Source: Brachyspira pilosicoli P43/6/78 (GTDB lineage Bacteria > Spirochaetota > Brachyspiria > Brachyspirales > Brachyspiraceae). From it: DNA of 64,000 nucleotides. Under the pieces are notes generated by a model. It was not told the origin of the DNA. It made no database searches and saw only the letters and a program-made list of their open reading frames with translations. Where the stretch lies: assembly GCF_000325665.1 (NCBI RefSeq), contig NC_019908.1, positions 2,356,001-2,420,000 on the forward strand, given 5' to 3'. The number at the start of each line of letters is the position of its first letter. Position 1 is the first letter of the stretch. Both the position numbers and the translations under genes were made by a program. Of the stretch, positions 1-64,000 are shown piece after piece.

Positions 1-246
1 AATTATTATTCTATAGTTCCAAGCGACCATGCATTTGAGGCTAATCCTAAATCTTTGGATATGTTTTTTGCTAAATATTCACTTAAAAGAATTAATTTAG
101 AAAATCAAAGTATTTATTATAATAGATTTACAGATGTATTTAAGATTTTTAAAAACTCTAAACTATCAGAAAAATTATATAAAAAACTCGCACAAAAATT
201 TAATCTTGGAGATACATTTGAGTGTATATATCAAAAGGTAAAATAA
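1..246 (+). CDS. C-terminal end of an unidentified protein (5' truncated by window)
   Basis: Reading frame 1 is open from the first base to a TAA at 244-246, giving the last 81 residues of a longer protein. An internal ATG at 55 is not a convincing start, because the frame continues upstream through it and no ribosome binding site precedes it. The fragment is rich in Lys, Phe, Tyr and Asn and shows no motif I can assign. It is followed by a promoter-like sequence, so it probably ends its own transcription unit. Function unknown. Confidence 0.6.
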   Translation, partial: NYYSIVPSDHAFEANPKSLDMFFAKYSLKRINLENQSIYYNRFTDVFKIFKNSKLSEKLYKKLAQKFNLGDTFECIYQKVK

Positions 247-250
247 TATA

Positions 251-278
251 TTGCAATAATCATTTTATTGTTTATAAT
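251..278 (+). promoter_or_regulatory. sigma70-type promoter for the xpaC-telA operon
   Basis: TTGCAA (251-256) and TATAAT (273-278) are separated by 16 bases, 35 bases before the ATG at 313. The position fits transcription of the XpaC-like, TelA and phosphopantetheinyl transferase genes. Prediction from sequence only, in a very AT-rich background. Confidence 0.5.
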
Positions 279-312
279 AAAAGTTAACATATTAATTTTA
301 AAATGGTGAAAA

Positions 313-852
313 ATGGAAGAAGATAAATATATTTTTGAAAAATTAAAATTAAATTTAGACAGAAACTTTCCTGTAGAAAATGATAATCATATAGATAATG
401 ATAAAGAATATTCTAATAATAATTTTAATAATTCTAATGATGAAAGTTTAGTAATATTGGAAACAAAAAGAAATATAGAAAAAATAAAAGAGTATTCAAA
501 AGAAATTAATGATGCTGATATTAATCCTGCTTTGGAAGAGATGATTTCTATACTTGATAATATGGTTGCTTATTCTAAGGCCAACAAAGAAGGCGAAAAA
601 AAACTTCAAAAGATAAATGAATATCATCTTCCAACTGCTATAAAAATGCTTAAGTATTATATTGATTTTTGTAATTTACCTGTAAAGAATGATAATATAG
701 AAAAAACTTCTTTAGAGATAGAAGATGCTATAATAAAATTAAATGAAGCTTTAAAAAAAATGCTTCTTGAAATGAATGAAAATAAATTAATTGATATAAA
801 TAGCGATATAGATGTATTAAAAAACATGCTTGAAAAAGATGGATTAATATAA
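313..852 (+). CDS. XpaC-like protein
   Basis: A 179-residue acidic, helical protein. Residues 1-45 are a low-complexity Asn/Asp/Glu segment. The rest is predicted helix and coiled coil and resembles the 5-bromo-4-chloroindolyl phosphate hydrolysis (XpaC) family. Support comes from the neighbour: a TelA-family gene starts 22 bases downstream, and xpaC-telA pairs are a familiar arrangement in Firmicutes. The C-terminus (EYHLPTAIK near residue 115, then IDINSDIDVLKNMLEK) is visibly homologous to the C-terminus of the TM2 protein at 39288-39941, so the window holds two paralogues. No transmembrane segment is seen, unlike classical XpaC. The biochemical role of the family is not settled. Confidence 0.6.
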   Translation: MEEDKYIFEKLKLNLDRNFPVENDNHIDNDKEYSNNNFNNSNDESLVILETKRNIEKIKEYSKEINDADINPALEEMISILDNMVAYSKANKEGEKKLQKINEYHLPTAIKMLKYYIDFCNLPVKNDNIEKTSLEIEDAIIKLNEALKKMLLEMNENKLIDINSDIDVLKNMLEKDGLI

Positions 853-874
853 TTTTTTTTGGAGGTTTTGATTT

Positions 875-1951
875 ATGCAAGAAAATAATAATAATTCTTT
901 AAGTTTAGATATTCAAAAAAGTATAGATTCTAAAATCAGTGAGAATGACAATAGCAAAATAAAAGAGTTATCTGATAGTATAAATTTAGAAGATTCTATT
1001 TCTATAATGTCTTATGGCTCTGCGGCACAAAATAAAATGGTGCAATTTTCTGAAAATACATTAAGTACTGTGATGAATAAAGATTTGGGAGATATAGGAA
1101 ACACTATTAGTGATTTAATAGTAGAGCTTAAAGGTTTTGATATAGAAAAAGAGTCTAAAGGGATATTTGGATTTTTTAGAAAGGGTATTAATAATTTGAG
1201 CAAGTTAAAAACTAAATATTCTAAAGTAGAAGTTAATATTGACGGTATAATAAAGATATTAGAAAATCATCAAAGAACATTATTAAAAGATATTAGTATA
1301 TTAGACCAAATGTATGATTATAATTTGGATTATTTAAAAGAGCTTGAATTATATATTAAAGCTGGAAAAGAAAAGTTAAATAATGATATAAATAAAAAAA
1401 TATTGGAACTTGAAGAAAAAGCAAGACAAACTAACACACCCGAAGATGCACAAGCAGCAAGAGATTATAAAGATTTAGCTAATAGATTTGAAAAAAGACT
1501 GCATGATTTAGAGCTAACTAAAGCAGTATCAATACAAACTATACCGCAAATAAGAATGGTTCAAAATAATAATGTAGTGATGAGCGAAAAGATACAATCT
1601 ACACTTGTTAATACTATACCTTTGTGGAAGAATCAAATGGTTTTAGCTATAGGGCTTCATCATTCTAATGAGGCAGCAAAAGCACAAAGAGCTGTTACTG
1701 ACACTACTAATGAACTTCTTAGAAAAAATGCTGATATGCTAAAAACTTCTACTATAGAAACAGCAAAAGAATCTGAAAGAGCTATAGTTGATATTGAAAC
1801 ATTAAAACATACAAATGAACAATTAATTTCTACATTGGACGAAGTGATAAAAATACAAAATGAGGGCAGAGAAAAAAGAAAAAATGCTGAAATGGAATTA
1901 GTCAATATTGAAAATGAACTTAAAAATAAAATATTAAGCATGAAAGAGTAA
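875..1951 (+). CDS. TelA/KlaA-family toxic anion resistance protein
   Basis: A 358-residue soluble, mostly helical protein matching the TelA family, named for tellurite-resistance phenotypes and linked to cell-envelope stress tolerance. The family-typical central segment GFFRKGINNLSKLKTKY lies near residue 97. A long helical stretch follows, then the conserved block IPQIRMVQNNNVVMSEKIQ near residue 223 and a coiled-coil C-terminus. The length is normal for the family. A strong GGAGG (861-865) sits 9 bases before the ATG. It is co-transcribed with the XpaC-like gene upstream and, two bases downstream, a phosphopantetheinyl transferase. The real substrate or partner is unknown, and tellurite itself is unlikely to be the natural ligand. 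Confidence 0.85.
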   Translation: MQENNNNSLSLDIQKSIDSKISENDNSKIKELSDSINLEDSISIMSYGSAAQNKMVQFSENTLSTVMNKDLGDIGNTISDLIVELKGFDIEKESKGIFGFFRKGINNLSKLKTKYSKVEVNIDGIIKILENHQRTLLKDISILDQMYDYNLDYLKELELYIKAGKEKLNNDINKKILELEEKARQTNTPEDAQAARDYKDLANRFEKRLHDLELTKAVSIQTIPQIRMVQNNNVVMSEKIQSTLVNTIPLWKNQMVLAIGLHHSNEAAKAQRAVTDTTNELLRKNADMLKTSTIETAKESERAIVDIETLKHTNEQLISTLDEVIKIQNEGREKRKNAEMELVNIENELKNKILSMKE

Positions 1952-1953
1952 TT

Positions 1954-2550
1954 ATGATATACTTAAAATATGTTTTTAATAATGAATATAATGGCAATAT
2001 AGAAAGTTTATCAAAAGAGATGGCTAACAAACATTATAATAAAGATAGTTTAATAATAAAAAGAAATAATAATGGTAAGCCTTATTTTGAAAATGAAGAT
2101 AATATATTTTTTAATGGTTCGCATAGTAAAGATTTAATTTGTGTTGGAATGTCCGACAGCCTTATAGGTCTTGATGCTGAGTTTATTAAAGAGAGAAAAT
2201 TTTTTGATATTGCAGGCGAATATTTTTCTTTTAAAGAGCGTAAATTTTTAAAGTCTTCAAAGAAATTAGAAATAGATTTTTTTACTTTATGGACATTAAA
2301 AGAGGCTTATATAAAAAAATTTGGTAAGGTTATTTTTGATATAAAAGATTCTATAGAGATAGATTTAGATGAAAGAGTTATATATAATGCTGATAATCTA
2401 TTTTTTGCTACATTTATTCTTGATGATTCTTATATAATAAGTTTATGCTCTGATATGAAAAATAAAGATGTGATAATAACAACAGATGATTTTAATCTTA
2501 ATATGTTGTTTTCTTATCCTGTTCTTCCTCAAATAGATATTTCTATATAG
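1954..2550 (+). CDS. 4'-phosphopantetheinyl transferase (Sfp type)
   Basis: A 198-residue enzyme expected to move phosphopantetheine from CoA to a serine of a carrier protein, converting apo- to holo-ACP or PCP. The family signatures are present in order: FNGSHS (residues 53-58), GLDAE (72-76; the Asp and Glu bind Mg2+) and W-x-x-KEA (113-118). The frame starts two bases after the telA stop, so it is translationally linked to that operon. No polyketide or peptide synthetase is in the window, so fatty-acid ACP is a reasonable client. It could instead be a specialised transferase. The C-terminal 30 residues are not recognisable. Confidence 0.82.
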   Translation: MIYLKYVFNNEYNGNIESLSKEMANKHYNKDSLIIKRNNNGKPYFENEDNIFFNGSHSKDLICVGMSDSLIGLDAEFIKERKFFDIAGEYFSFKERKFLKSSKKLEIDFFTLWTLKEAYIKKFGKVIFDIKDSIEIDLDERVIYNADNLFFATFILDDSYIISLCSDMKNKDVIITTDDFNLNMLFSYPVLPQIDISI

Positions 2551-2570
2551 TAGTTTAATTTTTAATGCTA

Positions 2571-2630
2571 TTGACTTTTTTTATTCTAGTGTATACAATT
2601 ATATTACTTGGCGGAGCTTTGAATTTCGCC
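2571..2630 (+). promoter_or_regulatory. promoter plus 5' leader hairpin of the FecR-like gene
   Basis: TTGACT (2571-2576) and TACAAT (2594-2599) are 17 bases apart. Transcription would start near 2606, immediately before a short hairpin, GGCGGA (2610-2615) with TTCGCC (2625-2630), that abuts the GAGGAG ribosome binding site at 2631-2636. The hairpin may stabilise the mRNA or affect ribosome access. Sequence prediction only. Confidence 0.55.
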
Positions 2631-2643
2631 GAGGAGTTTGAGT

Positions 2644-3633
2644 ATGAAAATAATTACACTAATTTTACTGAATATATTTATACTCTTTAGCAGTAATACA
2701 CTTTTTTCTCAAGATATAACCTTTAGAGTTACAGGTATATCTGGGGTAGCTTTCATAGAAAAATCTGATAAGTCATTAAGAGTTTTCAGAGGCAGTGAAA
2801 TACATGAAGGCTATAAATTAACCACAAAAAGTAATACAACAGTAGAGATTACTGTATTAAAAGACGGAAATAATATCGGAAGTGTGTCTTTAAATGAAAA
2901 AAGTATTATGATGGTTAATTCTTCTATTTCAGATGAATATTCTTATATATCATTATCTTTACTTCATGGATATTTTACTGTAAGTATAGAAGATGATTAT
3001 CAAGTACATACAGCAAATGTTTCTTCTATGGTTACATATAATAATGCTGCTGCAAAGATTGAGGTGGCATTTTCTGAAGATGGTTCTACAATTGTCATTC
3101 CTATTAACACTAAAGTAAATGTTTATGCTGATAATGATGAACGTATTGTTAATCCTAGAGAGGTTTATATAGCTGAATTTAATGGTAATAATAGAGTGGT
3201 AAAACAAGGCAGTGATACAGACCCTTTAGTTTTTTTGAATAACGGCGAAGAAAATGCAAGACTAGATTCTACTTCTACTATAGAAAGCTTAATTTCTGCT
3301 ATGGAAGATATTTCTCAAAGTGATGCAGCTTCAGTTTCTAGAGTATCTCTTACAGATGTAGATAATGGAGAAAAAGATATTTATGCTTTAGAGATGAAAA
3401 GAAATAGAATGATAGCAGGCAATGAAGGATATTATAGCTCTATAGTAAGACTTATTAATTCTGATTCTGTAAGTAAGAATGAGATGATACCTTATGCAAG
3501 AAAGTCATTGGGGTTATACAGTGCAAATCAAAGAGCTATTAATAAAATGGATTCTGCATTAACTAGAACACGTGATAAGTTTAACAGAATTAAAAAAGAA
3601 TTTGACAGCAAAATGTACGGCGTTTCTGAATAA
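2644..3633 (+). CDS. secreted FecR-domain-like protein
   Basis: A protein of about 329 residues with a hydrophobic signal peptide (residues 1-22, ending before QDITF), so it should be exported to the periplasm or surface. Residues 25-180 look like a FecR-type beta domain (V-x-G-x-A-x-I/V near the start, then a region resembling hydrophilic beta-helix strands). The C-terminal 120 residues are helical and charged. I chose ATG 2644 because GAGGAG lies 7 bases upstream; a TTG at 2638 is too close. It has its own promoter and stands alone between two operons. FecR-like domains in spirochaetes often occur in envelope proteins without iron signalling, so the role is unknown. Confidence 0.6.
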   Translation: MKIITLILLNIFILFSSNTLFSQDITFRVTGISGVAFIEKSDKSLRVFRGSEIHEGYKLTTKSNTTVEITVLKDGNNIGSVSLNEKSIMMVNSSISDEYSYISLSLLHGYFTVSIEDDYQVHTANVSSMVTYNNAAAKIEVAFSEDGSTIVIPINTKVNVYADNDERIVNPREVYIAEFNGNNRVVKQGSDTDPLVFLNNGEENARLDSTSTIESLISAMEDISQSDAASVSRVSLTDVDNGEKDIYALEMKRNRMIAGNEGYYSSIVRLINSDSVSKNEMIPYARKSLGLYSANQRAINKMDSALTRTRDKFNRIKKEFDSKMYGVSE

Positions 3634-3710
3634 TTATAATAATTTTTTTAAGCTTATAATTTTTTATTTCTAATATTTATTAAAAAATCGTTATATTATA
3701 AAGGGATTAG

Positions 3711-4841
3711 ATGAGTAAGGTAGTTATAATTAAATGTGATAATTATGATTTGGATATGGTTAAATCTGCAATTAATCGCGGTATAGATTTACTTGGCGGT
3801 ATAGATTTATTTGTTCAAAGTAATGATAAGGTATTATTAAAACCGAATTTATTAGCAGCGGAAACAGCTGATAAATCTGTAACAACTCACCCTGTAGTTT
3901 TTGAGGCTATAGCATCAATTTTGCAAGAGAGGGGCTGTAAAGTTTCTTATGGTGATTCACCTGGAGTTGGGAAGGGAAGCAGTGTTGCTTTGAAAGCTGG
4001 TATTGATGAGGTTGCAAGCAGGCTTAATGTAGAATATGCTGATTTTGATGAGCCTGTTGGTGTTAATTTCCCTGAGGGTGTTCAAGAGAAGAGTTTTACT
4101 GTAGCTAAACCTGTTACAGAGGCTGATGTTATAATTAGTTTGCCAAAATTAAAATCTCATGCTTTAACTGTGATGACTGGTGCTGTAAAAAACCAATTTG
4201 GATGCATACCAGGTTTTAGAAAGGCTGAATATCATTTGAAGCTTCCTGATTTTGAAGATTTTTCTACTATGCTTTTGGATTTAAATAAATATGTAAATCC
4301 AAAATTATATATAATGGACGCTATACTTGCTATGGAAGGTAACGGACCAAGAAGCGGTAATCCTAGAAAGGTAAATGCATTATTATTTTCTACTGATGCT
4401 GTTGCTTTAGATTATATTGCTTCACAGATTATATCTTTTGATTATAATAATATACCTACTATAAAAATGGGTTTTAAGCATAATTTCTCTAACAAAGATG
4501 ATATAGAAGTTTTGGGAGATGATATAGAAAGTATTAAGGTTGTTGATTTTAAAAAGCCGCATAAAAGAATAGGCATAGGAAGAAGTTTGATGAAGTTTGC
4601 TAATTTTCCTATTGTGAAAAAGATATTTTCTTTTATTATACCTAAGCCTGTTATAGATAAAAATAAATGTGTAAAATGCGGGGTATGTGTTAAGGTTTGC
4701 CCTGTTACTCCTTTAGCTTTAAACTTTGATAAAAAAGGTAAAAATTATCCTCCTGAATATTATTATGATAAATGTATTACTTGCTACTGTTGTCAAGAAT
4801 TATGTCCGCATAAGGCTATATTTTTAAAAAGAAAGTTTTAA
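3711..4841 (+). CDS. DUF362 protein with C-terminal 2x[4Fe-4S] ferredoxin domain
   Basis: A 376-residue protein. Residues 1-300 match DUF362 (VLLKPNLLAAE near residue 43; SLPKLKSHALTVMTGAVKN near residue 142). The C-terminus carries two ferredoxin cysteine motifs, CVKCGVCVKVCP near residue 322 and CITCYCCQELCP near residue 355, able to hold two [4Fe-4S] clusters. A redox or electron-transfer role is implied, but no reaction has been assigned to most family members. A good AAAGGGA precedes the ATG. It lies upstream of fabZ-lpxA-lpxB on the same strand but with an 83-base gap containing a promoter-like sequence, so a link to lipid A synthesis is not established. Confidence 0.85.
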   Translation: MSKVVIIKCDNYDLDMVKSAINRGIDLLGGIDLFVQSNDKVLLKPNLLAAETADKSVTTHPVVFEAIASILQERGCKVSYGDSPGVGKGSSVALKAGIDEVASRLNVEYADFDEPVGVNFPEGVQEKSFTVAKPVTEADVIISLPKLKSHALTVMTGAVKNQFGCIPGFRKAEYHLKLPDFEDFSTMLLDLNKYVNPKLYIMDAILAMEGNGPRSGNPRKVNALLFSTDAVALDYIASQIISFDYNNIPTIKMGFKHNFSNKDDIEVLGDDIESIKVVDFKKPHKRIGIGRSLMKFANFPIVKKIFSFIIPKPVIDKNKCVKCGVCVKVCPVTPLALNFDKKGKNYPPEYYYDKCITCYCCQELCPHKAIFLKRKF

Positions 4842-4846
4842 ATTGC

Positions 4847-4875
4847 TTGAAGTTTAGTTAATATTATGGTATCAT
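4847..4875 (+). promoter_or_regulatory. possible promoter of fabZ-lpxA-lpxB
   Basis: TTGAAG (4847-4852) and TATCAT (4870-4875) are 17 bases apart, 50 bases before fabZ. An alternative -10, TATACT, lies at 4876-4881. Weak but well placed. Confidence 0.35.
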
Positions 4876-4924
4876 TATACTATATATAATAATAAGTAGA
4901 ATTTTTTTTAAAAGGTAATGATAA

Positions 4925-5389
4925 ATGGAAAATATTAATATAACTAAAATAATGGAGCTTCTTCCGCATAGATATCCTTTTTTACTTGTAGATAAAGTAA
5001 TAAGCATAGAAGAAGGTAAAATACATTCTCTAAAAAATGTTACTTTTAATGAACCTCAATTTACAGGTCATTTTCCAGAAAGTCCTATAATGCCTGGTGT
5101 TTTAATGGTTGAGGCATTGGCACAAACTTCTGGAATATATTGCTATATGAAATTATTAAAACCTGAAGAAATTGGCAATAAATTTATGTTTTTTGCTAAA
5201 ATAGATAATGTTAAGTTTAAAAATCCTGTTATACCAGGAGACGTAATGGATATGTTTGTTACTGTTGAGGCTTTTAACGGAACTTTACTTAAAACACATG
5301 GTGAAGTTAGAGTAGGGGATAGTTTAGCTTGTTCTGCTGATTTAGGATTATTTTTAGTAGATAGAGAAGCTATGAAGATTAATAAATAA
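4925..5389 (+). CDS. fabZ: 3-hydroxyacyl-[acyl-carrier-protein] dehydratase FabZ
   Basis: A 154-residue hot-dog-fold enzyme that dehydrates (3R)-3-hydroxyacyl-ACP to trans-2-enoyl-ACP in fatty acid synthesis. It shows the family start LLPHRYPFLLVD and the active-site stretch GHFPESPIMPGVLMVEALAQ, which holds the catalytic His (about 47) and Glu (about 61). The length is typical. It is followed 25 bases later by lpxA and then lpxB, the classic arrangement in which FabZ and LpxA compete for 3-hydroxyacyl-ACP and so balance phospholipid against lipid A. The ribosome binding site is AAAGG at 4912-4916. Confidence 0.95.
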   Translation: MENINITKIMELLPHRYPFLLVDKVISIEEGKIHSLKNVTFNEPQFTGHFPESPIMPGVLMVEALAQTSGIYCYMKLLKPEEIGNKFMFFAKIDNVKFKNPVIPGDVMDMFVTVEAFNGTLLKTHGEVRVGDSLACSADLGLFLVDREAMKINK

Positions 5390-5414
5390 TTAATAATAAT
5401 TGGATAACAAAAAG

Positions 5415-6209
5415 ATGAAAAAAGATATACATGAAACTGCTATTATTTCAGAGTCTGCTAAAATAGCGGATAATGTAAAAATAGGTCCTTATGCTGTAAT
5501 AGAAGGCAATGTAACTATAGGAGAGAACACTGTAATAGGTGCTCATAGTGTTATAAAAGAATACACTAATATAGGTAAGAACAATATAATTCATGATAAT
5601 GTTGTTTTGGGTGATTTGCCTCAGGATATACATTTTGATAGGAATACTGTTACATTTTTAGAGATTGGTGATAATAATGAGATAAGAGAGTTCGCCAATT
5701 TGCATAGAGCATCAAAAGAAAATGCAAAGACTATAATAAAAAATAATTGTTATATAATGGCTACTGGGCATGTTGCTCATGATTGTGAGATTAATGATAA
5801 TGTTATTATATGTAATGGCGCTTTGGTTGCTGGACATGTAAAGGTAGGAAAGGGAGCTTTTATTTCTGGTAACTGTGTTGTGCATCAATTTTGTTCTATA
5901 GGCGAATATGCTATGATTAGCGGAATGTCTGCTGTTGGTAGGGATATTTTGCCATATGCTTTAACTGCTCATGCTGGTGAAGCTATTATATATAAACTTA
6001 ATTTAGTTGGAATGAGAAGAGCTGGTTTTACTTCTGAACAGATTAGTCATGCTGAAGAGGCTTATGATATGTGGTATAATTGGAATAAAACAAAGCAAGA
6101 GTTTTTAGACACATACTTAAACGATAATAGTTTAAATGATATAGCTAAAAAAATAGTTGTTTTTATATCAGAGTCTAGAAGAGGCATAACGCCAAGAAAA
6201 ACAGTATAA
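5415..6209 (+). CDS. lpxA: UDP-N-acetylglucosamine O-acyltransferase LpxA
   Basis: About 264 residues from ATG 5415; an in-frame TTG at 5400 would add five residues. I prefer the ATG because the family usually begins a few residues before the HPTA-like motif, here HETAII. It catalyses the first step of lipid A synthesis, transferring a 3-hydroxyacyl chain from ACP to UDP-GlcNAc. Left-handed beta-helix hexapeptide repeats run through the N-terminal two thirds (AKIADNVKIGPYAVIEG and onward). The catalytic His lies in ATGHVAHDC, and the helical C-terminal domain begins near NLVGMRRAGF. It sits between fabZ and lpxB, which supports a lipooligosaccharide-bearing outer membrane. Confidence 0.95.
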   Translation: MKKDIHETAIISESAKIADNVKIGPYAVIEGNVTIGENTVIGAHSVIKEYTNIGKNNIIHDNVVLGDLPQDIHFDRNTVTFLEIGDNNEIREFANLHRASKENAKTIIKNNCYIMATGHVAHDCEINDNVIICNGALVAGHVKVGKGAFISGNCVVHQFCSIGEYAMISGMSAVGRDILPYALTAHAGEAIIYKLNLVGMRRAGFTSEQISHAEEAYDMWYNWNKTKQEFLDTYLNDNSLNDIAKKIVVFISESRRGITPRKTV

Positions 6210-6230
6210 AAGATAGTAAATAAAATATAT

Positions 6231-7352
6231 ATGCGAATATTTATAGCTACAGGAGAAGTATCTGGCGACATTCAGGGAGCCTTGATTGCAAATGAGATAA
6301 AAAAATTAGCACCTCAAACCATAATAGATGGATTTGGCGGTGTTGAGATGAAAAAGGCTAATGTTAATATTTTATCTGATATGTCAACATTATCTACTAT
6401 GGGTATATTTGAAGGTATTAATCCAAAATTTGCTTTCAAAAAACTTGGAGCTTTCAATATATTAAAAGAGTATCTTAAAAATAATAAAGTTGATGTAATG
6501 CTTCTTGTAGATAATCAGGGAGTTAATCTTATATTGGCTAAATATTGTAAAAAAAATAATATTCCTTATATTTATTACTTTCCGCCTCATGTTGGTATAT
6601 GGGGAGAATGGAATGCTAAAAGATTATTGTCTGCTAAAAAAATAATTACCCCTTTTCAATTTGATTATGATGTTTATAAGAAGTATAATTGTAATGTGGT
6701 TTACAGCGGGCACCCTTTTGCTGATATTAATTATAATAGGGAAGTATCTCCATTAAATATGGATAAAAAAGAATATACTGTTGGTGTATTATTTGGAAGC
6801 AGGTATCAGGAAATTAAAAAACTTGCTCCTGTGTTTATCAAATCTATGAAGATACTTAATGATATGCTATTTGGAAATATAAGGTTTATTATACCTGTTG
6901 CTTATCCTGAATATAGAGAGCCTATAGAGAATATTATTGATAATTATAAAGATTTGTTAAATGGAATATGTTATTCTGTGATAGAAAATAAAGATGATGT
7001 TTATATATATTCTGATGCTCTTATAATGTCCAGCGGTACAGCTAGTTTGATAGCAGCTTGTTATGGAAAGCCTATGGTTATATGTTATAAGATATCTCAT
7101 TTAACTTTTTTGCTTGGTAAGTTTTTTACTAATATAAAATATGTTGGCATGCCTAATGTTATGCTTAATGAGGAAGCTGCTCCTGAACTTCTTCAGAGAG
7201 ATTGCAATCCAAATGCTATTAGCAGTCATATAATAAAATATTTAACAGATAAAGAATATTATGATAAAACTAGTTCTAATTTAATTAGGGTAAGAGAATT
7301 ACTTGGCGATAAAAATGTATTAGAACGTGTTGCAAAAGAGATTATTAATTAA
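6231..7352 (+). CDS. lpxB: lipid-A-disaccharide synthase LpxB
   Basis: A 373-residue GT19-family glycosyltransferase joining UDP-2,3-diacylglucosamine and lipid X to form the lipid A disaccharide at the inner membrane. Recognised by ATGEVSGDIQGALIANEI at the N-terminus, FPPHVGIWGEWNAKRL near residue 118, the donor-site region MSSGTASLIAACYGKPMV near residue 267, and PNVMLNEEAAPELLQ near residue 307. The length matches the family (about 380). It starts 21 bases after lpxA with little visible Shine-Dalgarno, so translational coupling to lpxA is likely. A GHKL ATPase gene follows two bases after the stop. Confidence 0.93.
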   Translation: MRIFIATGEVSGDIQGALIANEIKKLAPQTIIDGFGGVEMKKANVNILSDMSTLSTMGIFEGINPKFAFKKLGAFNILKEYLKNNKVDVMLLVDNQGVNLILAKYCKKNNIPYIYYFPPHVGIWGEWNAKRLLSAKKIITPFQFDYDVYKKYNCNVVYSGHPFADINYNREVSPLNMDKKEYTVGVLFGSRYQEIKKLAPVFIKSMKILNDMLFGNIRFIIPVAYPEYREPIENIIDNYKDLLNGICYSVIENKDDVYIYSDALIMSSGTASLIAACYGKPMVICYKISHLTFLLGKFFTNIKYVGMPNVMLNEEAAPELLQRDCNPNAISSHIIKYLTDKEYYDKTSSNLIRVRELLGDKNVLERVAKEIIN

Positions 7353-7354
7353 AA

Positions 7355-8146
7355 ATGATAGACGATGATTTTTTTAATAATATAGAAGAATATATAAAAA
7401 AAACTGATATAGAGTTTGATATTCTTTTTGTTGATTCAATCACTAAAGATAAAATTGCTTTATTAGTAAATAAGATATTAATAAAATACAAAATAGAAAA
7501 ATATTATGAAGATGTTATTTATATATTAATGGAGCTTATTACTAATGCTATTAAGGCTAGATATTTACATTTAATTAGTTTAAAAGTACTTAATGAAATG
7601 TATCCTAATTATTCTTTAGATGAATATTATAGTAATCCTGATATAATGAAAAAATATTCTGATATATTTAGAGATGATGAAAGCAGAGAAAAATTAAAAA
7701 ATATATTAAAAAATGAAAATAAATTTCTATCTGACAATAACAATAATATAGATAATTTTTATAATGATGTTTTATTATTAAATGAAAACACTAAAAGCAA
7801 ATTTATTATAAAATTATTTATTCATATCACAAAAAATAATGTAGAGTTTGATATAGTTAATGATTCACCTCTTATTATGCTAGGAAGAACAAGAATAGAT
7901 AGTAAGAGACTCACTTTTAAAGAATATTATAATAACGATATGGTGGAGAGTTTTTTCTTAGAACAATTAGATAATACTGAAAGTGCCGGTTTTGGTTTAG
8001 CTTTATGCGACCTTAGATTATACAATATAGGTCTTGAGCCTACAAAACATTTAGAAATATATAATGACAATAATAAAACACATTCAAAATTAATAATACC
8101 TATAAAAGGCGTATTTAGTCATTTGATATTTCATAATAAATATTAA
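7355..8146 (+). CDS. GHKL-type ATP-binding protein (histidine kinase/anti-sigma-like)
   Basis: A 263-residue cytoplasmic protein with the ATP-binding motifs of the GHKL superfamily: an N box (ELITNAIKAR, near residue 62) and a G2-like box (ESAGFGLALCDLRL, near residue 209). A long charged insert (about residues 85-150) separates them. There is no dimerisation/phosphoacceptor domain and no membrane segment, so it is not a classical sensor kinase. A stand-alone regulatory ATPase, like anti-sigma or spirochaetal orphan kinases, is more likely. It starts two bases after lpxB and so appears to be the last gene of the lipid A operon. Its stop overlaps the convergent infB stop by four bases. Confidence 0.65.
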   Translation: MIDDDFFNNIEEYIKKTDIEFDILFVDSITKDKIALLVNKILIKYKIEKYYEDVIYILMELITNAIKARYLHLISLKVLNEMYPNYSLDEYYSNPDIMKKYSDIFRDDESREKLKNILKNENKFLSDNNNNIDNFYNDVLLLNENTKSKFIIKLFIHITKNNVEFDIVNDSPLIMLGRTRIDSKRLTFKEYYNNDMVESFFLEQLDNTESAGFGLALCDLRLYNIGLEPTKHLEIYNDNNKTHSKLIIPIKGVFSHLIFHNKY

Positions 8147-10475
8147 AGTTCTTGAGTGATTTCTTCTATCTTAAATATCTCTAATAAATCACCTTTTTTG
8201 ATATCATTAAAGTTTTCTATAGAAGCACCGCATTCATATCCAGTAGCAACTTCTTTAACATCATCTTTAACACGTCTCAAGCTAGATATTTTACTAGTAT
8301 AAATAAGTACGTTATCTCTCATTACTCTAACACCAGCATTTCTTTCTATTTTTCCGCTAGTTACATAACAACCGGCAATAGTTCCAACTCTAGGTACATG
8401 GAATACATCTCTAACCTCAACAGTACCAATATCCACTTCTTTTTTAAGTCTTTCAAGAGAACCTTTCATAGCATTTTGTATAGATTCTATTGCTTCATAG
8501 ATAATGTCGTATCTCTCTATAGGTATTCCAAGTTTCTCAGCAAGTTCTCTAGCCTTTCCAGAAGGACGAACTCTGTATGCGATTATTATAGCATTAGAAG
8601 CATGTGCTAAGTTTACATCACTCTCAGTAACAGCTCCTGATGCACTATATATTGAAACAAATCTTATCTTATCACTTTGTATTTTGTTTAGAGCATCTCT
8701 TAAAGCCTCAGCACTGCCTTGAACATCTGCTTTAATTATAACCTTAAACTCTTTCATAGCATCTGAAGCTATTTTCTCATAAAGGTTTTCTAAAGTAACT
8801 TTAACATTAGCCTTCAAAGCTTCCTGCTGTTTTAATTGTACTCTCTTATCAGCTATAGCTTTAGCCTCTTTTTCATCAAGCATAACATTGAAAGATTCAC
8901 CAGCTTCAGGAGTCTTTTCAAAACCCAAAACTTCAACAGGTGTAGAAGGTAAAGCCTTTGTAACTCTTTGACCTAAATCATTAACCATAGCTCTTACTTT
9001 ACCAACAGAAAGTCCGCAAACAAAATAGTCTCCGATTTTTAAAGTACCATTTTGTACAAGTACAGTACCAACAGGACCTCTTCCCTGGTCAAGCGAAGCC
9101 TCTAATACTATACCAATAGCTTCTCTATTAGGATTAGCTTTTAATTCTAGCATTTCAGCTTGAAGTATTATAGCTTCCAAAAGGTCATTAATTCCTTGTT
9201 TAGTTAAAGCACTTACACCTATATATTGAGTATCTCCTCCCCATTCTTCAGGAGTAAGACCATGTTCAGATAAAGCAGCTTTTACTTTATCCATAGAAGC
9301 ATTAGGTAAATCCATTTTATTAACAGCAACAATGATAGGTACATTAGCTTCTTTAGCATGGTTTAAAGCTTCCAAAGTTTGAGGCATAACACCGTCATCT
9401 GAAGCAACAACAAGTATTACTATATCAGTACTTTTAGCACCTCTTGCTCTCATCATAGTAAATGCAGCGTGACCTGGAGTATCAATAAAAGCTATCTCTC
9501 CGCTAGGAATTTTTACTTTATAAGCACCTATATTTTGAGTAATACCGCCGCTTTCTTTAGAAGTTATATTACTATGTCTTATAGCATCAAGAAGCGAAGT
9601 TTTACCATGGTCAACGTGTCCCATAATTGTTACAACAGGAGGACGAGGTTTTAAGTCTTCTGGTTTATCTTCTTTTATCTCTATAGTAGCTTCTTCTTGT
9701 AATGATATAACATTAACCTTACAGCCAAAATCATCAGCAATAATTGTAGCTGTATCAGAGTCAATTATATCATTAACTCTAGCCATAGTACCCATACCCA
9801 TAAGTTTAGATATTATGTCTGAAGCTCTTAAGTTCATCTTTTTAGCTAAATCTCCAACAGTGATAGTTTCCATTATGCTGATTTCTTTTTCAACACTTGC
9901 AAGTCTTTGTTCCTGCTGAAGTTTTTTAGCTTGTAATTTATTAAATATTTTATTTTCTTGTCTTTGAGCAGCTTCTGCTTTAGAATCTTTTTGAGAAGAC
10001 TTTTTATCGTACTCTTTTTCTTTCTTCTCATAATCTCTTTTTTTATTATCTTTCTTATTATCTTTTTTGAATGATACCTCTTCTACAGGAGGCGGAGTAA
10101 TTTGAGTGTTTTTATATTGCTTATCTCTAGAGAAATCTCTATTGTTTGATTCTTTATTAAAACCTTTATTATCTCTTTCTCTATTATTATTGCTATTATC
10201 TCTGTTATTATTAAATTTATTATTATTAAAAGGTTTTCTCTGCTCTGGAGTTTGAACATTTTCTGTTTTTGCAGAGTCTTGTTTTTCTGTTTTATTATGT
10301 ATAATAATTTTTTTACTACAACTTTTTTTATCTTTTTAACAGTAGCACTAGCTTGACTTTCTTCAGTATTATTAGAATTATTAGATTTTTTGTTAATAAT
10401 TACTTTTTTAGGTTTATTATCAGAAGATAAGTTTTGTTGATTTTTGTCATTACTCTCATTTATTTGAGGCATCAT
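8143..10475 (-). CDS. infB: translation initiation factor IF-2 (single-base frameshift near N-terminus)
   Basis: IF-2 brings fMet-tRNA to the 30S subunit and is essential. The conserved body is open from 9873 down to 8143: IF2_N domain, P-loop [21 protein letters not shown], then domains II-IV ending [13 protein letters not shown]. The same frame stays open upstream to about 10308 and encodes the usual Lys/Asn/Glu-rich linker. The start ([13 protein letters not shown]) is in another frame, ending at an A7 run in the mRNA (10308-10314). One extra A would join the frames into 777 residues. I read this as one gene with a homopolymer error, less likely ribosomal or polymerase slippage on A7. AAGGA precedes a double ATG; the second (10472) is better spaced. 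Confidence 0.93.
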
Positions 10476-10498
10476 TTTCCTTCTTTTTTAAAGTATTC

Positions 10499-10532
10499 AC
10501 TTGCAAGATAAATTATATATTATCTTACAAGT
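10499..10532 (-). other. stem-loop between lipoprotein gene and infB
   Basis: A near-perfect inverted repeat (ACTTG, one mismatch, AAGATAA; a 7-12 base loop; the complementary arm) lies 24 bases before infB. No T-run follows on the minus strand, so it is more likely a leader or processing hairpin than a terminator. Confidence 0.4.
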
Positions 10533-10547
10533 GTTTATTTATATTTA

Positions 10548-11273
10548 TTAATTTGTTGCTCTAGGTAATAAGTTATTTGTTACTTGTCCTTGTGTGTTAG
10601 GCATAGTAGTAGGAGGTACTATAGTTGGTTCTCCTAATACAGCATTGTTTCTTTCTATTACTGCTTTGTCTTTTAAATCAATAATTTCTCTTTGAACGTT
10701 TTGTTCTGCATAAACTCTTTTATAAATATCAGCTATATATGGAGCTGTTTGAGTATTATATTCTGTGATACCATATTGAGCTAATTGTAATTGGTCTTTT
10801 GCTTGGTCAAAGAATGCTTTAGCTTGCTCTGGAGTTGGAGCTGGTACATTGCTTGCTGCTTGTTCTATTAATTTTTGATAATAGTACTGAGCTTTAATAT
10901 TTCTGATAGTAGCATCTATTGTAGATTTAGCTTCTTCTGTTTCAAAGAATTTATCTGTTTCTGCTTTTTTTAGCAAAAGTATTTGGTTAATTAAATCTTC
11001 TGCGTAGTTTTGTTTATATCTATTATCGCTCTCTATCATAGCTATTTGTTCAGGAGTTGCTCCTTGTGCTTTCATAGAGTTTAAGAATACTTTATAATCT
11101 TTATTAAAATTAGTTTGATTTATTGTAAAATCATCTACTTTTAAAACCCATTCACCTTCACCGCCTTGAAGATAAGCTAATGAATCTGAAGAGTTAGTAG
11201 TTTTTGTGTTTGAACAAGATACAAAAAATATCGATAAAACTATTAATGATAAAAATACTTTTTTAATATACAT
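10548..11273 (-). CDS. lipoprotein with SurA-N-like chaperone domain
   Basis: A 241-residue lipoprotein. A hydrophobic signal ends in the lipobox FFVSC (Cys 20), so the mature protein should be membrane-anchored. Residues 45-180 resemble the N-terminal helical domain of SurA/PrsA-type folding factors (VLKVDDFTINQTNFNKDYK, then YAEDLINQILLLKKA). I see no parvulin domain, so isomerase activity is not expected. The C-terminal 40 residues are Pro/Asn/Thr-rich. An outer-membrane protein chaperone role is plausible by homology. It lies upstream of infB with a 72-base gap containing a hairpin. A TTAAGGAG-type ribosome binding site precedes the ATG. Confidence 0.65.
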   Translation of the reverse strand: MYIKKVFLSLIVLSIFFVSCSNTKTTNSSDSLAYLQGGEGEWVLKVDDFTINQTNFNKDYKVFLNSMKAQGATPEQIAMIESDNRYKQNYAEDLINQILLLKKAETDKFFETEEAKSTIDATIRNIKAQYYYQKLIEQAASNVPAPTPEQAKAFFDQAKDQLQLAQYGITEYNTQTAPYIADIYKRVYAEQNVQREIIDLKDKAVIERNNAVLGEPTIVPPTTMPNTQGQVTNNLLPRATN

Positions 11274-11361
11274 AAAAAATACTCCTTAATTTACAATACA
11301 ACTTAATAGTTGCAATAGTTTATCATATATGTATTATTAGTGCAAGCTATTTTATAAATAT

Positions 11362-12855
11362 TTATTTCTTACCAGAATACATATTTATCACTAAATTATT
11401 AAGTTCTTTTTCTAATATACCATACCAAATAGATTTTCTTCTTTTTAGAGCATTACTATCTAAGGCATATTTCATTAATTTATTATAAGTTTCATTTGCT
11501 TTTTGCACATTTTGAAATATAGGAACATGATTAGCAGGAAATATCTCTGTTAAGTTCATTTCTATTTCTTTTTTAATTACTATATCATATATAGGTAAAA
11601 CTTTTTCGTAGCCATTGCATATACTCTCGGCATATTCTAATACCATAGGGTCAAAGTCAGGAATTGTTTTCAATAGTTTTATTATAAGAGCAAAAGTATC
11701 TATAGCTTCTTTATAATTTTCTTTAACTACATAAGCTCCATTTGCACTATTGCATAAATCATATATAGTTTTATTATCATAAGCAGATATATATTCATTA
11801 ACTCTTTTGTTGATTTGAAATTTAGGCATAGAGCTAACTGCTTTTGAAATCAAATCTAATATGCTTGTAAATAATCTCTGCTTCCACAAATTTCCTTTTA
11901 TACTTTTTACAAGTTCTTCCATTTCATTAAAGAAAGCTTCTTTATATTTTTCATTAGGATTAAATATTGCTTCAACTATAGGAATCTCAGTTCCCTTAAA
12001 AGATATCATACCATTATCATAGAAAGATATAATATTCTTTTCAAATATTTCACTTTTTACTTTGCTATTTTCTTTAAGGAAGTTAAATTGCAAATTTTTT
12101 GTAACAATTATTTTAGTATCTTTTGGAGATAACATATTTGCTCTAGCTTGCATTCTTGCTGCATTGTTAATAAGAAAACCAGATAAATCTCCATCTTCTG
12201 TGATAATAAGAGAATTATTGCTCATTCCTCCAGCTATACCAGCACTTACTTTGAACTCTGGAAATATTGAAGTATCTATATCAGGACATTCTGTTAATAT
12301 TCTTTTTTTGCTCAAAGCTCCAATAATAGCCATAGTAGCACTTAATGCATCAGTTGCCGATGGGCACATCATTACTATTTCATCGCCCTGCTTTCTGTGA
12401 GATATAACATTATAAAATCTTGTAAGTTCGCTTATTTTATTTTGAAGCAAATCATCTAAAGCATGCATCTTAGAAAGGTTGTTTTTATTCTCTTCGCAAA
12501 ATTTAGTATATCCATGAATATCAAGCATTGCTATATAAATATCAGCTATAGTTAAACTAAGTTTTAAATCTCCAGCAAAACTATATTTAGGATTTTCTAT
12601 AACAAATTGATCCCACAATTTTGGATACATTTCTTTATCCAAGTTATTAAAGAATCCCCAATTAATTTTTCTTATAAGATTAAATAATCCTTTTAAAATA
12701 TTATTATGATCATTAATCTTCTCAAAATTAACATTGCTAGCATAAGTAAATATTTCTGAAAAAGTTCTTATTTTTCCAGATACTATTTGTTCGCTTAAAT
12801 GAGTGTATAACTCATACTTTGAAGTGGTGGGGGTATATTCTTCTATAGTGTTCAC
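11362..12855 (-). CDS. class III nucleotide cyclase-domain protein
   Basis: A 497-residue soluble protein. Residues 85-265 form an adenylate/guanylate cyclase catalytic domain: first metal Asp in MLDIHGYTKFC, second in QGDEIVMM, the core strand VSAGIAGG, and an Asn/Arg pair in INNAARMQARA matching the transition-state residues of the family. The flanking N-terminal 85 and C-terminal 230 residues are helical with no domain I recognise. It probably makes cAMP, but base specificity cannot be read with confidence. The start is GTG at 12855 with AAGGA six bases before it; an ATG two bases upstream is out of frame and meets a stop at once. It lies downstream of the rRNA methyltransferase and motA/motB on the same strand. 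Confidence 0.72.
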   Translation of the reverse strand: MNTIEEYTPTTSKYELYTHLSEQIVSGKIRTFSEIFTYASNVNFEKINDHNNILKGLFNLIRKINWGFFNNLDKEMYPKLWDQFVIENPKYSFAGDLKLSLTIADIYIAMLDIHGYTKFCEENKNNLSKMHALDDLLQNKISELTRFYNVISHRKQGDEIVMMCPSATDALSATMAIIGALSKKRILTECPDIDTSIFPEFKVSAGIAGGMSNNSLIITEDGDLSGFLINNAARMQARANMLSPKDTKIIVTKNLQFNFLKENSKVKSEIFEKNIISFYDNGMISFKGTEIPIVEAIFNPNEKYKEAFFNEMEELVKSIKGNLWKQRLFTSILDLISKAVSSMPKFQINKRVNEYISAYDNKTIYDLCNSANGAYVVKENYKEAIDTFALIIKLLKTIPDFDPMVLEYAESICNGYEKVLPIYDIVIKKEIEMNLTEIFPANHVPIFQNVQKANETYNKLMKYALDSNALKRRKSIWYGILEKELNNLVINMYSGKK

Positions 12856-12948
12856 ATTGTTTCCTTAAAAAATATTAATATATATATCAAACCCATTTAA
12901 AACTTTAACTTATAAATAAAAAAAAGCAATAGTTGTTACATCATAATT

Positions 12949-13822
12949 TTATGTAAAAAATCTAGCATATATTCCTGATGGAAGTATCAAATCAGTATTT
13001 TCTATAGGAAGAGCTATTTCTCCGCTTTCAAAAAAACCATTATTTTTAATTTGAGTTTGCAAAATGTTTTTAAGAGATATATGAGAAAAACTTGCAGTAT
13101 AGCAGTTAATTAAAAATAGAATAGGGGAGGGAGATAATAGTTTAACGCATTCTTCTACCAATCTTGTTAAACTTGTCTCTATTTGCCAAAGCTCTCCATT
13201 AGGACCTCTGCCGTATACTGGAGGGTCCATTATAATAACATCATATTTTCTCTCTCTTCTCACTTCTCTTAAAACAAATTTAATAACATCTTCTATAATA
13301 AATCTTACTTTTTTATTTTGAAAATTATTAATTTCGATATTTGTTTTAGCATGTCCAACAATTTTTTTTGTAAGCATCAACATGCACTATTTCATCACAA
13401 TCTGCATAAGCACAAGCTACAGTAGCTCCTCCTGTATATGCAAATAAATTAAGAGCTTTTATTTCTTTATTTTTATGAGTAGATGATTTTTTTTCTTTGA
13501 TTTTATCTATTATAAATTGCCAATTAACAGCCTGTTCAGGAAAAAGCCCAATATGTTTGAAGTTTGTGAACTCTATTTTAAATGATAAGTCTTTATATTT
13601 TATGATAAAGTTTTCTTTTGGACTGTTAATATATTGCCAATAACCGCCTCCCTTATCAGAGCGATGATATATGGCATCTAAATTATTCCATTTATTTAAT
13701 TGTTTTTGCCAAATAATTTGAGAATCAGGACGCGATACTAAAAATCCTCCTATATTCTCAAATTTTTCGCCATTTCCAGCATCTAAAATTTTATAATCTT
13801 TCCAATCTCTTGCTACAATCAT
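12949..13822 (-). pseudogene. class I SAM-dependent rRNA methyltransferase (RlmK/RlmI-like), frameshifted
   Basis: Two overlapping frames together encode one methyltransferase of about 290 residues. The upstream part (13822 to about 13370) has WKDYKILDAGNGEKFE at the N-terminus and the SAM-binding motif LNLFAYTGGATVA, then VHVDA. The downstream part (to 12949) continues with IVGHAKTNIEINN, the catalytic motif MDPPVYGRGP and a normal C-terminus. The break is an A8 run in the mRNA (13362-13369); seven A would restore the frame. Sequencing error is as likely as real inactivation. The family methylates 23S rRNA cytosine or guanine; the exact target is not predictable. The gene starts eight bases after motB and looks co-transcribed with it. 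Confidence 0.8.
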
Positions 13823-13830
13823 ACAGTCTA

Positions 13831-14631
13831 TTATTTTTGATTATAGTAAGTTACATCATTACGAACTACAACTATATCAACTCTTCTATTTAAAGCTCTT
13901 CCATCTGGCAAATCATTAGACGCAACCGGTCTAGTATCAGCATAACCCGCAACAGAATATTTATTTATATCTAACTTTCCTGTTTGGTCGCTTTCAAATA
14001 ATTTTTCTAATACAACAATAGCTCTTGCAGTAGAAAGCCCCCAGTTGTTTCCAAACCATTGTTCTGTAATACTTCCTTCTAATATTGCACCAGAGTCTGT
14101 ATGACCTTCTATTCTAATATCATTTGGTAATGTGCTAAGTACTGAAGCTATTTTTATAAAAGTTTCTGTATTATTTTGAGTGTTTACTATATTTGTAGAA
14201 GCTGATTCAAAATATTGGTCTGCTCCTAATGTGATAACAAAACCTCTTTCATCTTCAGATACTCTTACTTTATTGTTTTTTATTTCTGATTCTAATACTG
14301 ATACTGCTTTATCCACACTTCTGCCCATAGAGTATCCTCTGTCCATAGCAGGCAAAGCATCTACATTAGCACCACCAGCAACTAATTTACTCTGCGATAA
14401 AGTAACCCCTCCAGATAAATTACCGAAAGAGCCCTGAAAAGCAGTAGCTAATAATTGCATAGTAGAATCACTAATAGATTCAGACATAGTAGAAAGCAGT
14501 AATACGAAGAACGTAAGTACCAAAGTAACGAAGTCTCCATATGTTTGAAGCCATAATGGAGCAGAAGGACCTGGTACTTGTGCTTTATCACCAGCTTTTT
14601 TAGCTTTTTTACCAAATTTAATAGTAGCCAT
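13831..14631 (-). CDS. motB: flagellar motor protein MotB
   Basis: A 266-residue stator subunit. A basic N-terminus is followed by one membrane segment (about residues 30-50) containing the ion-channel Asp33 in QTYGDFVTLVLTFFV. A linker and plug region come next, and the C-terminus (about 150-255) is an OmpA-like peptidoglycan-binding domain with IRIEGHTDSG and LSTARAIVVLEKLF. With MotA it forms the ion-driven stator that turns the periplasmic flagella. It starts 18 bases after motA. The gene after it is an rRNA methyltransferase, not fliL/fliM as in many spirochaete motility operons. Confidence 0.95.
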   Translation of the reverse strand: MATIKFGKKAKKAGDKAQVPGPSAPLWLQTYGDFVTLVLTFFVLLLSTMSESISDSTMQLLATAFQGSFGNLSGGVTLSQSKLVAGGANVDALPAMDRGYSMGRSVDKAVSVLESEIKNNKVRVSEDERGFVITLGADQYFESASTNIVNTQNNTETFIKIASVLSTLPNDIRIEGHTDSGAILEGSITEQWFGNNWGLSTARAIVVLEKLFESDQTGKLDINKYSVAGYADTRPVASNDLPDGRALNRRVDIVVVRNDVTYYNQK

Positions 14632-14649
14632 TATATATCCTTAAATTAT

Positions 14650-15441
14650 TTATCTGTCTCCAACCTGCTCATTAACTTTTTGACGTTGAGGAGGAGGTAA
14701 GAAAGATACTAATTTATCTTTAACAATTCTAGGGTTATCACCAGCCTGTATAGATAATATACCTTCAAGCATAATGCTCTGTACAATAGCCTCAGAAGCA
14801 TGTCTTGCAGCAAGTCTACCAGCTATAGGCAAAGCAAAACCGTTAGCGATAACTGAACCGTAGTAAGTAGTAATAAGTGCTACCGCCATACCAGAACCGA
14901 TGGCTTCAACACCACCGCCGCCGCCCAAACTTCTAAGCATGATTACAAGACCAATTAATGTACCAATCATACCCCAAGCAGGATATAATGAAGCAGCATC
15001 TTCAAATACCTTTCTTACTGTATCGTGTCTTGCTTCTACGTTATCTATTTCTGTATTCAAAATATTTTTTACTAGTTCTGGGTCTGTTCCGTCTACTACA
15101 AGCTGCATACCTTTTTTAAGAAAGGGGTCTGAAACTTCTTGTATATCATCTTCAAGTACAAGCAAACCTTCTCTTCTTGCCTTTTCAGAAAAGCTTATTA
15201 AAGTAATAATTATTTGTGCTTCATCATAGTTAGGTTTGTTCAAAAGAACTTTTATTGCTTTAGGTACGCCCAATATAGTTCCTATGTCATTTGCAACAAA
15301 AAGAGAAGTAGTTCCTCCTAAACCTGTTACAACTGCCGAAGCAATGTCCACCATGTGACCAACATTACCACCACCTGAAATTATACCAAATAAATTGATA
15401 CCTATAACTAATAAAAAACCTAAAGGTACTATAATATCCAT
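14650..15441 (-). CDS. motA: flagellar motor protein MotA
   Basis: A 263-residue membrane protein. Four membrane segments are visible: residues 1-24, 29-52, and a pair at about 150-205 around YPAWGMIGTLIGLVIML. A large cytoplasmic loop with charged residues for contact with FliG lies between segments 2 and 3 (EKARREGLLVLEDD near residue 87). The conserved Pro of the channel lies in the third segment (SLYPAWGMIGT). It forms the MotA/MotB stator. It is preceded by flbD and followed 18 bases later by motB, the usual order in spirochaetes. Confidence 0.95.
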   Translation of the reverse strand: MDIIVPLGFLLVIGINLFGIISGGGNVGHMVDIASAVVTGLGGTTSLFVANDIGTILGVPKAIKVLLNKPNYDEAQIIITLISFSEKARREGLLVLEDDIQEVSDPFLKKGMQLVVDGTDPELVKNILNTEIDNVEARHDTVRKVFEDAASLYPAWGMIGTLIGLVIMLRSLGGGGGVEAIGSGMAVALITTYYGSVIANGFALPIAGRLAARHASEAIVQSIMLEGILSIQAGDNPRIVKDKLVSFLPPPQRQKVNEQVGDR

Positions 15442-15483
15442 ATTTTTTACTCTCTAATATTTTATTTATTTTTTATTTTCTTT

Positions 15484-15708
15484 CTAATCTTCATTACCAT
15501 AGAAAGAAGGTTTTTTAGTAGAATCTTCATTTACTATTCTAGTTCTATATTCCACTATTCTATTTAATACAGTTTCATAACTATCTTTAGTTAGCACTTT
15601 TCTTCCAGATAGCATAGTGATTACCAAATCAGGAGTTTCCTCCATAAACTCTATTTGATGTGGATTAATATATAAAACGCTTCCGTCAAATCTAGTTACA
15701 TATATCAT
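15484..15708 (-). CDS. flbD: flagellar FlbD family protein
   Basis: A 74-residue protein with the FlbD-family signature (ITRFDGSVLYINPHQIEFME-type start; TPDLVITMLSGRKVLT in the middle). It is the small conserved open reading frame found between flgE and motA in spirochaetes and Firmicutes. Its role in motility is not firmly established. It should not be confused with the Caulobacter transcription factor of the same name. Positioned 63 bases after flgE and 42 before motA. Confidence 0.85.
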   Translation of the reverse strand: MIYVTRFDGSVLYINPHQIEFMEETPDLVITMLSGRKVLTKDSYETVLNRIVEYRTRIVNEDSTKKPSFYGNED

Positions 15709-15771
15709 AATATTAAGAAACTCCTAACCATTATATTATACTAAAAAAAAACAAAAAGTCTAATATTTTAT

Positions 15772-17097
15772 TTATCTCTTAAGTGCTATAACTTCTTGAA
15801 GCAACTGGTCAGCTGTAGTTATAGTTCTAGCATTAGCTTGGAAACCTCTTTGAGTTACTATCATATCAGTAAATTGTTCACTTAAATCAACGTTAGACAT
15901 CTCTAAAGTACCAGCTTTAATAGAACCTCTTCCTTCAGCAGCAGCAACACCAATATTAGCAGCACCAGAGTTATTGCTTTCTACAAATAAAGTGTCTCCT
16001 GCTTTCTCTAAACCGCCAGCATTTGCAAATTTAGCCAAAGCAACCTGTCCTAAAGTTTTTCTATTTCCATTTGTAAATACGCCAGTAATTTGACCGCTGT
16101 CATCAAAGCTGAATCCTTCAAGCATACCCATAGTATAACCATCTTGTTCTATAGCTTTAGTTGTAGAAGGTGATTCAAATTGTGTAATACCATTAAATAA
16201 ACCAACTTCTCCCATAGTAAGGTTAATAGTTTGATTTACTTCTCCGTCTGTACCTGTATAAGTGAAAGATACATTAGGCATTAATACGCCTTCAGTTTGA
16301 GTATTAGTACCATCGCTTACAGAAATTAAAGAACCAGCATCATTGAATACTAATTGGAAAGTATTATTTCCTCCATTTTCAACAGGGTCTCCGGCAGAAA
16401 CACTTACGCTTCCTTCTGTTGCTTCTGGTATTTCTATTACCATATCCCATCTATTAACATCTGTTCTATTAAATGTTGCTCTTAATTGACGAGGTATTCC
16501 TGTAGAATCATAAATAGTTAAATCTGCTTGGTGAGTATCACTATTTTTTTGTAGGTTACAGAAGAACTTAGTGTTTTGTGTAGCACGTGCTGGGTCTTTT
16601 GAACCTACTGGTATAATTAAATCTTCTACGCCGGCAGCAGTATTTAATTCCATCATTCCTGTTTCTGGATTAAGTACAGCATTCCAACCTTGTACTTTAT
16701 AACCATTTGAAGGGTTAACTAAATAACCATTTTTATCTATAGAGAAAGCTCCGTTTCTTGTATAGTAAGAACTATTTCCTTTCTTCTCAATAAAGAAACC
16801 TTCTCCTTGAATAGCTAAATCTGTATTTACACCAGTAACTTGTAAAGCTCCTTGTGTATGTATTGTATCTATAGTAGCTACCTGCATACCAAGACCAACC
16901 TGCTGAGGATTGATACCGCCTCTATCTTCCTGCGGCTTAGCTGCTCCGCTCAAAGATTGGCTTATCATATCCTTGAAAGTTACTCTACCTTTTTTAAAAC
17001 CGTATGTATTTACATTGGATATGTTATTACCAACAACATCCATTCTAGTTTGGTGATTCTGTAATCCAGATACACCTGCAAATAATGAACGCATCAT
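15772..17097 (-). CDS. flgE: flagellar hook protein FlgE
   Basis: A 441-residue hook subunit. The N-terminal rod/hook motif MMRSLFAGVSGLQNHQTRMD is followed by VVGNNISNVNTYGFKKGRVT. The central FlgE domains carry the hook-specific stretch (TIYDSTGIPRQLRATF, near residue 197). The C-terminus has the helical signature NVDLSEQFTDMIVTQRGFQA and ends TTADQLLQEVIALKR. In spirochaetes the hook monomers are cross-linked through lysinoalanine. First gene of the flgE-flbD-motA-motB unit, with a good GGAGG 11 bases before the ATG. flgD, normally adjacent, is 19 kb away at 36226. Confidence 0.96.
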   Translation of the reverse strand: MMRSLFAGVSGLQNHQTRMDVVGNNISNVNTYGFKKGRVTFKDMISQSLSGAAKPQEDRGGINPQQVGLGMQVATIDTIHTQGALQVTGVNTDLAIQGEGFFIEKKGNSSYYTRNGAFSIDKNGYLVNPSNGYKVQGWNAVLNPETGMMELNTAAGVEDLIIPVGSKDPARATQNTKFFCNLQKNSDTHQADLTIYDSTGIPRQLRATFNRTDVNRWDMVIEIPEATEGSVSVSAGDPVENGGNNTFQLVFNDAGSLISVSDGTNTQTEGVLMPNVSFTYTGTDGEVNQTINLTMGEVGLFNGITQFESPSTTKAIEQDGYTMGMLEGFSFDDSGQITGVFTNGNRKTLGQVALAKFANAGGLEKAGDTLFVESNNSGAANIGVAAAEGRGSIKAGTLEMSNVDLSEQFTDMIVTQRGFQANARTITTADQLLQEVIALKR

Positions 17098-17321
17098 AAG
17101 GCGAATTCCTCCATAAAGTAATTATTATTGTATTTATTAAATATTTATTATTTTCTTATAATATTTTCGGTATAATTAAAATTTGCTTAATATTTTTTTA
17201 TTAGCATTTAATTTTTATAATCTAAAAATAATGAGAAAAATTATTGTTTTAATTAATTGATAATAATGATAAATAAAAATCTTTCTTGAAATGTTGTAAA
17301 GAATAATAACTTTTTGAACAT
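17098..17321. other. AT-rich intergenic region upstream of flgE
   Basis: About 220 bases of very AT-rich sequence between flgE and the terminator of the PepSY-like gene. It must contain the flgE promoter, but no clear -35/-10 pair or flagellar-type promoter could be picked out by eye. Confidence 0.4.
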
Positions 17322-17350
17322 AAAAAAAAGATGCTACATTTCGCAGCACC
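17322..17350 (-). terminator. rho-independent terminator of the PepSY-like gene
   Basis: On the minus strand, GGTGCTGC (17343-17350) pairs with GTAGCATC (17330-17337), an 8-bp stem with two G-U pairs. The loop is GAAAT, followed by eight T. It lies 37 bases after the stop of the gene at 17388-17819 and separates it from flgE. Confidence 0.85.
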
Positions 17351-17387
17351 TTTTAAAAATAATACTTTTCATAAACCTTTTATATAA

Positions 17388-17819
17388 TTAATCATCAAAT
17401 TGCTGTCCCATTAATGATCCATCAGATGATATAAACATTTCCATCATGTTGTTGAGTTTTATTTTATAATTTCCCCACTCTTTTTCTACACTTGTAATCA
17501 TAGCTTGAGGATATGTCTTTTTTACTGTGTTAGCAACAGCTTGAGGCAATACACTGAAAGGTACACCGTTATATTCTCCGTCTATATTTACCCAGTCGCC
17601 GTTAGTTAAAAAATCTATACTAGCACCATTTGATAGATTTACATCGAATTTTCCGCCGTCTCTTTCTACTTTCCATATTTGAGCATTAGGGTATATTTTT
17701 TTTATGAATGTTACAGCTTGTTTAGGCAACGCTGAAGCTGGAACTACCATATCAGCAAATAAAATTGATGTAGAAAAAATTGCTAATACTATTAATGAAG
17801 ATAATATTTTTTTTATCAT
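17388..17819 (-). CDS. periplasmic PepSY-like (DUF2874-type) protein
   Basis: A 143-residue secreted protein with a signal peptide (residues 1-22, cleaved near LFADM). Two tandem beta-rich repeats follow: ALPKQAVTFIKKIYPNAQI at about residue 29 and VLPQAVANTVKKTYPQAMI at about residue 90, each followed by a V-x-x-x-x-G-x-[FY]-x-V/I-x-L strand. This matches the putative PepSY-like/BLIP-like fold of the DUF2874 family. No catalytic residues are known and the function is unknown. It has its own terminator and no obvious partner. Confidence 0.7.
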   Translation of the reverse strand: MIKKILSSLIVLAIFSTSILFADMVVPASALPKQAVTFIKKIYPNAQIWKVERDGGKFDVNLSNGASIDFLTNGDWVNIDGEYNGVPFSVLPQAVANTVKKTYPQAMITSVEKEWGNYKIKLNNMMEMFISSDGSLMGQQFDD

Positions 17820-17965
17820 ATTAAACTCCTCTATAATTTACTGCTATATTTTTTATATACTTGTAAATTATCTTTACAAGATTAATATAAACAAAATTTT
17901 AATTTATGTCAATATCCATTGATATAAATAGTGATTATAAATAGTATTTTTGTTTAATATATTAA

Positions 17966-17993
17966 TTGACACTAGTATTTATTATGATATAAT
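17966..17993 (+). promoter_or_regulatory. strong sigma70 promoter upstream of the polytopic membrane protein
   Basis: TTGACA (17966-17971) and TATAAT (17988-17993) match consensus exactly, with a 16-base spacer. Transcription from about 18000 gives a 67-base leader to the ATG at 18067. This favours 18067 as the true start of the gene. Confidence 0.75.
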
Positions 17994-18066
17994 TGTCGGA
18001 AAATTACATTTTAAATATCAATAATTATAAAAACTTATTTTTATAATTTTATTTAAGTAGTCCTTA

Positions 18067-19973
18067 ATGAAAAAAAATTATTTATATTTTATCTATTTAT
18101 ATTATCTTTATTATTAATATTTATAATATTAGGAAGTATTTTAGCAAATAAAACAAGAGTTGGATATCTTAATATAAATTTAAATATAAATAAAACAATA
18201 GAAATAAATAATTTATCTGAAAAATATAATAATCTACAAGAAAATGAAAAAATCAATATTATTAAAATAAATGCAAATGAATATTACTATGATTGTAGAA
18301 TGGAGTTCTATGATAAGGTATTTAGATATAGTGATGTATTTAGTCTTATTATAGATTCAAATAAAAATCCTGATTATGTTAAGTCAATTAATATGCAAAC
18401 AGGAGGAAGGAGAGCTGGATATTTAATTTCCACAAAAATTATAGATGATAAAAAAATAGATAATATTTATTATAAATTAAGAATTAAGCCAATATATTAT
18501 TCTATACTTATTATTATGATTGGTATATTAATGATTTTTAATACTAATATTTTTAATGTTGTATTAAAAAAATTTAATAAAGATGTAGAAATAAAAATAT
18601 ATATTATTGTTATATTAGGATATTTATATTTAATAATTCCATTTATTATTTTTGTATTCTCTTGGACTAGATATATAGTATCTATACCTGTAAATATGAT
18701 TATTTTTTATATTTTATATTTAATGATAAAAGATAGTATTATTAATTATAATAAAGTTTACAAGATAAATATTATTGTTTTTATTGTAATGATAATGTCT
18801 ATAATATTGTTTGTATTAGTATCTGGGATAGGTGAAATATTTGAGCAGTCTATAGATATGCTTAGGGGAAGAAATCCTATTTTTAGAGATTTAATTAACT
18901 TTTCTTGGCCTGTAATATATACAAAAAGCGGATATGCTATTGTGTATTATATAGGTCATTGGATTGTACCTGCTGTATTTGGTAAATTTTTTGGACTTAC
19001 TGTTGGAAATATGTTTTTAGTTTTATGGAGTTCTATTGGAATATTTATTTCCATAATATTAGTTTTATATTATCTAAATATTAATAGAAGCAGATATATA
19101 TTAATTGCATTGTTGTTATTTATATTCTTTTCACCAATTGCAGAAATTCATACATTTAGCAGTAGAATACTTTCTTATTACAGCTCACATTTGCAGGATT
19201 TACAATTATTGTTTAATCAGGCAATAGCTATTTGGGTAATGAGTTCTTTATTTTTAGTACAAAGAAATTCTTCTAATTTTGCTTTTTTAGGGTTATCTGT
19301 TATATTATATTCTCCATACGCTGTTATAGGCATATTGCCATATATGATAGTAAAAACTTTAATAGATTTAAAAGAAAATCTTTTGCTAACAATAAAAAAT
19401 ATTTTTAGTTTAAAAAATATTTTTTCATCAATTACTATATTTCCATTATTAATGTTTTATTTTTCTTCAAATAGTGTAGGCTCATCATCTTCTTTAAGAT
19501 TTCTATTATCAGAATATAATGCTTTAGAGTTTTTGTATTTTTATATTTTAGCATTTGGACTTCATTTGTTTTTAATATTTAAAAATAATAAGAATAATTA
19601 TATATATTATGTATCTATATTTATGTTATTTGCTGTTGCTTCTATAATGTATGGACCGGATCAGAATTTCCATAGAGTTAATATAACAGCAATATTTTTT
19701 ATTTATGTATTAGTCGTTGATTATTTAAATAAAAATGCTAACATTAAAAGTATTAGAAAAAACATTTTAATATTTCTTCTTATTTTATCATCTCTAGCTT
19801 CTTTAACAAGTATATCCAATAGCATATCCTATTTTGTATATGGAGGAGTTACAAAAGAGCTTGGAAGAGAAACTTTTAATACAGATGAAAATGATTTCGT
19901 GCTTAATACAGTAACTTCAAAAAATTTAGATAAATCTATATTTTTTAAATATATTGCTAAAAATAAAAAATAA
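18067..19973 (+). CDS. polytopic membrane protein (probable one-base frameshift at codon 4)
   Basis: The uninterrupted frame begins at ATG 18300, but the same frame is open back to 18066 and encodes an N-terminal membrane segment (KLFIFYLFILSLLLIFIILG) and a soluble segment with no other start codon. ATG 18067 followed by A8 is one A short of that frame. With nine A the protein is 635 residues. It has about 11-12 membrane segments and an extracytoplasmic loop between the first and second. The topology resembles GT-C glycosyltransferases or polysaccharide membrane proteins, but I cannot identify catalytic residues. It stands alone, behind a consensus promoter. If annotated only from 18300, the first segment is lost. 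Confidence 0.6.
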
Positions 19974-19989
19974 TTATTTATATAAAAAG

Positions 19990-20451
19990 TTATTCTGTTA
20001 AATCTACTTCTATATTTGAAATTTTATTTATTATTTCATCGTAACTCATTTTTGCAAGAGAACTGTCACTTCCGCAAGCTATATATAAATCATCAAATCT
20101 CTTCATGCTTTTATCAACTAATACGGTAATTCTTTCATCTATTCCAAAAGGACATACTCCTCCAAAAGTAAAACCTGTTAAATTATAAGTGTCTTCTGCA
20201 CTTGCAAAATTTGTTTTGCATCCAAAATATTCTTTAGTTTTTTTTGAAGATATTTTTTTATCACCTGATGCTATTAACATAAAAAAATCTTTCTTTACCG
20301 GTTTTAGTAATATAGATTTTGCAACCTGACCTTTTTCAATATTTAAAGATTTAGCAGCATCTTCAACTGTTTTGGTAGCTCCTTTCTCTTCAAACTCTTT
20401 ATGTTCTATGCCAAGTTCATTTAAAACTTTTAATACTTTTTCACTAATCAT
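19990..20451 (-). CDS. YbaK/EbsC-family aminoacyl-tRNA deacylase
   Basis: A 153-residue protein of the YbaK/EbsC family, which hydrolyses mischarged tRNAs (typically Cys-tRNA-Pro). Recognised by KGQVAKSILLKP (near residue 39, with the conserved Lys), LIASGDKKIS, TGFTFGGVCPFGID (near residue 91, the GGxxP loop) and the C-terminal YIACGSDSSLAKMSYDEI. The length is typical. GGAG precedes the ATG. The divergently named relative ProX cannot be excluded. It is followed closely upstream by a DMT transporter gene (13 bases), so the two are probably one transcript. Confidence 0.85.
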   Translation of the reverse strand: MISEKVLKVLNELGIEHKEFEEKGATKTVEDAAKSLNIEKGQVAKSILLKPVKKDFFMLIASGDKKISSKKTKEYFGCKTNFASAEDTYNLTGFTFGGVCPFGIDERITVLVDKSMKRFDDLYIACGSDSSLAKMSYDEIINKISNIEVDLTE

Positions 20452-20464
20452 AAATATTCTCCAT

Positions 20465-21325
20465 TTAATTTTGTTTATGCTCTTTTAAAAATAATCCTAT
20501 TCCAAATAAAATTATTATTATACCAATAAGCTGATTAATACTGATACTCTCTTTTAATATAAAATATCCTAATATACAAGCACCAACAGCCTCTCCTAAT
20601 ATGGTCATAGATACAACGCTAGCAGAAAACCATTTTAAAAGCCACATAAACACCACATGCCCAAGCATTGTAGATATGAGAGTTAAACCTAATATATTAA
20701 TCCAAGTATATAATGGATATCCAGTAAGAGGTGTATTAGTAAATATTACTACAAAAAATAAAAATACAGCCGATGCAAAATATGTTAAACCTGTGTATGT
20801 GAGAGCGGATAATCTTTTTCTTATATATTGCCCAAGTAAAAAGTTAGCACTAATGAGCCCTGCTGATATAAATGCTAAAACATCTCCAATTAATGCAGTG
20901 GTGCTTACTTGAAAATCTCCCCAGCCTATTATAACAGAACCTATTATTGCTATAATAAAACCAAGTATTGCTAATTTGGTATATCTCTCTTTAAAAATAA
21001 AATAACCTGCTACTATAGAAAATAATGGCTGAAGCGTTACTATTACGGTAGAGCTTGCAACTGAAGTATATTTTAAAGATTGGAACCATAATGAATAATG
21101 ACCTGCCAATGCTATGCCTGATACTAATGATAATAGAAAATCTTTTTTACTTATTTTTTTTAACTCTTCTAAATTTCTTATTAGAAGTATAGGCAAAATT
21201 ATTATAAAAGAAAATAATAATCTATAAAATGCTGTTATTGAAGAAGGGGCATTAGCAAGTCTTGCAAATATTGCAGACATTGATAATGCTGTTACTCCAA
21301 CAAATAAAAATATACTTTTTCCCAT
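20465..21325 (-). CDS. EamA/DMT-superfamily transporter
   Basis: A 286-residue membrane protein with ten predicted helices arranged as two EamA repeats (residues 1-135 and 146-280). Family traits include FARLANAPSSITAFYRLLFS in the first repeat and LGEAVGACILGYFILKE near the C-terminus. These carriers move small metabolites or amino acids by proton exchange; the substrate cannot be told from sequence. It is first in a two-gene unit with the YbaK-like deacylase. Confidence 0.82.
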   Translation of the reverse strand: MGKSIFLFVGVTALSMSAIFARLANAPSSITAFYRLLFSFIIILPILLIRNLEELKKISKKDFLLSLVSGIALAGHYSLWFQSLKYTSVASSTVIVTLQPLFSIVAGYFIFKERYTKLAILGFIIAIIGSVIIGWGDFQVSTTALIGDVLAFISAGLISANFLLGQYIRKRLSALTYTGLTYFASAVFLFFVVIFTNTPLTGYPLYTWINILGLTLISTMLGHVVFMWLLKWFSASVVSMTILGEAVGACILGYFILKESISINQLIGIIIILFGIGLFLKEHKQN

Positions 21326-21427
21326 TACTATAAAAATTATATATTAATAATTTATTTTCTAAAAATTATAATATTTTTTTTGTTATTTTTCAATAATCAA
21401 AATATTATAAATTGTATTATTATTAGA

Positions 21428-21455
21428 TTGATTTTTTTACTTTATAGTGTATGAT
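21428..21455 (+). promoter_or_regulatory. promoter of the MBL-fold gene
   Basis: TTGATT (21428-21433) and TATGAT (21450-21455) with a 16-base spacer, 31 bases before the TTG start at 21487. Confidence 0.45.
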
Positions 21456-21486
21456 TTATATATAAAAATTTATTTAAGAGTACAAT

Positions 21487-22371
21487 TTGAAAGTTAGATT
21501 TTTGGGAAGCAGAGGCTCTATACCAACCCCTGGTACTAGTTTCAGTGAATACGGCGGTAATACGTCTTGCATACAAGTTATAGATGATGAAGGAAACTAT
21601 ATTATTCTTGATGCTGGAAGCGGATTAAAAAATCTTGGATATTATGCTCTTAAAAGTGAAAAAAAAGAAAGTATTATTTTATTAACACATTTCCATTGGG
21701 ACCATATTATAGGAATACCTTTTTTCGCACCATTTTATTCTAATAAATATAGCTTTACAATATACGGCCCTAAAGATAATCATGAGGAAATGTATGAAAC
21801 AATTAATAATATATTAGCTAAAGATTATTTTCCTATCAATCTTGAGCAGTTTGGTGCTTCTATTAAATTTGAACCCTTCTATGAAGGTAAAAAAATAAAT
21901 TATGGAAATATGACAGTAGAAGCATTATGGGTTAATCACCCTTGCTATACTTTATCATACAAAATCACTTCTAATGATAAAACTTTAGTATATTTGACAG
22001 ACCATGAACCTTATAAAAAACGTCTCCATATACAGCACCCATCATTAGACCATTATAATAACAATGCTAATTTGCTTCATGCTAGGCTAATAGATTATGT
22101 GAGAGGGGCTAATGTTTTAATTATAGAAGGGGAGTATACAAAAAGCGAATATATTAATGGGCATGTTGGCTGGGGGCATTCCACTTTAAATGATGCTATA
22201 CAGGTGGGTCTTGATGCGGAAGTGCCTTATGTTATTATTCACCATCATAATCAAGATAGAACTGATGCACAAATAAAATTGATTTACAATAAACTTTTAG
22301 CTTTTTTAAGAAAAGAAAATATAGATTTGCAATTGGCTTTTGCAAAAGAAAGTTCTTATATTATCATTTAA
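21487..22371 (+). CDS. MBL-fold metallohydrolase
   Basis: A 294-residue metallo-beta-lactamase-fold enzyme. The di-zinc signature HFHWDH lies near residue 67, further ligands are in WVNHPCYTLSY (about 150), YLTDHEP (about 169) and VIIHHHNQDRTD near the C-terminus. The N-terminus VRFLGSRGSIPTPG is typical of the subfamily close to RNase Z-like phosphodiesterases and cyclic-nucleotide phosphodiesterases. The substrate is unknown. Start is TTG 21487; no upstream ATG is in frame, and the first strand begins at once. The gene stands alone, with a nucleotide cyclase elsewhere in the window (11362) as a possible but unproven functional partner. Confidence 0.8.
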   Translation: MKVRFLGSRGSIPTPGTSFSEYGGNTSCIQVIDDEGNYIILDAGSGLKNLGYYALKSEKKESIILLTHFHWDHIIGIPFFAPFYSNKYSFTIYGPKDNHEEMYETINNILAKDYFPINLEQFGASIKFEPFYEGKKINYGNMTVEALWVNHPCYTLSYKITSNDKTLVYLTDHEPYKKRLHIQHPSLDHYNNNANLLHARLIDYVRGANVLIIEGEYTKSEYINGHVGWGHSTLNDAIQVGLDAEVPYVIIHHHNQDRTDAQIKLIYNKLLAFLRKENIDLQLAFAKESSYIII

Positions 22372-22377
22372 GTATAT

Positions 22378-22510
22378 ATAAAGGAAGCAAAAGAACTGCA
22401 TTTTTTGGCTAAAATATTTGTATTATTTATTTTATAAATATTTATAAGATATAAAGCTAAAGTATTTGTACTTTTTGCTACGAGAAAAAGTTGAATAAAA
22501 TAAAAATCAT
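22378..22510. repeat. decayed copy of dispersed intergenic repeat
   Basis: Segments AAGCAAAAGAACTGCATTTT and GAGAAAAAGTTGAATAAAA resemble pieces of the element at 46648-46995 (AAGCAAAAGGGCTGCATTTT and GGGAAAAAGTTGAATAAAA). The GC-rich core is missing, so it is a degenerate copy lying between the convergent MBL and map genes. Confidence 0.45.
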
Positions 22511-22565
22511 ATAATAAAATATAATTATTTATGTATAAAAAGTTTTAGAGCAGAGTTGTTATAAA

Positions 22566-23363
22566 TTAATCTATTCCTAATATCTCAACGCCATTTTTTT
22601 TAATTAAAACAGTATGTTCAAAATGAGCGGCAAAAGAGTAGTCGGCTGTAGATATAGTCCAACCATCATTTTCTATTATATATTTATCAGAGCCTTCAGT
22701 TATCATTAATTCTAATGCCAAAACCATATTCTCTTCTAGTTTTACATCATTATTTGGGTGATAAAAATTATATATATAAGGAGCTTCATGATACTCATAT
22801 CCAACACCATGACCTGTAAGAGATTTTATTATGCTGTATCCATATTCATTTACTTTTTTTTCAACTTCTCTTCCATAGGTGCTTAAAAGTATATTGGGTC
22901 TTAATTTATATATAGCATGTTCTAAAGATTCTTTACAAGCTTTAATTAATTTATATGCTTTTTTGTTTGTTGAACTTAATTGATTGCCTTTAACAACCAT
23001 AGTTCTAGCACAGTCAGCATAGTAGCCGTTATATTTAACTCCTATATCAATGCATATAATATCGCCTTGCACTAATATTTTTTTATTTGTTGGTCTGCCA
23101 TGTGCTATTTCATTTCCTATTGATATGCTTGTAGAAAAACCATATTCAGGCACTTCTAAATTGGCAGGGTATGCCCCTTTAGATTTTATAAATTTCTCAA
23201 CGTCTTTATCTATTTTTGAAGCTCTTGTTCCTGATAGAGAATATTCAAAAGCTAAGTCTATAGCTTCTTGTGCTATTTGAGCTGCTTTTTTAATATTTTC
23301 TATGGCTTTTTCATCTTTGATAGAAGGCTTTACAATATCTGTTGTATTGCTTTTAATAAACAT
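22566..23363 (-). CDS. map: type I methionine aminopeptidase
   Basis: A 265-residue enzyme removing the initiator Met from nascent proteins. The metal ligands are in place: Asp in IICIDIGVKYNG, Asp in YYADCARTM, His in TGHGVGYEYHEAP, Glu in MVLALELMI and Glu in AHFEHTVLI. The length matches bacterial MAP. A 15-residue N-terminal extension precedes the first conserved helix. It is the last gene of a minus-strand run following a small membrane protein (14-base gap) and the two acidic-tail membrane proteins. Confidence 0.94.
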   Translation of the reverse strand: MFIKSNTTDIVKPSIKDEKAIENIKKAAQIAQEAIDLAFEYSLSGTRASKIDKDVEKFIKSKGAYPANLEVPEYGFSTSISIGNEIAHGRPTNKKILVQGDIICIDIGVKYNGYYADCARTMVVKGNQLSSTNKKAYKLIKACKESLEHAIYKLRPNILLSTYGREVEKKVNEYGYSIIKSLTGHGVGYEYHEAPYIYNFYHPNNDVKLEENMVLALELMITEGSDKYIIENDGWTISTADYSFAAHFEHTVLIKKNGVEILGID

Positions 23364-23377
23364 TATTTTTTGCCTTA

Positions 23378-23644
23378 CTATTTTAATGATTTAGGTGTAA
23401 ATATTCTTAGAAGTATAACCAAAATAATAGCACCCAAAATAGCAGACGATAGGTTAATATTAATATAGCTTACTATTTCAGTTAATCTTGGCAAATAATA
23501 TGAACCAAGCAAAGCTCCAATAGTAGCTATTATAAACATCATAACCCAGCCGCCGAATACTTTTATATGCAAAACATTATAAAAAATTAAGCTTATCACT
23601 ATTCCTATTAATATAAAAGCAGCTACTACTATCAAATATTCCAT
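23378..23644 (-). CDS. small three-segment membrane protein
   Basis: An 88-residue hydrophobic protein with three predicted membrane helices (about residues 3-22, 30-50 and 60-80) and a short basic tail (TPKSLK). Gly residues in the middle helices recall GlsB/YeaQ-type proteins, but the similarity is weak and I would not name it. It sits 14 bases before map and 39 bases after the acidic repeat protein, apparently in one transcript. Function unknown. Confidence 0.55.
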   Translation of the reverse strand: MEYLIVVAAFILIGIVISLIFYNVLHIKVFGGWVMMFIIATIGALLGSYYLPRLTEIVSYININLSSAILGAIILVILLRIFTPKSLK

Positions 23645-23683
23645 TTTTACCTCTATTATTTATTTTTGATATATATATTAATA

Positions 23684-26481
23684 TCAATTTGAAGAAAGCC
23701 CTATAAAGAAAGATTTTAATTGAGCTTCTTCATCTTGTATAGGTATAAATATCATATGAGAAATATTTTCTCTATCTTTTTCATCAAATTTAATTTTTAA
23801 TGATAATGAAGAGAAAGGATCTGACACATATAATGTTTTTCTAGATGATAAAATCTTTTTAAATAAAGCTTCATTTTCATCTATTTCTAATTTGTTTTTA
23901 GTATCTTCTGTAAGGTTTTTAGAATCTGATATTTTGTATATTCCATTTTCATCTTTAGTAAGCATTGCAGAATGTAATACATTAAGTCCGGATTTTTCTT
24001 TTATCCACTCTAGCATTTCATCTAAACTTTTATTTACAAACTTCTCACCTTTAATTGCTTTAAGAATATTTTTCCAATTTGAAGTCATATTATCTTTTAC
24101 TTTTTCTTCTGCATCTTTATAATCTTCAGGCATAGGCGGTCTTTTTTCTTCAGGGTCATATAATTCACTGTCTATTAAATCTTCTGTATCAAACACATCA
24201 TCTTCACTTGCTTTTTTTATTACTTCATTGCTATCATAGTTATGTGATTTATCAAATTCGTTTTTATCATCATCAAATAGAAAATCTTTATTAAGAGCAA
24301 GATTAAATGAATCTAGAGAAGAGAAATAATCATCTTCTTTTTTGCTAATTTCATTATCAATCATAGAGCCATGACTTATCAAAATATCCTCCTCATTATC
24401 AGAAATAATATCATCTATACCTCTTAAAATATTTTTATCTTCATCGTTTTCATCTAATACATTATCTAATGTAGGTACATAATCTAATTCCTTATCTTCT
24501 TCAGATACGGTATTTATATTATTATCTAAATTATCTATATTTGGTATTGAATTATCATCAACCTCTTCTTCTAAATCTTCATCAATATTATCTATTTTAA
24601 TAGTTTCATCATCAATGCTATCTTCTATATCTTCTAAATCTTCAATATTTTCTATATTCAAATGTTCATCATTATCAACTTCATCAAGATTGTCAACTTT
24701 AATAGTTTCATCATCAATGCTGTCTTCTATTTTTTCTAAGTCTTCGATATTTTCTATATTCAAATGCTCATCGTTATCAACTTCATCAATATTGTCAACT
24801 TTAATAGCTTCATCATCAATGCTGTCTTCTATTTTTTCTAAGTCTTCGATGTTTTCTATATTCAAATGCTCATCATTATCAACTTCATCAACATTGTCAA
24901 CTTTAATAGCTTCATCATCAATGCTCTCTTCTATATCTTCTAAGTCTTCAATGTTTTCTATATTTAAATGCTCATCATTATCAACTTCATCAAGATTGTC
25001 AACTTTAATAGCTTCATCATCAATGCTGTCTTCTATTTTTTCTAAGTCTTCAATATTTTCTATATTCAAATGCTCATCATTATCAACTTCATCAAGATTG
25101 TCAACTTTAATAGCTTCATCATCAATGCTGTCTTCTATTTTTTCTAAGTCTTCGATATTTTCTATATTCAAATGCTCATCGTTATCAACTTCATCAATAT
25201 TGTCAACTTTAATAGCTTCATCATCAATGCTGTCTTTCTATTTTTTCTAAGTCTTCAATGTTTTCTATATTCAAATGCTCATCGTTTATCAACTTCATCA
25301 ACATTGTCAACTTTAATAGCTTCATCATTAATGCTGTCTTCTATATCTTCTAAGTCTTCAATAGCTAATAAATCTTCTTTGCTTATATTATCTACAGCTT
25401 TTTCTATATCATCTAAATTAGGCAGCTCTAATTTGCTTTTTTTATCAATGTGTTTTTTATTTTTTGATTCTATATTATTTAAATATTCTATATCTTCATT
25501 TAATGTATTTAAATCATAATTAAAATCATCTAAATTATTATCATCATCAAAATTATTGTATTCATCATCTTCTAGAATATTATCATCTGATGAATATATA
25601 CTATCGTCTTCTATATCTGAAGCATTTTCTGTTTGCAATTTTTTTCTTTCATATAAAGCACTAGATATTAAAAATATTAATGAAGAACAAAGTATAATAA
25701 GTAAAATATATTTTAAATATCTTTGTATTATAGGCACATCAAGCTCTAGTATTCCTACATTAAAATTATATATATCTTTAACATTGCTTGAATGTAATAT
25801 ATATGAATAAGCTCCTATATTTATTACTCCAGGATTATTCATATATTGATATAATGTATCTCTTGAAATACTATTAATATTTATAGAAGGATTATAATAT
25901 ATTACACCATTTGGTATAAGCAAGAAGTTTAAATTGTATGAAGTATTTTCAAAAATCTTTTTAAATACACTTGCTACAATATATCCAACTTCTAATCCTT
26001 TTTCATTTTTAATTGGTTTAATAAAATAAACACCATCAAAATCTTGGTCAAAGAAAGCTTTTTTATCATTTATTTTTAATGCATTAAGGTTTATGCTTTT
26101 TCTATTATCCGGAGAAGAAAATACAGCACGTCCATCAGAAAAATAAAGCCCAACAGTATCAAAAGCATAATTACCGCTTCTAAAAATAGATATAATTCTA
26201 TTTTTTTCATCTTCATTCATTCCATTTAATACAACATTTTGAAGCAATGAAGGAAAATTATAACTTTCTATTATTTTATCTAATCTATTATCATAATCAT
26301 TTATAAGGCTTAATATATTATTTTGGCATATTAGAGATGTTCTATCAAGCTTTTTAGTATCTATATCAAAAGCATCTTTTTTTAATCCAAATACAAAAGT
26401 AATAAATAGAGCAATAATTATAGCATTAAGCAAAATAGCTATATATACAAAAATAGAAATATTATTATGTCTATCAAACAT
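23684..26481 (-). pseudogene. membrane sensor-like protein with acidic 34-residue tandem repeats (two one-base frameshifts)
   Basis: A composite of about 931 residues. From 26481: membrane helix (residues 12-32), an extracytoplasmic Cache-like domain (about 33-250; VGLYFSDGRAVFSSPD, GVYFIKPIKNEKGLEVGYIV), a second helix (about 255-275), then an Asp/Glu/Asn-rich cytoplasmic region. Next comes the tandem repeat, an acidic linker and a C-terminal GAF-like domain of about 150 residues (SNWKNILKAIKGEKF to the end). Two extra T, near 25234-25236 and 25285-25287, put one repeat unit out of frame. Comparison with the other copies makes both obvious. Removing both restores a single frame. The 15-base gap to the gene at 26497 and the shared layout suggest a functional pair. 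Role unknown. Confidence 0.65.
24570..25365 (-). repeat. 102-bp tandem repeat (about 8 units) encoding an acidic 34-residue motif
   Basis: The hexamer CAAATG, or a one-base variant, recurs at 24659, 24761, 24863, 24965, 25067, 25169 and 25272. The period is exactly 102 bases, except for the last interval of 103. Each unit encodes a motif beginning NIENIEDLEKIEDSIDDEAI followed by KVDNLDEVDNDEHL. Interior copies differ by only a few bases, which indicates recent duplication or gene conversion. The outermost units are degenerate. The array is in frame apart from the two extra T described for the host gene. Confidence 0.9.
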
Positions 26482-26496
26482 AAAAAACCACCTATA

Positions 26497-28494
26497 TTAT
26501 TTTTTAGTTATACTTTTTCTAGCATCTTCTTCTGCTTTACTTATTATTGAAGATAACATCTTATCAAAAGCAGCAAATACATCTTCTGTTCTTTTAGTAT
26601 CTATATTTTTTATTTTTTCCTCATCATTATTTTCTATACCATATGAATTATATATATCCATATTAATATTTTCTTTTACTTCTTCTTCCTCTTCTATTTT
26701 TTCTTGTACGTTTTCTATTTCTTCTACATCATCATTTATCTTTTCTATTTCTTCTTTTGAATTAAAAATATTTTCGTTACTATATTCATTATATGATAAT
26801 TGTAAATCGCTTTTAATAATTTTTCTATCTCTTATATCTTCATTATTAAAATATTCATTATTATTAGAATATTCAGCATTTAAAGAATAGTATTCATCAT
26901 TATTTTCTGATTCTTGATAATTTTGATATTCTTCTTCAGATTCTTGAACTAAAGCTTTTATTTCTTCATCATTATTATTATATATATCATCTTCATCATT
27001 TTGAACACTTTCTATTTTGTACTCATCATTATTATATTCGCTATTATATTCATCATACTCTTCTGTTTTGTAAGTTTCTTCTAATGTACTGTTATCATTA
27101 TATTCTAATATTTCATCATCTATTTTTTCTTCTTCTACAAATTCTATTGAATCTTCATTTTTGTCATTTTCTAATTCTTTATCAACTTCATTTTCTATAT
27201 AGCTTAATGAATAAATATTATTGAGATTATCTTCATTTTCTATACTTATGTCTTTTATCTCTTCTGTTATTTTTTCTTCTGCATTTATCTCTTCATTATT
27301 ATCTTTTGCAGGATCATAGTTATTAAACTTTATCATGCTTACAATATTTGATATGTCTTTTGCAATATTGAATTTATTTTCTTCTTCTTTTTTATTATTA
27401 TCAAAATATTTTTCTGGTATTTTATAATGAAGTTTTTCTATTATAGGAGGCATATCATCTATTGCAGTAGATTTAGGTATATCTGCTTTTACTAAGCTCT
27501 CATCTATAAATAATTCATTTTCTCCTTTAACACTCTCCAAAAAATCTCTATGAGTTTTAATTTGCATCAAGTATTTAAAGAAGTTAATTATTCCAGTTAA
27601 TATTAATTGGAATAATAATATAAGTAAAGCAGTAACAGCTAATACTATTAATTCAAAATAATTAGGATACTCTTTTCCTATCATAGATACAGATAGTGAA
27701 TCATTAACTATAAAACTAGGTTGTTTTTTATAATAAGCAAATCTATTAATAACGCTAGATACTTTTTCTATAGATTTTTCTCCTATAGACTCTCTTACAT
27801 TATAAACTAAATCTCTAGAATCGCTTATATAAAGCCTTTTGTCTGCCACTTGATAATACATAGCTATATCAGAAACATAAGAATAATCATTTCTTGTAGT
27901 AACAATAATTTCACCATATTTATTTTTAATATATTCCATTATATAGAATGCATTTTCATTTTCAGCATTTAATACCAAAGAGCCTTTATTTTTTACTTCT
28001 TTTAACAGATTATCCTGTAATTCTATAGGCCAAGATTTATGATTAGCCGAATACAAGTTTAGTCTCATTTTGCCGTCTATAGAAAAGACTGTCATGCTTC
28101 TTAAATAAGGGTTTTCCAAAGTCATTTTATAATAATCATTTTTATATTTTTCTAATTCTGTTTTAGAGTAATTTTTGTATGGGTTATAATCTTTTAATAT
28201 ATCAGCTGTTTGATACATGCTATAACCTACATAATCTGATATAGATTGAGTTATTAAGTTTACCTGGTATTCTGAAACTGTATTTCTTTTTATTTTTAAG
28301 TTAGTAGCAAATTTATCCATCATTTCCATCATCATATCTAGATAATCATTAATTAATACAGATACTTTGCTGTTTTGAGGCAATACAGTGTTGCTTGCCA
28401 CTCTTGCAAACATAGCAACTATAAAAATCATTAAAAATGATATCATCAGACTAAGAAGTGTTTTAATAATTTTTTGCTTTTTATCATTATTCAT
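26497..28494 (-). CDS. membrane sensor-like protein with long acidic cytoplasmic tail
   Basis: A 665-residue protein. One membrane helix (residues 13-34), an extracytoplasmic domain (about 35-280, with SMTVFSIDGKMRLNLYS typical of Cache-like sensor domains), a second helix (about 283-310), then about 350 residues of cytoplasmic sequence dominated by Glu, Asp, Asn and Tyr. The tail ends in a basic helix (ISKAEEDARKSITKK). No kinase, HAMP or methyl-accepting motif is visible. The adjacent gene at 23684-26481 has the same architecture, so these look like divergent duplicates. It heads a run ending in map. Function unknown; a scaffold or sensor is possible. Confidence 0.65.
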   Translation of the reverse strand: MNNDKKQKIIKTLLSLMISFLMIFIVAMFARVASNTVLPQNSKVSVLINDYLDMMMEMMDKFATNLKIKRNTVSEYQVNLITQSISDYVGYSMYQTADILKDYNPYKNYSKTELEKYKNDYYKMTLENPYLRSMTVFSIDGKMRLNLYSANHKSWPIELQDNLLKEVKNKGSLVLNAENENAFYIMEYIKNKYGEIIVTTRNDYSYVSDIAMYYQVADKRLYISDSRDLVYNVRESIGEKSIEKVSSVINRFAYYKKQPSFIVNDSLSVSMIGKEYPNYFELIVLAVTALLILLFQLILTGIINFFKYLMQIKTHRDFLESVKGENELFIDESLVKADIPKSTAIDDMPPIIEKLHYKIPEKYFDNNKKEEENKFNIAKDISNIVSMIKFNNYDPAKDNNEEINAEEKITEEIKDISIENEDNLNNIYSLSYIENEVDKELENDKNEDSIEFVEEEKIDDEILEYNDNSTLEETYKTEEYDEYNSEYNNDEYKIESVQNDEDDIYNNNDEEIKALVQESEEEYQNYQESENNDEYYSLNAEYSNNNEYFNNEDIRDRKIIKSDLQLSYNEYSNENIFNSKEEIEKINDDVEEIENVQEKIEEEEEVKENINMDIYNSYGIENNDEEKIKNIDTKRTEDVFAAFDKMLSSIISKAEEDARKSITKK

Positions 28495-28613
28495 AACTCT
28501 AACCCTTATATACTACTATAGCTATATCTTTTTTATTATTATATTTTATCGGATAAAGAGTTTTTTACTTGAAAACTTTATTTCGAAAGGATATTTGTTA
28601 TTTTTATATATTT

Positions 28614-29435
28614 TTATAAGTTATGAAACTCTGGTATCATTTTATTGTATGTGCAAAATTGTTTAAATCCTATATTTTTTAGAATTTCTTTTGCTTCGTT
28701 TATATGAAATCCCAAATGACTAGGCTGATGGCTGTCGCTTCCTATGGTTATAATGTTTCCTCCTAATTTATAATATAATTTTAATATATCTATAGAAGGA
28801 GTTGTGTCTTTTAAGCCATATCTTGTATAAGAAGTATTAAACTCTATTCCTTTACCGTCTTCTATCACTATTTTTAATATATCTTCTATAATAGGTTTTA
28901 CTTTTTCAAATGGGTATATTCCTTTTTTATCATATCTTATAATTAAATCTAAATGCCCTAACACTGAATAATTTTTAAAACTTTTTACAACTTCAAGCAT
29001 CTCTTTATAATATGCTTCATTATATTCTTTTTGAGTTTTATCTCTTTGAAAATCTTGTGTCCAGAATTCTTTATTATCTACCTGATGAACAGAGAATATA
29101 ATAAAATCAAAATCGTATTTTTTTAAAAGAGCTTCATATTTATCAATAGTATGAGTTTGTATTCCGCATTCAAGACCTGTTTTTATATTAATTTTTTTTG
29201 AGTATTTCTCTTTTATTTTATTAATATCTTCTATATATTTAGGATAATTAACATTGGTGATAGTGTTTTTATCTTTTATTTTAATTTCGTCCCAATCTTT
29301 TTTTATACCATAATCTACATGGTCTGTAATGCAAATATCATCTATATTTAGTTTTATAGCATCTTTTATAACTTCTTCTAATGGATAATTAGAGTCATCG
29401 CTAAACTCTGTATGTACATGATAATCTGCAAGCAT
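28614..29435 (-). CDS. PHP-domain histidinol-phosphatase-like phosphoesterase
   Basis: A 273-residue PHP-family metal-dependent phosphatase close to HisK/HisJ. Metal-binding motifs are visible: DYHVHTEFSDDS at the N-terminus, CITDHVDYG near residue 36, GLECGIQ near residue 88, SVHQVDN near residue 115, GHLDLIIRYD near residue 161 and GSDSHQPSHLG near residue 235. It could supply the histidinol-phosphate phosphatase step of histidine synthesis, but no other his gene is nearby. A generic phosphoesterase role is possible. AGGA precedes the ATG; the gene stands alone. Confidence 0.8.
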   Translation of the reverse strand: MLADYHVHTEFSDDSNYPLEEVIKDAIKLNIDDICITDHVDYGIKKDWDEIKIKDKNTITNVNYPKYIEDINKIKEKYSKKINIKTGLECGIQTHTIDKYEALLKKYDFDFIIFSVHQVDNKEFWTQDFQRDKTQKEYNEAYYKEMLEVVKSFKNYSVLGHLDLIIRYDKKGIYPFEKVKPIIEDILKIVIEDGKGIEFNTSYTRYGLKDTTPSIDILKLYYKLGGNIITIGSDSHQPSHLGFHINEAKEILKNIGFKQFCTYNKMIPEFHNL

Positions 29436-29595
29436 ATTAATAATTCCTATTTTTTACTTTTACATAATTATATATATAAATTATTTTCTTGTATATATTT
29501 TATAATTTTTTTAATAATTAATTAGTAAAATAAAAATTAGGTATCAGTATATATAAATACCAATACCTAATCAAACAATATTATAATAAAAATTA

Positions 29596-30681
29596 TTATA
29601 ATGTTTTCATGTCTATTACATATCTGAACTTAGCTTGTCCGCTTGTAAGTTTTTGATAAGCTTCATCTATTTGGTTAGCTGCAATAATTTCAGTTTCTGG
29701 GTATATTTTGTGTTTAAGAGAAAAATCAAGCATTTCTTGAGTTTCTTTAATACCGCCAATCATAGAACCATAAACTTTTTTTCCGCCTGAGAATATTAAT
29801 CTTGCCAAATCTATGCTTTGTTTTAATTCAGCAGGAGGAAGCCCAACAATAGCCATCTCTCCGCCATATTTTAATAAGTCAACATAATTATTAACATCAT
29901 ATCCTGTAGGAATAGTAGATATTATTAAATCAAAACGAATAGGAATGTCTTTTGTAGAAGTAAATAAATCTTTTGCTCCCATCTCTAAAGCTTCTTTTTT
30001 CTTTTTGTCGTTACGAGCAAATACATAAACATCAGCTCCCATATTAACAGCATATTTCACAGCCATAGAACCAAGTCCGCCAAAACCAGCAACACCTACT
30101 ACATCGCCTTTTTTAACGCCAGAGAATTTGAGAGGTGAGTATGTTGTAATACCAGCACATAAAAGCGGAGCAACTTTTTCCATTGGTGCATCTTTTGGTA
30201 CTGTGATAGCAAACTTTTCACTTACTACTATGTTGTTTGAATATCCGCCGTAAGTAGGCTCATCGTTGTGAAAATGGTCTTTACAGTCATAAGTAAGTAC
30301 AGTTTGACCTCTTTCGCAAAATTGTTCATGACTTCTTTTGCAAGCCTCACATTCTCCGCAAGAGTTTACCATACAGCCTACACCTGCATAATCACCAACT
30401 TTAAATTTTGTAACATTTTTTCCAACAGCTACCACCTTTCCAGCAATTTCGTGACCAGGCACCATTGGATATATTCCTTCGTGCCACTCACTTCTTGCAG
30501 AGTGTATATCACTATGGCATATTCCTGCATACATTATCTCTATTAAAATATCATTGTCTCCCATAGAGTGCCTTGAAAACTCAAAAGGCTTAAATGTATC
30601 AGTTTTGCTATGAACAGCATATCCTTTAGCATTTATTCTCTTTCCAGAATTAGCTTCTTCCAAGTTTTTTTCTAATAACAT
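29596..30681 (-). CDS. zinc-dependent alcohol/aldehyde reductase (YahK-like)
   Basis: A 361-residue medium-chain dehydrogenase. Catalytic zinc ligands are in AGICHSDIHSARSEWHEG and PGHEIAG. Structural zinc cysteines are in GCMVNSCGECEACKRSHEQF, and the Rossmann motif is VAGFGGLGSMAVKYA. It belongs to the cinnamyl-alcohol-dehydrogenase-like group that reduces aldehydes with NADPH, as E. coli YahK does. The first 18 residues before KGYAVHSKT are an extra leader. The promoter has a 19-base spacer with a dyad, suggesting MerR-family control (see separate entry). Likely job: detoxifying or disposing of aldehydes. The gene stands alone. Confidence 0.88.
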   Translation of the reverse strand: MLLEKNLEEANSGKRINAKGYAVHSKTDTFKPFEFSRHSMGDNDILIEIMYAGICHSDIHSARSEWHEGIYPMVPGHEIAGKVVAVGKNVTKFKVGDYAGVGCMVNSCGECEACKRSHEQFCERGQTVLTYDCKDHFHNDEPTYGGYSNNIVVSEKFAITVPKDAPMEKVAPLLCAGITTYSPLKFSGVKKGDVVGVAGFGGLGSMAVKYAVNMGADVYVFARNDKKKKEALEMGAKDLFTSTKDIPIRFDLIISTIPTGYDVNNYVDLLKYGGEMAIVGLPPAELKQSIDLARLIFSGGKKVYGSMIGGIKETQEMLDFSLKHKIYPETEIIAANQIDEAYQKLTSGQAKFRYVIDMKTL

Positions 30682-30725
30682 GTATATATACTCCTCATTA
30701 TTAAATATGTTTTATTATAGCATTT

Positions 30726-30756
30726 ATTATAACATTGAAGTGCACTCTAATGTCAA
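30726..30756 (-). promoter_or_regulatory. MerR-type promoter/operator of the alcohol dehydrogenase
   Basis: On the minus strand TTGACA (30756-30751) and TATAAT (30731-30726) are both consensus but separated by 19 bases. The spacer contains an imperfect dyad TTAGAGTG/CACTTCAA. An over-long spacer filled by a dyad is the hallmark of promoters untwisted by MerR-family activators such as AdhR/NmlR, which commonly control alcohol dehydrogenases. No MerR gene is in the window. Confidence 0.65.
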
Positions 30757-30851
30757 TATTTTTATACATTAAAATGCATGAGATTTTGTTAGTTCTTATT
30801 GAATATAAATTATAGTATATTATAAAGTTTTAATTTTATTGAAAATATAGT

Positions 30852-30930
30852 CTTTTTGCTTCTTTGGGTCACCAAAAGAAGTGGGGGGTGCGGGGGCTAG
30901 TCCCCGCAAATAAAAAATAAAAAATAAAAA
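30852..30930 (+). repeat. dispersed GC-rich intergenic repeat, copy A
   Basis: Carries the shared core: TGCTTCTTT, a short loop, AAAAGAAG, then GTGGGGGGTGCGGGGG, a three-to-five base loop, CCCCGCAAATAAAAA. Two hairpins are possible. Related copies lie at 36100-36175 and, inverted, at 46797-46870. It lies between the divergent alcohol dehydrogenase and murB promoters. Confidence 0.75.
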
Positions 30931-30983
30931 AAATATTTTTGATAAACTTAAAAATTTTCAATATATATAAATTTTAAAATATT

Positions 30984-31012
30984 TTGACAATTTGGCTTTA
31001 TTCAGGTATATT
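30984..31012 (+). promoter_or_regulatory. promoter of murB
   Basis: TTGACA (30984-30989), 17-base spacer, TATATT (31007-31012), 28 bases before the murB ATG. Close to consensus. Confidence 0.65.
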
Positions 31013-31040
31013 ATTTTTAGTAATTTTTTAGGATAAATAT

Positions 31041-31943
31041 ATGTATAAAATTAATGGTGTTCTATATAAACAAAATTGTTCATTAAAAAAATATAATACT
31101 TTTAGAGTAAATGCTAAGGCTCTTCATTTTTATATGCCTGAAACTATTAATGGCTTTATAGATTTAATTAAATATTTAAATGATGCTGATAAAAGATATA
31201 TTATTTTAGGCGGCGGGAGCAATGTACTTTTTTTGGATAAGGTAATAGAAGTTCCTATAATACATACAGGATTTTTTACAAGAATAGAGCAGACTAGCAA
31301 TAATATTTTAGCTTATTCTGGGGCTAATGTTATAGATGTTGTAAAGTACGCTTATAGAAATAGTTTTACAGGTTTAGAGTTTTTATATGGGCTACCTGGA
31401 AGTATTGGGGGAGCGGCGTACATGAATGCCCGCTGTTATGAACATTCTATATCAGAGTTTGTAGATAGTGTTGGAATTATAGATGACAATATTGAATATA
31501 TGCATATAAAGGCAGATGAATGTAATTATGCTTATAAAAAAAGTATATTCCAAGATAAGAAATATATTATAATAGATGTGAGGCTAAAATTAAATAAGGG
31601 CTTAAAAAAAATAATAAAAAAAGATATGAACAAATATATAAGAGACAGAAAAAATAAAAATCAATATAAATATCCATCAGCAGGAAGCACTTTTTTGAAT
31701 GATTATGAAACTAATATGATAGCGGGTAAGGTAATAGATTCACTTAATATGAGAAACACAAGGGTAGGGGGTGCTATGGTTTCACCTTATCATGCTAATT
31801 TTATTGTTAATTATAATAATGCTACAGGAAGAGATATTTTTGAACTAATGAAAAAGGTGAGAGAAGAAGTTTATAATAAAATAGGTATAAAGTTAAATGC
31901 TGAAGTGCGTATTATAGGAAATGATGAAAATGAAGTTTTTTGA
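31041..31943 (+). CDS. murB: UDP-N-acetylenolpyruvoylglucosamine reductase MurB
   Basis: A 300-residue flavoenzyme making UDP-MurNAc from UDP-GlcNAc-enolpyruvate with NADPH, an essential peptidoglycan step. The FAD-binding stretch ILGGGSNVLF is near residue 55, and GLPGSIGGAAYMNARCYE is near residue 120. The proton-donating Ser lies in YPSAGSTF near residue 213, and the C-terminal Glu is in KLNAEVRIIG. Size and absence of an extra loop fit type II MurB. The usual active-site Arg of Y-R-x-S is a Lys here (YAYKKSIF). AGGA precedes the ATG. Its 3' end overlaps the radical SAM gene by about 20 bases. Confidence 0.93.
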   Translation: MYKINGVLYKQNCSLKKYNTFRVNAKALHFYMPETINGFIDLIKYLNDADKRYIILGGGSNVLFLDKVIEVPIIHTGFFTRIEQTSNNILAYSGANVIDVVKYAYRNSFTGLEFLYGLPGSIGGAAYMNARCYEHSISEFVDSVGIIDDNIEYMHIKADECNYAYKKSIFQDKKYIIIDVRLKLNKGLKKIIKKDMNKYIRDRKNKNQYKYPSAGSTFLNDYETNMIAGKVIDSLNMRNTRVGGAMVSPYHANFIVNYNNATGRDIFELMKKVREEVYNKIGIKLNAEVRIIGNDENEVF

Positions 31944-32917
31944 TAAAAATTTTAATAATTATAATGAAAAGCATTTATATTATATTGACAGTGCTATAGA
32001 AAAAGCCAAAATACTTTATGACAGCTGTATATGCTGCGGACATTTATGCAAAACAGATAGAAATAATAACAAAATAGGAAGATGTAAGATTTTTGAAGAC
32101 ACTAATCATATAAAAGTAGCTTCTCATACTTTGCATTTTGGCGAAGAGCCTATGCTTGTTGGAAATAATGGAAGCGGAACTGTATTTTTTTCTAATTGCA
32201 ATTTATCTTGCGTGTTTTTGTCAGAATCATCAAATAAGCTCCGAAGGTATAGGGGAGATTATAGATTTAGATAAATTAGCTTCTTATTTTTTAGATTTAG
32301 AGAGAGAGGGAGCTAATAATATTAATCTTGTAAGTGCAACGCATGTGATTTACTCTGTATTAAAGGCTTTAAAAATTGCATTACTAAATGGCTTAAACTT
32401 GCCTATAGTTTATAATACAAATGGTTATGACACCAATGAATTATTAGATTGCTTAAATGGAATAATTGATATTTATTTGCCTGATTTAAAATATTTTAAT
32501 AATGAAAAAGCTATAAAATATTCCAGAGCAGAGAATTATTTTGATGTTGCAATTAATGCTATAACTACAATGAAAAATCAGGTTGGAGATTTAATTATAG
32601 ATGAAAATGATATTGCAAAAAGCGGCATAATAATAAGGCATTTAGTTTTGCCAAACAACGAATCTGATTCTTATGATATATTAATAGAGCTAAAAGAGAG
32701 GGGTTTTTTAAATAGTTATATTTCTTTAATGTCGCAGTATAGTCCTGAGTTTATGGCAAAAGATTATGACAATATTAATAGAAAACTATATGTTAAAGAA
32801 TATAATGAAGTATTAAACTTTGCATTAGATTTAGGTTTTGAGAATATATTAGGTCAAGAGATGGAAAGCAGTGAGAATTATTTACCAGATTTTAGAAAAG
32901 ATAAGCCGTTTGAATAA
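31921..32917 (+). pseudogene. PflX-type radical SAM protein (COG1313), frameshifted in the SAM motif
   Basis: Two frames combine into one protein of about 331 residues. The first (to about 32214) gives CICCGHLCKTDRNNNKIGRC and FFSNCNLSCVF. The second continues CQNHQISSEGIGEI and the rest of the barrel, ending QEMESSENYLPDF. Joining them at the T5 run (32215-32219; four T expected) restores the radical SAM motif C-x3-C-x2-C as CNLSCVFCQNHQ. The break falls exactly inside that motif, so as read the protein would lack a [4Fe-4S] site. The family is related to pyruvate-formate-lyase activases but has no firm function. Its start overlaps the murB end; ATG 31930 is an alternative start. Confidence 0.8.
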
Positions 32918-32939
32918 AAAGAAATAAATGAATAAAAAA

Positions 32940-33014
32940 TGGAGCGGGCGAACGGAATCGAACCGTCATCTTTAGATTGGAAGTCTAAGGTAATAACCAT
33001 TATACGACGCCCGC
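32940..33014 (-). tRNA. tRNA-Gly (anticodon TCC)
   Basis: Minus strand: acceptor GCGGGCG pairs with CGCCCGC, D-loop region ATAATGGTTAT, anticodon stem-loop TTAGA-CTTCCAA-TCTAA (anticodon TCC, reading GGA), and T-arm GACGG-TTCGATT-CCGTT. Discriminator T and an encoded CCA (32940-32942) complete the gene. All four arms fold without forced mismatches. Confidence 0.97.
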
Positions 33015-33158
33015 AATTAAAGTTTAATTATTATAACATACAGATAAAAAAAAGCAAGCTATTTATATTATTATTGCTAATATTTTATTGATAATTTTAC
33101 TAATTTATTGTAATATGGTTTTACTGTTTAAGAATAATTTTAAATAACTGGGGAAAAA

Positions 33159-33743
33159 ATGAAAAAGATAATATTAGTTCTATCATTTATTTTAACTACA
33201 GTAGTTGCTTGTTCTAGTACACCTAAGGCGACTACTCCAGAAAACACATCTGGTTTTAATACTGAATTAAATCTTCCAGATGGTGTTAGGGTGAGAGAAA
33301 CTCCTAGAGGAAAGGTATTAGAGCTTTATGACCCTAAAGCTAAAAGCGATGTTGGTAAGCAAACTGGAATTTATGAAGTAAAATTCCAATTCGACAAAGC
33401 TGTAGAAATAGGAGAGTATAAACAAGCTTATAATTTAGTTTATACTATATTAAACAATAATCCTGAAATAAGAATTATGGTAGAAGGTAATTCTAGTAAA
33501 GAAGGTAAAGCTCCTTACAACTACAATTTGTCTGTAAGAAGATCTGATACTAGCTATAATTACTTAATAAAATTAGGTACTAAAAATAACAGACTTCTTA
33601 AAAATGCTTTTGGTGAGGGTCTTCCAGAATATCCTACTTTAGAAGCTAATAGAAGAACTGAATTTATAGTAATAATGAATGAAGCAGATTTAAAAAAGTA
33701 TAATGACTTTGCAAAAACTGTCGATGTTAATAAAGAAAATTAA
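33159..33743 (+). CDS. OmpA-like lipoprotein (first of tandem pair)
   Basis: A 194-residue lipoprotein; the signal peptide ends at the lipobox VVAC (Cys 18). The C-terminal 120 residues follow the OmpA peptidoglycan-binding pattern: IYEVKFQFDKAVEIGEYKQA, IRIMVEGNSSKEGKAPYN, YNLSVRRSDTSYNYLIKLG, then LEANRRTEFIV. The Asp of the canonical GHTD motif is missing (VEGNSSKEG), although the Arg in LSVRR remains, so peptidoglycan binding may be altered. The next gene is a paralogue only 23 bases away. GGGG precedes the ATG. Likely role: tethering the envelope to the cell wall. Confidence 0.78.
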   Translation: MKKIILVLSFILTTVVACSSTPKATTPENTSGFNTELNLPDGVRVRETPRGKVLELYDPKAKSDVGKQTGIYEVKFQFDKAVEIGEYKQAYNLVYTILNNNPEIRIMVEGNSSKEGKAPYNYNLSVRRSDTSYNYLIKLGTKNNRLLKNAFGEGLPEYPTLEANRRTEFIVIMNEADLKKYNDFAKTVDVNKEN

Positions 33744-33766
33744 TATCTAAGGTTTTGGTAAAGGCT

Positions 33767-34363
33767 ATGAAAAAATTATTATTTGTTTTTGCTTTATTTA
33801 TTTTTGTAATATCTTGCGGTACTACTCCAGAAATGGCGCCTGCAGAAAATGCAGAACCTGTTGCTTTGGCTGTACAAGAAGAACCGCAAGCTGTTGCTAA
33901 TACTGGTGAACTCTATCTACCTCAAGGTACTTCTATAAGAGATTCTCAAAGGGGAAGAGTGTTTGAGACTAATCCTAAAATAATATTTGGATTTGCTAAA
34001 ACTACTATGCCTGCAAATGCTAATGTTGCTTTTGCTCAAGTAATAGAGTTTTTAGATAAGAATCCTAATGTTAGATTAGTAGTAGAAGGACATACTAGCA
34101 ATAAAGGAATAGCTTACCCTTATAATTACAACTTATCTGTTAATAGGGTAAAAAATGCTAGAGCTTATTTGGTTAATAATGGGGTTGATGCTAATAGATT
34201 AATTGAAAAACCGCTCGGCGAAGCATTGCCTGAGTCTAATGTTCAAGCTAATCTTAGAAGATATGAGTTTATCATTATTGAAAATCAAGCAGATATGGAT
34301 AAATATAATAGTTTTGTATCTACTCTTGATGTGAGAAAGGAAACTGTATATACTGGAAATTAA
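33767..34363 (+). CDS. OmpA-like lipoprotein (second of tandem pair)
   Basis: About 198 residues from ATG 33767, chosen because it begins the signal peptide directly; an in-frame TTG at 33755 would add four residues. The lipobox is FVISC. The OmpA-like C-terminus shows PKIIFGFAKTTMPANANVAF, VRLVVEGHTSNKGIAYPYN, YNLSVNRVKNARAYLVNNG and NLRRYEFIIIENQ. Ser replaces the usual Asp in GHTD. It is about one third identical to its upstream neighbour by eye and shares the LPxGxxxRxxxRGxV segment before the domain. It ends before a strong terminator, so the pair is one operon. Confidence 0.8.
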   Translation: MKKLLFVFALFIFVISCGTTPEMAPAENAEPVALAVQEEPQAVANTGELYLPQGTSIRDSQRGRVFETNPKIIFGFAKTTMPANANVAFAQVIEFLDKNPNVRLVVEGHTSNKGIAYPYNYNLSVNRVKNARAYLVNNGVDANRLIEKPLGEALPESNVQANLRRYEFIIIENQADMDKYNSFVSTLDVRKETVYTGN

Positions 34364-34391
34364 TTAATTTTTATGTATATAATTAGAAATC

Positions 34392-34432
34392 AAACCTCCT
34401 TCTTTCTGTAACAAGAAATTAGGAGGTTTTCT
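34392..34432 (+). terminator. rho-independent terminator after the OmpA-like pair
   Basis: AAACCTCCT (34392-34400) pairs with AGGAGGTTT (34421-34429), with an inner partial stem, followed by TTTTCT. It lies 29 bases after the stop of the second lipoprotein. Confidence 0.8.
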
Positions 34433-34458
34433 AAATTTAAGTAAAGGTATTATGTTTT

Positions 34459-35577
34459 ATGAAACAATTTGTTATTTTGTTTTTATTAATTATTTCTTTT
34501 AATTTAATTGCAGAAGATACTAATCAATCTTTATCATCATCTACTAATGCAGCTACTACAGCATCTAGTTCAAGTGAAGGTTATATAATAAACAGTGAAT
34601 TAATGGATACTTTTAAATATGGTACTACTTCTCAAAAAATATCAGCTATTTCCAGAATAAAAAAGACTAAAAATGAAAATGATATATCTGCTATGGTAGA
34701 ATATTATCCTAATGAAAAAAATAATAAAATAAAAATAGAGATAATAAATTTCTTTAAACAAAATGTTAATGATAAAGGAAAAACTATAATAGATTATGCT
34801 ATAGTAGATGAAGATGATAGTGTGAGAAAAGAGGCTTATTATTTATGTTCTATTTATCCTGATATAAAATATGAGTCAAGTATTATGTCTTCTATTAGCA
34901 ATGAATCTGGACTTATATTAGACAGTATGATAAATGCTTTAGGTTCTATTAAATCTACTTTAGCTTCAGATTATTTGGCTGAGAAATATACTAATGATGT
35001 TATTGGCTCTAGCACAAAGATAGAGATATTAAGATATTTTTCTGAAACAAAAGATATTAAAGGCGAAATTATTTGCAGAAATGTTGCACAAAATACAGGT
35101 GAGCCTGCTTTAGTTAGATATATGGGAATAGTGGCAATGGGGGCTTATCCTAGTGCTGAAAATTATGAGATATTACAGAAGATATTAAAAGAGGATTTAC
35201 CTGAAGTTACTGCGAGGGTTATTTATATACTTCCAGAGTACAGTGCTTATGGGGATATTAAAAAAGATATTGTTGAAGCTTGTAAAAATGATAGTGAATC
35301 AGTGAGAATATATGCTATTAAGGCTTTGAATAATTATAAAACAGAGCCAGAGATTCAGGAGCTTTTACTTTATAGACTTCAAAATGATAATTCTGAAAAT
35401 ATTACTCTTGAGGTATTAAATCTTTATAGTGATTCTATGCCTACAGGAGAGATGTTTGATGCTATAAAAAAATTAGCGGACTCTTCTGCAAACAAGAAAA
35501 TTAAAGATAAAGCAAAATCAATAGTAGAAGGTTCTAATAATACAACAACAGAGACAACTACAGCTAATGCTTATTAA
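34459..35577 (+). CDS. secreted HEAT-repeat-like protein
   Basis: A 372-residue protein with a signal peptide (residues 1-18, cleaved near IAED), then a Ser/Thr-rich linker (about 20-45). Next come a series of paired helices of HEAT/armadillo type: ISAISRIKKTK, VRKEAYYLCS, ILDSMINALGSI, ARVIYILPEYSAYG and VRIYAIKALNNY mark individual repeats. The C-terminus is Thr/Asn-rich. It should act as a periplasmic protein-binding scaffold; the partner is unknown. The TAA stop overlaps the ATG of the next gene, so the two are translationally coupled. Confidence 0.72.
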   Translation: MKQFVILFLLIISFNLIAEDTNQSLSSSTNAATTASSSSEGYIINSELMDTFKYGTTSQKISAISRIKKTKNENDISAMVEYYPNEKNNKIKIEIINFFKQNVNDKGKTIIDYAIVDEDDSVRKEAYYLCSIYPDIKYESSIMSSISNESGLILDSMINALGSIKSTLASDYLAEKYTNDVIGSSTKIEILRYFSETKDIKGEIICRNVAQNTGEPALVRYMGIVAMGAYPSAENYEILQKILKEDLPEVTARVIYILPEYSAYGDIKKDIVEACKNDSESVRIYAIKALNNYKTEPEIQELLLYRLQNDNSENITLEVLNLYSDSMPTGEMFDAIKKLADSSANKKIKDKAKSIVEGSNNTTTETTTANAY

Positions 35578-35855
35578 TGTTTATGATTTTGAAAGAGATT
35601 GTTAAAGAGTTAGAGATTATTTTATCGGATATTGCATTTTCTGGTATAGATAATGTTGACAGTTCATTTGTAGGAAAAATAGAGCTTCTTGAAAAAAAAG
35701 CTATGGAAAATAAAATAACTAATCTTAGTAATTTATTAAACGATTTTATAAACTCAATTAAAGATTATAAATTAGAAGATTCGAGAGAGAATTTACAAAG
35801 AGTTTTTATAAATGTTTCTAAATTAGATTTTTATATAAAGAATGCATCATATTAA
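35577..35855 (+). CDS. small helical protein coupled to the HEAT-repeat gene
   Basis: A 92-residue soluble, predominantly helical protein with no signal peptide and no recognisable domain. Its ATG overlaps the stop codon of the preceding gene (TAATG); a second in-frame ATG lies two codons later. Heptad-like hydrophobic spacing suggests a helical bundle. The coupling implies stoichiometric expression with the HEAT-repeat protein, although that partner is exported and this one looks cytoplasmic. Function unknown. Confidence 0.6.
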   Translation: MFMILKEIVKELEIILSDIAFSGIDNVDSSFVGKIELLEKKAMENKITNLSNLLNDFINSIKDYKLEDSRENLQRVFINVSKLDFYIKNASY

Positions 35856-35860
35856 AAAAA

Positions 35861-35895
35861 CTATTTAAAATTTTATAATTTAAATAGGTTTTTAT
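35861..35895. terminator. bidirectional terminator-like hairpin
   Basis: CTATTTAAA (35861-35869) pairs perfectly with TTTAAATAG (35879-35887). T-rich tracts follow on both strands (GTTTTTAT on plus, seven T on minus). It ends the HEAT-repeat transcript and may also stop read-through from flgD. Confidence 0.65.
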
Positions 35896-35929
35896 AATTA
35901 TAATACATTTAAACAAGTATATTTATTGT

Positions 35930-36190
35930 TCTTTTTCCCGCAGCTCGCACCCATACCTAAAGGTACTCCTTTCAGTCGCAGGCACTTCCTTCGGTCGCGG
36001 TGCGGACTTCGTCAAAAGAACCAAAAAGTGCAAATACTATAGCTTTGTATGTTTTTGAATATGTATAAACTATATTGTAATACCAACATTTCAAGCTAAA
36101 CAATTCAGTTCTTTTGGTTCTTTTATACCAATAAAAGAACTGGGGGTGTGGGGGCAAAGCCACCACAAATAAAAAACTTAAAAAATATTT
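35930..36190 (+). repeat. dispersed GC-rich intergenic repeat, copy B
   Basis: A mosaic of the GC-rich module (GCACTTCCTTCGGTCGCGG and GCGGACTTCGTC, about 35980-36015) and the hairpin core near 36105-36170 (GGTTCTTTTATACCAATAAA, GAACTGGGGGTGTGGGGGC, AAAGCCACCACAAATAAAAA). Base composition is far above the surrounding AT-rich DNA. A 64-codon minus-strand frame across it (35972-36166) is an artefact of the repeat and not a gene. Confidence 0.7.
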
Positions 36191-36225
36191 TTTACCAATT
36201 CAATAATTTTTATATTCAAAACTAA

Positions 36226-36927
36226 TTATTTCTTAATAGTTTTGTTGCCTATAGTAGCTTTTTCTTCGTTCTGTTTATTATCTTCTTTCGCTGTCATCAT
36301 AACAGAATTATTAATAACCGCATCACCATTTCCATTATCTTCTGAAGGTCTTACTATTTGAGCTTTATCTGCTAATGATGATTTGAATATTTTTGTAGCT
36401 TCATCTTCGCTTTGATTTTCCATAATTGTAGCAGTAGCAGCAGATTCTGAAGCCATTAAATCTCCGCTAGAGTGCACTATCATAACATCTTCAGGTCTAA
36501 CAGTTATAAGTCCGCTAGCAGTTCTAACAGCCAAAGCAACTCCAGTGTCATTTTCCATAACCATCTCAACAGGTCCTAAAAATCTATTTCCAGCCTCGTC
36601 CATTACCTCAACACTTTTACCAAGCATAGAATAGCCGCTTTGACTAGAATAAAATGTTTTCATAGATTCTAAGTTTTTATTAACTTCAGTCATTTGCTCT
36701 ACAGAAGAAAACTGTGCAAGCTGTGCTATCATATCTCTGTTATCCATAGGAGACAATGGGTCTTGATGGCTCATTTGCACTGTTAATAGTTTTAAAAAGT
36801 CATCTTTACCTAAAGAGTTTTTAGCAGGGTCTCTTTCAAAATTATGCTGCAAGTTAAAAGCTCCAACTTCTTGCTTTAATATTCTTATTTCCTTATCACT
36901 CATTCTTAATGCTTCTGCTGATATCAT
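36226..36927 (-). CDS. flgD: flagellar hook-capping protein FlgD
   Basis: A 233-residue scaffold that caps the growing hook and directs FlgE assembly. The FlgD N-terminal signature is clear: LGKDDFLKLLTVQMSHQDPL, SPMDNRDMIAQLAQFSSVEQ, MTEVNKNLESM. A partial hook-cap beta domain follows (MLGKSVEVMDEAGNRF, near residue 100), and the C-terminus is Lys/Asn/Glu-rich. It lies 40 bases after fliK, a normal fliK-flgD order, but its usual partner flgE is 19 kb away at 15772. AGGAG precedes the ATG. Confidence 0.93.
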   Translation of the reverse strand: MISAEALRMSDKEIRILKQEVGAFNLQHNFERDPAKNSLGKDDFLKLLTVQMSHQDPLSPMDNRDMIAQLAQFSSVEQMTEVNKNLESMKTFYSSQSGYSMLGKSVEVMDEAGNRFLGPVEMVMENDTGVALAVRTASGLITVRPEDVMIVHSSGDLMASESAATATIMENQSEDEATKIFKSSLADKAQIVRPSEDNGNGDAVINNSVMMTAKEDNKQNEEKATIGNKTIKK

Positions 36928-36967
36928 AATTTTTTATCTCCTAAGTTATTTTTTATTTAATTATTTT

Positions 36968-38488
36968 TTATATTAATAAATTCAATTTTCTCTCTGGAAC
37001 TATATTGTAATTTTGTACGCTTACAACCTCTTCTTCTATGTTGTCTGCTCCAAAGCCATTTAAATTATTGTTGCTGCCTCCAAACTCAAACTCACCATTT
37101 TCATTAGGCATGTCCTGTCTAAGCATTACATCAAAACCTTCAATATTTATTCCAATCTCATTTAAAGAGCTAATAACAGTATCTAGGTTTTTTGTAAATA
37201 TGTCTTTTATTTCAGCATTATCTACAAATATTTTTCCTACTAAATTGTTATCAGCGTCCATACTTATTTTTAATCTCACCTTACCTAAATACTCAGGATT
37301 AAGAGACATTAAAACTTCACTCTTTCCATTATTAACAGCAACCTGTGCCTTCTCTACCAATTTTGACATCAAATCTTGGAATCTAATCATATTCTCAGCA
37401 AGGCTGTTAGTATTTTGTGTTTTAGATACATTGTTGTAGTGATTATATCCTTTCAAACTAGAAGAAGAATCTTTCATGTTAATAATTGTAAGTTCGCTTC
37501 CTTTTTCATCGGATATAGTGTTATTTAAATTGCTGTTATTATTTTCTTTAGCCTCTTGCAATCTCATCTCTCTTTTATCAGCAACATTATTATCATCATT
37601 GCTTATAAAAGTTTCTGCAGAATCGTTAACTATTTCATTATTATTATTTTCTTCTATTTTTGCATCTATTTTTTCTATATTATTATCTTGTGATTTTTTA
37701 GAAGTTTCTTCTATGCTATTATCTTCAACTTCTACTAATTCAAATATGTCTGATAATTTTTCAACATTATCATCATCATTTTGATATGATATAGCAATCT
37801 CTTCCAAACTTTCTAAAGCTATTATTAAATCAGTAATTTCTTTTTTATCTTTTTCATCTAATTCTTCTAAGTTAATATTTTTTAGCTCTTCTTTGATATC
37901 ATCAATATCTTTAATCAATGAAGATAATTTCTCTTCATTAACTTTACTGTCTATATTAACATTTTTTTCTATTTGTGCTTTTTTATCAGCCTTGTAATTT
38001 TCTATTATGAGGCCTGCTTTATCAATTAATTTTTTTGCTTTTTCTTTAGAAGACATTATATCTTTTTTAATTTCATTGTTATCTATATTTTCAGCGTTTT
38101 CTATATTTTTATCTTCTTTGCTATTGTTTTCTGATATTTCTTCTTTTTCTTCATTATTTACACTTTCTTTTAATTCACTACTTTGAGCTTCATCAGCGTT
38201 ATTTTCAATGTTTTCTTTTCTTATATTTTCACTATTTTCAACATTGTTTTGAGGATCTTCATCTGTTATATTATTGTTTTTATATAAACTATCTTGATAA
38301 TCTTCTTCTTTTTCTATAGATTTATTTGTAGCACTTTGAGAATAAATATCTTCGCTATTTTTTGCCTCGTCTAACATTTTAGCGAAACTATTATCATCAT
38401 GTATATCATAAATTGTATTATTTTTATTAGCAGATATATTGCTGTCATTAAAAGATAATACATTGCTAACTGAGCTTATCATAAACAT
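36968..38488 (-). CDS. fliK: flagellar hook-length control protein FliK
   Basis: About 504-506 residues. The N-terminal 350 residues are highly acidic and Asn-rich low complexity, as expected for the ruler part, which varies freely between species. The C-terminal domain (about residues 360-470) carries the conserved FliK signature GKSEVLMSLNPEYLGKVRLK and, 40 residues on, LNEIGINIEGFDVML. It measures hook length and switches the export gate by contacting FlhB. The second of two close ATGs (38482) is better spaced from AGAGGA than 38488. Upstream of flgD on the same strand. Confidence 0.85.
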   Translation of the reverse strand: MFMISSVSNVLSFNDSNISANKNNTIYDIHDDNSFAKMLDEAKNSEDIYSQSATNKSIEKEEDYQDSLYKNNNITDEDPQNNVENSENIRKENIENNADEAQSSELKESVNNEEKEEISENNSKEDKNIENAENIDNNEIKKDIMSSKEKAKKLIDKAGLIIENYKADKKAQIEKNVNIDSKVNEEKLSSLIKDIDDIKEELKNINLEELDEKDKKEITDLIIALESLEEIAISYQNDDDNVEKLSDIFELVEVEDNSIEETSKKSQDNNIEKIDAKIEENNNNEIVNDSAETFISNDDNNVADKREMRLQEAKENNNSNLNNTISDEKGSELTIINMKDSSSSLKGYNHYNNVSKTQNTNSLAENMIRFQDLMSKLVEKAQVAVNNGKSEVLMSLNPEYLGKVRLKISMDADNNLVGKIFVDNAEIKDIFTKNLDTVISSLNEIGINIEGFDVMLRQDMPNENGEFEFGGSNNNLNGFGADNIEEEVVSVQNYNIVPERKLNLLI

Positions 38489-38599
38489 AATCCTCTTAAA
38501 AAATAAAAATCATATCATTTATTATGCTCGGAAATATGGAATTTTACTTTATAAAAAAATAGCATGCCTATAAAAATTAATTTAAATAAAAAATTGATA

Positions 38600-39208
38600 T
38601 TATTGAAATATATGTGCTGTTTGAGAAATGATATTTGTGCCTGTTTCAAATGCTAAGAAAGGAAATTTTCCCATAATACCAGCTACTATATTTGAAGGAG
38701 GCATTGTTGATAATCTATTATATTCATTTACATGTGTATTATATGCTTCTATTGCTTTTCTCTCTTCCTGTATGATAGGTCTCATTGTTCTTAAAGCTTC
38801 CATATAAAATTGATTTGTTCTTAAAACAGGGTAGTTTCTTGCTGTATAATCTATTTTATTAATATTTTCTTGTATTCTTGCTTGAATATATTGAAACTCT
38901 TGAAAGGTTAGGGGTTTTTCTATTAATTTGTCATCTATATCTATTTTACTTAGTCTTGTTATATAATTACTTAATGAAGAGATTGTGTATGCATCTAATC
39001 TTGGTATTTTTGATACTGCATTATAATATTGTATAGAGGCTGCTCTTTTTTTTGAATAAATATCTAATATATTATTTAAATATTCTCTTGATAATTTCTC
39101 TTCAGTGAGAATAGATTTTTTTATAGAAGTAGTAGTTACTATCATAAATATACTAATAGCTACAACATTAACTATTACAAATATTATAGCTACAATGGAA
39201 CCTTTCAT
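38600..39208 (-). CDS. LemA-like membrane-anchored helical protein
   Basis: A 202-residue protein with one N-terminal membrane helix (residues 5-26) and an all-helical extracytoplasmic domain. The C-terminal pattern AYNTHVNEYNRLSTMPPSNI followed by AGIMGKFPFLAFE resembles the LemA signature (A-Y-N-x3-V-x2-Y-N then F-P, A, G-F). The middle is too diverged to be certain. LemA proteins are of unknown function, often near envelope genes. Neighbour: a TM2-XpaC-like gene 79 bases upstream. AAGGA precedes the ATG. Confidence 0.6.
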   Translation of the reverse strand: MKGSIVAIIFVIVNVVAISIFMIVTTTSIKKSILTEEKLSREYLNNILDIYSKKRAASIQYYNAVSKIPRLDAYTISSLSNYITRLSKIDIDDKLIEKPLTFQEFQYIQARIQENINKIDYTARNYPVLRTNQFYMEALRTMRPIIQEERKAIEAYNTHVNEYNRLSTMPPSNIVAGIMGKFPFLAFETGTNIISQTAHIFQ

Positions 39209-39287
39209 CAGTTTTCCTTAAATATTATTTAAACAATAAAACAATTATATATAAATAAAAGTAAATTGTCAAAAAAATATACTTATA

Positions 39288-39941
39288 CTATTTTTTTAAT
39301 GTTGATTTTATTACTTCTATATCACTTGATATATCTATAATATTACTTTTGTATATTGTATTTAATATTGTTTTTAAGTTTTCTTTCATTGCTATTATAG
39401 AATCCGTTATATCATTTTTTAATTTATCATTATCTTCTTCTATTTTTGATTTTTCTAAATCTATATATGTGTTTATTATTTTTACTATTGTAGGTATATT
39501 ATATTCTAAAAGTTTTTCTAATTCTTTTGCTGCTATTTTATTATTAGTTGTATCTTTTACAGAGATATCTATTATATTTTTATATATTTCATTTAATTCT
39601 TTAATATTTTCTTTTATTTTATTATCTGTAATTTTCATTGAGGCAGTATTTATAAGTTTATTATATTTTAAAGCCTGCTTAATAATATTAGTTTCTTTTT
39701 TGCCATTAGACAAATTATTATTAAGTTCTATTTTATTGTATTTCTCATCGAACTCTTCTTCTGTCATGAATGTAAACTTTAATAAATCTATAACACAAAG
39801 AATTGTAGGTATAAAAGTCCAGAAAAATAAAACATGCAGTATTCCTCTTTTAGTTTGCCCAAGATAAAATTTCTGTATACCAATACCGCCAAGCATTATA
39901 GACAATGCCGAATATACTATAGCATATGCTCTTTTTTTCAT
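39288..39941 (-). CDS. TM2-domain protein with C-terminal XpaC-like domain
   Basis: A 217-residue protein. Residues 1-60 are a TM2 domain: two membrane helices around GGIGIQKFYLGQTKRGILHV, with the family G-x-H/Q-K-F-Y-L-G core, ending in a D-L-L motif. Residues 85-217 are helical and align with the C-terminus of the XpaC-like protein at 313-852 (EYNIPTIVKIINTYIDL against EYHLPTAIKMLKYYIDF; IDISSDIEVIKSTLKK against IDINSDIDVLKNMLEK). The fusion places an XpaC-type domain at the membrane. Function unknown. Confidence 0.72.
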   Translation of the reverse strand: MKKRAYAIVYSALSIMLGGIGIQKFYLGQTKRGILHVLFFWTFIPTILCVIDLLKFTFMTEEEFDEKYNKIELNNNLSNGKKETNIIKQALKYNKLINTASMKITDNKIKENIKELNEIYKNIIDISVKDTTNNKIAAKELEKLLEYNIPTIVKIINTYIDLEKSKIEEDNDKLKNDITDSIIAMKENLKTILNTIYKSNIIDISSDIEVIKSTLKK

Positions 39942-39970
39942 TTAACTATTTTACCATAATTTATAATTTT

Positions 39971-40965
39971 TTAAGAGAATGATTTATATTTATTTATATT
40001 AAATTTTGTTACTCTTTTATAACCGGTTATAATTCTAAATATTCCATAAAAAAATCCAAGTCCATAAAACATATGAGTTATAAAAAACATAAAAGGGTAT
40101 ATAAATATCCCTACAAATTTATTTATAATTCCTTTATCTTTAATAGATTTAATTATTCCTGCCAAAATAGTAATTACTGAATATATAATAAATGGAATAA
40201 AATATAATGCTATATAATTAATTTTTGTATGTAAATAAATAGCTAATATTATTGGTAATAATATAATATAAACACTAAAAAAAGCAGGCAATGTAAATAT
40301 TAGATTTTTTTATTAAAGTTTTTATAAAGCTGTTCAAATCTTCCTCTTCCATAATTAAGAAGCATTTTTATATATGATTTTAAATTTCCTCTAGGCGGTC
40401 TTCTTACTATTATTTCAGGGTCATACATTAGTTTATATCCTAAAGAAAGTATTTTATCAATTAATGCATTTTCTTCGTTTGGGTATAAACTTTCATCAAA
40501 AAGCCCAGCTTCAAATATCACATCTTTTCGTACAAACAAATTACAAAGTATTACATCTCTGTCAGTTCCTTCTCTATATGTAGAAGAGTTTTTACTATAT
40601 CTGTTTGCTATAGGCCCCACAGCATAATAAGAACGCATACAAGAATCAATATATCTTTCTTTTGTATTTGAAATAATATGAATAGCAGGTCCGCCTACAA
40701 TAGCTACTTTTTCATTGCTTTCAAATATTTCTACAGCTCTTTTTATATTAAGCGGGTCTACAAGAGAATCATTATCTATAAAATATATAATATCTCCAGA
40801 AGCTTTTTTTAAACATTCATTTCTTTGCACGGTAGGGTGAGTGCCTTCAGCCTGAAAGATTTCTATATCATTTTTATTATAATCAGATAGATAAATTCCT
40901 ACTAAAGTACTTTCTATATTTTCACCTATTCTATGAGGAATAATTACAGTAACTTTTAATGACAC
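39971..40965 (-). pseudogene. family 2 glycosyltransferase with C-terminal membrane region, frameshifted
   Basis: Two frames form one protein of about 331 residues. The first (40965 to 40300) is a GT-A family 2 domain: VTVIIPHR, then IIYFIDNDSLVDP (metal-binding D-x-D-like), GGPAIH, and REGTDRDVILCNLFVRKD with the acceptor-site YPNEENALIDKILSLGYK. It ends at GRGRFEQLYKNFNKK. The second (to 39971) continues with two or three membrane helices beginning LPAFFSVYIILLPIILAIYL. The mRNA has A7 at 40305-40311 where eight A would join the frames. Such enzymes extend surface polysaccharide or lipooligosaccharide on the inner membrane. It follows galT by six bases, suggesting a shared sugar-nucleotide pathway. 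Confidence 0.75.
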
Positions 40966-40971
40966 TTATAT

Positions 40972-41946
40972 TTACATCCCAATATTTCTAAAATAAGCTG
41001 TTCTTAAATTAGCAGCCATCTCCTCAGGGCTAGTAGGATTGCAAGGAGCCCAAGCACCTGTTTCTGATGAAGCATTAAATTTCTGTTTTTCTTTGCTTCT
41101 CATAGGAGGGAAGAACTCTATATGATAACGCCATATATCATTATAATTAAATCCATCATTTACAGGAGCACTATACATACACATCATATAAGGAAACTTC
41201 ATGTCAAATAAAGTATCTAATGTAGTAGTAGCTTTTTTTAGAATATCTGCCAATGATAGAGATTCTTTTTCATTAAAATCATTTATAGCTATAATATTTT
41301 TTTTAGGCATAATCATAATACCATAAGGATATTCAGAAGCAAAAGGAAGAAAACATACAAAATCATCATTTTCAAATATTATTCTTCTTCCATCTTCAAT
41401 TTCTTGTTCAAGCATATCAGCAAATAGATTTCTATTTTTTACATTATAATAGCTTGAAGCCATATCAATTTTTCTTTTAATTCTTAAAGGTATCCAGCTA
41501 TAACCATATATCTGTCCATGAGGATGCGGCATAGTAACACCAACAACTTCACCCTTGTTTTCAAAAGGCATAATGTATTTTATTTTTTTATTTTCAGCTA
41601 TTTTTACCATTCTCTCTTGCCATAATTTAACGAGCTTTAATATATGTTCAACAGGTAATTCTGGAAGAGTAGTATTATGGTCAGGAGAGTATAAAATTAC
41701 TTCGCATTTTCCTATAGAAGGTGCAGTTTTAAAAAGTTTACCATTATCAACATCATCAGGATAAGGTGGTTCAAAAGATAGTGCAGGAAAGTCATTATCA
41801 TAACAGAGAACATCATAACTGTCTGGTACCTTACCACTTCCAGGACAAAAAGGACAATAGTCTTTAGGCATTTGCGGACGAGCTTGCCTATGACTTGCTA
41901 TCATAACATAATCACCAAGTAAAGGATTATAACGTAATTCTGCCAT
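40972..41946 (-). CDS. galT: galactose-1-phosphate uridylyltransferase
   Basis: A 324-residue enzyme exchanging UMP between UDP-glucose and galactose-1-phosphate (Leloir pathway). The catalytic motif is HPHGQIYGY (nucleophilic His, near residue 139). The zinc-binding CPFCPGSG is near residue 31, and EYPYGIMIMPKKN and RYHIEFFPP lie in the C-terminal half. The length is slightly short for the family but complete. No galK or galE is adjacent. Co-transcription with the glycosyltransferase (six-base gap) points to galactose entering surface glycans. Confidence 0.92.
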   Translation of the reverse strand: MAELRYNPLLGDYVMIASHRQARPQMPKDYCPFCPGSGKVPDSYDVLCYDNDFPALSFEPPYPDDVDNGKLFKTAPSIGKCEVILYSPDHNTTLPELPVEHILKLVKLWQERMVKIAENKKIKYIMPFENKGEVVGVTMPHPHGQIYGYSWIPLRIKRKIDMASSYYNVKNRNLFADMLEQEIEDGRRIIFENDDFVCFLPFASEYPYGIMIMPKKNIIAINDFNEKESLSLADILKKATTTLDTLFDMKFPYMMCMYSAPVNDGFNYNDIWRYHIEFFPPMRSKEKQKFNASSETGAWAPCNPTSPEEMAANLRTAYFRNIGM

Positions 41947-42206
41947 AATTAATATACTCCTAAAATCTTTATTGATTATTAATTATATATCTTTTTTTAT
42001 AATAAGCAAATATTTTATATTTTTATTTATTATAATATTTTGTTTCAAATGTTTTGTTAGCAAAGAAATATATGTGTAAATTATATTAATATTATAAAAT
42101 TTATATTTATTTTAAAGAATTGTTTTTACTGTGAAAAATATACGAGGTTTTATATGCAGTATGTTTCTTATACATACAAAAAATAATAGTATTTTGGGGA
42201 ATAACT

Positions 42207-42818
42207 ATGTTAAAAAAAATTTCTTTATTTATCTCATTAATGTTTATCTTTTTTAGTTTTGCAAACGCTCAAACAGCTAAATCTACATTAGACGGCATGA
42301 TGCAGTCTTATAATGGAGAGATGAATGCTTCATCTATGTATGCAGAGTTTGCTAAAAAATCACAAAATAAAAGCGTAGCAACTATGTTTAAAGCTGCTTC
42401 TGCTGCGGAGGCTATACATGCTAAACTTTTAAATGATATGGCTATATCTAATAAATTAACTACTAAGCCTTTAACTGCTAAAATTGATCCTGTTAAAACA
42501 TCTACAGATAATGAACATTTAAAAGCTGGAATAAAAGGCGAAACTTATGAATACACTAAAATGTATCCTGCTTTCAGTAAAGTAGCTATGGCTGAAGGAA
42601 ATAAAGATGTTGCTAATCTAATGAATATGATAGCAAGCGTTGAAAAAACTCATGCTCAGTTATATGATAAAACTATGAGAGATTTAGCTGCTGGAAAAGG
42701 ATTACCTGAAGGTTATTATGTATGTCCTGTTTGCGGATATATAGAAAAAGGAAGCTCTCCAGATACATGTCCTATTTGTAATGCTGCTGGAAGCACTTTC
42801 CAAGCTTTTTTGAGCTAA
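42207..42818 (+). CDS. rubrerythrin with a signal peptide (exported)
   Basis: A 203-residue protein. Residues 1-21 are a clear signal peptide (basic start, hydrophobic core, ANA-Q cleavage). Residues 25-165 are the ferritin-like di-iron domain, with Glu/His ligands in YNGEMNASSMYAEF, AAEAIHAKLL, KGETYEYTKMY and SVEKTHAQLY. The C-terminus is a rubredoxin domain with CPVCGY and CPICNA. Rubrerythrins reduce hydrogen peroxide in anaerobes and are normally cytoplasmic, so export is unusual. The gene stands alone with its own strong terminator. Confidence 0.87.
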   Translation: MLKKISLFISLMFIFFSFANAQTAKSTLDGMMQSYNGEMNASSMYAEFAKKSQNKSVATMFKAASAAEAIHAKLLNDMAISNKLTTKPLTAKIDPVKTSTDNEHLKAGIKGETYEYTKMYPAFSKVAMAEGNKDVANLMNMIASVEKTHAQLYDKTMRDLAAGKGLPEGYYVCPVCGYIEKGSSPDTCPICNAAGSTFQAFLS

Positions 42819-42843
42819 AATTATAAATTCTTGTTGAATTAAT

Positions 42844-42878
42844 AGCATTGGCAGCATTATTGTTGCCAATGCTTTTTT
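42844..42878 (+). terminator. rho-independent terminator of the rubrerythrin gene
   Basis: AGCATTGGCA (42844-42853) pairs perfectly with TGCCAATGCT (42864-42873) and is followed by T5. It lies 26 bases after the stop. Confidence 0.93.
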
Positions 42879-42972
42879 ATATAAAAAATTATTTGTTATA
42901 TACTTTATACTAATAATAGAGTACATATAATATTTATTTTATTTATATTAATTAATTATATTTCTTTTTTAA

Positions 42973-43001
42973 TTGACAAATTATCATATTTTTATTATAA
43001 T
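42973..43001 (+). promoter_or_regulatory. perfect-consensus promoter of the reductase-desulfurase-activase operon
   Basis: TTGACA (42973-42978), exactly 17 bases, TATAAT (42996-43001). Transcription from about 43008 leaves a leader of about 150 bases before the ATG at 43160. Confidence 0.8.
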
Positions 43002-43098
43002 TACATGGTATGATTATTGATTTTGCTGTAAACAAATTGATAGTAGTCTTTTCTTACTTATCCAAAAAATATACAAAACATATAATGTAATCTTTTAA

Positions 43099-43117
43099 AT
43101 TCTATAGGTTATAGAAT
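43099..43117. promoter_or_regulatory. palindrome in the 5' leader of the reductase operon
   Basis: ATTCTATA (43099-43106), three bases, TATAGAAT (43110-43117): a perfect 8-bp inverted repeat, 43 bases before the start codon and about 90 downstream of the predicted transcription start. It could be an operator or an RNA hairpin. Confidence 0.4.
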
Positions 43118-43159
43118 CCATTTCTATTTTTCATATTAAAAACATTAGGAGTGTATGCT

Positions 43160-44308
43160 ATGTCTAATAATTATTTGCCTGAAATTTTTGAAACTTTTAA
43201 TGATGCCCGTAAAAAAGGCTTTATTACAATGAAAGAAGAGAAGGATAAAGGAAAGAAAGTAGTTGGTACTTTTTGCACATATACGCCAAGAGAGGTAATA
43301 TATGCAGCTGATGCTATAGCGGTATCATTATGTTCTACCAGTGATGAAACTATACCAGAGGCAGAAAAATATTTGCCTAAGAACTTATGTCCTTTAATAA
43401 AATCTAGTTATGGTTTTGCTGTTACAGATAAATGTCCTTATATGTATTTTTCAGACATTATAGTAGGGGAGACCACTTGCGATGGTAAGAAAAAAATGTA
43501 TGAGCTTTTGGGAGAGATAAAAGATACACATGTTATGCAGCTTCCATATTCAAAAAACGAATTTGCTGTTGCTCTTTGGAAAAATGAGATTAAAGAACTT
43601 ATAAAAAAATTAGAAGAAAAATTTAATGTAAAAATTACAGAAGATAAATTAAAAGATGCTATAAAGTTATGCAATGAAGAGAGAAAAGTAATAAGAGAGT
43701 TTTTTAATTTAGGTAAATTAGTGCCTTCTCCTATAAAGGGAAGTGATATGCATGAGGCTTTGCAATCATCTAATTATAAATTTGATAGAAAGCTTTATAT
43801 AGAAGAGATAAAAAATCTAGTTGATACTTTTAATGATAAATATAAAAAAGGTGAATCTCCGTTTAATAAAAATACTCCAAGGATACTTATTACAGGCTGT
43901 CCTACTGGCGGGCTTGTAGAAAAGATAGTGAAACAGCTTGAAGAGGTTGGGGGTAATGTTGTATGTTTTGAAAGCTGTGTTGGCACAAAGAATTTTGAGA
44001 TGCTTGTTGATGAGAACAAAGAGCCTATAGAGGCTATTGCTGAGAGATATTTAAATATACCTTGTTCTGTTATGAGTCCTAACAATGAAAGAATGGAGAT
44101 TATAAAAAGATATATTGATGAATATAAAATAGATGGTGTAGTTGACGTTATTTTAAGTTCTTGCCATACTTATGCTGTTGAAGGTGAAAAGATTAGACGC
44201 ACTGTAGAAGAATGCGGAAAGTCATATTTACAAATAGAGACTAATTATTCTAATAGTGATACTGCTCAGCTTAGAACTAGATTAGAAGCTTTTGTTGAGA
44301 TGCTATAA
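43160..44308 (+). CDS. double-cubane-cluster-type anaerobic reductase (HgdB/YjiM-like)
   Basis: About 382 residues from ATG 43160. AGGA lies nine bases before it, whereas the in-frame GTG at 43151 touches it. It matches the 2-hydroxyacyl-CoA dehydratase D/BcrB superfamily, in the subgroup of double-cubane-cluster proteins such as E. coli YjiM: KVVGTFCTYTPREVIYAADA at the N-terminus, CPLIKSSYGFAVTDKCPY near residue 75, ILITGCPTGGL near residue 245 and VILSSCHTYAVEGEKI near residue 330. These conserved Cys would ligate an Fe-S cluster delivering low-potential electrons after ATP-driven activation. The activase is two genes downstream. The substrate is unknown. Confidence 0.82.
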   Translation: MSNNYLPEIFETFNDARKKGFITMKEEKDKGKKVVGTFCTYTPREVIYAADAIAVSLCSTSDETIPEAEKYLPKNLCPLIKSSYGFAVTDKCPYMYFSDIIVGETTCDGKKKMYELLGEIKDTHVMQLPYSKNEFAVALWKNEIKELIKKLEEKFNVKITEDKLKDAIKLCNEERKVIREFFNLGKLVPSPIKGSDMHEALQSSNYKFDRKLYIEEIKNLVDTFNDKYKKGESPFNKNTPRILITGCPTGGLVEKIVKQLEEVGGNVVCFESCVGTKNFEMLVDENKEPIEAIAERYLNIPCSVMSPNNERMEIIKRYIDEYKIDGVVDVILSSCHTYAVEGEKIRRTVEECGKSYLQIETNYSNSDTAQLRTRLEAFVEML

Positions 44309-44354
44309 ATATATTATTTTTTTATTAATAAATTTTAAGTTATGGAATTTAAAA

Positions 44355-45494
44355 ATGATATATTTTGACAATGCAGCTACTACATTAAAAAAACCAGACA
44401 CAGTTGCTAAGGCAGTTTTTGATGCAATAAACAGTTTTGCAAATGCTTCAAGAGGCTCTTATGAATTATCATTAAATAGTGAAAGAGTTATGCTTGATAC
44501 AAGAGAGAAAATAGTTAAACTTTTTAATGGATATAGCCCTAATTATGTTGCATTTACAAGCAATTCTACAGAAGCATTAAACACAGCAATAAAAGGCATA
44601 TTAAATAAAAATAGTCATGTTATAACCACCTCTCTTGAACATAACAGCGTTTTAAGACCTCTTTATGAAATGCAAGAACTTGGAACAGAGCTTACAATAA
44701 TAAAATCAAATAACAAAGGCGAACTAAATTATAATGATATAGAAAAAAGCATAAAACAAAACACTAAAGCAATTATTTGTACGCATGCTTCTAATGTTGT
44801 AGGTGATATTTTGGATATTGAGTTTATTGGCGATTTATGCACTAAACATAATATATTATTTATACTCGATGCTTCTCAAACAGCAGGAAGTATTAATATA
44901 GATATGAAGAAAAACAATATAGATGTAGTATGTTTTACTGGTCATAAAGGTTTGATGGGTCCCCAAGGAACTGGAGGATTATGCATAAAAAAAGGCGTAG
45001 ATATTAAGCCATTAAAAACAGGAGGCTCTGGAATAAAAACCTATTCAAAGACACACCCAGAAAATATGCCTACAAGACTTGAAGCGGGTACATTAAATAG
45101 TCATTCTATAGCCGGGCTTAATGCTGCTTTAGAGTTTATAGAAAATGAAACTACAGAAAAAATCAGAGATAAAGAAAGAGAGTTAGCTGATTGCTTTTAT
45201 AATGGAATTAAAAACATAGAAAACATTAAGCTTTATGGAAATTATAATACAAAAAAAAGAACTTCTATAGTAGCTTTAAATATTGGAGATACGGATTCTG
45301 CCAAAGTGTCTGATATATTATCAAGCAAATATAACATAGCAACTAGGTCTGGAGGGCATTGTGCACCTCTTATGCATGAGGCTTTGGGTACTGTTAAGCA
45401 GGGCATTGTGAGATTTAGCTTTTCTTATTTTAATACATTTGAAGAGATAGAAAATGGAATTGATGCTGTGAGGGAGATAGGTAAAAGTTTATAA
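44355..45494 (+). CDS. EF2568-type cysteine desulfurase (class V aminotransferase)
   Basis: About 379 residues from ATG 44355 (MIYFDNAATT, the family's usual start); a longer frame from 44292 would run into the upstream gene. A PLP enzyme expected to release sulfur, or selenium from selenocysteine, as alanine is formed. The PLP Lys is in FTGHKGLMGPQGTGG, and the chalcogen-accepting Cys is in ATRSGGHCAPLMHEALG near the C-terminus. The family is the one seen beside selenium-dependent molybdenum hydroxylase genes in Enterococcus and clostridia. Position between the reductase and the activase-DUF3343 gene supports a shared chalcogen-transfer role. Confidence 0.83.
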   Translation: MIYFDNAATTLKKPDTVAKAVFDAINSFANASRGSYELSLNSERVMLDTREKIVKLFNGYSPNYVAFTSNSTEALNTAIKGILNKNSHVITTSLEHNSVLRPLYEMQELGTELTIIKSNNKGELNYNDIEKSIKQNTKAIICTHASNVVGDILDIEFIGDLCTKHNILFILDASQTAGSINIDMKKNNIDVVCFTGHKGLMGPQGTGGLCIKKGVDIKPLKTGGSGIKTYSKTHPENMPTRLEAGTLNSHSIAGLNAALEFIENETTEKIRDKERELADCFYNGIKNIENIKLYGNYNTKKRTSIVALNIGDTDSAKVSDILSSKYNIATRSGGHCAPLMHEALGTVKQGIVRFSFSYFNTFEEIENGIDAVREIGKSL

Positions 45495-45576
45495 ATTATA
45501 TTATAAAACTACTAAATAAAATTTTAAAATTCAAAAATGAAATTAAATAAAAAGTAAAATTAAAAGGAAAATAGAA

Positions 45577-46647
45577 ATGTATTATATTGGTATAGATATA
45601 GGTTCAACGGCTTCTAAGGTTGCTGTTTATGATGATAAAAAAAATGATTTTGTAGAACTGTTTATGATTCCTACTGGTTGGTCTGGAGTGGAAGCTTCTT
45701 CACAAATATTAAAAATGCTTGAAGAGAAAAACATAAAAAAAGAAGATTCATATTTTGTTGGTACTGGTTATGGGAGGGTTGCAATAGAATATGCTGACAA
45801 AACTATAACAGAGATTACTTGTCATGCTAAAGGAGCTAATTTTTTATTTTCAAATTTAGACGGCACATTGATTGACATAGGAGGGCAGGATACAAAAATA
45901 ATAAGCATAAAAAACGGTAAAGTTGACAATTTTATTATGAATGATAAATGTTCTGCAGGCACTGGTAGATTTATAGAGTTAATGGCTAATTCTTTGGGTT
46001 GTTCTATATCAACACTTCTTGAAGAGGCTCAAAAATGTGAAAGCACTGATGTTGTAATAAGCTCTATGTGTACTGTATTTGCTGAAACTGAGGTTATAGG
46101 TCTTAAGGCTAGCGGAAAAGAAAAAAAAGAGATTGCTTATGCTATAGTAAACTCTGTTGCAAATAAAGTCTCTTCATTATGCGGAAAGTTTAAAGATGAT
46201 ACTTATTTTCTAACTGGCGGATTATGCATGTTTGATTATTTAGTTAAGGCTTTAGAGAAAGCTTTAGGCGGAAAGGTGATAACAGATAAAAGAGGGCAGT
46301 ATGCTGGTGCTATAGGTGCTGCTATAATAGGATTTGAAAAAAAATCTAATAATAAAATAATTAACAATACAAAAAATAATATAGCAGAAAATAATGAACA
46401 TAATAAAGAAAAAAGATTAATAATAACATTCAATACCACAACAGATGTTATGAGGGCAGAAAAGACTTTCAAAAATGTTATGGCTCAAACCAATGAAGTA
46501 TTGGGGAATATTATATCTATACCAAGTGAAATATCTGCAGGGTGTGGCATGTGTTGGGAGAGTGAAGTTGTTTTTGAAGAGAAGTTAATTAATATATTAA
46601 AAGAAAATGATATAGAATATGATAATTGCTATAAGATAGAAAAATAG
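45577..46647 (+). CDS. 2-hydroxyacyl-CoA dehydratase-type activase fused to DUF3343
   Basis: A 356-residue two-domain protein. Residues 1-260 are a BadF/HgdC-type ATPase: GIDIGSTASKVAVYD (phosphate loop), IDIGGQDTKII, and the bridging [4Fe-4S] cysteines in NDKCSAGTGRF and SSMCTVFAETEV, then FLTGGLC. A 15-residue Asn/Lys linker leads to residues 280-356, which match DUF3343, a proposed Se/S carrier: RLIITFNTTTDVMRAEK, then IPSEISAGCGMCWES with Cys 323 and Cys 326. The usual activase is about 260 residues, so the C-terminal domain is an addition. Together with the upstream desulfurase this suggests chalcogen delivery coupled to reductase activation. That coupling is inference. Confidence 0.82.
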   Translation: MYYIGIDIGSTASKVAVYDDKKNDFVELFMIPTGWSGVEASSQILKMLEEKNIKKEDSYFVGTGYGRVAIEYADKTITEITCHAKGANFLFSNLDGTLIDIGGQDTKIISIKNGKVDNFIMNDKCSAGTGRFIELMANSLGCSISTLLEEAQKCESTDVVISSMCTVFAETEVIGLKASGKEKKEIAYAIVNSVANKVSSLCGKFKDDTYFLTGGLCMFDYLVKALEKALGGKVITDKRGQYAGAIGAAIIGFEKKSNNKIINNTKNNIAENNEHNKEKRLIITFNTTTDVMRAEKTFKNVMAQTNEVLGNIISIPSEISAGCGMCWESEVVFEEKLINILKENDIEYDNCYKIEK

Positions 46648-46995
46648 TTTTTTATTTGCGGTTGTTTTTCCACAGTTATTTTGCGATAGGCACCTACTTG
46701 GTACGATCGAAGGTAGTCCTTAAGGCGACTGAAGGAAGTTCTCGTGGTGCGAAGGCGGGAAAAAGTTGAATAAAAAACTTATACGATAAAATTTTTTTAG
46801 TTTTTATTTGTTGGGGCTTTGCCCCCACGCCCCCACTTCTTTTGTTGCCACAAAGAAGCAAAAGGGCTGCATTTTTATCTAAAATAAAACTATTATCTTA
46901 TACTTTATACATATTCTAAATATACAAAAATAAAATATTTTCACTTTTTTGTTCTTTGAGGAAGTCCTCAGAACGTAGCTACGGGAAAAGAACAA
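46648..46995 (-). repeat. dispersed GC-rich intergenic repeat, copy C (inverted)
   Basis: Fills the 450-base gap between the activase and hydA. The minus strand of 46797-46870 carries the clearest core: GCTTCTTTGTGGCAACAAAA, GAAGTGGGGGCGTGGGGGC, AAAGCCCCAACAAATAAAAA. It holds a 7-8 bp hairpin and a GGGGC-AAA-GCCCC hairpin. 46690-46765 carries the second GC-rich module (GGCGACTGAAGGAAGTTCTC). 46955-46990 has a further fragment. No gene is visible. Confidence 0.75.
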
Positions 46996-47046
46996 TAAAA
47001 AAATTATAGAATATTATTGTTTCAATATATTGTAAAAAATTTTAAT

Positions 47047-47080
47047 ATAAAAAAGCAGCTATTAAAAAATAATAACTGCT
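47047..47080 (-). terminator. rho-independent terminator of hydA
   Basis: On the minus strand AGCAGTTATT (47080-47071) pairs with AATAGCTGCT (47063-47054), a 10-bp stem with one G-U, followed by T6. It lies 17 bases after the hydA stop. Confidence 0.85.
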
Positions 47081-47096
47081 ATTAATTTACAATTTT

Positions 47097-48533
47097 TTAG
47101 TTACAATCAATATCCACATAATCACCTAATTTAAAATGATTACTAAAATCTGCATATTTATCTAGTGTTTTTCTTTTTATAAATTTTCCATGTCCTTTAG
47201 TGCCTACAAACTTATTATCCTTACATACAATTTTTCCTCTTGATATAACTGTATCAATAGAACATAAAAGTTCAATTCCTTCATAAGCAGTATAATCACA
47301 AGCCCCATGCATATTTGTTTTTGTGATAACTGATTTTTTATTAGGGTCTATTATAGTAATATCAGCATCGGCATTTGGAATAATAGCACCTTTCTCTGGA
47401 TAAAGTCCATATATTAAAGCAGGGTTATAGCATAAAGTTTCAACGAATTTATTAATACTTATTCTTCCTTTCATAACTCCTTCAGAGAACATCAAAGGAT
47501 ATCTCTCCTCAACTCCGCCTGCACCATTAGGGCATTTAGTAAAATTATCTTTTCCTTTTATTTTATCTGTTTCATAATTAAAAGGACAATGGTCTGTTGC
47601 TATTACCTGAATATGTCCGTCTGCAATAGCTTTCCATAATCTGTCAGAGTCTTCCTGTTTTCTTAATGGAGGAGACATTACAAATTTAAGTCCGTCTTCT
47701 CTGTCATATTCTTTATCAGTTAAAACTAAATACTGAGGACAAGTTTCTGAAAAAATATTTTTGTGTCCCAAAGCTCTAGCATTAACTATTTCATCAACAC
47801 TTTTTGCTGCAGAAGTATGAACTATATATACAGGAGCATTTCCCGCTATAACAGATAAATGTATAATTCTATTAACAGCCTCTGCTTCTGCTTCAGGAGG
47901 TCTGCTTATAGGGTGATAATGTACAGAAGTTTTTCCCTCTTCAACAAATTTCTTTTTTAAATATTCTACTACATAATGGTTCTCAGCATGAAAAGCAGAA
48001 ACTCCATTAAGCTCTTTCATTTTTTTAAGTACACGCACAACATTATCATCTTCTATTTTATAGTTATAAGTTAAATACAATTTTGTACTTTGTAAGCCTT
48101 CTTCTTTTGCTAATACTTCAAGCCCATTAAGAACATCTTCATCAACATGCTGCAAAACTCCGTGAAAACTATAATCAATAACAGCCTTATTATCAGCAAG
48201 AGTATGATAATATTTTAATTGATGAAACACATCGCAGTCTTTAGGTCCAAAGCCCATATGATCAACTATAGTGGTAGTGCCCCCGCAAGCAGCGGCAACA
48301 GTACCAGTATAAAAATCATCAACAGCTCTGCCAATTCCTACATCTATATCCATATGCGTATGAACATCAATTCCACCAGGCATTACATACTTACCTGAAG
48401 CATCAATTATTTCTGCTCCTTCGCATTTTAAATCAGTACCTATTTTAGATATTTTTTCATCTTCTATTAATATATCAGCTTTATAAGTTTCTGAAGCATT
48501 AACTATAGTACCATTTTTTATAATAATTTTCAT
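47097..48533 (-). CDS. hydA: dihydropyrimidinase/D-hydantoinase
   Basis: A 478-residue cyclic amidohydrolase that opens hydantoin or dihydropyrimidine rings. Metal ligands and motifs: GGIDVHTHMD (His-x-His), the carboxylated Lys in STKLYLTYNY near residue 150, SAFHAENH, VYIVHTSAAKS, and TDHCPFNYETDK with the catalytic Asp. NGAGGVEERYPLMFSEGV follows. The length is normal. E. coli HydA (YgeZ) lies in the yge purine cluster, and here the gene is 4 kb from the same set, although separated by an ankyrin gene and a lipoprotein gene. It has its own terminator. Probable role: ring opening of a purine- or urate-derived intermediate. Confidence 0.92.
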   Translation of the reverse strand: MKIIIKNGTIVNASETYKADILIEDEKISKIGTDLKCEGAEIIDASGKYVMPGGIDVHTHMDIDVGIGRAVDDFYTGTVAAACGGTTTIVDHMGFGPKDCDVFHQLKYYHTLADNKAVIDYSFHGVLQHVDEDVLNGLEVLAKEEGLQSTKLYLTYNYKIEDDNVVRVLKKMKELNGVSAFHAENHYVVEYLKKKFVEEGKTSVHYHPISRPPEAEAEAVNRIIHLSVIAGNAPVYIVHTSAAKSVDEIVNARALGHKNIFSETCPQYLVLTDKEYDREDGLKFVMSPPLRKQEDSDRLWKAIADGHIQVIATDHCPFNYETDKIKGKDNFTKCPNGAGGVEERYPLMFSEGVMKGRISINKFVETLCYNPALIYGLYPEKGAIIPNADADITIIDPNKKSVITKTNMHGACDYTAYEGIELLCSIDTVISRGKIVCKDNKFVGTKGHGKFIKRKTLDKYADFSNHFKLGDYVDIDCN

Positions 48534-48635
48534 AGCACTTCCCTATAATAAAATAACAATTTAATTATACTAAAAATTTTATTAATATCAATTTATAAAT
48601 TAATATATTATAGAAATTAAAGAATTATGATTATA

Positions 48636-48664
48636 TTGACTGTGAATATTTTGTAATATATAAT
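48636..48664 (+). promoter_or_regulatory. promoter of the ankyrin-repeat gene
   Basis: TTGACT (48636-48641), 17 bases, TATAAT (48659-48664), 24 bases before ATG 48689. Transcription would start only about 18 bases ahead of the start codon. Confidence 0.65.
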
Positions 48665-48688
48665 CAAATTGTATATATGGGGGTATAT

Positions 48689-50857
48689 ATGAAAAAAGTA
48701 TTTGTTATATTATTCTTGTTTAATATTCTTTTGTATTCTAAAACTTTAGATGAATTGTTATTTTCTGCTGTAGAAGATAATAATATAAAAAAAGTTCAAT
48801 CATATTTAGAGCAAGGTGCAAACTGTAATGCATTAGATTCTTATGATAGAACAGCTTTAATGAATGCTTCTGTAAGTGGATATAATGATATAGCAAAATT
48901 GCTTATAGAAGAAGGTACTGATGTCAATATTCGAGATAAAGCAGGTGCTACAGCATTAATGTATACTGCTAGAGATACAAATTATGAAATGGTTGAATTT
49001 TTATTAAAAAATGGTGCTGATGTAAACATTAGAGATACAGAAGGAGATACTGCATTATATTATAGTATTGAGCATAATAGTCGCGGACAAAAAAATGAAA
49101 CAGAAAATGCTATAAAAATACTTAATTTATTAATAAAATACGGTGCTGATGTAAATACTAAAAACGATAAAGGAACATCTCTTCTTGATGTATCCTATAG
49201 AATTTCAGAATCTTTTGATAAAAATAAAGAAATGTTTAAAATATTAGTTGAAAATGGTTTTGATTTAGAGTCAAGAATAAAGGCGGATAGATCTGATTAT
49301 GATTATACTCCTTTAATGATTGCTGTTTATAAAAAAGATTATGATATGGTTAAATATTTGCTTGATAAAGGTGCCAATCCTAATACAGCAAATAATGAAA
49401 AGAAAACTGCTTTAATGATTGCTATTGCTAATAATAATTTTGATATTTCAAAATTACTTATACAACAAGGTGCCAATATAAACACAAAAGATGAATATGG
49501 TTATACAGCATTAATGAGAGCTGCTATGATAGGAAGCTATGAAATGGTTAAATTTTTATTAGAAAATGGTGCCAATATAAATACTAAAGATAATGATGGA
49601 AACACTGTATTATATTATAATATTTACTATGCTGGTTATGGAGAAGAAGAAAGACTAGAAAATGCTAAAAAAATATTTAATTTATTAATAAAATATGGTG
49701 CTGATGTAAATACTAAAAACAATTATGGAGCATCACTTCTTAATATATCTTATAGAGCTTCAACAGCATTGGTACAAAATAGAGAAATGTTTAAAGTATT
49801 AGTAGAAAATGGTTTTGACTTAGAATCAAGAATAGATGGTGGGGAGCATTCTCCTGATGATTATGATTATACTCCTTTAATGATAGCAGCTGCAATAAAT
49901 GACTATGATATGGTTAAATTTTTAGTTGAAAAAGGTGCTGATGTAAATGCCAAAACACATTCTGAATATAGCTCAGTAGAAACTCCTCTATTACTCTCAT
50001 TAGATTATGAACATATTGAATCTAGATATGATGAAAATTCATCTGTTGCAGAATATTTAATAAATAATGGTGCTGATATAAATGTAACAAATGAGGATGG
50101 AGAGACACCTTTAATGTATGCTTCCAAACTTCATAATATAAAAGTGATAGAACTTCTAATACAAAAAGGTGCTGATATAAATGCTTTCAATAATTATGGA
50201 AATACAGCCTTAATATATGGTGTAAATAATTTAGAAACAGTAAAATTATTAGTTGAAAACGGTGCAGATGTAAACTTTTATAAAGGAGGAAGTACTGCTT
50301 TAATATCAGCATGTGAGTATAGTCATGAAAGAAATATAGATGTAATAAAATATTTAGTTTCAAAAAATGCCAATATAAATGCACAAGATAATAAAGGAGA
50401 CACAGCTTTAAATAAAACTCTTGATACTTCAGATGAAGGCAGTATTGATATATTAGACTTTGAAATAGCTAATTTTTTAATAGAGCAAGGTGCTGATGTA
50501 AACATAAAAAATAAACGAGAATATACTCCTTTTATATATCTTGGTATGGGTGAAGGTAATTTTAATAATAAAAGTTTTCAGGAATATCGTATAAAATTAG
50601 CTGAAGTTTTATTAGAAAAAGGTGCAGATATTAATGCCAAAGATTATAATGGATACACTTCTTTAATGTGGGCTTGTGCATCATCAGGATCAAGGTTTGC
50701 TGAACCATATGTTAAATTTCTAGTAGAAAAAGGAGCCGATATAAATATAGAAGATAACCATGGAGATACTGCTTTAGATATAGCAGAGAATCTTAAACTT
50801 AGAAAAATTGTAAGTATTTTAAAAAAAGCTCAAAGAGCTCAAAGAAATAGAAACTAA
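48689..50857 (+). CDS. secreted ankyrin-repeat protein
   Basis: About 722 residues from ATG 48689, preferred over an in-frame ATG at 48677 because GGGGG lies six bases upstream and the signal peptide starts at once (MKKVFVILFLFNILLYS). The rest is a continuous array of roughly 17-18 ankyrin repeats with the pattern G-x-TALM-x-A and LL-x-x-GADVN. Several repeats contain a longer insertion (for example after ALYYSIEHNSRG), and the region repeats itself in blocks: residues about 100-200 resemble about 280-390. It should bind protein partners in the periplasm or at the surface. Secreted ankyrin proteins are frequent in Brachyspira; the target is unknown. Confidence 0.88.
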   Translation: MKKVFVILFLFNILLYSKTLDELLFSAVEDNNIKKVQSYLEQGANCNALDSYDRTALMNASVSGYNDIAKLLIEEGTDVNIRDKAGATALMYTARDTNYEMVEFLLKNGADVNIRDTEGDTALYYSIEHNSRGQKNETENAIKILNLLIKYGADVNTKNDKGTSLLDVSYRISESFDKNKEMFKILVENGFDLESRIKADRSDYDYTPLMIAVYKKDYDMVKYLLDKGANPNTANNEKKTALMIAIANNNFDISKLLIQQGANINTKDEYGYTALMRAAMIGSYEMVKFLLENGANINTKDNDGNTVLYYNIYYAGYGEEERLENAKKIFNLLIKYGADVNTKNNYGASLLNISYRASTALVQNREMFKVLVENGFDLESRIDGGEHSPDDYDYTPLMIAAAINDYDMVKFLVEKGADVNAKTHSEYSSVETPLLLSLDYEHIESRYDENSSVAEYLINNGADINVTNEDGETPLMYASKLHNIKVIELLIQKGADINAFNNYGNTALIYGVNNLETVKLLVENGADVNFYKGGSTALISACEYSHERNIDVIKYLVSKNANINAQDNKGDTALNKTLDTSDEGSIDILDFEIANFLIEQGADVNIKNKREYTPFIYLGMGEGNFNNKSFQEYRIKLAEVLLEKGADINAKDYNGYTSLMWACASSGSRFAEPYVKFLVEKGADINIEDNHGDTALDIAENLKLRKIVSILKKAQRAQRNRN

Positions 50858-51138
50858 ATTTTTATAATTAATTTTCTAATTTTATATTTTAGTAAAATAA
50901 AAACTTATAGAAGTACAGAAAAGATACAATAATTTTTACAGATTAATGAATATGATAAAATAGAAGTATATTTATATGACAAATAATACTTGAGGAAGAA
51001 AGAAGATTAGGTATTTAATAAGGTTAAAAAATAAAGCTATAGTTAAAAATATTAATTTAAATCTTATCAGTGAATTAAAAGAATTGAGTATAGAAAAATA
51101 TAAATAGTATTAGATATTAAATTAATTAACATATTTAA
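50858..51138. other. AT-rich intergenic region, possible gene relic
   Basis: No intact gene. Short open stretches on the plus strand (for example 51050-51107, ending SELKELSIEKYK) look like scraps of a decayed reading frame but cannot be assigned. Confidence 0.3.
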
Positions 51139-51173
51139 AAAATAAAAACCCCCTGCTTATTTCAAACAAGGGG
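51139..51173 (-). terminator. terminator-like hairpin downstream of the 51.4 kb lipoprotein gene
   Basis: On the minus strand CCCCTTGTTT, loop GAAAT, AAGCAGGGG form a 9-bp stem with one bulge, followed by GTTTTTATTTTTT. It is about 200 bases after the lipoprotein stop, so the transcript would have a long 3' end. Confidence 0.65.
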
Positions 51174-51287
51174 AATCATTATATTTTATCAAGCCCAATT
51201 TTATGATAATTCATAATAAGCTTGAATAAATAAATAGATTTTTAGTTGTAAAAATATATTTTATGCTTATAATGTGTTTGGTTGAAG

Positions 51288-51327
51288 GGTATATAGGAAG
51301 GAGAATTAAAATCCTTCCATATATACT
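51288..51327. other. long stem-loop between convergent genes
   Basis: GGTATATAGGAAGGA (51288-51302) pairs with TCCTTCC-ATATATAC (51312-51327) with one bulge and a nine-base loop; TTTTAT follows on the plus strand. It may be the plus-strand terminator opposing the lipoprotein gene. Confidence 0.5.
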
Positions 51328-51376
51328 CTTTTATAATAAATAATAAATAATAAAAAACTATTATGAATTAAATCCT

Positions 51377-51940
51377 TTATTGCCAGATATAATTGTCGTT
51401 AACTGTAAGTGATAGTTTTATTTTAGATTTAATTGCTTCTACATTACTATCAAATACATATGAATCATTTCCAGGCTCTATCTCAAATGTTGCAACTAAT
51501 GGTGAATTTCCACTAGCATTACCTCCTGTAAATATTGAACGACCTATAGTAGTTTTGATTTTAAATTTACTTTTATCTAGGCTCTTTAAGCTATTTAATA
51601 CTTCAGTTTTTACATTGTCTGCAGAAACTCTACCAGAAGCACCTGTACTTTCTACAGATAATGTATCGCCTGAAAAATTTCCGCTAGAAAAAGTAAATAT
51701 AGCGTTATTTACTGGTGAAGTTTCTGGTATATTTTTTAACCAAGCCTCTAAATCAGATGCTTTTAATATTGTTTTAGTTTCTTCAGGTTTTTTATTGCCT
51801 GTATCCTCTGTAGTGCCTGTATTTTCTGTAGTTCCACCTCCAATATCACCAGTACCAGTTGTTTTTTTGTTGTTACAGCTTATGCTGAGTAATGATAAAG
51901 CCATTACCATTACAAAAATGGATAAAATCTTTTTGTTCAT
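51377..51940 (-). CDS. lipoprotein of unknown function
   Basis: A 187-residue lipoprotein; the signal peptide ends in the lipobox LLSISC (Cys 22). A Gly/Thr/Glu-rich flexible linker (about 23-58) leads to a beta-rich domain of about 125 residues (AIFTFSSGNFSGDTLSVEST and onward) with no recognised family. It is probably surface- or periplasm-exposed on an acylated N-terminus. A 7-bp microsatellite lies about 230 bases upstream of the start. AAAAGGAG precedes the ATG. Confidence 0.7.
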   Translation of the reverse strand: MNKKILSIFVMVMALSLLSISCNNKKTTGTGDIGGGTTENTGTTEDTGNKKPEETKTILKASDLEAWLKNIPETSPVNNAIFTFSSGNFSGDTLSVESTGASGRVSADNVKTEVLNSLKSLDKSKFKIKTTIGRSIFTGGNASGNSPLVATFEIEPGNDSYVFDSNVEAIKSKIKLSLTVNDNYIWQ

Positions 51941-52170
51941 AGTACGAACTCCTTTTAATAAATTTTTTTATTATAAACATTAATAATAATGTTTATTGCT
52001 GAATAATTGACATCAGAATATTGATTTATTATGTTAAGTATATTTGTGAAAATGATATTTATGTAATAATATACTTTTCTTAGTGTATTAATTAATTTAT
52101 GCAACACAAAAAGAGTTTGCAGTTTTATTATAGTTAGTATATTTTTAGATTTTTTATTATTTAAAGAATA

Positions 52171-52233
52171 CTGATTGCTGATTGCTGATTGCTGATTGCT
52201 GATTGCTGATTGCTGATTGCTGATTGCTGATTA
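52171..52233. repeat. 7-bp microsatellite (CTGATTG)
   Basis: Eight perfect head-to-tail copies of CTGATTG and a ninth ending in A. It lies in the 857-base region between the lipoprotein gene and yqeB. Short tandem repeats of this kind change copy number by slippage. Confidence 0.95.
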
Positions 52234-52469
52234 TCAGTTATATTTGAAGATATTCTTATATTGTTCATTATGAATATATAATATTACTTTTTTATTTTTA
52301 TGTCAATATTTTATTTGTAATTTTTTCATATTTTTCATATTTTTTATAATACTTTTTAAAACATATATATGTAGATATATTTTCATTAATAAATTATATA
52401 AATAAAAATATCATCTTAAATAAAATAAAATTTAATAAATTCTCTTTTTTTAAAAAATAATGTTTATAG

Positions 52470-52517
52470 TTTATTCGTATGAACAAAGTAGTTTTCTATT
52501 TTGTTCATACGAATAAA
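52470..52517. repeat. 18-bp perfect inverted repeat
   Basis: TTTATTCGTATGAACAAA (52470-52487) is exactly complementary to 52500-52517, separated by 12 bases. No T-run or gene is adjacent. It could be a paired operator site of a TetR-like regulator, a relic of a mobile element end, or an RNA hairpin. Confidence 0.85.
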
Positions 52518-52560
52518 ATGAAATTTTTAAATACAATTTTAAGCAAGCATAATAAAAAAA

Positions 52561-52578
52561 TAGTATTAAGTAATACTA
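52561..52578. repeat. 18-bp palindrome
   Basis: TAGTATTA-AG-TAATACTA, perfect 8-bp arms. It lies 44 bases beyond the longer inverted repeat; both sit in the gene-free stretch downstream of yqeB. Confidence 0.7.
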
Positions 52579-52654
52579 ATTATGTTTTAAATTAAGATAA
52601 ATACATGTTTTTTGTATAAAATGTAGTTTTTATGAAGTGTATACGATGGATATA

Positions 52655-52775
52655 AACTCTTTTATACCAATATTGAAAGGTACCTTGCCTACGGCACGCA
52701 GAGCGTCGGTAAAAGAAGTGTGGTACCTTATGGGTACGCTTTGCAGGTGGCTAGTACCAACAAATAAAAAACTTA
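52655..52775. repeat. GC-rich intergenic repeat related to the dispersed family
   Basis: Contains AAGGTACC (52676-52683) and its complement GGTACCTT (52722-52729) enclosing a GC-rich segment, then GGGTACGCTTTGCAGGTGGC and ACAAATAAAAAACTT, the last matching the right end of the other copies. It is the most diverged member and lies just downstream of yqeB. Confidence 0.5.
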
Positions 52776-52797
52776 AAATTTTTATTTAAAAAATAAA

Positions 52798-53625
52798 TTA
52801 TCTATTATATAAATAGATCATAGCAGTAAGCACAGCTCCGCCCAAGTTTCTTGCCTTGTCTGAAATAGTAAAACAGTTATCATATTCAGATTTTCTAGGG
52901 TCAATATCTGCTATTTTTAATCCATTGTGTACTTTAAAACCATCTCTTATAATGCCTCGCAAAAGCCCTTCAAAAGGTGCTATTACTTCTATTTTTTTGT
53001 TATCGTTGTTTATATATGCTATAACTTCTTTTTCTCTCACAAAATCGCCTATGTTTTTTATGTTTTCAATAATGCCGTCAGAGCTTGCATGTATTACTCT
53101 TTCAGCTTCTTTGCCTCCAATGTTTCCTGGTATTCCTGTGTTTGGTATAGCTTCGCCTTCTAAATACATTCTTCCAAGATTGTGGCCTCTCATAGTTTCT
53201 ATAACAATATCGCAGTCTTTGCCTGCAGTAAAACCAGGTCCTAATACTATAGTATATTTTGCCATAGATTTATTAGTGCCTAGATTTTTTTTAGCGATTA
53301 TAGCATCAATTAAAAATGTTGGTTTTATATGATTTAATATTTCACAGTTAGGGTCAATAAGAATAGGAATTTCTTTATAATCTTTATTTGCAATTATATT
53401 AAGAGCCTCTTCATAGTTTTTTACAAGTACAGCTTCAATATCTTCTACTTTTGTTTTACCATCATAAACAGCTTCAGATAATGCAACCTTTCTTCTTATA
53501 GCAGAGGGGTGCTGCGTCTCTAATATAATAACTTTGAAATGAGCCTTATATAGAGAGTACACAACACCAGTAGCTAAATCACCAGCTCCTCTTACAATTA
53601 CAAGTTCATTATTAATTAAACTCAT
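52798..53625 (-). CDS. yqeB: YqeB/EF2563-family selenium-dependent molybdenum hydroxylase accessory protein
   Basis: A 275-residue protein of the EF2563 family: VIVRGAGDLATGVVYSLYKA (nucleotide-binding N-terminus), ETQHPSAIRRKVALSEAVYD, VLGPGFTAGKDCDIVIETMRG, GHNLGRMYLEGEAIPNTGIP. The C-terminal biotin/lipoyl-like beta domain (IENIKNIGDFVREKEVIAYI, then VIAPFEGLLRG) is typical. The family tracks with SelD and molybdenum hydroxylases that carry a labile selenium atom and is thought to help insert it. It starts three bases after the xdh stop, so the two are co-translated. No yqeC or selD is in the window. Confidence 0.88.
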   Translation of the reverse strand: MSLINNELVIVRGAGDLATGVVYSLYKAHFKVIILETQHPSAIRRKVALSEAVYDGKTKVEDIEAVLVKNYEEALNIIANKDYKEIPILIDPNCEILNHIKPTFLIDAIIAKKNLGTNKSMAKYTIVLGPGFTAGKDCDIVIETMRGHNLGRMYLEGEAIPNTGIPGNIGGKEAERVIHASSDGIIENIKNIGDFVREKEVIAYINNDNKKIEVIAPFEGLLRGIIRDGFKVHNGLKIADIDPRKSEYDNCFTISDKARNLGGAVLTAMIYLYNR

Positions 53626-53628
53626 AAA

Positions 53629-56202
53629 TTATCTTGAATAAGGAGTATTTTTAAGCGGCAATTCTGTTTGGAACTCGCCGTTAAATTTATAATATGCCAA
53701 AGCAACAGCAGGGGCAGTAGGTATACTAGAAATCTCTCCTATACCAGTAGCACCATAACCATAAGGAACACCTTCTTTTTCTATAATAATAGATTCAACA
53801 TCAGGTGTCTTATCAGCTCTGAATAATCCCAAAGTACCGAATTTTACTTTAGGAACACAATTTTCAAGCGGGAATTTTTCTGTTAAAGCATAACCTAAAG
53901 ACATTACAACTCCGCCCTCAATCTGTCCTTCTAAAGCTATAGGGTTAATCGCTTTTCCTATATCATGAGCAGCAACTACCTTTTGTATTGTACCATCTTC
54001 ATTAAGTATACATACTTGAGTAGCATAACTATAAGCCACGTGAGAAACAGGATTAGGTTTATCCACTCCCATTTTGTCAGTTATTGTGAGCCATTCTCCG
54101 TAATACTCTTTTCCTTCCAAGTCTTTTAAAGTTTTGCCGGAATCTAAATCTTTTTTAAGTTCTTCACAAGCTCTCTTACAAGCCTCACCTGTAATAAGTG
54201 TTTGTCTAGAACCTGAAGTAGTACCAGAATCTGGAGAAGTTGCAGTATTAGGCTGATGAACTATTATCTCATCATCATTTAAATTTAGAGTTTCACCTGC
54301 TATTTGATAAAGTACAGTAGCAATACCCTGACCAATACAAGAAGCAGCAGAATATACATTAACTTTTGAGTCTTTTATTAATAAACGAACTCTTCCAGTA
54401 TCAGGAAGCCCAACACCCACACCAGAGTTTTTCAAAGAACAAGCTATACCTACATATTTGTTGTTGTAGAATATATCTTTAACAGCCTCTAATGTTTCAA
54501 CAAGACCAGTAGAATCATCTGCTATTTGATAGTTAGGAAGTACCTGACCAGGACGAATAGCATTTCTGTATCTTATTTCCCAAGGGTCTAAACCGCACAT
54601 TTCAGCAAGCAAGTTTATATTCATCTCTGTAGCAAAACAAGATTGAGGAACACCAAAACCTCTGAATGGTCCAGTAGGAGGGTTATTAGTGTAGAAAGAT
54701 TTACCCTCTATATCTATAACATGATAATTATAAGGACCAGCAGCATGAGTACAAGCTCTTTGAAGTACAGGTCCGGATAATGAAGCATAAGCACCGGCAT
54801 CAGTTATTAAAGTAGCTTTCATAGCTGTAAGTATACCGTTTTCATCGCAAGCAGTAGTCATATCTATGCTCATAGGGTGGCGTTTAGGGTGCCAGTTAAT
54901 ACTTTCTTGTCTTGTAAGTTTAAATTTAACAGGTCTTTTTGTTCTATAAGCCATTATTGCAGCATAGTGCTGAACGCTCATATCTTCTTTACCGCCGAAA
55001 CCGCCGCCTACATACTTATTTTCTACTACAACCTTTTCAGGGTCTATTCCCAAAGCCATAGCTACTTCTCTTTTTGTATCATAAACACTCTGGTCGCTTG
55101 AATATACAAATATACCGTCACCATTAAAAGGCATAGCAACAGCAACCTCTGCTTCCATAAATGCATGCTCTGTCCAAGGAAGTTCATAATGTCTTGTAAC
55201 TTTATATTTTGATTTAGCTATTACTTCATCAGCATTGCCTTTAACTAATCTTTCATGAGTAAGTAAATTGCTTTCTCTATCTTCATGAACTAAAGGAGCA
55301 TTTTCTTTCATAGCTTCTTCAGGGTTTCTTACAAGAGGTAACTCTTCATATTCTATTTTTACTAAATCTCTAGCTTTTTTAGCAGTAGCTTCATCTTCAG
55401 CAACAATCAAAGCTAAACCGTCAGCAATAAATCTTGTAGTTTCGCCTTCTCCAATAAGCACGTCCCAGTCATGGAAAATATGACCAACTTTTTTTGCTCC
55501 AGGTAAATCTTTAGCAGTGATTATATCAACAACGCCTTTTAAAGCTTTTGCTTCGCTAATATCTATTTTTAATATTTTAGCTCTAGGGTATTTAGTTCTA
55601 ACAGCAACACCATAAAGCATACCTTCTATTTCAACATCATCACAATATTCACCAATACCAAGTGCTTTTTCTTTAGCATCCACTCTTACAATGTTTTTAT
55701 CGCCTAATTTTACTTTACCTTTGTATTCTTTAACATCAATATTTTCTCTAATCATTTTAGCTGCTAATTCAATAGCATCAATGATTTTTTTGTATCCAGT
55801 ACATCTGCAAATATTGTTTTTTATAGCAGCAACAATTTCAAGTCTTGTAGGGTTATTATTTTTATCAATTAACCCCTTAGCACATATCACCATACCAGGT
55901 ATACAGAATCCGCATTGCACAGCACCAGCAACTGCAAAAGCATGAGAATAAACATCTTTTTCTCTTTGAGTAAATCCTTCTATAGTTTGAACAGTCTTTC
56001 CTTGAAGTCTTCCTATAGTTTGTATACAAGCTTTAGTAGGTTTTCCATCTATTAATACAGTACAAGTTCCGCAAGCTCCTTCAGAGCAGCCGTCTTTTAC
56101 TGATTTACATTTACAATCATTCCTAAGAACGTCCATTAATTTTCTATCAGAGTCAAAGCTCATTTCTTTGCCATTAATTATAATCTTGGCACTTTCACCC
56201 AT
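53629..56202 (-). CDS. selenium-dependent xanthine dehydrogenase-type molybdenum hydroxylase
   Basis: An 857-residue fusion of Fe-S and molybdenum subunits with no FAD domain, the architecture of the Se-dependent XDH/XdhD family. The first [2Fe-2S] site is CKCKSVKDGCSEGACGTC near residue 31. The second is CGFCIPGM with ICRCTGYK near residues 97-139. The Moco part begins near residue 170 and has GGGFGGKEDMSVQHYA, TGPFRGFGVPQS, SAASCIGQGIATV and, at the end, YGYGATGIGEISS. It probably oxidises xanthine, hypoxanthine or a related purine. Electrons would leave through YgfK or ferredoxin instead of FAD. A stem-loop lies in the 100-base gap to ygfK upstream. Confidence 0.92.
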   Translation of the reverse strand: MGESAKIIINGKEMSFDSDRKLMDVLRNDCKCKSVKDGCSEGACGTCTVLIDGKPTKACIQTIGRLQGKTVQTIEGFTQREKDVYSHAFAVAGAVQCGFCIPGMVICAKGLIDKNNNPTRLEIVAAIKNNICRCTGYKKIIDAIELAAKMIRENIDVKEYKGKVKLGDKNIVRVDAKEKALGIGEYCDDVEIEGMLYGVAVRTKYPRAKILKIDISEAKALKGVVDIITAKDLPGAKKVGHIFHDWDVLIGEGETTRFIADGLALIVAEDEATAKKARDLVKIEYEELPLVRNPEEAMKENAPLVHEDRESNLLTHERLVKGNADEVIAKSKYKVTRHYELPWTEHAFMEAEVAVAMPFNGDGIFVYSSDQSVYDTKREVAMALGIDPEKVVVENKYVGGGFGGKEDMSVQHYAAIMAYRTKRPVKFKLTRQESINWHPKRHPMSIDMTTACDENGILTAMKATLITDAGAYASLSGPVLQRACTHAAGPYNYHVIDIEGKSFYTNNPPTGPFRGFGVPQSCFATEMNINLLAEMCGLDPWEIRYRNAIRPGQVLPNYQIADDSTGLVETLEAVKDIFYNNKYVGIACSLKNSGVGVGLPDTGRVRLLIKDSKVNVYSAASCIGQGIATVLYQIAGETLNLNDDEIIVHQPNTATSPDSGTTSGSRQTLITGEACKRACEELKKDLDSGKTLKDLEGKEYYGEWLTITDKMGVDKPNPVSHVAYSYATQVCILNEDGTIQKVVAAHDIGKAINPIALEGQIEGGVVMSLGYALTEKFPLENCVPKVKFGTLGLFRADKTPDVESIIIEKEGVPYGYGATGIGEISSIPTAPAVALAYYKFNGEFQTELPLKNTPYSR

Positions 56203-56241
56203 TATTATACCTCCAATTTTAATAATATATTAACAAAATAA

Positions 56242-56278
56242 ACATAACAATGAATTATAAAAAAATCCATTGTTATGT
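56242..56278 (-). other. intercistronic stem-loop between ygfK and xdh
   Basis: ACATAACAATG (56242-56252) and CATTGTTATGT (56268-56278) are perfectly complementary over 11 bp with a 15-base loop. The minus strand continues TTATTTTG, too weak for efficient termination. It may be an attenuator or an mRNA-stabilising element. Confidence 0.6.
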
Positions 56279-56302
56279 TATATATAAAATATAATAATTA
56301 AA

Positions 56303-59278
56303 TTATTTTAATATTAAATATTTATAATTATTAAATACGCTATCAACTATGCTATAAACTCCATTAAAGTTTTTAGAACTTCCAGCTTTATAAGATTCTT
56401 CTTTGCCGTCAATTCTAAGTTTAGCATTTCCTTCTTTATCTAAGAATAAGAAACCATCATTTTTAGAGTTTTTCATATCATCTGCAGTAGCAAATAATGT
56501 AAACTTATCTTTATAAGGAGCAGAACTATAAGGACAGAATGTTTCACAGTTACCGCATTCATTACACATATAATCAACGTGTATAATTTGTGATATTTTA
56601 GCTCCGCCTTCAACTTTAATTGATACATTTGCTCTGTTAGGACAAACCTCTGTGCAGCTTTCACATATATAATCACAGCTTAAACATCTAGTAGCTTCAG
56701 GGTCTTTTGATACCTCTTTTAAGTTACCTTTTTTGCTGTAAGAAATCTCTTCAGTAGAAACAGAAGCTAAATCAGGAGCAATTGCTTTTCCTAAAATAGA
56801 TTCAGCAACAACTCTAGCATCTCTTATAGCCTCAACTATAGTAGCAGCACCATATAAACCATCACCAGCAACATAAACATTTTTAATAGATGATTCATTA
56901 TTAGCATTGCATTTTGGCTTGCCTTTATCATCAACATCTATACCGTTAGATTTATAGAAGTCAGATTCAATTTGCTCACCAATAGAAGCTATTACTGTGT
57001 TAGCAGGAACTTCTACTGTTTCATTAGTTTCAACAACGTTTCTTCTGCCTTTTTCATCATAGTCAGATAATTCCATTTTTTTACAAAGAAGTTTGCCGTT
57101 TTCTAATTTAACAGGTGCAAGTAGTTCCATAAACTCAACACCATCTTCTAAAGCTTCTTTTAACTCTTCTTCATGTGCAGGCATATATCTTTTAGTTCTT
57201 CTATAAACTAATCTAACATTTTTTACACCCTTATTTTTCTTAGCAGCACGAGCAGCGTCCATAGCAGTGTTACCGCCTCCGATTACTACTACATTCTCAC
57301 CTAATTCAACATTACCATTAGTTTTATTGAATTCTTCTAAGAATTTAAGAGCATTCATAGATTCACCTGCTTCAAGTTTTAAAGGCATATTTTTATGAGC
57401 ACCTATACAAACAATAGTGTAGTCATAATTTTTAGCAAACTCTTTTATATCTTTTATCTCTTTGCCAAGTTCAAATTTAACACCCATTTGTTTGCATAAA
57501 CTTATATCATTTCCAATCTCTTCAGCTGTAATTCTAAATCTTGGTATAATATTAGCAACTACACCACCAGCTTTTTCTCTCTTATCAAATACTGTAACTT
57601 CCACTCCAGCACGAGCCAAGAAGAAAGCAGCAGAAAGACCAGCAGGACCAGCACCTATAACACCAGCTTTTTTACCTATAGAAGGAGCAGCTTTTAATGT
57701 GCCAATTACTTTGCTGTATCCAGCTTTAGCAGCTTCCAATTTGCAAGCTCTAATACTTACAGGCTCTTCATAGAATTGTCTAGTACATTTATCCATACAA
57801 GTATGAGGACATAATATACCAGTAGCAAATGGAAGAGCATTTTTCTCTATTATTACTTTGAAAGATTCTTCATATTGTCCTTTAGAATTAAGTCTTATAT
57901 AAGTAGTTAAGTCTTGATGTATAGGACAAGTTTCCATACAAGGAGCTATATAACAATCAACTAAAGGCACTTTTTTATTAACTTTTCTGCTTGCAAGAGG
58001 TTTAATAGGCTTAACATGATGCTTGCTTTTTTTACCCCATTCAATAATTTTTTCTGTCTTAGCAACATCTACTTTTGTAAATGCCTTAGGGTCTTTAAGG
58101 TTTTTAGCTATTTGCTCTCCTCTTTGATAACCGCCTGTTTTTAAGAAAGTAGTAGCCATAGTTACAGGCCATATTCCTGCATCTATTACATCATTAATAT
58201 TAAAATAATCACAACCACCAGAATATGATATTCTTAATTTTCCGTCAAAATCTTTACTTAATCTTGAAGCTACTGTCATAGAAAGAGGGAATAAAGACTT
58301 ACCAGACATATACATCTCTTCAGATGGCAATTCTTTTTGCTTAACATCTACAGGGAATGTATTAGTAATTTTTACACCGAATGAGAGTGAATTGTCTTCA
58401 GCTAATTTTTGAAGTCTTTGAAGCATAGGAACAGCATCGCTATACTGCAAGTCATCATTAAAGTGGAAATCAGTAAATGATATATAATCATAACCCATTT
58501 CATCTAAAGTTTTTCTAGCATAATCATAACCTAAAAGAGTAGGGTTACATTTTACGAATGTGTTCAATTTTTTTTCTGTAATTAAATAAGAAGCTATTTT
58601 CTCTATTTCTGTAGGAGGACAGCCATGAAGAGTAGATAATGTAACAGAATTACAAATATCAGCATTAATTTTATCAATATCTTCTTTTTTGAAGTTTTTA
58701 AATCTGCTTATATTATTAGTAAGCCATTCTTTACATTCTTTGAATATAGGAGTGTTTGAAGCATTTTTCATGCCTTCAATAAAGTTATCAATTTTTTCAG
58801 TTTTAATGCCTTCATAATCATAACCAACAGACATATTAAACTGAAAACCGTCCATCTCTCCTAAATCCCATTCTTTAGCAATTACTTTTAAAGCAACCCA
58901 AGCCTTAACATATTCATCAAAAGCTTGAGGTACATAAAGCTCAGTAGACCATTCACAGTTATAACATTCATCATTAGCAGTGATACAAGGTTTAGCAACA
59001 CATTTGCTTAATTCTTCACCGTCCATTTTTTGTACTGTTTTAAGTTCAAAGAATCTGCTTCCTGTATAATAAGCAGCTATTATATTTTGAGCCAACTGAG
59101 TATGAGGTCCTGCAGCAGGTCCTATAGGAGTTTCTAATTTTCTTCCAAAAATTTCATAATATTTAGCTTTATCAGCTTTGAATGCCCTTGAAATACCAAA
59201 TACCTTACCAGATTTTTTTTCTTCCAAAACCCAGTTCATAAGGTTTCCAAAAGGAATAGGGGTCATTACATCACTCAT
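56303..59278 (-). CDS. ygfK: YgfK-type putative selenate reductase/oxidoreductase subunit
   Basis: A 991-residue Fe-S flavoprotein. Residues 1-430 are a dihydroorotate-dehydrogenase-like barrel (PIGPAAGPHTQLAQNI). Fe-S motifs follow near 445-500 (CYIAPCMETCPIHQDL, CPHTCMDKCTRQF). A glutamate-synthase-like FAD/NAD(P) module follows, with GVIGAGPAGLSAAFFLARAG near residue 540 and VVIGGGNTAMDAARAAK near 670. The C-terminus has CLSCDYICESCTEVCP and CNECGNCETFCPYSSAPYKD. It is named for selenate reduction in E. coli, but its presence in purine clusters suggests it moves electrons to or from a purine intermediate. Second gene of the operon, after ssnA. Confidence 0.92.
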   Translation of the reverse strand: MSDVMTPIPFGNLMNWVLEEKKSGKVFGISRAFKADKAKYYEIFGRKLETPIGPAAGPHTQLAQNIIAAYYTGSRFFELKTVQKMDGEELSKCVAKPCITANDECYNCEWSTELYVPQAFDEYVKAWVALKVIAKEWDLGEMDGFQFNMSVGYDYEGIKTEKIDNFIEGMKNASNTPIFKECKEWLTNNISRFKNFKKEDIDKINADICNSVTLSTLHGCPPTEIEKIASYLITEKKLNTFVKCNPTLLGYDYARKTLDEMGYDYISFTDFHFNDDLQYSDAVPMLQRLQKLAEDNSLSFGVKITNTFPVDVKQKELPSEEMYMSGKSLFPLSMTVASRLSKDFDGKLRISYSGGCDYFNINDVIDAGIWPVTMATTFLKTGGYQRGEQIAKNLKDPKAFTKVDVAKTEKIIEWGKKSKHHVKPIKPLASRKVNKKVPLVDCYIAPCMETCPIHQDLTTYIRLNSKGQYEESFKVIIEKNALPFATGILCPHTCMDKCTRQFYEEPVSIRACKLEAAKAGYSKVIGTLKAAPSIGKKAGVIGAGPAGLSAAFFLARAGVEVTVFDKREKAGGVVANIIPRFRITAEEIGNDISLCKQMGVKFELGKEIKDIKEFAKNYDYTIVCIGAHKNMPLKLEAGESMNALKFLEEFNKTNGNVELGENVVVIGGGNTAMDAARAAKKNKGVKNVRLVYRRTKRYMPAHEEELKEALEDGVEFMELLAPVKLENGKLLCKKMELSDYDEKGRRNVVETNETVEVPANTVIASIGEQIESDFYKSNGIDVDDKGKPKCNANNESSIKNVYVAGDGLYGAATIVEAIRDARVVAESILGKAIAPDLASVSTEEISYSKKGNLKEVSKDPEATRCLSCDYICESCTEVCPNRANVSIKVEGGAKISQIIHVDYMCNECGNCETFCPYSSAPYKDKFTLFATADDMKNSKNDGFLFLDKEGNAKLRIDGKEESYKAGSSKNFNGVYSIVDSVFNNYKYLILK

Positions 59279-59326
59279 TTATAATCCTCCAATTATATTA
59301 ATTAATACTGTTTTAAAAAATTTAGA

Positions 59327-59353
59327 GTAATGGAGCAAAATACACCCCATTAC
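59327..59353 (-). other. intercistronic stem-loop between ssnA and ygfK
   Basis: GTAATGG (59327-59333) pairs with CCATTAC (59347-59353); the minus strand then reads TCTAAATTTTTT. A weak terminator or attenuator between the first two genes of the operon. Confidence 0.5.
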
Positions 59354-59374
59354 TTGAAATATAATATATTTAAA

Positions 59375-60706
59375 TTATTTGTTAATTTGTTTCCAAAGTT
59401 TAGCAGACTCTTCTCTTATTTTAGCATAAGCAGCATCTTCATCAATTTTTGTAAGTTTTCTGTCTCTCATCAATACTTCACCGTTACAAACAGTAGTATT
59501 AACATGTCCTCCGTTCATACCAAATAATATATGTCCGTTTATGTTTTTATCGCTTAATTCTGTGTAATTTTTATAATCCATAATAATAACATCAGCAGCA
59601 GCTCCCTCTTTAAGTACGCCTAAAGGAGTATCGAAGAATCTATTAGCTATTTTAGCATTATTTTCAAATAGCATTGTAGGTAATTCGCCCCAAGCAGCAT
59701 TAGGGTCGCATAAATGATGTTTATGAAGTACATTAGCAACTTTGTATGATTCTATCATATCATGAGTATATCCATCAGTACCTAAGCCTGTTAATATGCC
59801 TTTTTTCATCAATTCCATAGTAGGAGGACAGCCGCAAGCATTACCCATATTAGATTCAGGGTTATGAGAAGTCATAGTGTCAGTTTCTTTTATTAAATCC
59901 ATTTCATGAGGATTAACATATATACAATGTACAAGTAAAGTATGAGGACCAAGCACTTTCCAATCAAACAATCTATCAACCACTCTTTTTCCATGGTCTT
60001 TAAGACAAGCATGTAAATCTTCTATACCCTCAGCAACGTGAATATGGCAGCCTATACCATCTGGTAAATCTTTCATACAAGCTTCCATAGTTTTGTCAGA
60101 AATAGTGAAAGAAGCATGCATTCCCATCATACCTTTAATCATATCTGTTTTATCAGCCATAGCATGCTTAATAAAGTCAAGATTTTCTTTAATAGAAGCC
60201 TTAGATTTAGCCTCTCCGTCTCTGTCAGAAACTTCATAACATAAAGAAGTACGAACTCCCATAGTTTTAGCAGCTTCTTCTATAGCAAACAATGAGCCTT
60301 CAATATGCCCAAAGCTAGCATGGTGGTCAAATACTGTAGTAACACCATTTTTAATAGATTCTATATAAGTAGCCATTGCACTTTGTTTAGTTTGCTCTAA
60401 AGTAAGATTTCTATCTATAGTCCACCACATACCGTCTAATATTTCTAAAAAGCCTTTAGGGTTATAACCATTTATGCTGAAACCTCTAGCCATAGCAGAG
60501 TAAATATGTTCATGAACATTTATAAATGCAGGCATAATAATGCTTCCTTTAGCATCTATAAACTCAGCATCTTTATATTTTGCTTTTAAATCTGAAGTTT
60601 TGCCAACTTCTTTAATTAATCTTCCATCACAAAGAACTGCACCGTCTTCTATAAATGGTTTAGCAGAATCTCTAGTTATTAATTTACCTCCGCCTATTAA
60701 TAGCAT
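59375..60706 (-). CDS. ssnA: SsnA-type putative aminohydrolase
   Basis: A 443-residue amidohydrolase of the chlorohydrolase/guanine deaminase-like group. Metal site: FINVHEHIYSAMARG near residue 63. GCHIHVAEG is near residue 219, LVHCIYVNPHEM near residue 253, and GLGTDGYTHDM near residue 312 (catalytic Asp). MMGMHASFTISDKTM is also typical. E. coli SsnA lies in the yge/ygf selenium cluster and is needed for anaerobic urate breakdown in gut bacteria carrying these genes; its exact substrate is not certain. First gene of ssnA-ygfK-xdh-yqeB, divergent from the regulator at 60917. GGGGGAA precedes the ATG. Confidence 0.9.
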   Translation of the reverse strand: MLLIGGGKLITRDSAKPFIEDGAVLCDGRLIKEVGKTSDLKAKYKDAEFIDAKGSIIMPAFINVHEHIYSAMARGFSINGYNPKGFLEILDGMWWTIDRNLTLEQTKQSAMATYIESIKNGVTTVFDHHASFGHIEGSLFAIEEAAKTMGVRTSLCYEVSDRDGEAKSKASIKENLDFIKHAMADKTDMIKGMMGMHASFTISDKTMEACMKDLPDGIGCHIHVAEGIEDLHACLKDHGKRVVDRLFDWKVLGPHTLLVHCIYVNPHEMDLIKETDTMTSHNPESNMGNACGCPPTMELMKKGILTGLGTDGYTHDMIESYKVANVLHKHHLCDPNAAWGELPTMLFENNAKIANRFFDTPLGVLKEGAAADVIIMDYKNYTELSDKNINGHILFGMNGGHVNTTVCNGEVLMRDRKLTKIDEDAAYAKIREESAKLWKQINK

Positions 60707-60757
60707 ATATTCCCCCTAAAATTTCATATTTTTATAATTTATAATCTATATTTTAAT

Positions 60758-60786
60758 AGGATATTAAAAAAAGTTGATTTGTCAAC
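60758..60786 (-). promoter_or_regulatory. promoter of ssnA-ygfK-xdh-yqeB with overlapping small dyad
   Basis: On the minus strand TTGACA (60785-60780) is followed 16 bases later by TATCCT (60763-60758). GTTGA-TTTG-TCAAC (60773-60786) overlaps the -35, so a bound regulator would block polymerase. Confidence 0.5.
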
Positions 60787-60810
60787 GAATTTGTATAAAA
60801 AATTCAAAAA

Positions 60811-60853
60811 TTTTTAGATTTTTTGTTGAAAATCTAAAAAAAATTAGTATACT
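60811..60853 (+). promoter_or_regulatory. promoter of the regulator gene embedded in a 12-bp inverted repeat
   Basis: TTTTTAGATTTT (60811-60822) and AAAATCTAAAAA (60829-60840) form a perfect 12-bp inverted repeat around TTGTTG. The -35 TTGAAA (60826-60831) lies partly inside it, and TATACT (60848-60853) follows after 16 bases. This is the best candidate operator for the divergent purine genes. Confidence 0.6.
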
Positions 60854-60916
60854 ATAAACGTATCAATTAATGAAGTTATAGATTTTAAGTATATAGTAGC
60901 TTTTTATAGGATATTT

Positions 60917-61570
60917 ATGAGTTCTAATATAATACTAGAGACTTTAGTAAGCGTGGCACATGGTATAGCAAGGCAATTTGGCAACAATTGCGAAGTTTGT
61001 ATTCATGAATTGAAAGAGGAAGATTTAGAGCATACAATTCTTTTTATCATTAATGGCGGTATTACAGGCAGAAAAGTAGGCGAAGGTGCTTCAAATGTAG
61101 TATTAAAGACTATAGAGAAAATAAAAAAGGGAGAACCTATAGTTGACCATTTATCTTATCTTACAAAAGCATCAAATGGCAAAATATTAAAGTCTTCAAC
61201 AGTATTTATAAAAGATATGGAAGGAAAATATAGATATATACTTTCTATAAACTTTGATATAAGCAGTTTTATTCCATTTAAGAGTGATTTAGATTTATTG
61301 CTTCAAACAGAAGATAAATCTAAGCTTGAAGAGATACCAAACAGTGCTCAGGAATTAATGGAAAAGCTTATATTAAAAAGTGAGGAATTGATAGGAAAAC
61401 CTGCTTCTATAATGAATAAAGATGAAAAAATAAAGGCTATAAAATTTTTAAATGACTCTGGAGTATTTTTAATAACAAAATCCGGAGATAAAGTATCAAA
61501 TCATTTTGGAATAAGTAAATTCACTCTATATAATTATATAGATTCAAAAAAGGAGGAAGTAAATGAGTGA
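60917..61570 (+). CDS. YheO-like PAS/helix-turn-helix transcriptional regulator
   Basis: A 217-residue regulator. Residues 1-115 are a YheO-like PAS domain (VAHGIARQFGNNCEVCIHEL at the start, then NGKILKSSTVFIKDMEGKYR). The C-terminal 60 residues hold a DNA-binding helix-turn-helix (IKFLNDSGVFLITKSGDKVS, then HFGISKFTLYNYI). Regulators of this kind (for example DauR) sense small amino-acid-like ligands and control adjacent catabolic genes. It is divergent from ssnA and overlaps the start of ygeX by eight bases, so it probably controls both arms. The inverted repeat at 60811 is a likely binding site. Inference from context. Confidence 0.83.
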   Translation: MSSNIILETLVSVAHGIARQFGNNCEVCIHELKEEDLEHTILFIINGGITGRKVGEGASNVVLKTIEKIKKGEPIVDHLSYLTKASNGKILKSSTVFIKDMEGKYRYILSINFDISSFIPFKSDLDLLLQTEDKSKLEEIPNSAQELMEKLILKSEELIGKPASIMNKDEKIKAIKFLNDSGVFLITKSGDKVSNHFGISKFTLYNYIDSKKEEVNE

Positions 61571-62756
61571 GCTTAAATGGGCAGAAAATAAAATGCCTAA
61601 GTCAGATGACAAAAATTTACCAATAATGTCTATTGAGGAAGTAAAGAAGGCAAAAGCTTTTCATCAAAGTTTCCCTCAATATACACAAACACCATTATCT
61701 GAATTAAAAGAAATGGCAAAATATTTAGGTTTAGGAACTATAAAAGTAAAAGATGAGTCATATAGATTTGGTCTTAATGCTTTTAAAGTATTAGGCGGTT
61801 CTTACTCTATGGCTAGATATATAGCTCAAAAAATGGGAAAAGATGTAAGCGAATTCCCTTATGATGTATTAACTTCAAAAAAATTAAAAGATGAGTTCGG
61901 TCAAGCTACTTTCTTCTCAGCTACAGATGGTAACCATGGTAGAGGAGTTGCTTGGGCTGCTAATAAATTAGGACAAAAATCAGTAATTTTTATGCCTAAA
62001 GGCTCAACAGAAACAAGATTAAAAAACATTCAAGCTGAAGGAGCTACTGCTACAATAGAAGAATATAACTATGATGAATGTGTTAGAAAAGCTGCTGCAG
62101 AAGCTGCAAAGGTTCCTAATGGAGTAGTTGTACAAGATACTGCTTGGGAAGGCTATGAAGAGATACCTGCTTGGATTATGCAAGGTTATGGTACTATGGC
62201 TTTAGAAGCTGATGAGCAATTTGGCGAAAGACCTACACATGTATTTGTACAGGCTGGTGTTGGTTCTTTAGCTGGTGCTATGGTTGGATATTTTGCTAAC
62301 AAATATAAAGATAATCCTCCTGTAATGGTTGTAGTAGAAGCTGAAGCTGCTGCTTGTTTATATAAAGGTGCTGTAGCAGGAGACGGAAAAATAAGAATAG
62401 TTGAAGGCGATTTAAATACTATTATGGCTGGACTTGCTTGCGGTGAGCCTAATATTACTTCTTGGGATATACTTAAAAATCATGCTGATTGTTTTATAGC
62501 TGCTGAAGATGTAGTTGCTGCAAGAGGTATGAGAATGCTTTCTGCTCCATTAAAAGGAGACCCTCAAGTGGTATCTGGTGAATCTGGTGCTGCTCCTTTC
62601 GGTGCTTTGGCTACTATAATGCTTAATGATGAATATACTGAATTAAGAAAAAAATTAAAACTTGATTCTAATTCTAAAGTATTATTATTCAGCACAGAAG
62701 GCGATACTGACCCAATTAGATGGAAAAATATTATTTGGGAAGCAAAAGAGAGATAA
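61563..62756 (+). CDS. ygeX: diaminopropionate ammonia-lyase
   Basis: A 397-residue PLP enzyme cleaving 2,3-diaminopropionate to pyruvate and ammonia. Fold type II motifs: YRFGLNAFKVLGGSYSMAR with the PLP Lys near residue 74, FSATDGNHGRGVAWAANKLG near residue 116, QAGVGSLAGAMVG near residue 228 and LFSTEGDTDPIRWKN at the end. The length matches YgeX. It overlaps the regulator stop by eight bases, with GGAGG just before the ATG, and precedes ygeY by 39 bases. YgeX is part of the anaerobic urate/purine route described in gut bacteria, where diaminopropionate-type compounds are intermediates. Confidence 0.95.
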   Translation: MSELKWAENKMPKSDDKNLPIMSIEEVKKAKAFHQSFPQYTQTPLSELKEMAKYLGLGTIKVKDESYRFGLNAFKVLGGSYSMARYIAQKMGKDVSEFPYDVLTSKKLKDEFGQATFFSATDGNHGRGVAWAANKLGQKSVIFMPKGSTETRLKNIQAEGATATIEEYNYDECVRKAAAEAAKVPNGVVVQDTAWEGYEEIPAWIMQGYGTMALEADEQFGERPTHVFVQAGVGSLAGAMVGYFANKYKDNPPVMVVVEAEAAACLYKGAVAGDGKIRIVEGDLNTIMAGLACGEPNITSWDILKNHADCFIAAEDVVAARGMRMLSAPLKGDPQVVSGESGAAPFGALATIMLNDEYTELRKKLKLDSNSKVLLFSTEGDTDPIRWKNIIWEAKER

Positions 62757-62795
62757 TAATTTTTTATATATATATAATTTTAGGGAGAAATAAAA

Positions 62796-64000
62796 ATGAG
62801 TGCTATTTCAAAAGAACAATTTGAACAAATAAAAGCAAAAGCAGAAGGCTATAAAGCTGATATGACTAAGTTTTTAAGAGATTTGGTAGCAATTCCTAGT
62901 GAATCTTGTGAAGAAAAAGGTGTAATTGAAAGAATTGCTGAAGAAATGAAAAAAGTAGGATTTGACAAAGTTGATATCGATCCTATGGGTAACGTTTTAG
63001 GTTATATGGGTACTGGTAAAACTTTAATAGGTATAGATGCTCATATAGACACAGTTGGTATAGGTAACAAAGACAACTGGAAATTTGACCCTTATCAAGG
63101 TTATGAAAACGATATCGAAATAGGCGGTAGAGGAACTTCTGACCAAGAGGGCGGTATAGTTTCTGGTGTTTACGGTGCTAAAATAATGAAAGATTTAGGT
63201 CTTTTAAGCGACAAATATCAAGTTGTTGTTGTTGGTACTGTACAAGAAGAAGACTGCGATGGTTTATGCTGGGAATACATCTGTAAAGAAAGCAAAATTA
63301 AACCTGAGTTTGTAATTTCTACTGAGCCTACTGACGGCGGTATCTACAGAGGTCAAAGAGGTAGAATGGAAATTAGAGTAGATGTTAAAGGTATTTCTTG
63401 TCACGGTTCTGCTCCAGAGAGAGGAGATAACGCTATTTACAAAATGGCTGATATACTTCAAGACATCAGAAGCCTTAACGAAAATGATGCTAAAGATTCT
63501 ACACCTATCAAAGGTTTAGTAAAAATGTTAGAAGAAAAATACAATCCTCAATACAAAGAAGCTAACTTCTTAGGAAGAGGTACTGTAACTGTTTCTCAAA
63601 TATTCTACACTTCTCCAAGCAGATGTGCTGTTGCTGACTCTTGTTCTATTTCATTAGACAGAAGAATGACAGCTGGCGAAACTTGGGAAAGCTGCTTAGA
63701 AGAAATAAGAAACCTTCCTAATGTAAAAAAATATGGTGCTGAAGTATCTATGTATAATTATGAAAGACCATCTTGGAAAGGTTTAGTTTATCCAATAGAA
63801 TGTTACTTCCCAACTTGGGTAATACCTGAAGACCATGCTGTAACTAAAGCTTTAGAAGAGGCTTATAAAGGTCTTTATGGTACTGAAAGAATTGGACCTA
63901 CTCCAGAAATAGAAAAAGAAAGAAAAGCTCGTCCGCTTACTGACAAATGGACATTCTCTACTAATGGTGTATCTATAATGGGAAGAAATGGAATACCTTG
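62796..64000 (+). CDS. ygeY: YgeY-type M20 metallopeptidase/deacylase (3' end beyond window)
   Basis: Open from ATG 62796 to the window edge, 401 codons so far. Zinc-site motifs of the M20 family: [12 protein letters not shown] near residue 80, [10 protein letters not shown] near residue 110, QEEDCDGLC near residue 150, STEPTDGG near residue 175 and the dimerisation-domain motif [16 protein letters not shown] near residue 200. It matches YgeY, which is always beside ygeX, and is expected to hydrolyse an N-acyl or carbamoyl intermediate to release diaminopropionate or a related compound. AGGGAGA precedes the start. Codon use shows somewhat more C-ending codons (AAC, GAC, TAC) than neighbours, consistent with high expression. 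Confidence 0.9.

Follow-up and report, generated by a model that had tools for sequence, protein, structure and literature searches.

Receptors that hold a dCache domain outside the cytoplasm between two transmembrane (TM) helices are represented by the histidine kinase KinD and the chemoreceptor Tlp3, and GAF domains are found in sensors such as Lcd1 and PtsP. A two-TM plan is also seen in proteins of the LapD/DvhD type, and DvhD is reported to be part of a Lap-like system that includes a c-di-GMP receptor (PMC13090378). Here we describe two adjacent genes, P1 and P2, from a 64,000-nucleotide stretch of Brachyspira pilosicoli P43/6/78 (contig NC_019908.1, positions 2,356,001 to 2,420,000), called the window below. 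Their products resemble the dCache receptors in having the extracytoplasmic domain between two TM helices, but they carry a disordered tail instead, and no output domain, whether kinase, methyl-accepting, GGDEF or of another kind, was found in them. The C-terminus of P2 shares the predicted fold of the GAF sensors, but it sits at the end of a long disordered tether with no enzyme after it and has no significant sequence match to them. With the LapD/DvhD type they share the two-TM plan and, as modelled for a P2 orthologue, an extracytoplasmic fold resembling that of DvhD (Z 13.6), whereas GGDEF and EAL domains were not found and two adjacent receptor genes are present instead of one.

Table 1. 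Features of the P1-P2 locus, in coordinates of the window.
Feature	Position	Strand	Description
P1	26497..28494	minus	665 aa, intact ORF; TM - dCache - TM - divergent tail
P1 extracytoplasmic dCache-like domain	27661..28368	minus	approx. residues 43-278
P1 C-terminal island TEDVFAAFDKMLSSI...	26500..26589	minus	residues 636-665
P2 first part	25279..26481	minus	ORF, 400 aa; TM - dCache-like - TM - start of acidic tail
P2 frame-loss stretch	25237..25282	minus	net two bases vs neighbouring repeat units
P2 tandem array	24577..25363	minus	102-bp unit x 7.7, 94% match (TRF); encodes acidic repeat
P2 second part	23684..25171	minus	ORF, 495 aa; repeats, remaining acidic tail, GAF
P2 tail motif EDDYFSSLDSFNLALNKDFL	24278..24337	minus	YFSS-type
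P2 tail island DDVFDTEDLIDSELYDPEEKRPPMPEDYK	24116..24202	minus	PxxPDDYY-type, conserved
P2 GAF domain	23687..24091	minus	last ~135 residues; L077 model and Foldseek
88-aa membrane protein	23378..23644	minus	third gene of conserved cluster
map, methionine aminopeptidase	22566..23363	minus	fourth gene of cluster; Pfam Peptidase_M24, E 4e-42

The original prediction, made from the DNA letters, had placed P1 and P2 15 bases apart and in one operon with a small membrane protein gene and map, and this arrangement holds, with P1 ending 15 bases before the next start (26481) and both further genes following on the same strand (Table 1). Also as predicted, the extracytoplasmic domain of P1 is flanked by two hydrophobic helices, and a long tail follows. 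In its AlphaFold model, which is of modest overall confidence (mean pLDDT 68.7), helices 3-36 and 279-309 flank the sensor core and are followed by a tail of ~356 residues with 29% D/E and 13% N. Using VIA-align, the sensor domain matched 8w7p_B (Z 11.7, 183 aligned, rmsd 3.8) and KinD 4jgq_B (Z 11.1, 177 aligned, rmsd 4.5), and a distant P1 orthologue in L114 matches Pfam dCache_1 with an E value of 8.4e-6, which is under the gathering score; P1 and P2 of the window have no Pfam hit of their own. A profile search of PDB sequences with P1 gave no significant match. The model thus points to a dCache fold between two flanking TM helices.

For P2 the predicted domain order was recovered as well, but not as one protein, since its frame is split in the window (see below); the original prediction noted neither this break nor the tandem array around it. 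Hydrophobic segments are located at 10-28 and 251-269 of the first part. We used the orthologue from L077 for modelling, whose AlphaFold model again has a modest overall confidence (mean pLDDT 66.1). Its sensor domain is predicted to be a dCache fold, matching 9rc2 with Z 13.6 and 8w7p_B with Z 13.5, so that the Cache-like nature proposed for both proteins agrees with the models. The RxWY-type motif is the ligand motif of dCache_1AA amino-acid sensors, and it was found in none of 23 P1 and 20 P2 sequences. The linker of the L077 protein appears disordered (pLDDT <50 across most of 293-474), and residues 477-609 form a domain with a block pLDDT of about 88-95 over most of its length. In Foldseek searches this domain matched the GAF domains 5w10 (7.3e-5) and 3ci6 (9.3e-5) and also 3trc and 3hcy, so a GAF fold, anticipated as the GAF-like end of P2, is confidently predicted for the orthologue. 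At the sequence level, the C-terminal part of P2 in the window has no Pfam match and hence none to a curated GAF model, and when eight distant P2-like proteins were compared with Pfam, four matched nothing and the other four showed only weak similarity to families unrelated to GAF.

Pfam searches of the window proteins and NCBIfam searches of P1 and the P2 orthologue detected no kinase, cyclase or methyl-accepting domain, as the original prediction had stated for the pair, and the window proteins also gave no Pfam match to GGDEF or EAL. No family in either database named P1 or P2 of the window; the sensor folds are known ones, and no unrelated family emerged to which the domains are clearly homologous. 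The PADLOC anti-phage defence models returned 0 families for four queries, and with Rfam one tRNA was detected in the window and nothing in the P1-P2 locus. Judged by titles and the beginnings of abstracts, no paper was recognised as describing the pair, and the terms 'GAF', 'Cache' and 'BPP43' were not found in PMC4955376.

These folds allow for a receptor working from the inside out, as in LapD: the GAF domain would bind a small molecule such as a cyclic nucleotide and pass the signal outward to the dCache domains. Among the VIA-align matches of the L077 P2 sensor, the periplasmic domain of DvhD indeed ranks first (Z 13.6), and the system of DvhD is reported to include a c-di-GMP receptor (PMC13090378); in addition, the GAF domain of Lcd1 with bound cAMP (5w10) is matched by the P2 GAF model. 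However, the match to DvhD is unspecific because the scores of many other dCache chains differ from it by no more than about 1-2 Z units, no GGDEF or EAL domain was found, and when GAF chains of the PDB were searched by sequence profile the matches of the GAF region were not significant (E 0.15 and 0.62). We regard this inside-out reading, in which the dCache domains would then bind or release a periplasmic protein, as rather unlikely.

To follow the pair through the phylum, 296 spirochaete genomes were searched. P1 is present in 35 of them, including all 29 genomes of family f1, and in the scans run it was seen only in Spirochaetota. GAF matches as in P2 occur in 62/296, among them all 35 P1 genomes, a count that overstates the P2-like proteins because four of the 22 matches read outside f1 and f2 (L055, L116, L125 and L128) are without the TM-sensor-TM plan. 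The proposed specificity for spirochaetes is thus partly supported, namely for P1 in these scans, whereas the GAF half extends beyond the pair. P1 and P2 are adjacent in 34 of the 35 genomes (29 f1, 2 f2, 1 f27, 2 f22); in the remaining one (f12) the contig ends right after P1, within the start of a TM protein. The 88-aa membrane protein gene and map are each found in 21 of the 22 loci holding P1 and both ends of P2. Beyond f1 and f2 the pair persists while its other neighbours change. Since the genes stay together both in closely related genomes and in a few spirochaetes that are only distantly related, they probably form a real, undescribed sensing or scaffolding module, and we count this conservation as a pair, along with the single copy of each gene found on searching the genome of the window, as beyond chance.

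Outside the pair, proteins such as those of L050, L113 and L119 share the TM - sensor - TM - linker - GAF plan of P2, but no P1 was found in those genomes. As P2-like proteins occur without a detected P1, P2 may also act alone or with a different partner. The sensor domains from f5 align with Brachyspiraceae P2 (hhalign, probability 86.7, E 4.4e-6). In f5 genomes a dissimilar two-TM gene lies upstream of the P2-like gene, and the downstream genes are presumably RNase Y/YmdB-like. The upstream gene was rejected as a P1 homologue (profile comparison probability 1.6) because only a short tail segment is alike.

The presence in every f1 genome is housekeeping-like more than expected for niche sensing and would also fit a structural anchor, a tether from the envelope to the cytoplasm acting in cell shape, at the pole or in the flagellar region, with the dCache domains binding a protein and no small-molecule sensing involved. 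The long disordered tails bearing binding-type islands fit such a role, but dCache folds typically belong to ligand sensors, and FliG_C, found in all 25 chosen carrier genomes yet in 278/296 overall, does not discriminate: it occurs in 60/62 genomes with a GAF match and 218/234 others, and so gives no evidence for a flagellar link. In our view an anchor is unlikely. MCPsignal is missing from 5 of the 25 chosen carriers, both f22 genomes with the pair among them; P1 and P2 thus appear independent of chemoreceptors and an accessory role to these is weakened.

In the window P2 consists of two ORFs. One frame is open from 26481 to 25282 and from 25237 to 23687 only another one is, and the break falls within the 102-bp tandem array, whose anchors are spaced 104, 102, 102, 102, 102, 102 and 102 in succession. 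The apparent TTG start of the second part, inside the array, is probably no real start. Among the 21 P2 genes with both ends on one contig a single open frame is present in 18; the frame is broken in the window, in G003 (B. hampsonii 30446) and in G015 (B. alvinipulli). Programmed frameshifting was discarded, as it would need two close shifts and 18/21 orthologues have one open frame. The P43/6/78T genome was obtained by 454 sequencing and its paper reports 100 genes with potential frameshift disruption (PMC3587939), so the split is likely an artefact. An annotation built on this sequence would miss the full protein. Another gene of the window, of the radical-SAM type (31921-32917), is likewise split, whereas the sequences matching it in relatives are part of open frames 310-348 aa long.

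Alternatively the gene might be phase-variable, with slippage in the tail turning the GAF half off in some cells or strains and the window showing the biological OFF state. Tandem arrays are found in 16 of the 21 P2 genes, with repeat units varying by species; the array length differs even among close relatives and the frame is lost inside the tail in 3/21 genes, both of which favour this reading. Yet the period is a multiple of 3 in each of the 16 top-scoring arrays, therefore gain or loss of units preserves the frame, and both the 100 potentially frameshifted genes and the second split gene in the window speak against it, which makes phase variation quite improbable.

The tails diverge apart from conserved islands, namely VFxxFDxxL at the C-terminus of P1, and YFSSxxAF...FL and PxxPDDYY in P2. 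In 23 orthologues the P1 identity is 0.82 over residues 641-660 compared to 0.12-0.41 per block over 361-640. The YFSS-type motif occurs in 24/41 P2-like proteins (f1 21/21, f2 2/2, f27 1/1, others 0/17), and more distant ones carry related IPDExY segments. VFxxFDxxL and YFSS share the lineages f1, f2 and f27 and are both missing in f22 and in the available f12 sequence, a co-occurrence resting on five lineages. An IPxLDxV-type motif, picked post hoc and with a count inflated by tandem duplication, is missing from 4 of 18 intact f1 tails. With 48 invariant columns in P1 and 6 in P2 (alignments of the same 10 genomes) P1 is far more constrained. Giant acidic tails, as originally described, are present in Brachyspiraceae, but in both f22 genomes the two tails look basic or proline-rich by reading, so acidity is not their defining feature. 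That P1 and P2 are remnants of chemoreceptors or kinases, stripped of the output part and serving solely as decoys or ligand buffers, would explain dCache domains without recognisable output, but the conservation of the P1 sensor, both tail islands and GAF over several families is unexpected in decaying proteins and renders this idea very improbable.

As no recognisable enzyme is present, we infer signalling by recruitment. Our preferred, still tentative explanation is that P1 and P2 are two halves of one undescribed spirochaete membrane receptor that recruits partners without an enzyme. Each would hold out a dCache domain of ligand-binding type anchored by two helices, and the two would assemble with each other, P1 supplying the strongly conserved sensor and P2 the long disordered cytoplasmic tether ending in GAF. 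The C-terminal motif of P1 and the YFSS and PDDYY motifs of P2, in several species also amplified IPxLDxV-type motifs, might serve as docking sites for a cytoplasmic partner, and this docking could change with the ligand state of dCache or GAF. Tandem repeats would make the tether longer and, in several species, add copies of the docking motif. The more specific model of obligately paired dCache receptors without enzymatic output, with multivalent motif recruitment on repeat-expanded disordered tails and GAF as second, cytoplasmic input is possible but somewhat doubtful.

The last 30 residues of P1 and the YFSS and PDDYY segments of P2 are ready baits for the partner, and the natural variation in repeat number offers a length series for the tether idea. 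If the recruitment receptor is true, P1 and P2 would constitute a core receptor, unnamed by the family models used, of a spirochaete genus including animal pathogens, and they would be membrane receptors signalling via disordered, motif-bearing tails and not via a kinase or methyl-accepting domain.

To take a closer look at P1 and P2, the two adjacent membrane-protein genes under study with P1 located upstream, we analyzed their gene models in the window. The original prediction of two neighbouring genes stands as far as the pair is concerned, and its gene model is corrected, as P2 is here present as two ORFs and not as one frame. The open frames run from 26481 to 25282 and from 25237 to 23687, and the break lies inside a tandem array whose seven anchor-to-anchor spacings measure 104 bases once and 102 bases six times. 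The genome containing the window comprises 2,555,556 bases in one contig; the B. pilosicoli P43/6/78T genome was obtained by 454 sequencing, and potential frameshifts were reported as disrupting 100 of its genes (PMC3587939). Comparing the 21 P2 genes with both ends on one contig, we found 18 with one uninterrupted frame (596 to 1377 aa) and three with a broken frame (the window, G003 and G015). A nearby gene at 31921-32917, which we take to be of radical-SAM type and PflA-like from its cysteine motif, is likewise split, in its case into two overlapping ORFs, and is probably another sequencing frameshift; the frames that contain its matches in relatives are open over 310 to 348 aa. We retain phase variation as a rival account of the P2 break. 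Because of the 454 origin with its 100 potentially frameshifted genes, the 18 intact orthologues and the split neighbour, the evidence, although circumstantial, suggests that the split is probably not biology. A 211-aa frame on the plus strand (24615-25250), antisense to the P2 repeat array and mirroring the repeat, is probably not a gene. No Pfam family scored above threshold for the 88-aa membrane protein, which in its glycine-rich pattern may resemble GlsB/YeaQ-type proteins.

Features of the P1-P2 gene cluster (window positions)
Feature	Position	Strand	Remark
P1	26497-28494	minus	665-aa ORF
P2, first ORF	25279-26481	minus	starts 15 bases after P1
P2, second ORF	23684-25171	minus	remainder of split P2
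Tandem array	24577-25363		102-bp units, within P2
Membrane protein	23378-23644	minus	88 aa, between P2 and map
map	22566-23363	minus	Pfam Peptidase_M24

AlphaFold modelling of P1 residues 1-330 (21 sequences, mean pLDDT 68.7) predicted a TM helix, a sensor core and a second TM helix. Using VIA-align the core matched the dCache-type 8w7p_B (Z 11.7, rmsd 3.8, 183 residues) and KinD 4jgq_B (Z 11.1), Foldseek was consistent with dCache (best E 2.2e-4), and the P1 orthologue of the relative L114 matched Pfam dCache_1 with E 8.4e-6, below the gathering score. For P2 we modelled the full-length orthologue from L077 (611 aa, 22 sequences, mean pLDDT 66.1). Its sensor part matched the dCache chains 9rc2 of DvhD (Z 13.6, rmsd 3.5, 202 residues, VIA-align) and 8w7p_B (Z 13.5), its linker at about 293-474 has a pLDDT <50 for the most part, and its last 135 residues, mostly at around 88-95, matched the GAF domains 5w10 (7.3e-5) and 3ci6 (9.3e-5) in Foldseek. 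Thus, the Cache-like and GAF-like domains originally proposed are upheld at the level of predicted folds. Pfam and NCBIfam searches of P1 and P2 revealed neither a kinase or cyclase domain nor a methyl-accepting one.

Among 296 spirochaete genomes the P1 profile matched 35 and the P2 GAF profile 62, including all 35 with P1. P1 and P2 lie next to each other in 34 of these 35 genomes (29 of family f1, two f2, one f27 and two f22); in the f12 genome the start of a TM protein follows P1 at a contig end and the GAF part ends another contig. Across the bacteria and archaea, with each species represented by one genome, a search with two peptide patterns, a method of limited reach, identified 20 relatives, all on Brachyspira or Spirochaetes/Spirochaetia contigs. 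In the 22 loci with P1 and both P2 ends, the 88-aa membrane gene and map are each present in 21 (exceptions L047 and L043, respectively). Outside f1 and f2 the neighbours vary, and therefore P1-P2 is the constant unit of the cluster.

The tails are long and poorly conserved, with short conserved islands. Identity to the window P1 in 23 orthologues is 0.12-0.41 per 20-residue block for residues 361-640 and 0.82 for 641-660; for P2 (reference G014, 20 orthologues) it is 0.13-0.44 for 281-600, 0.68 and 0.67 in the YFSSxxAF...FL island (601-640) and 0.64 and 0.51 in the PxxPDDYY island (661-700). The YFSS motif occurs in 24 of 41 P2-like proteins (f1 21/21, f2 2/2, f27 1/1, elsewhere 0/17). The C-terminal P1 motif VFxxFDxxL is present in f1, f2 and f27 and was not found in f22 or f12 by a pattern search, which misses L047 (variant visible) and L040 (P1 in two pieces). 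The latter gene (G024:C8:1680491-1682543) is a further case of a broken frame within a low-complexity tail. Tandem arrays are found in 16 of the 21 P2 genes, with units varying by species and top periods all divisible by 3. An IPxLDxV-type motif, picked after the data had been seen, is over-represented: the 40 sequences together have 105 occurrences, a count inflated by tandem copies, and 6.8 once the tails are shuffled. It is missing from four of 18 intact f1 tails. The giant acidic tails first described hold for Brachyspiraceae, and the acidity is not general: as both f22 tails, P1 and P2 alike, appear basic or proline-rich by reading (L121 5104-8550, L129 1392-4395), acidity is a lineage trait.

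The order TM, sensor, TM, linker and GAF was seen in 18 of 22 distant GAF matches read (two of the 18 cut off by contig ends) and is absent in four. The sensor domains of family f5 align with Brachyspiraceae P2 (hhalign probability 86.7, E 4.4e-6), and in the f5 loci L050, L053, L111 and L113 a different two-TM gene lies upstream of the P2-like one, its similarity to P1 being undetectable by profile comparison. In these four loci the upstream protein has a DIIxEIDxEL-like motif in its tail and ends in an LExDGIxI-like sequence. Downstream, L050, L111 and L113 have genes that presumably encode RNase Y- and YmdB-like proteins. The distant P2-like genes of L118 and L126 adjoin what we take to be a pyruvate:ferredoxin oxidoreductase gene.

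Constraint is much stronger on P1, with 48 invariant columns, than on P2, with 6 in the same 10 genomes; a reading with P1 as main sensor and P2 as adaptor half would fit this. MCPsignal is missing from five of 25 chosen carrier genomes, including the f22 genomes of L121 and L129, and therefore the module is independent of chemoreceptors; FliG_C is non-discriminating (60 of 62 GAF-match genomes vs 218 of 234 others). The mechanism that the evidence favours most is that of a two-gene receptor, in which P1 and P2 would assemble, bind a putative ligand and recruit a presumed cytoplasmic partner through the tail motifs. In summary, P1-P2 is a real and conserved receptor pair, apparently undescribed, in which domains of known types are put together in an unusual way and a recognisable output is lacking.
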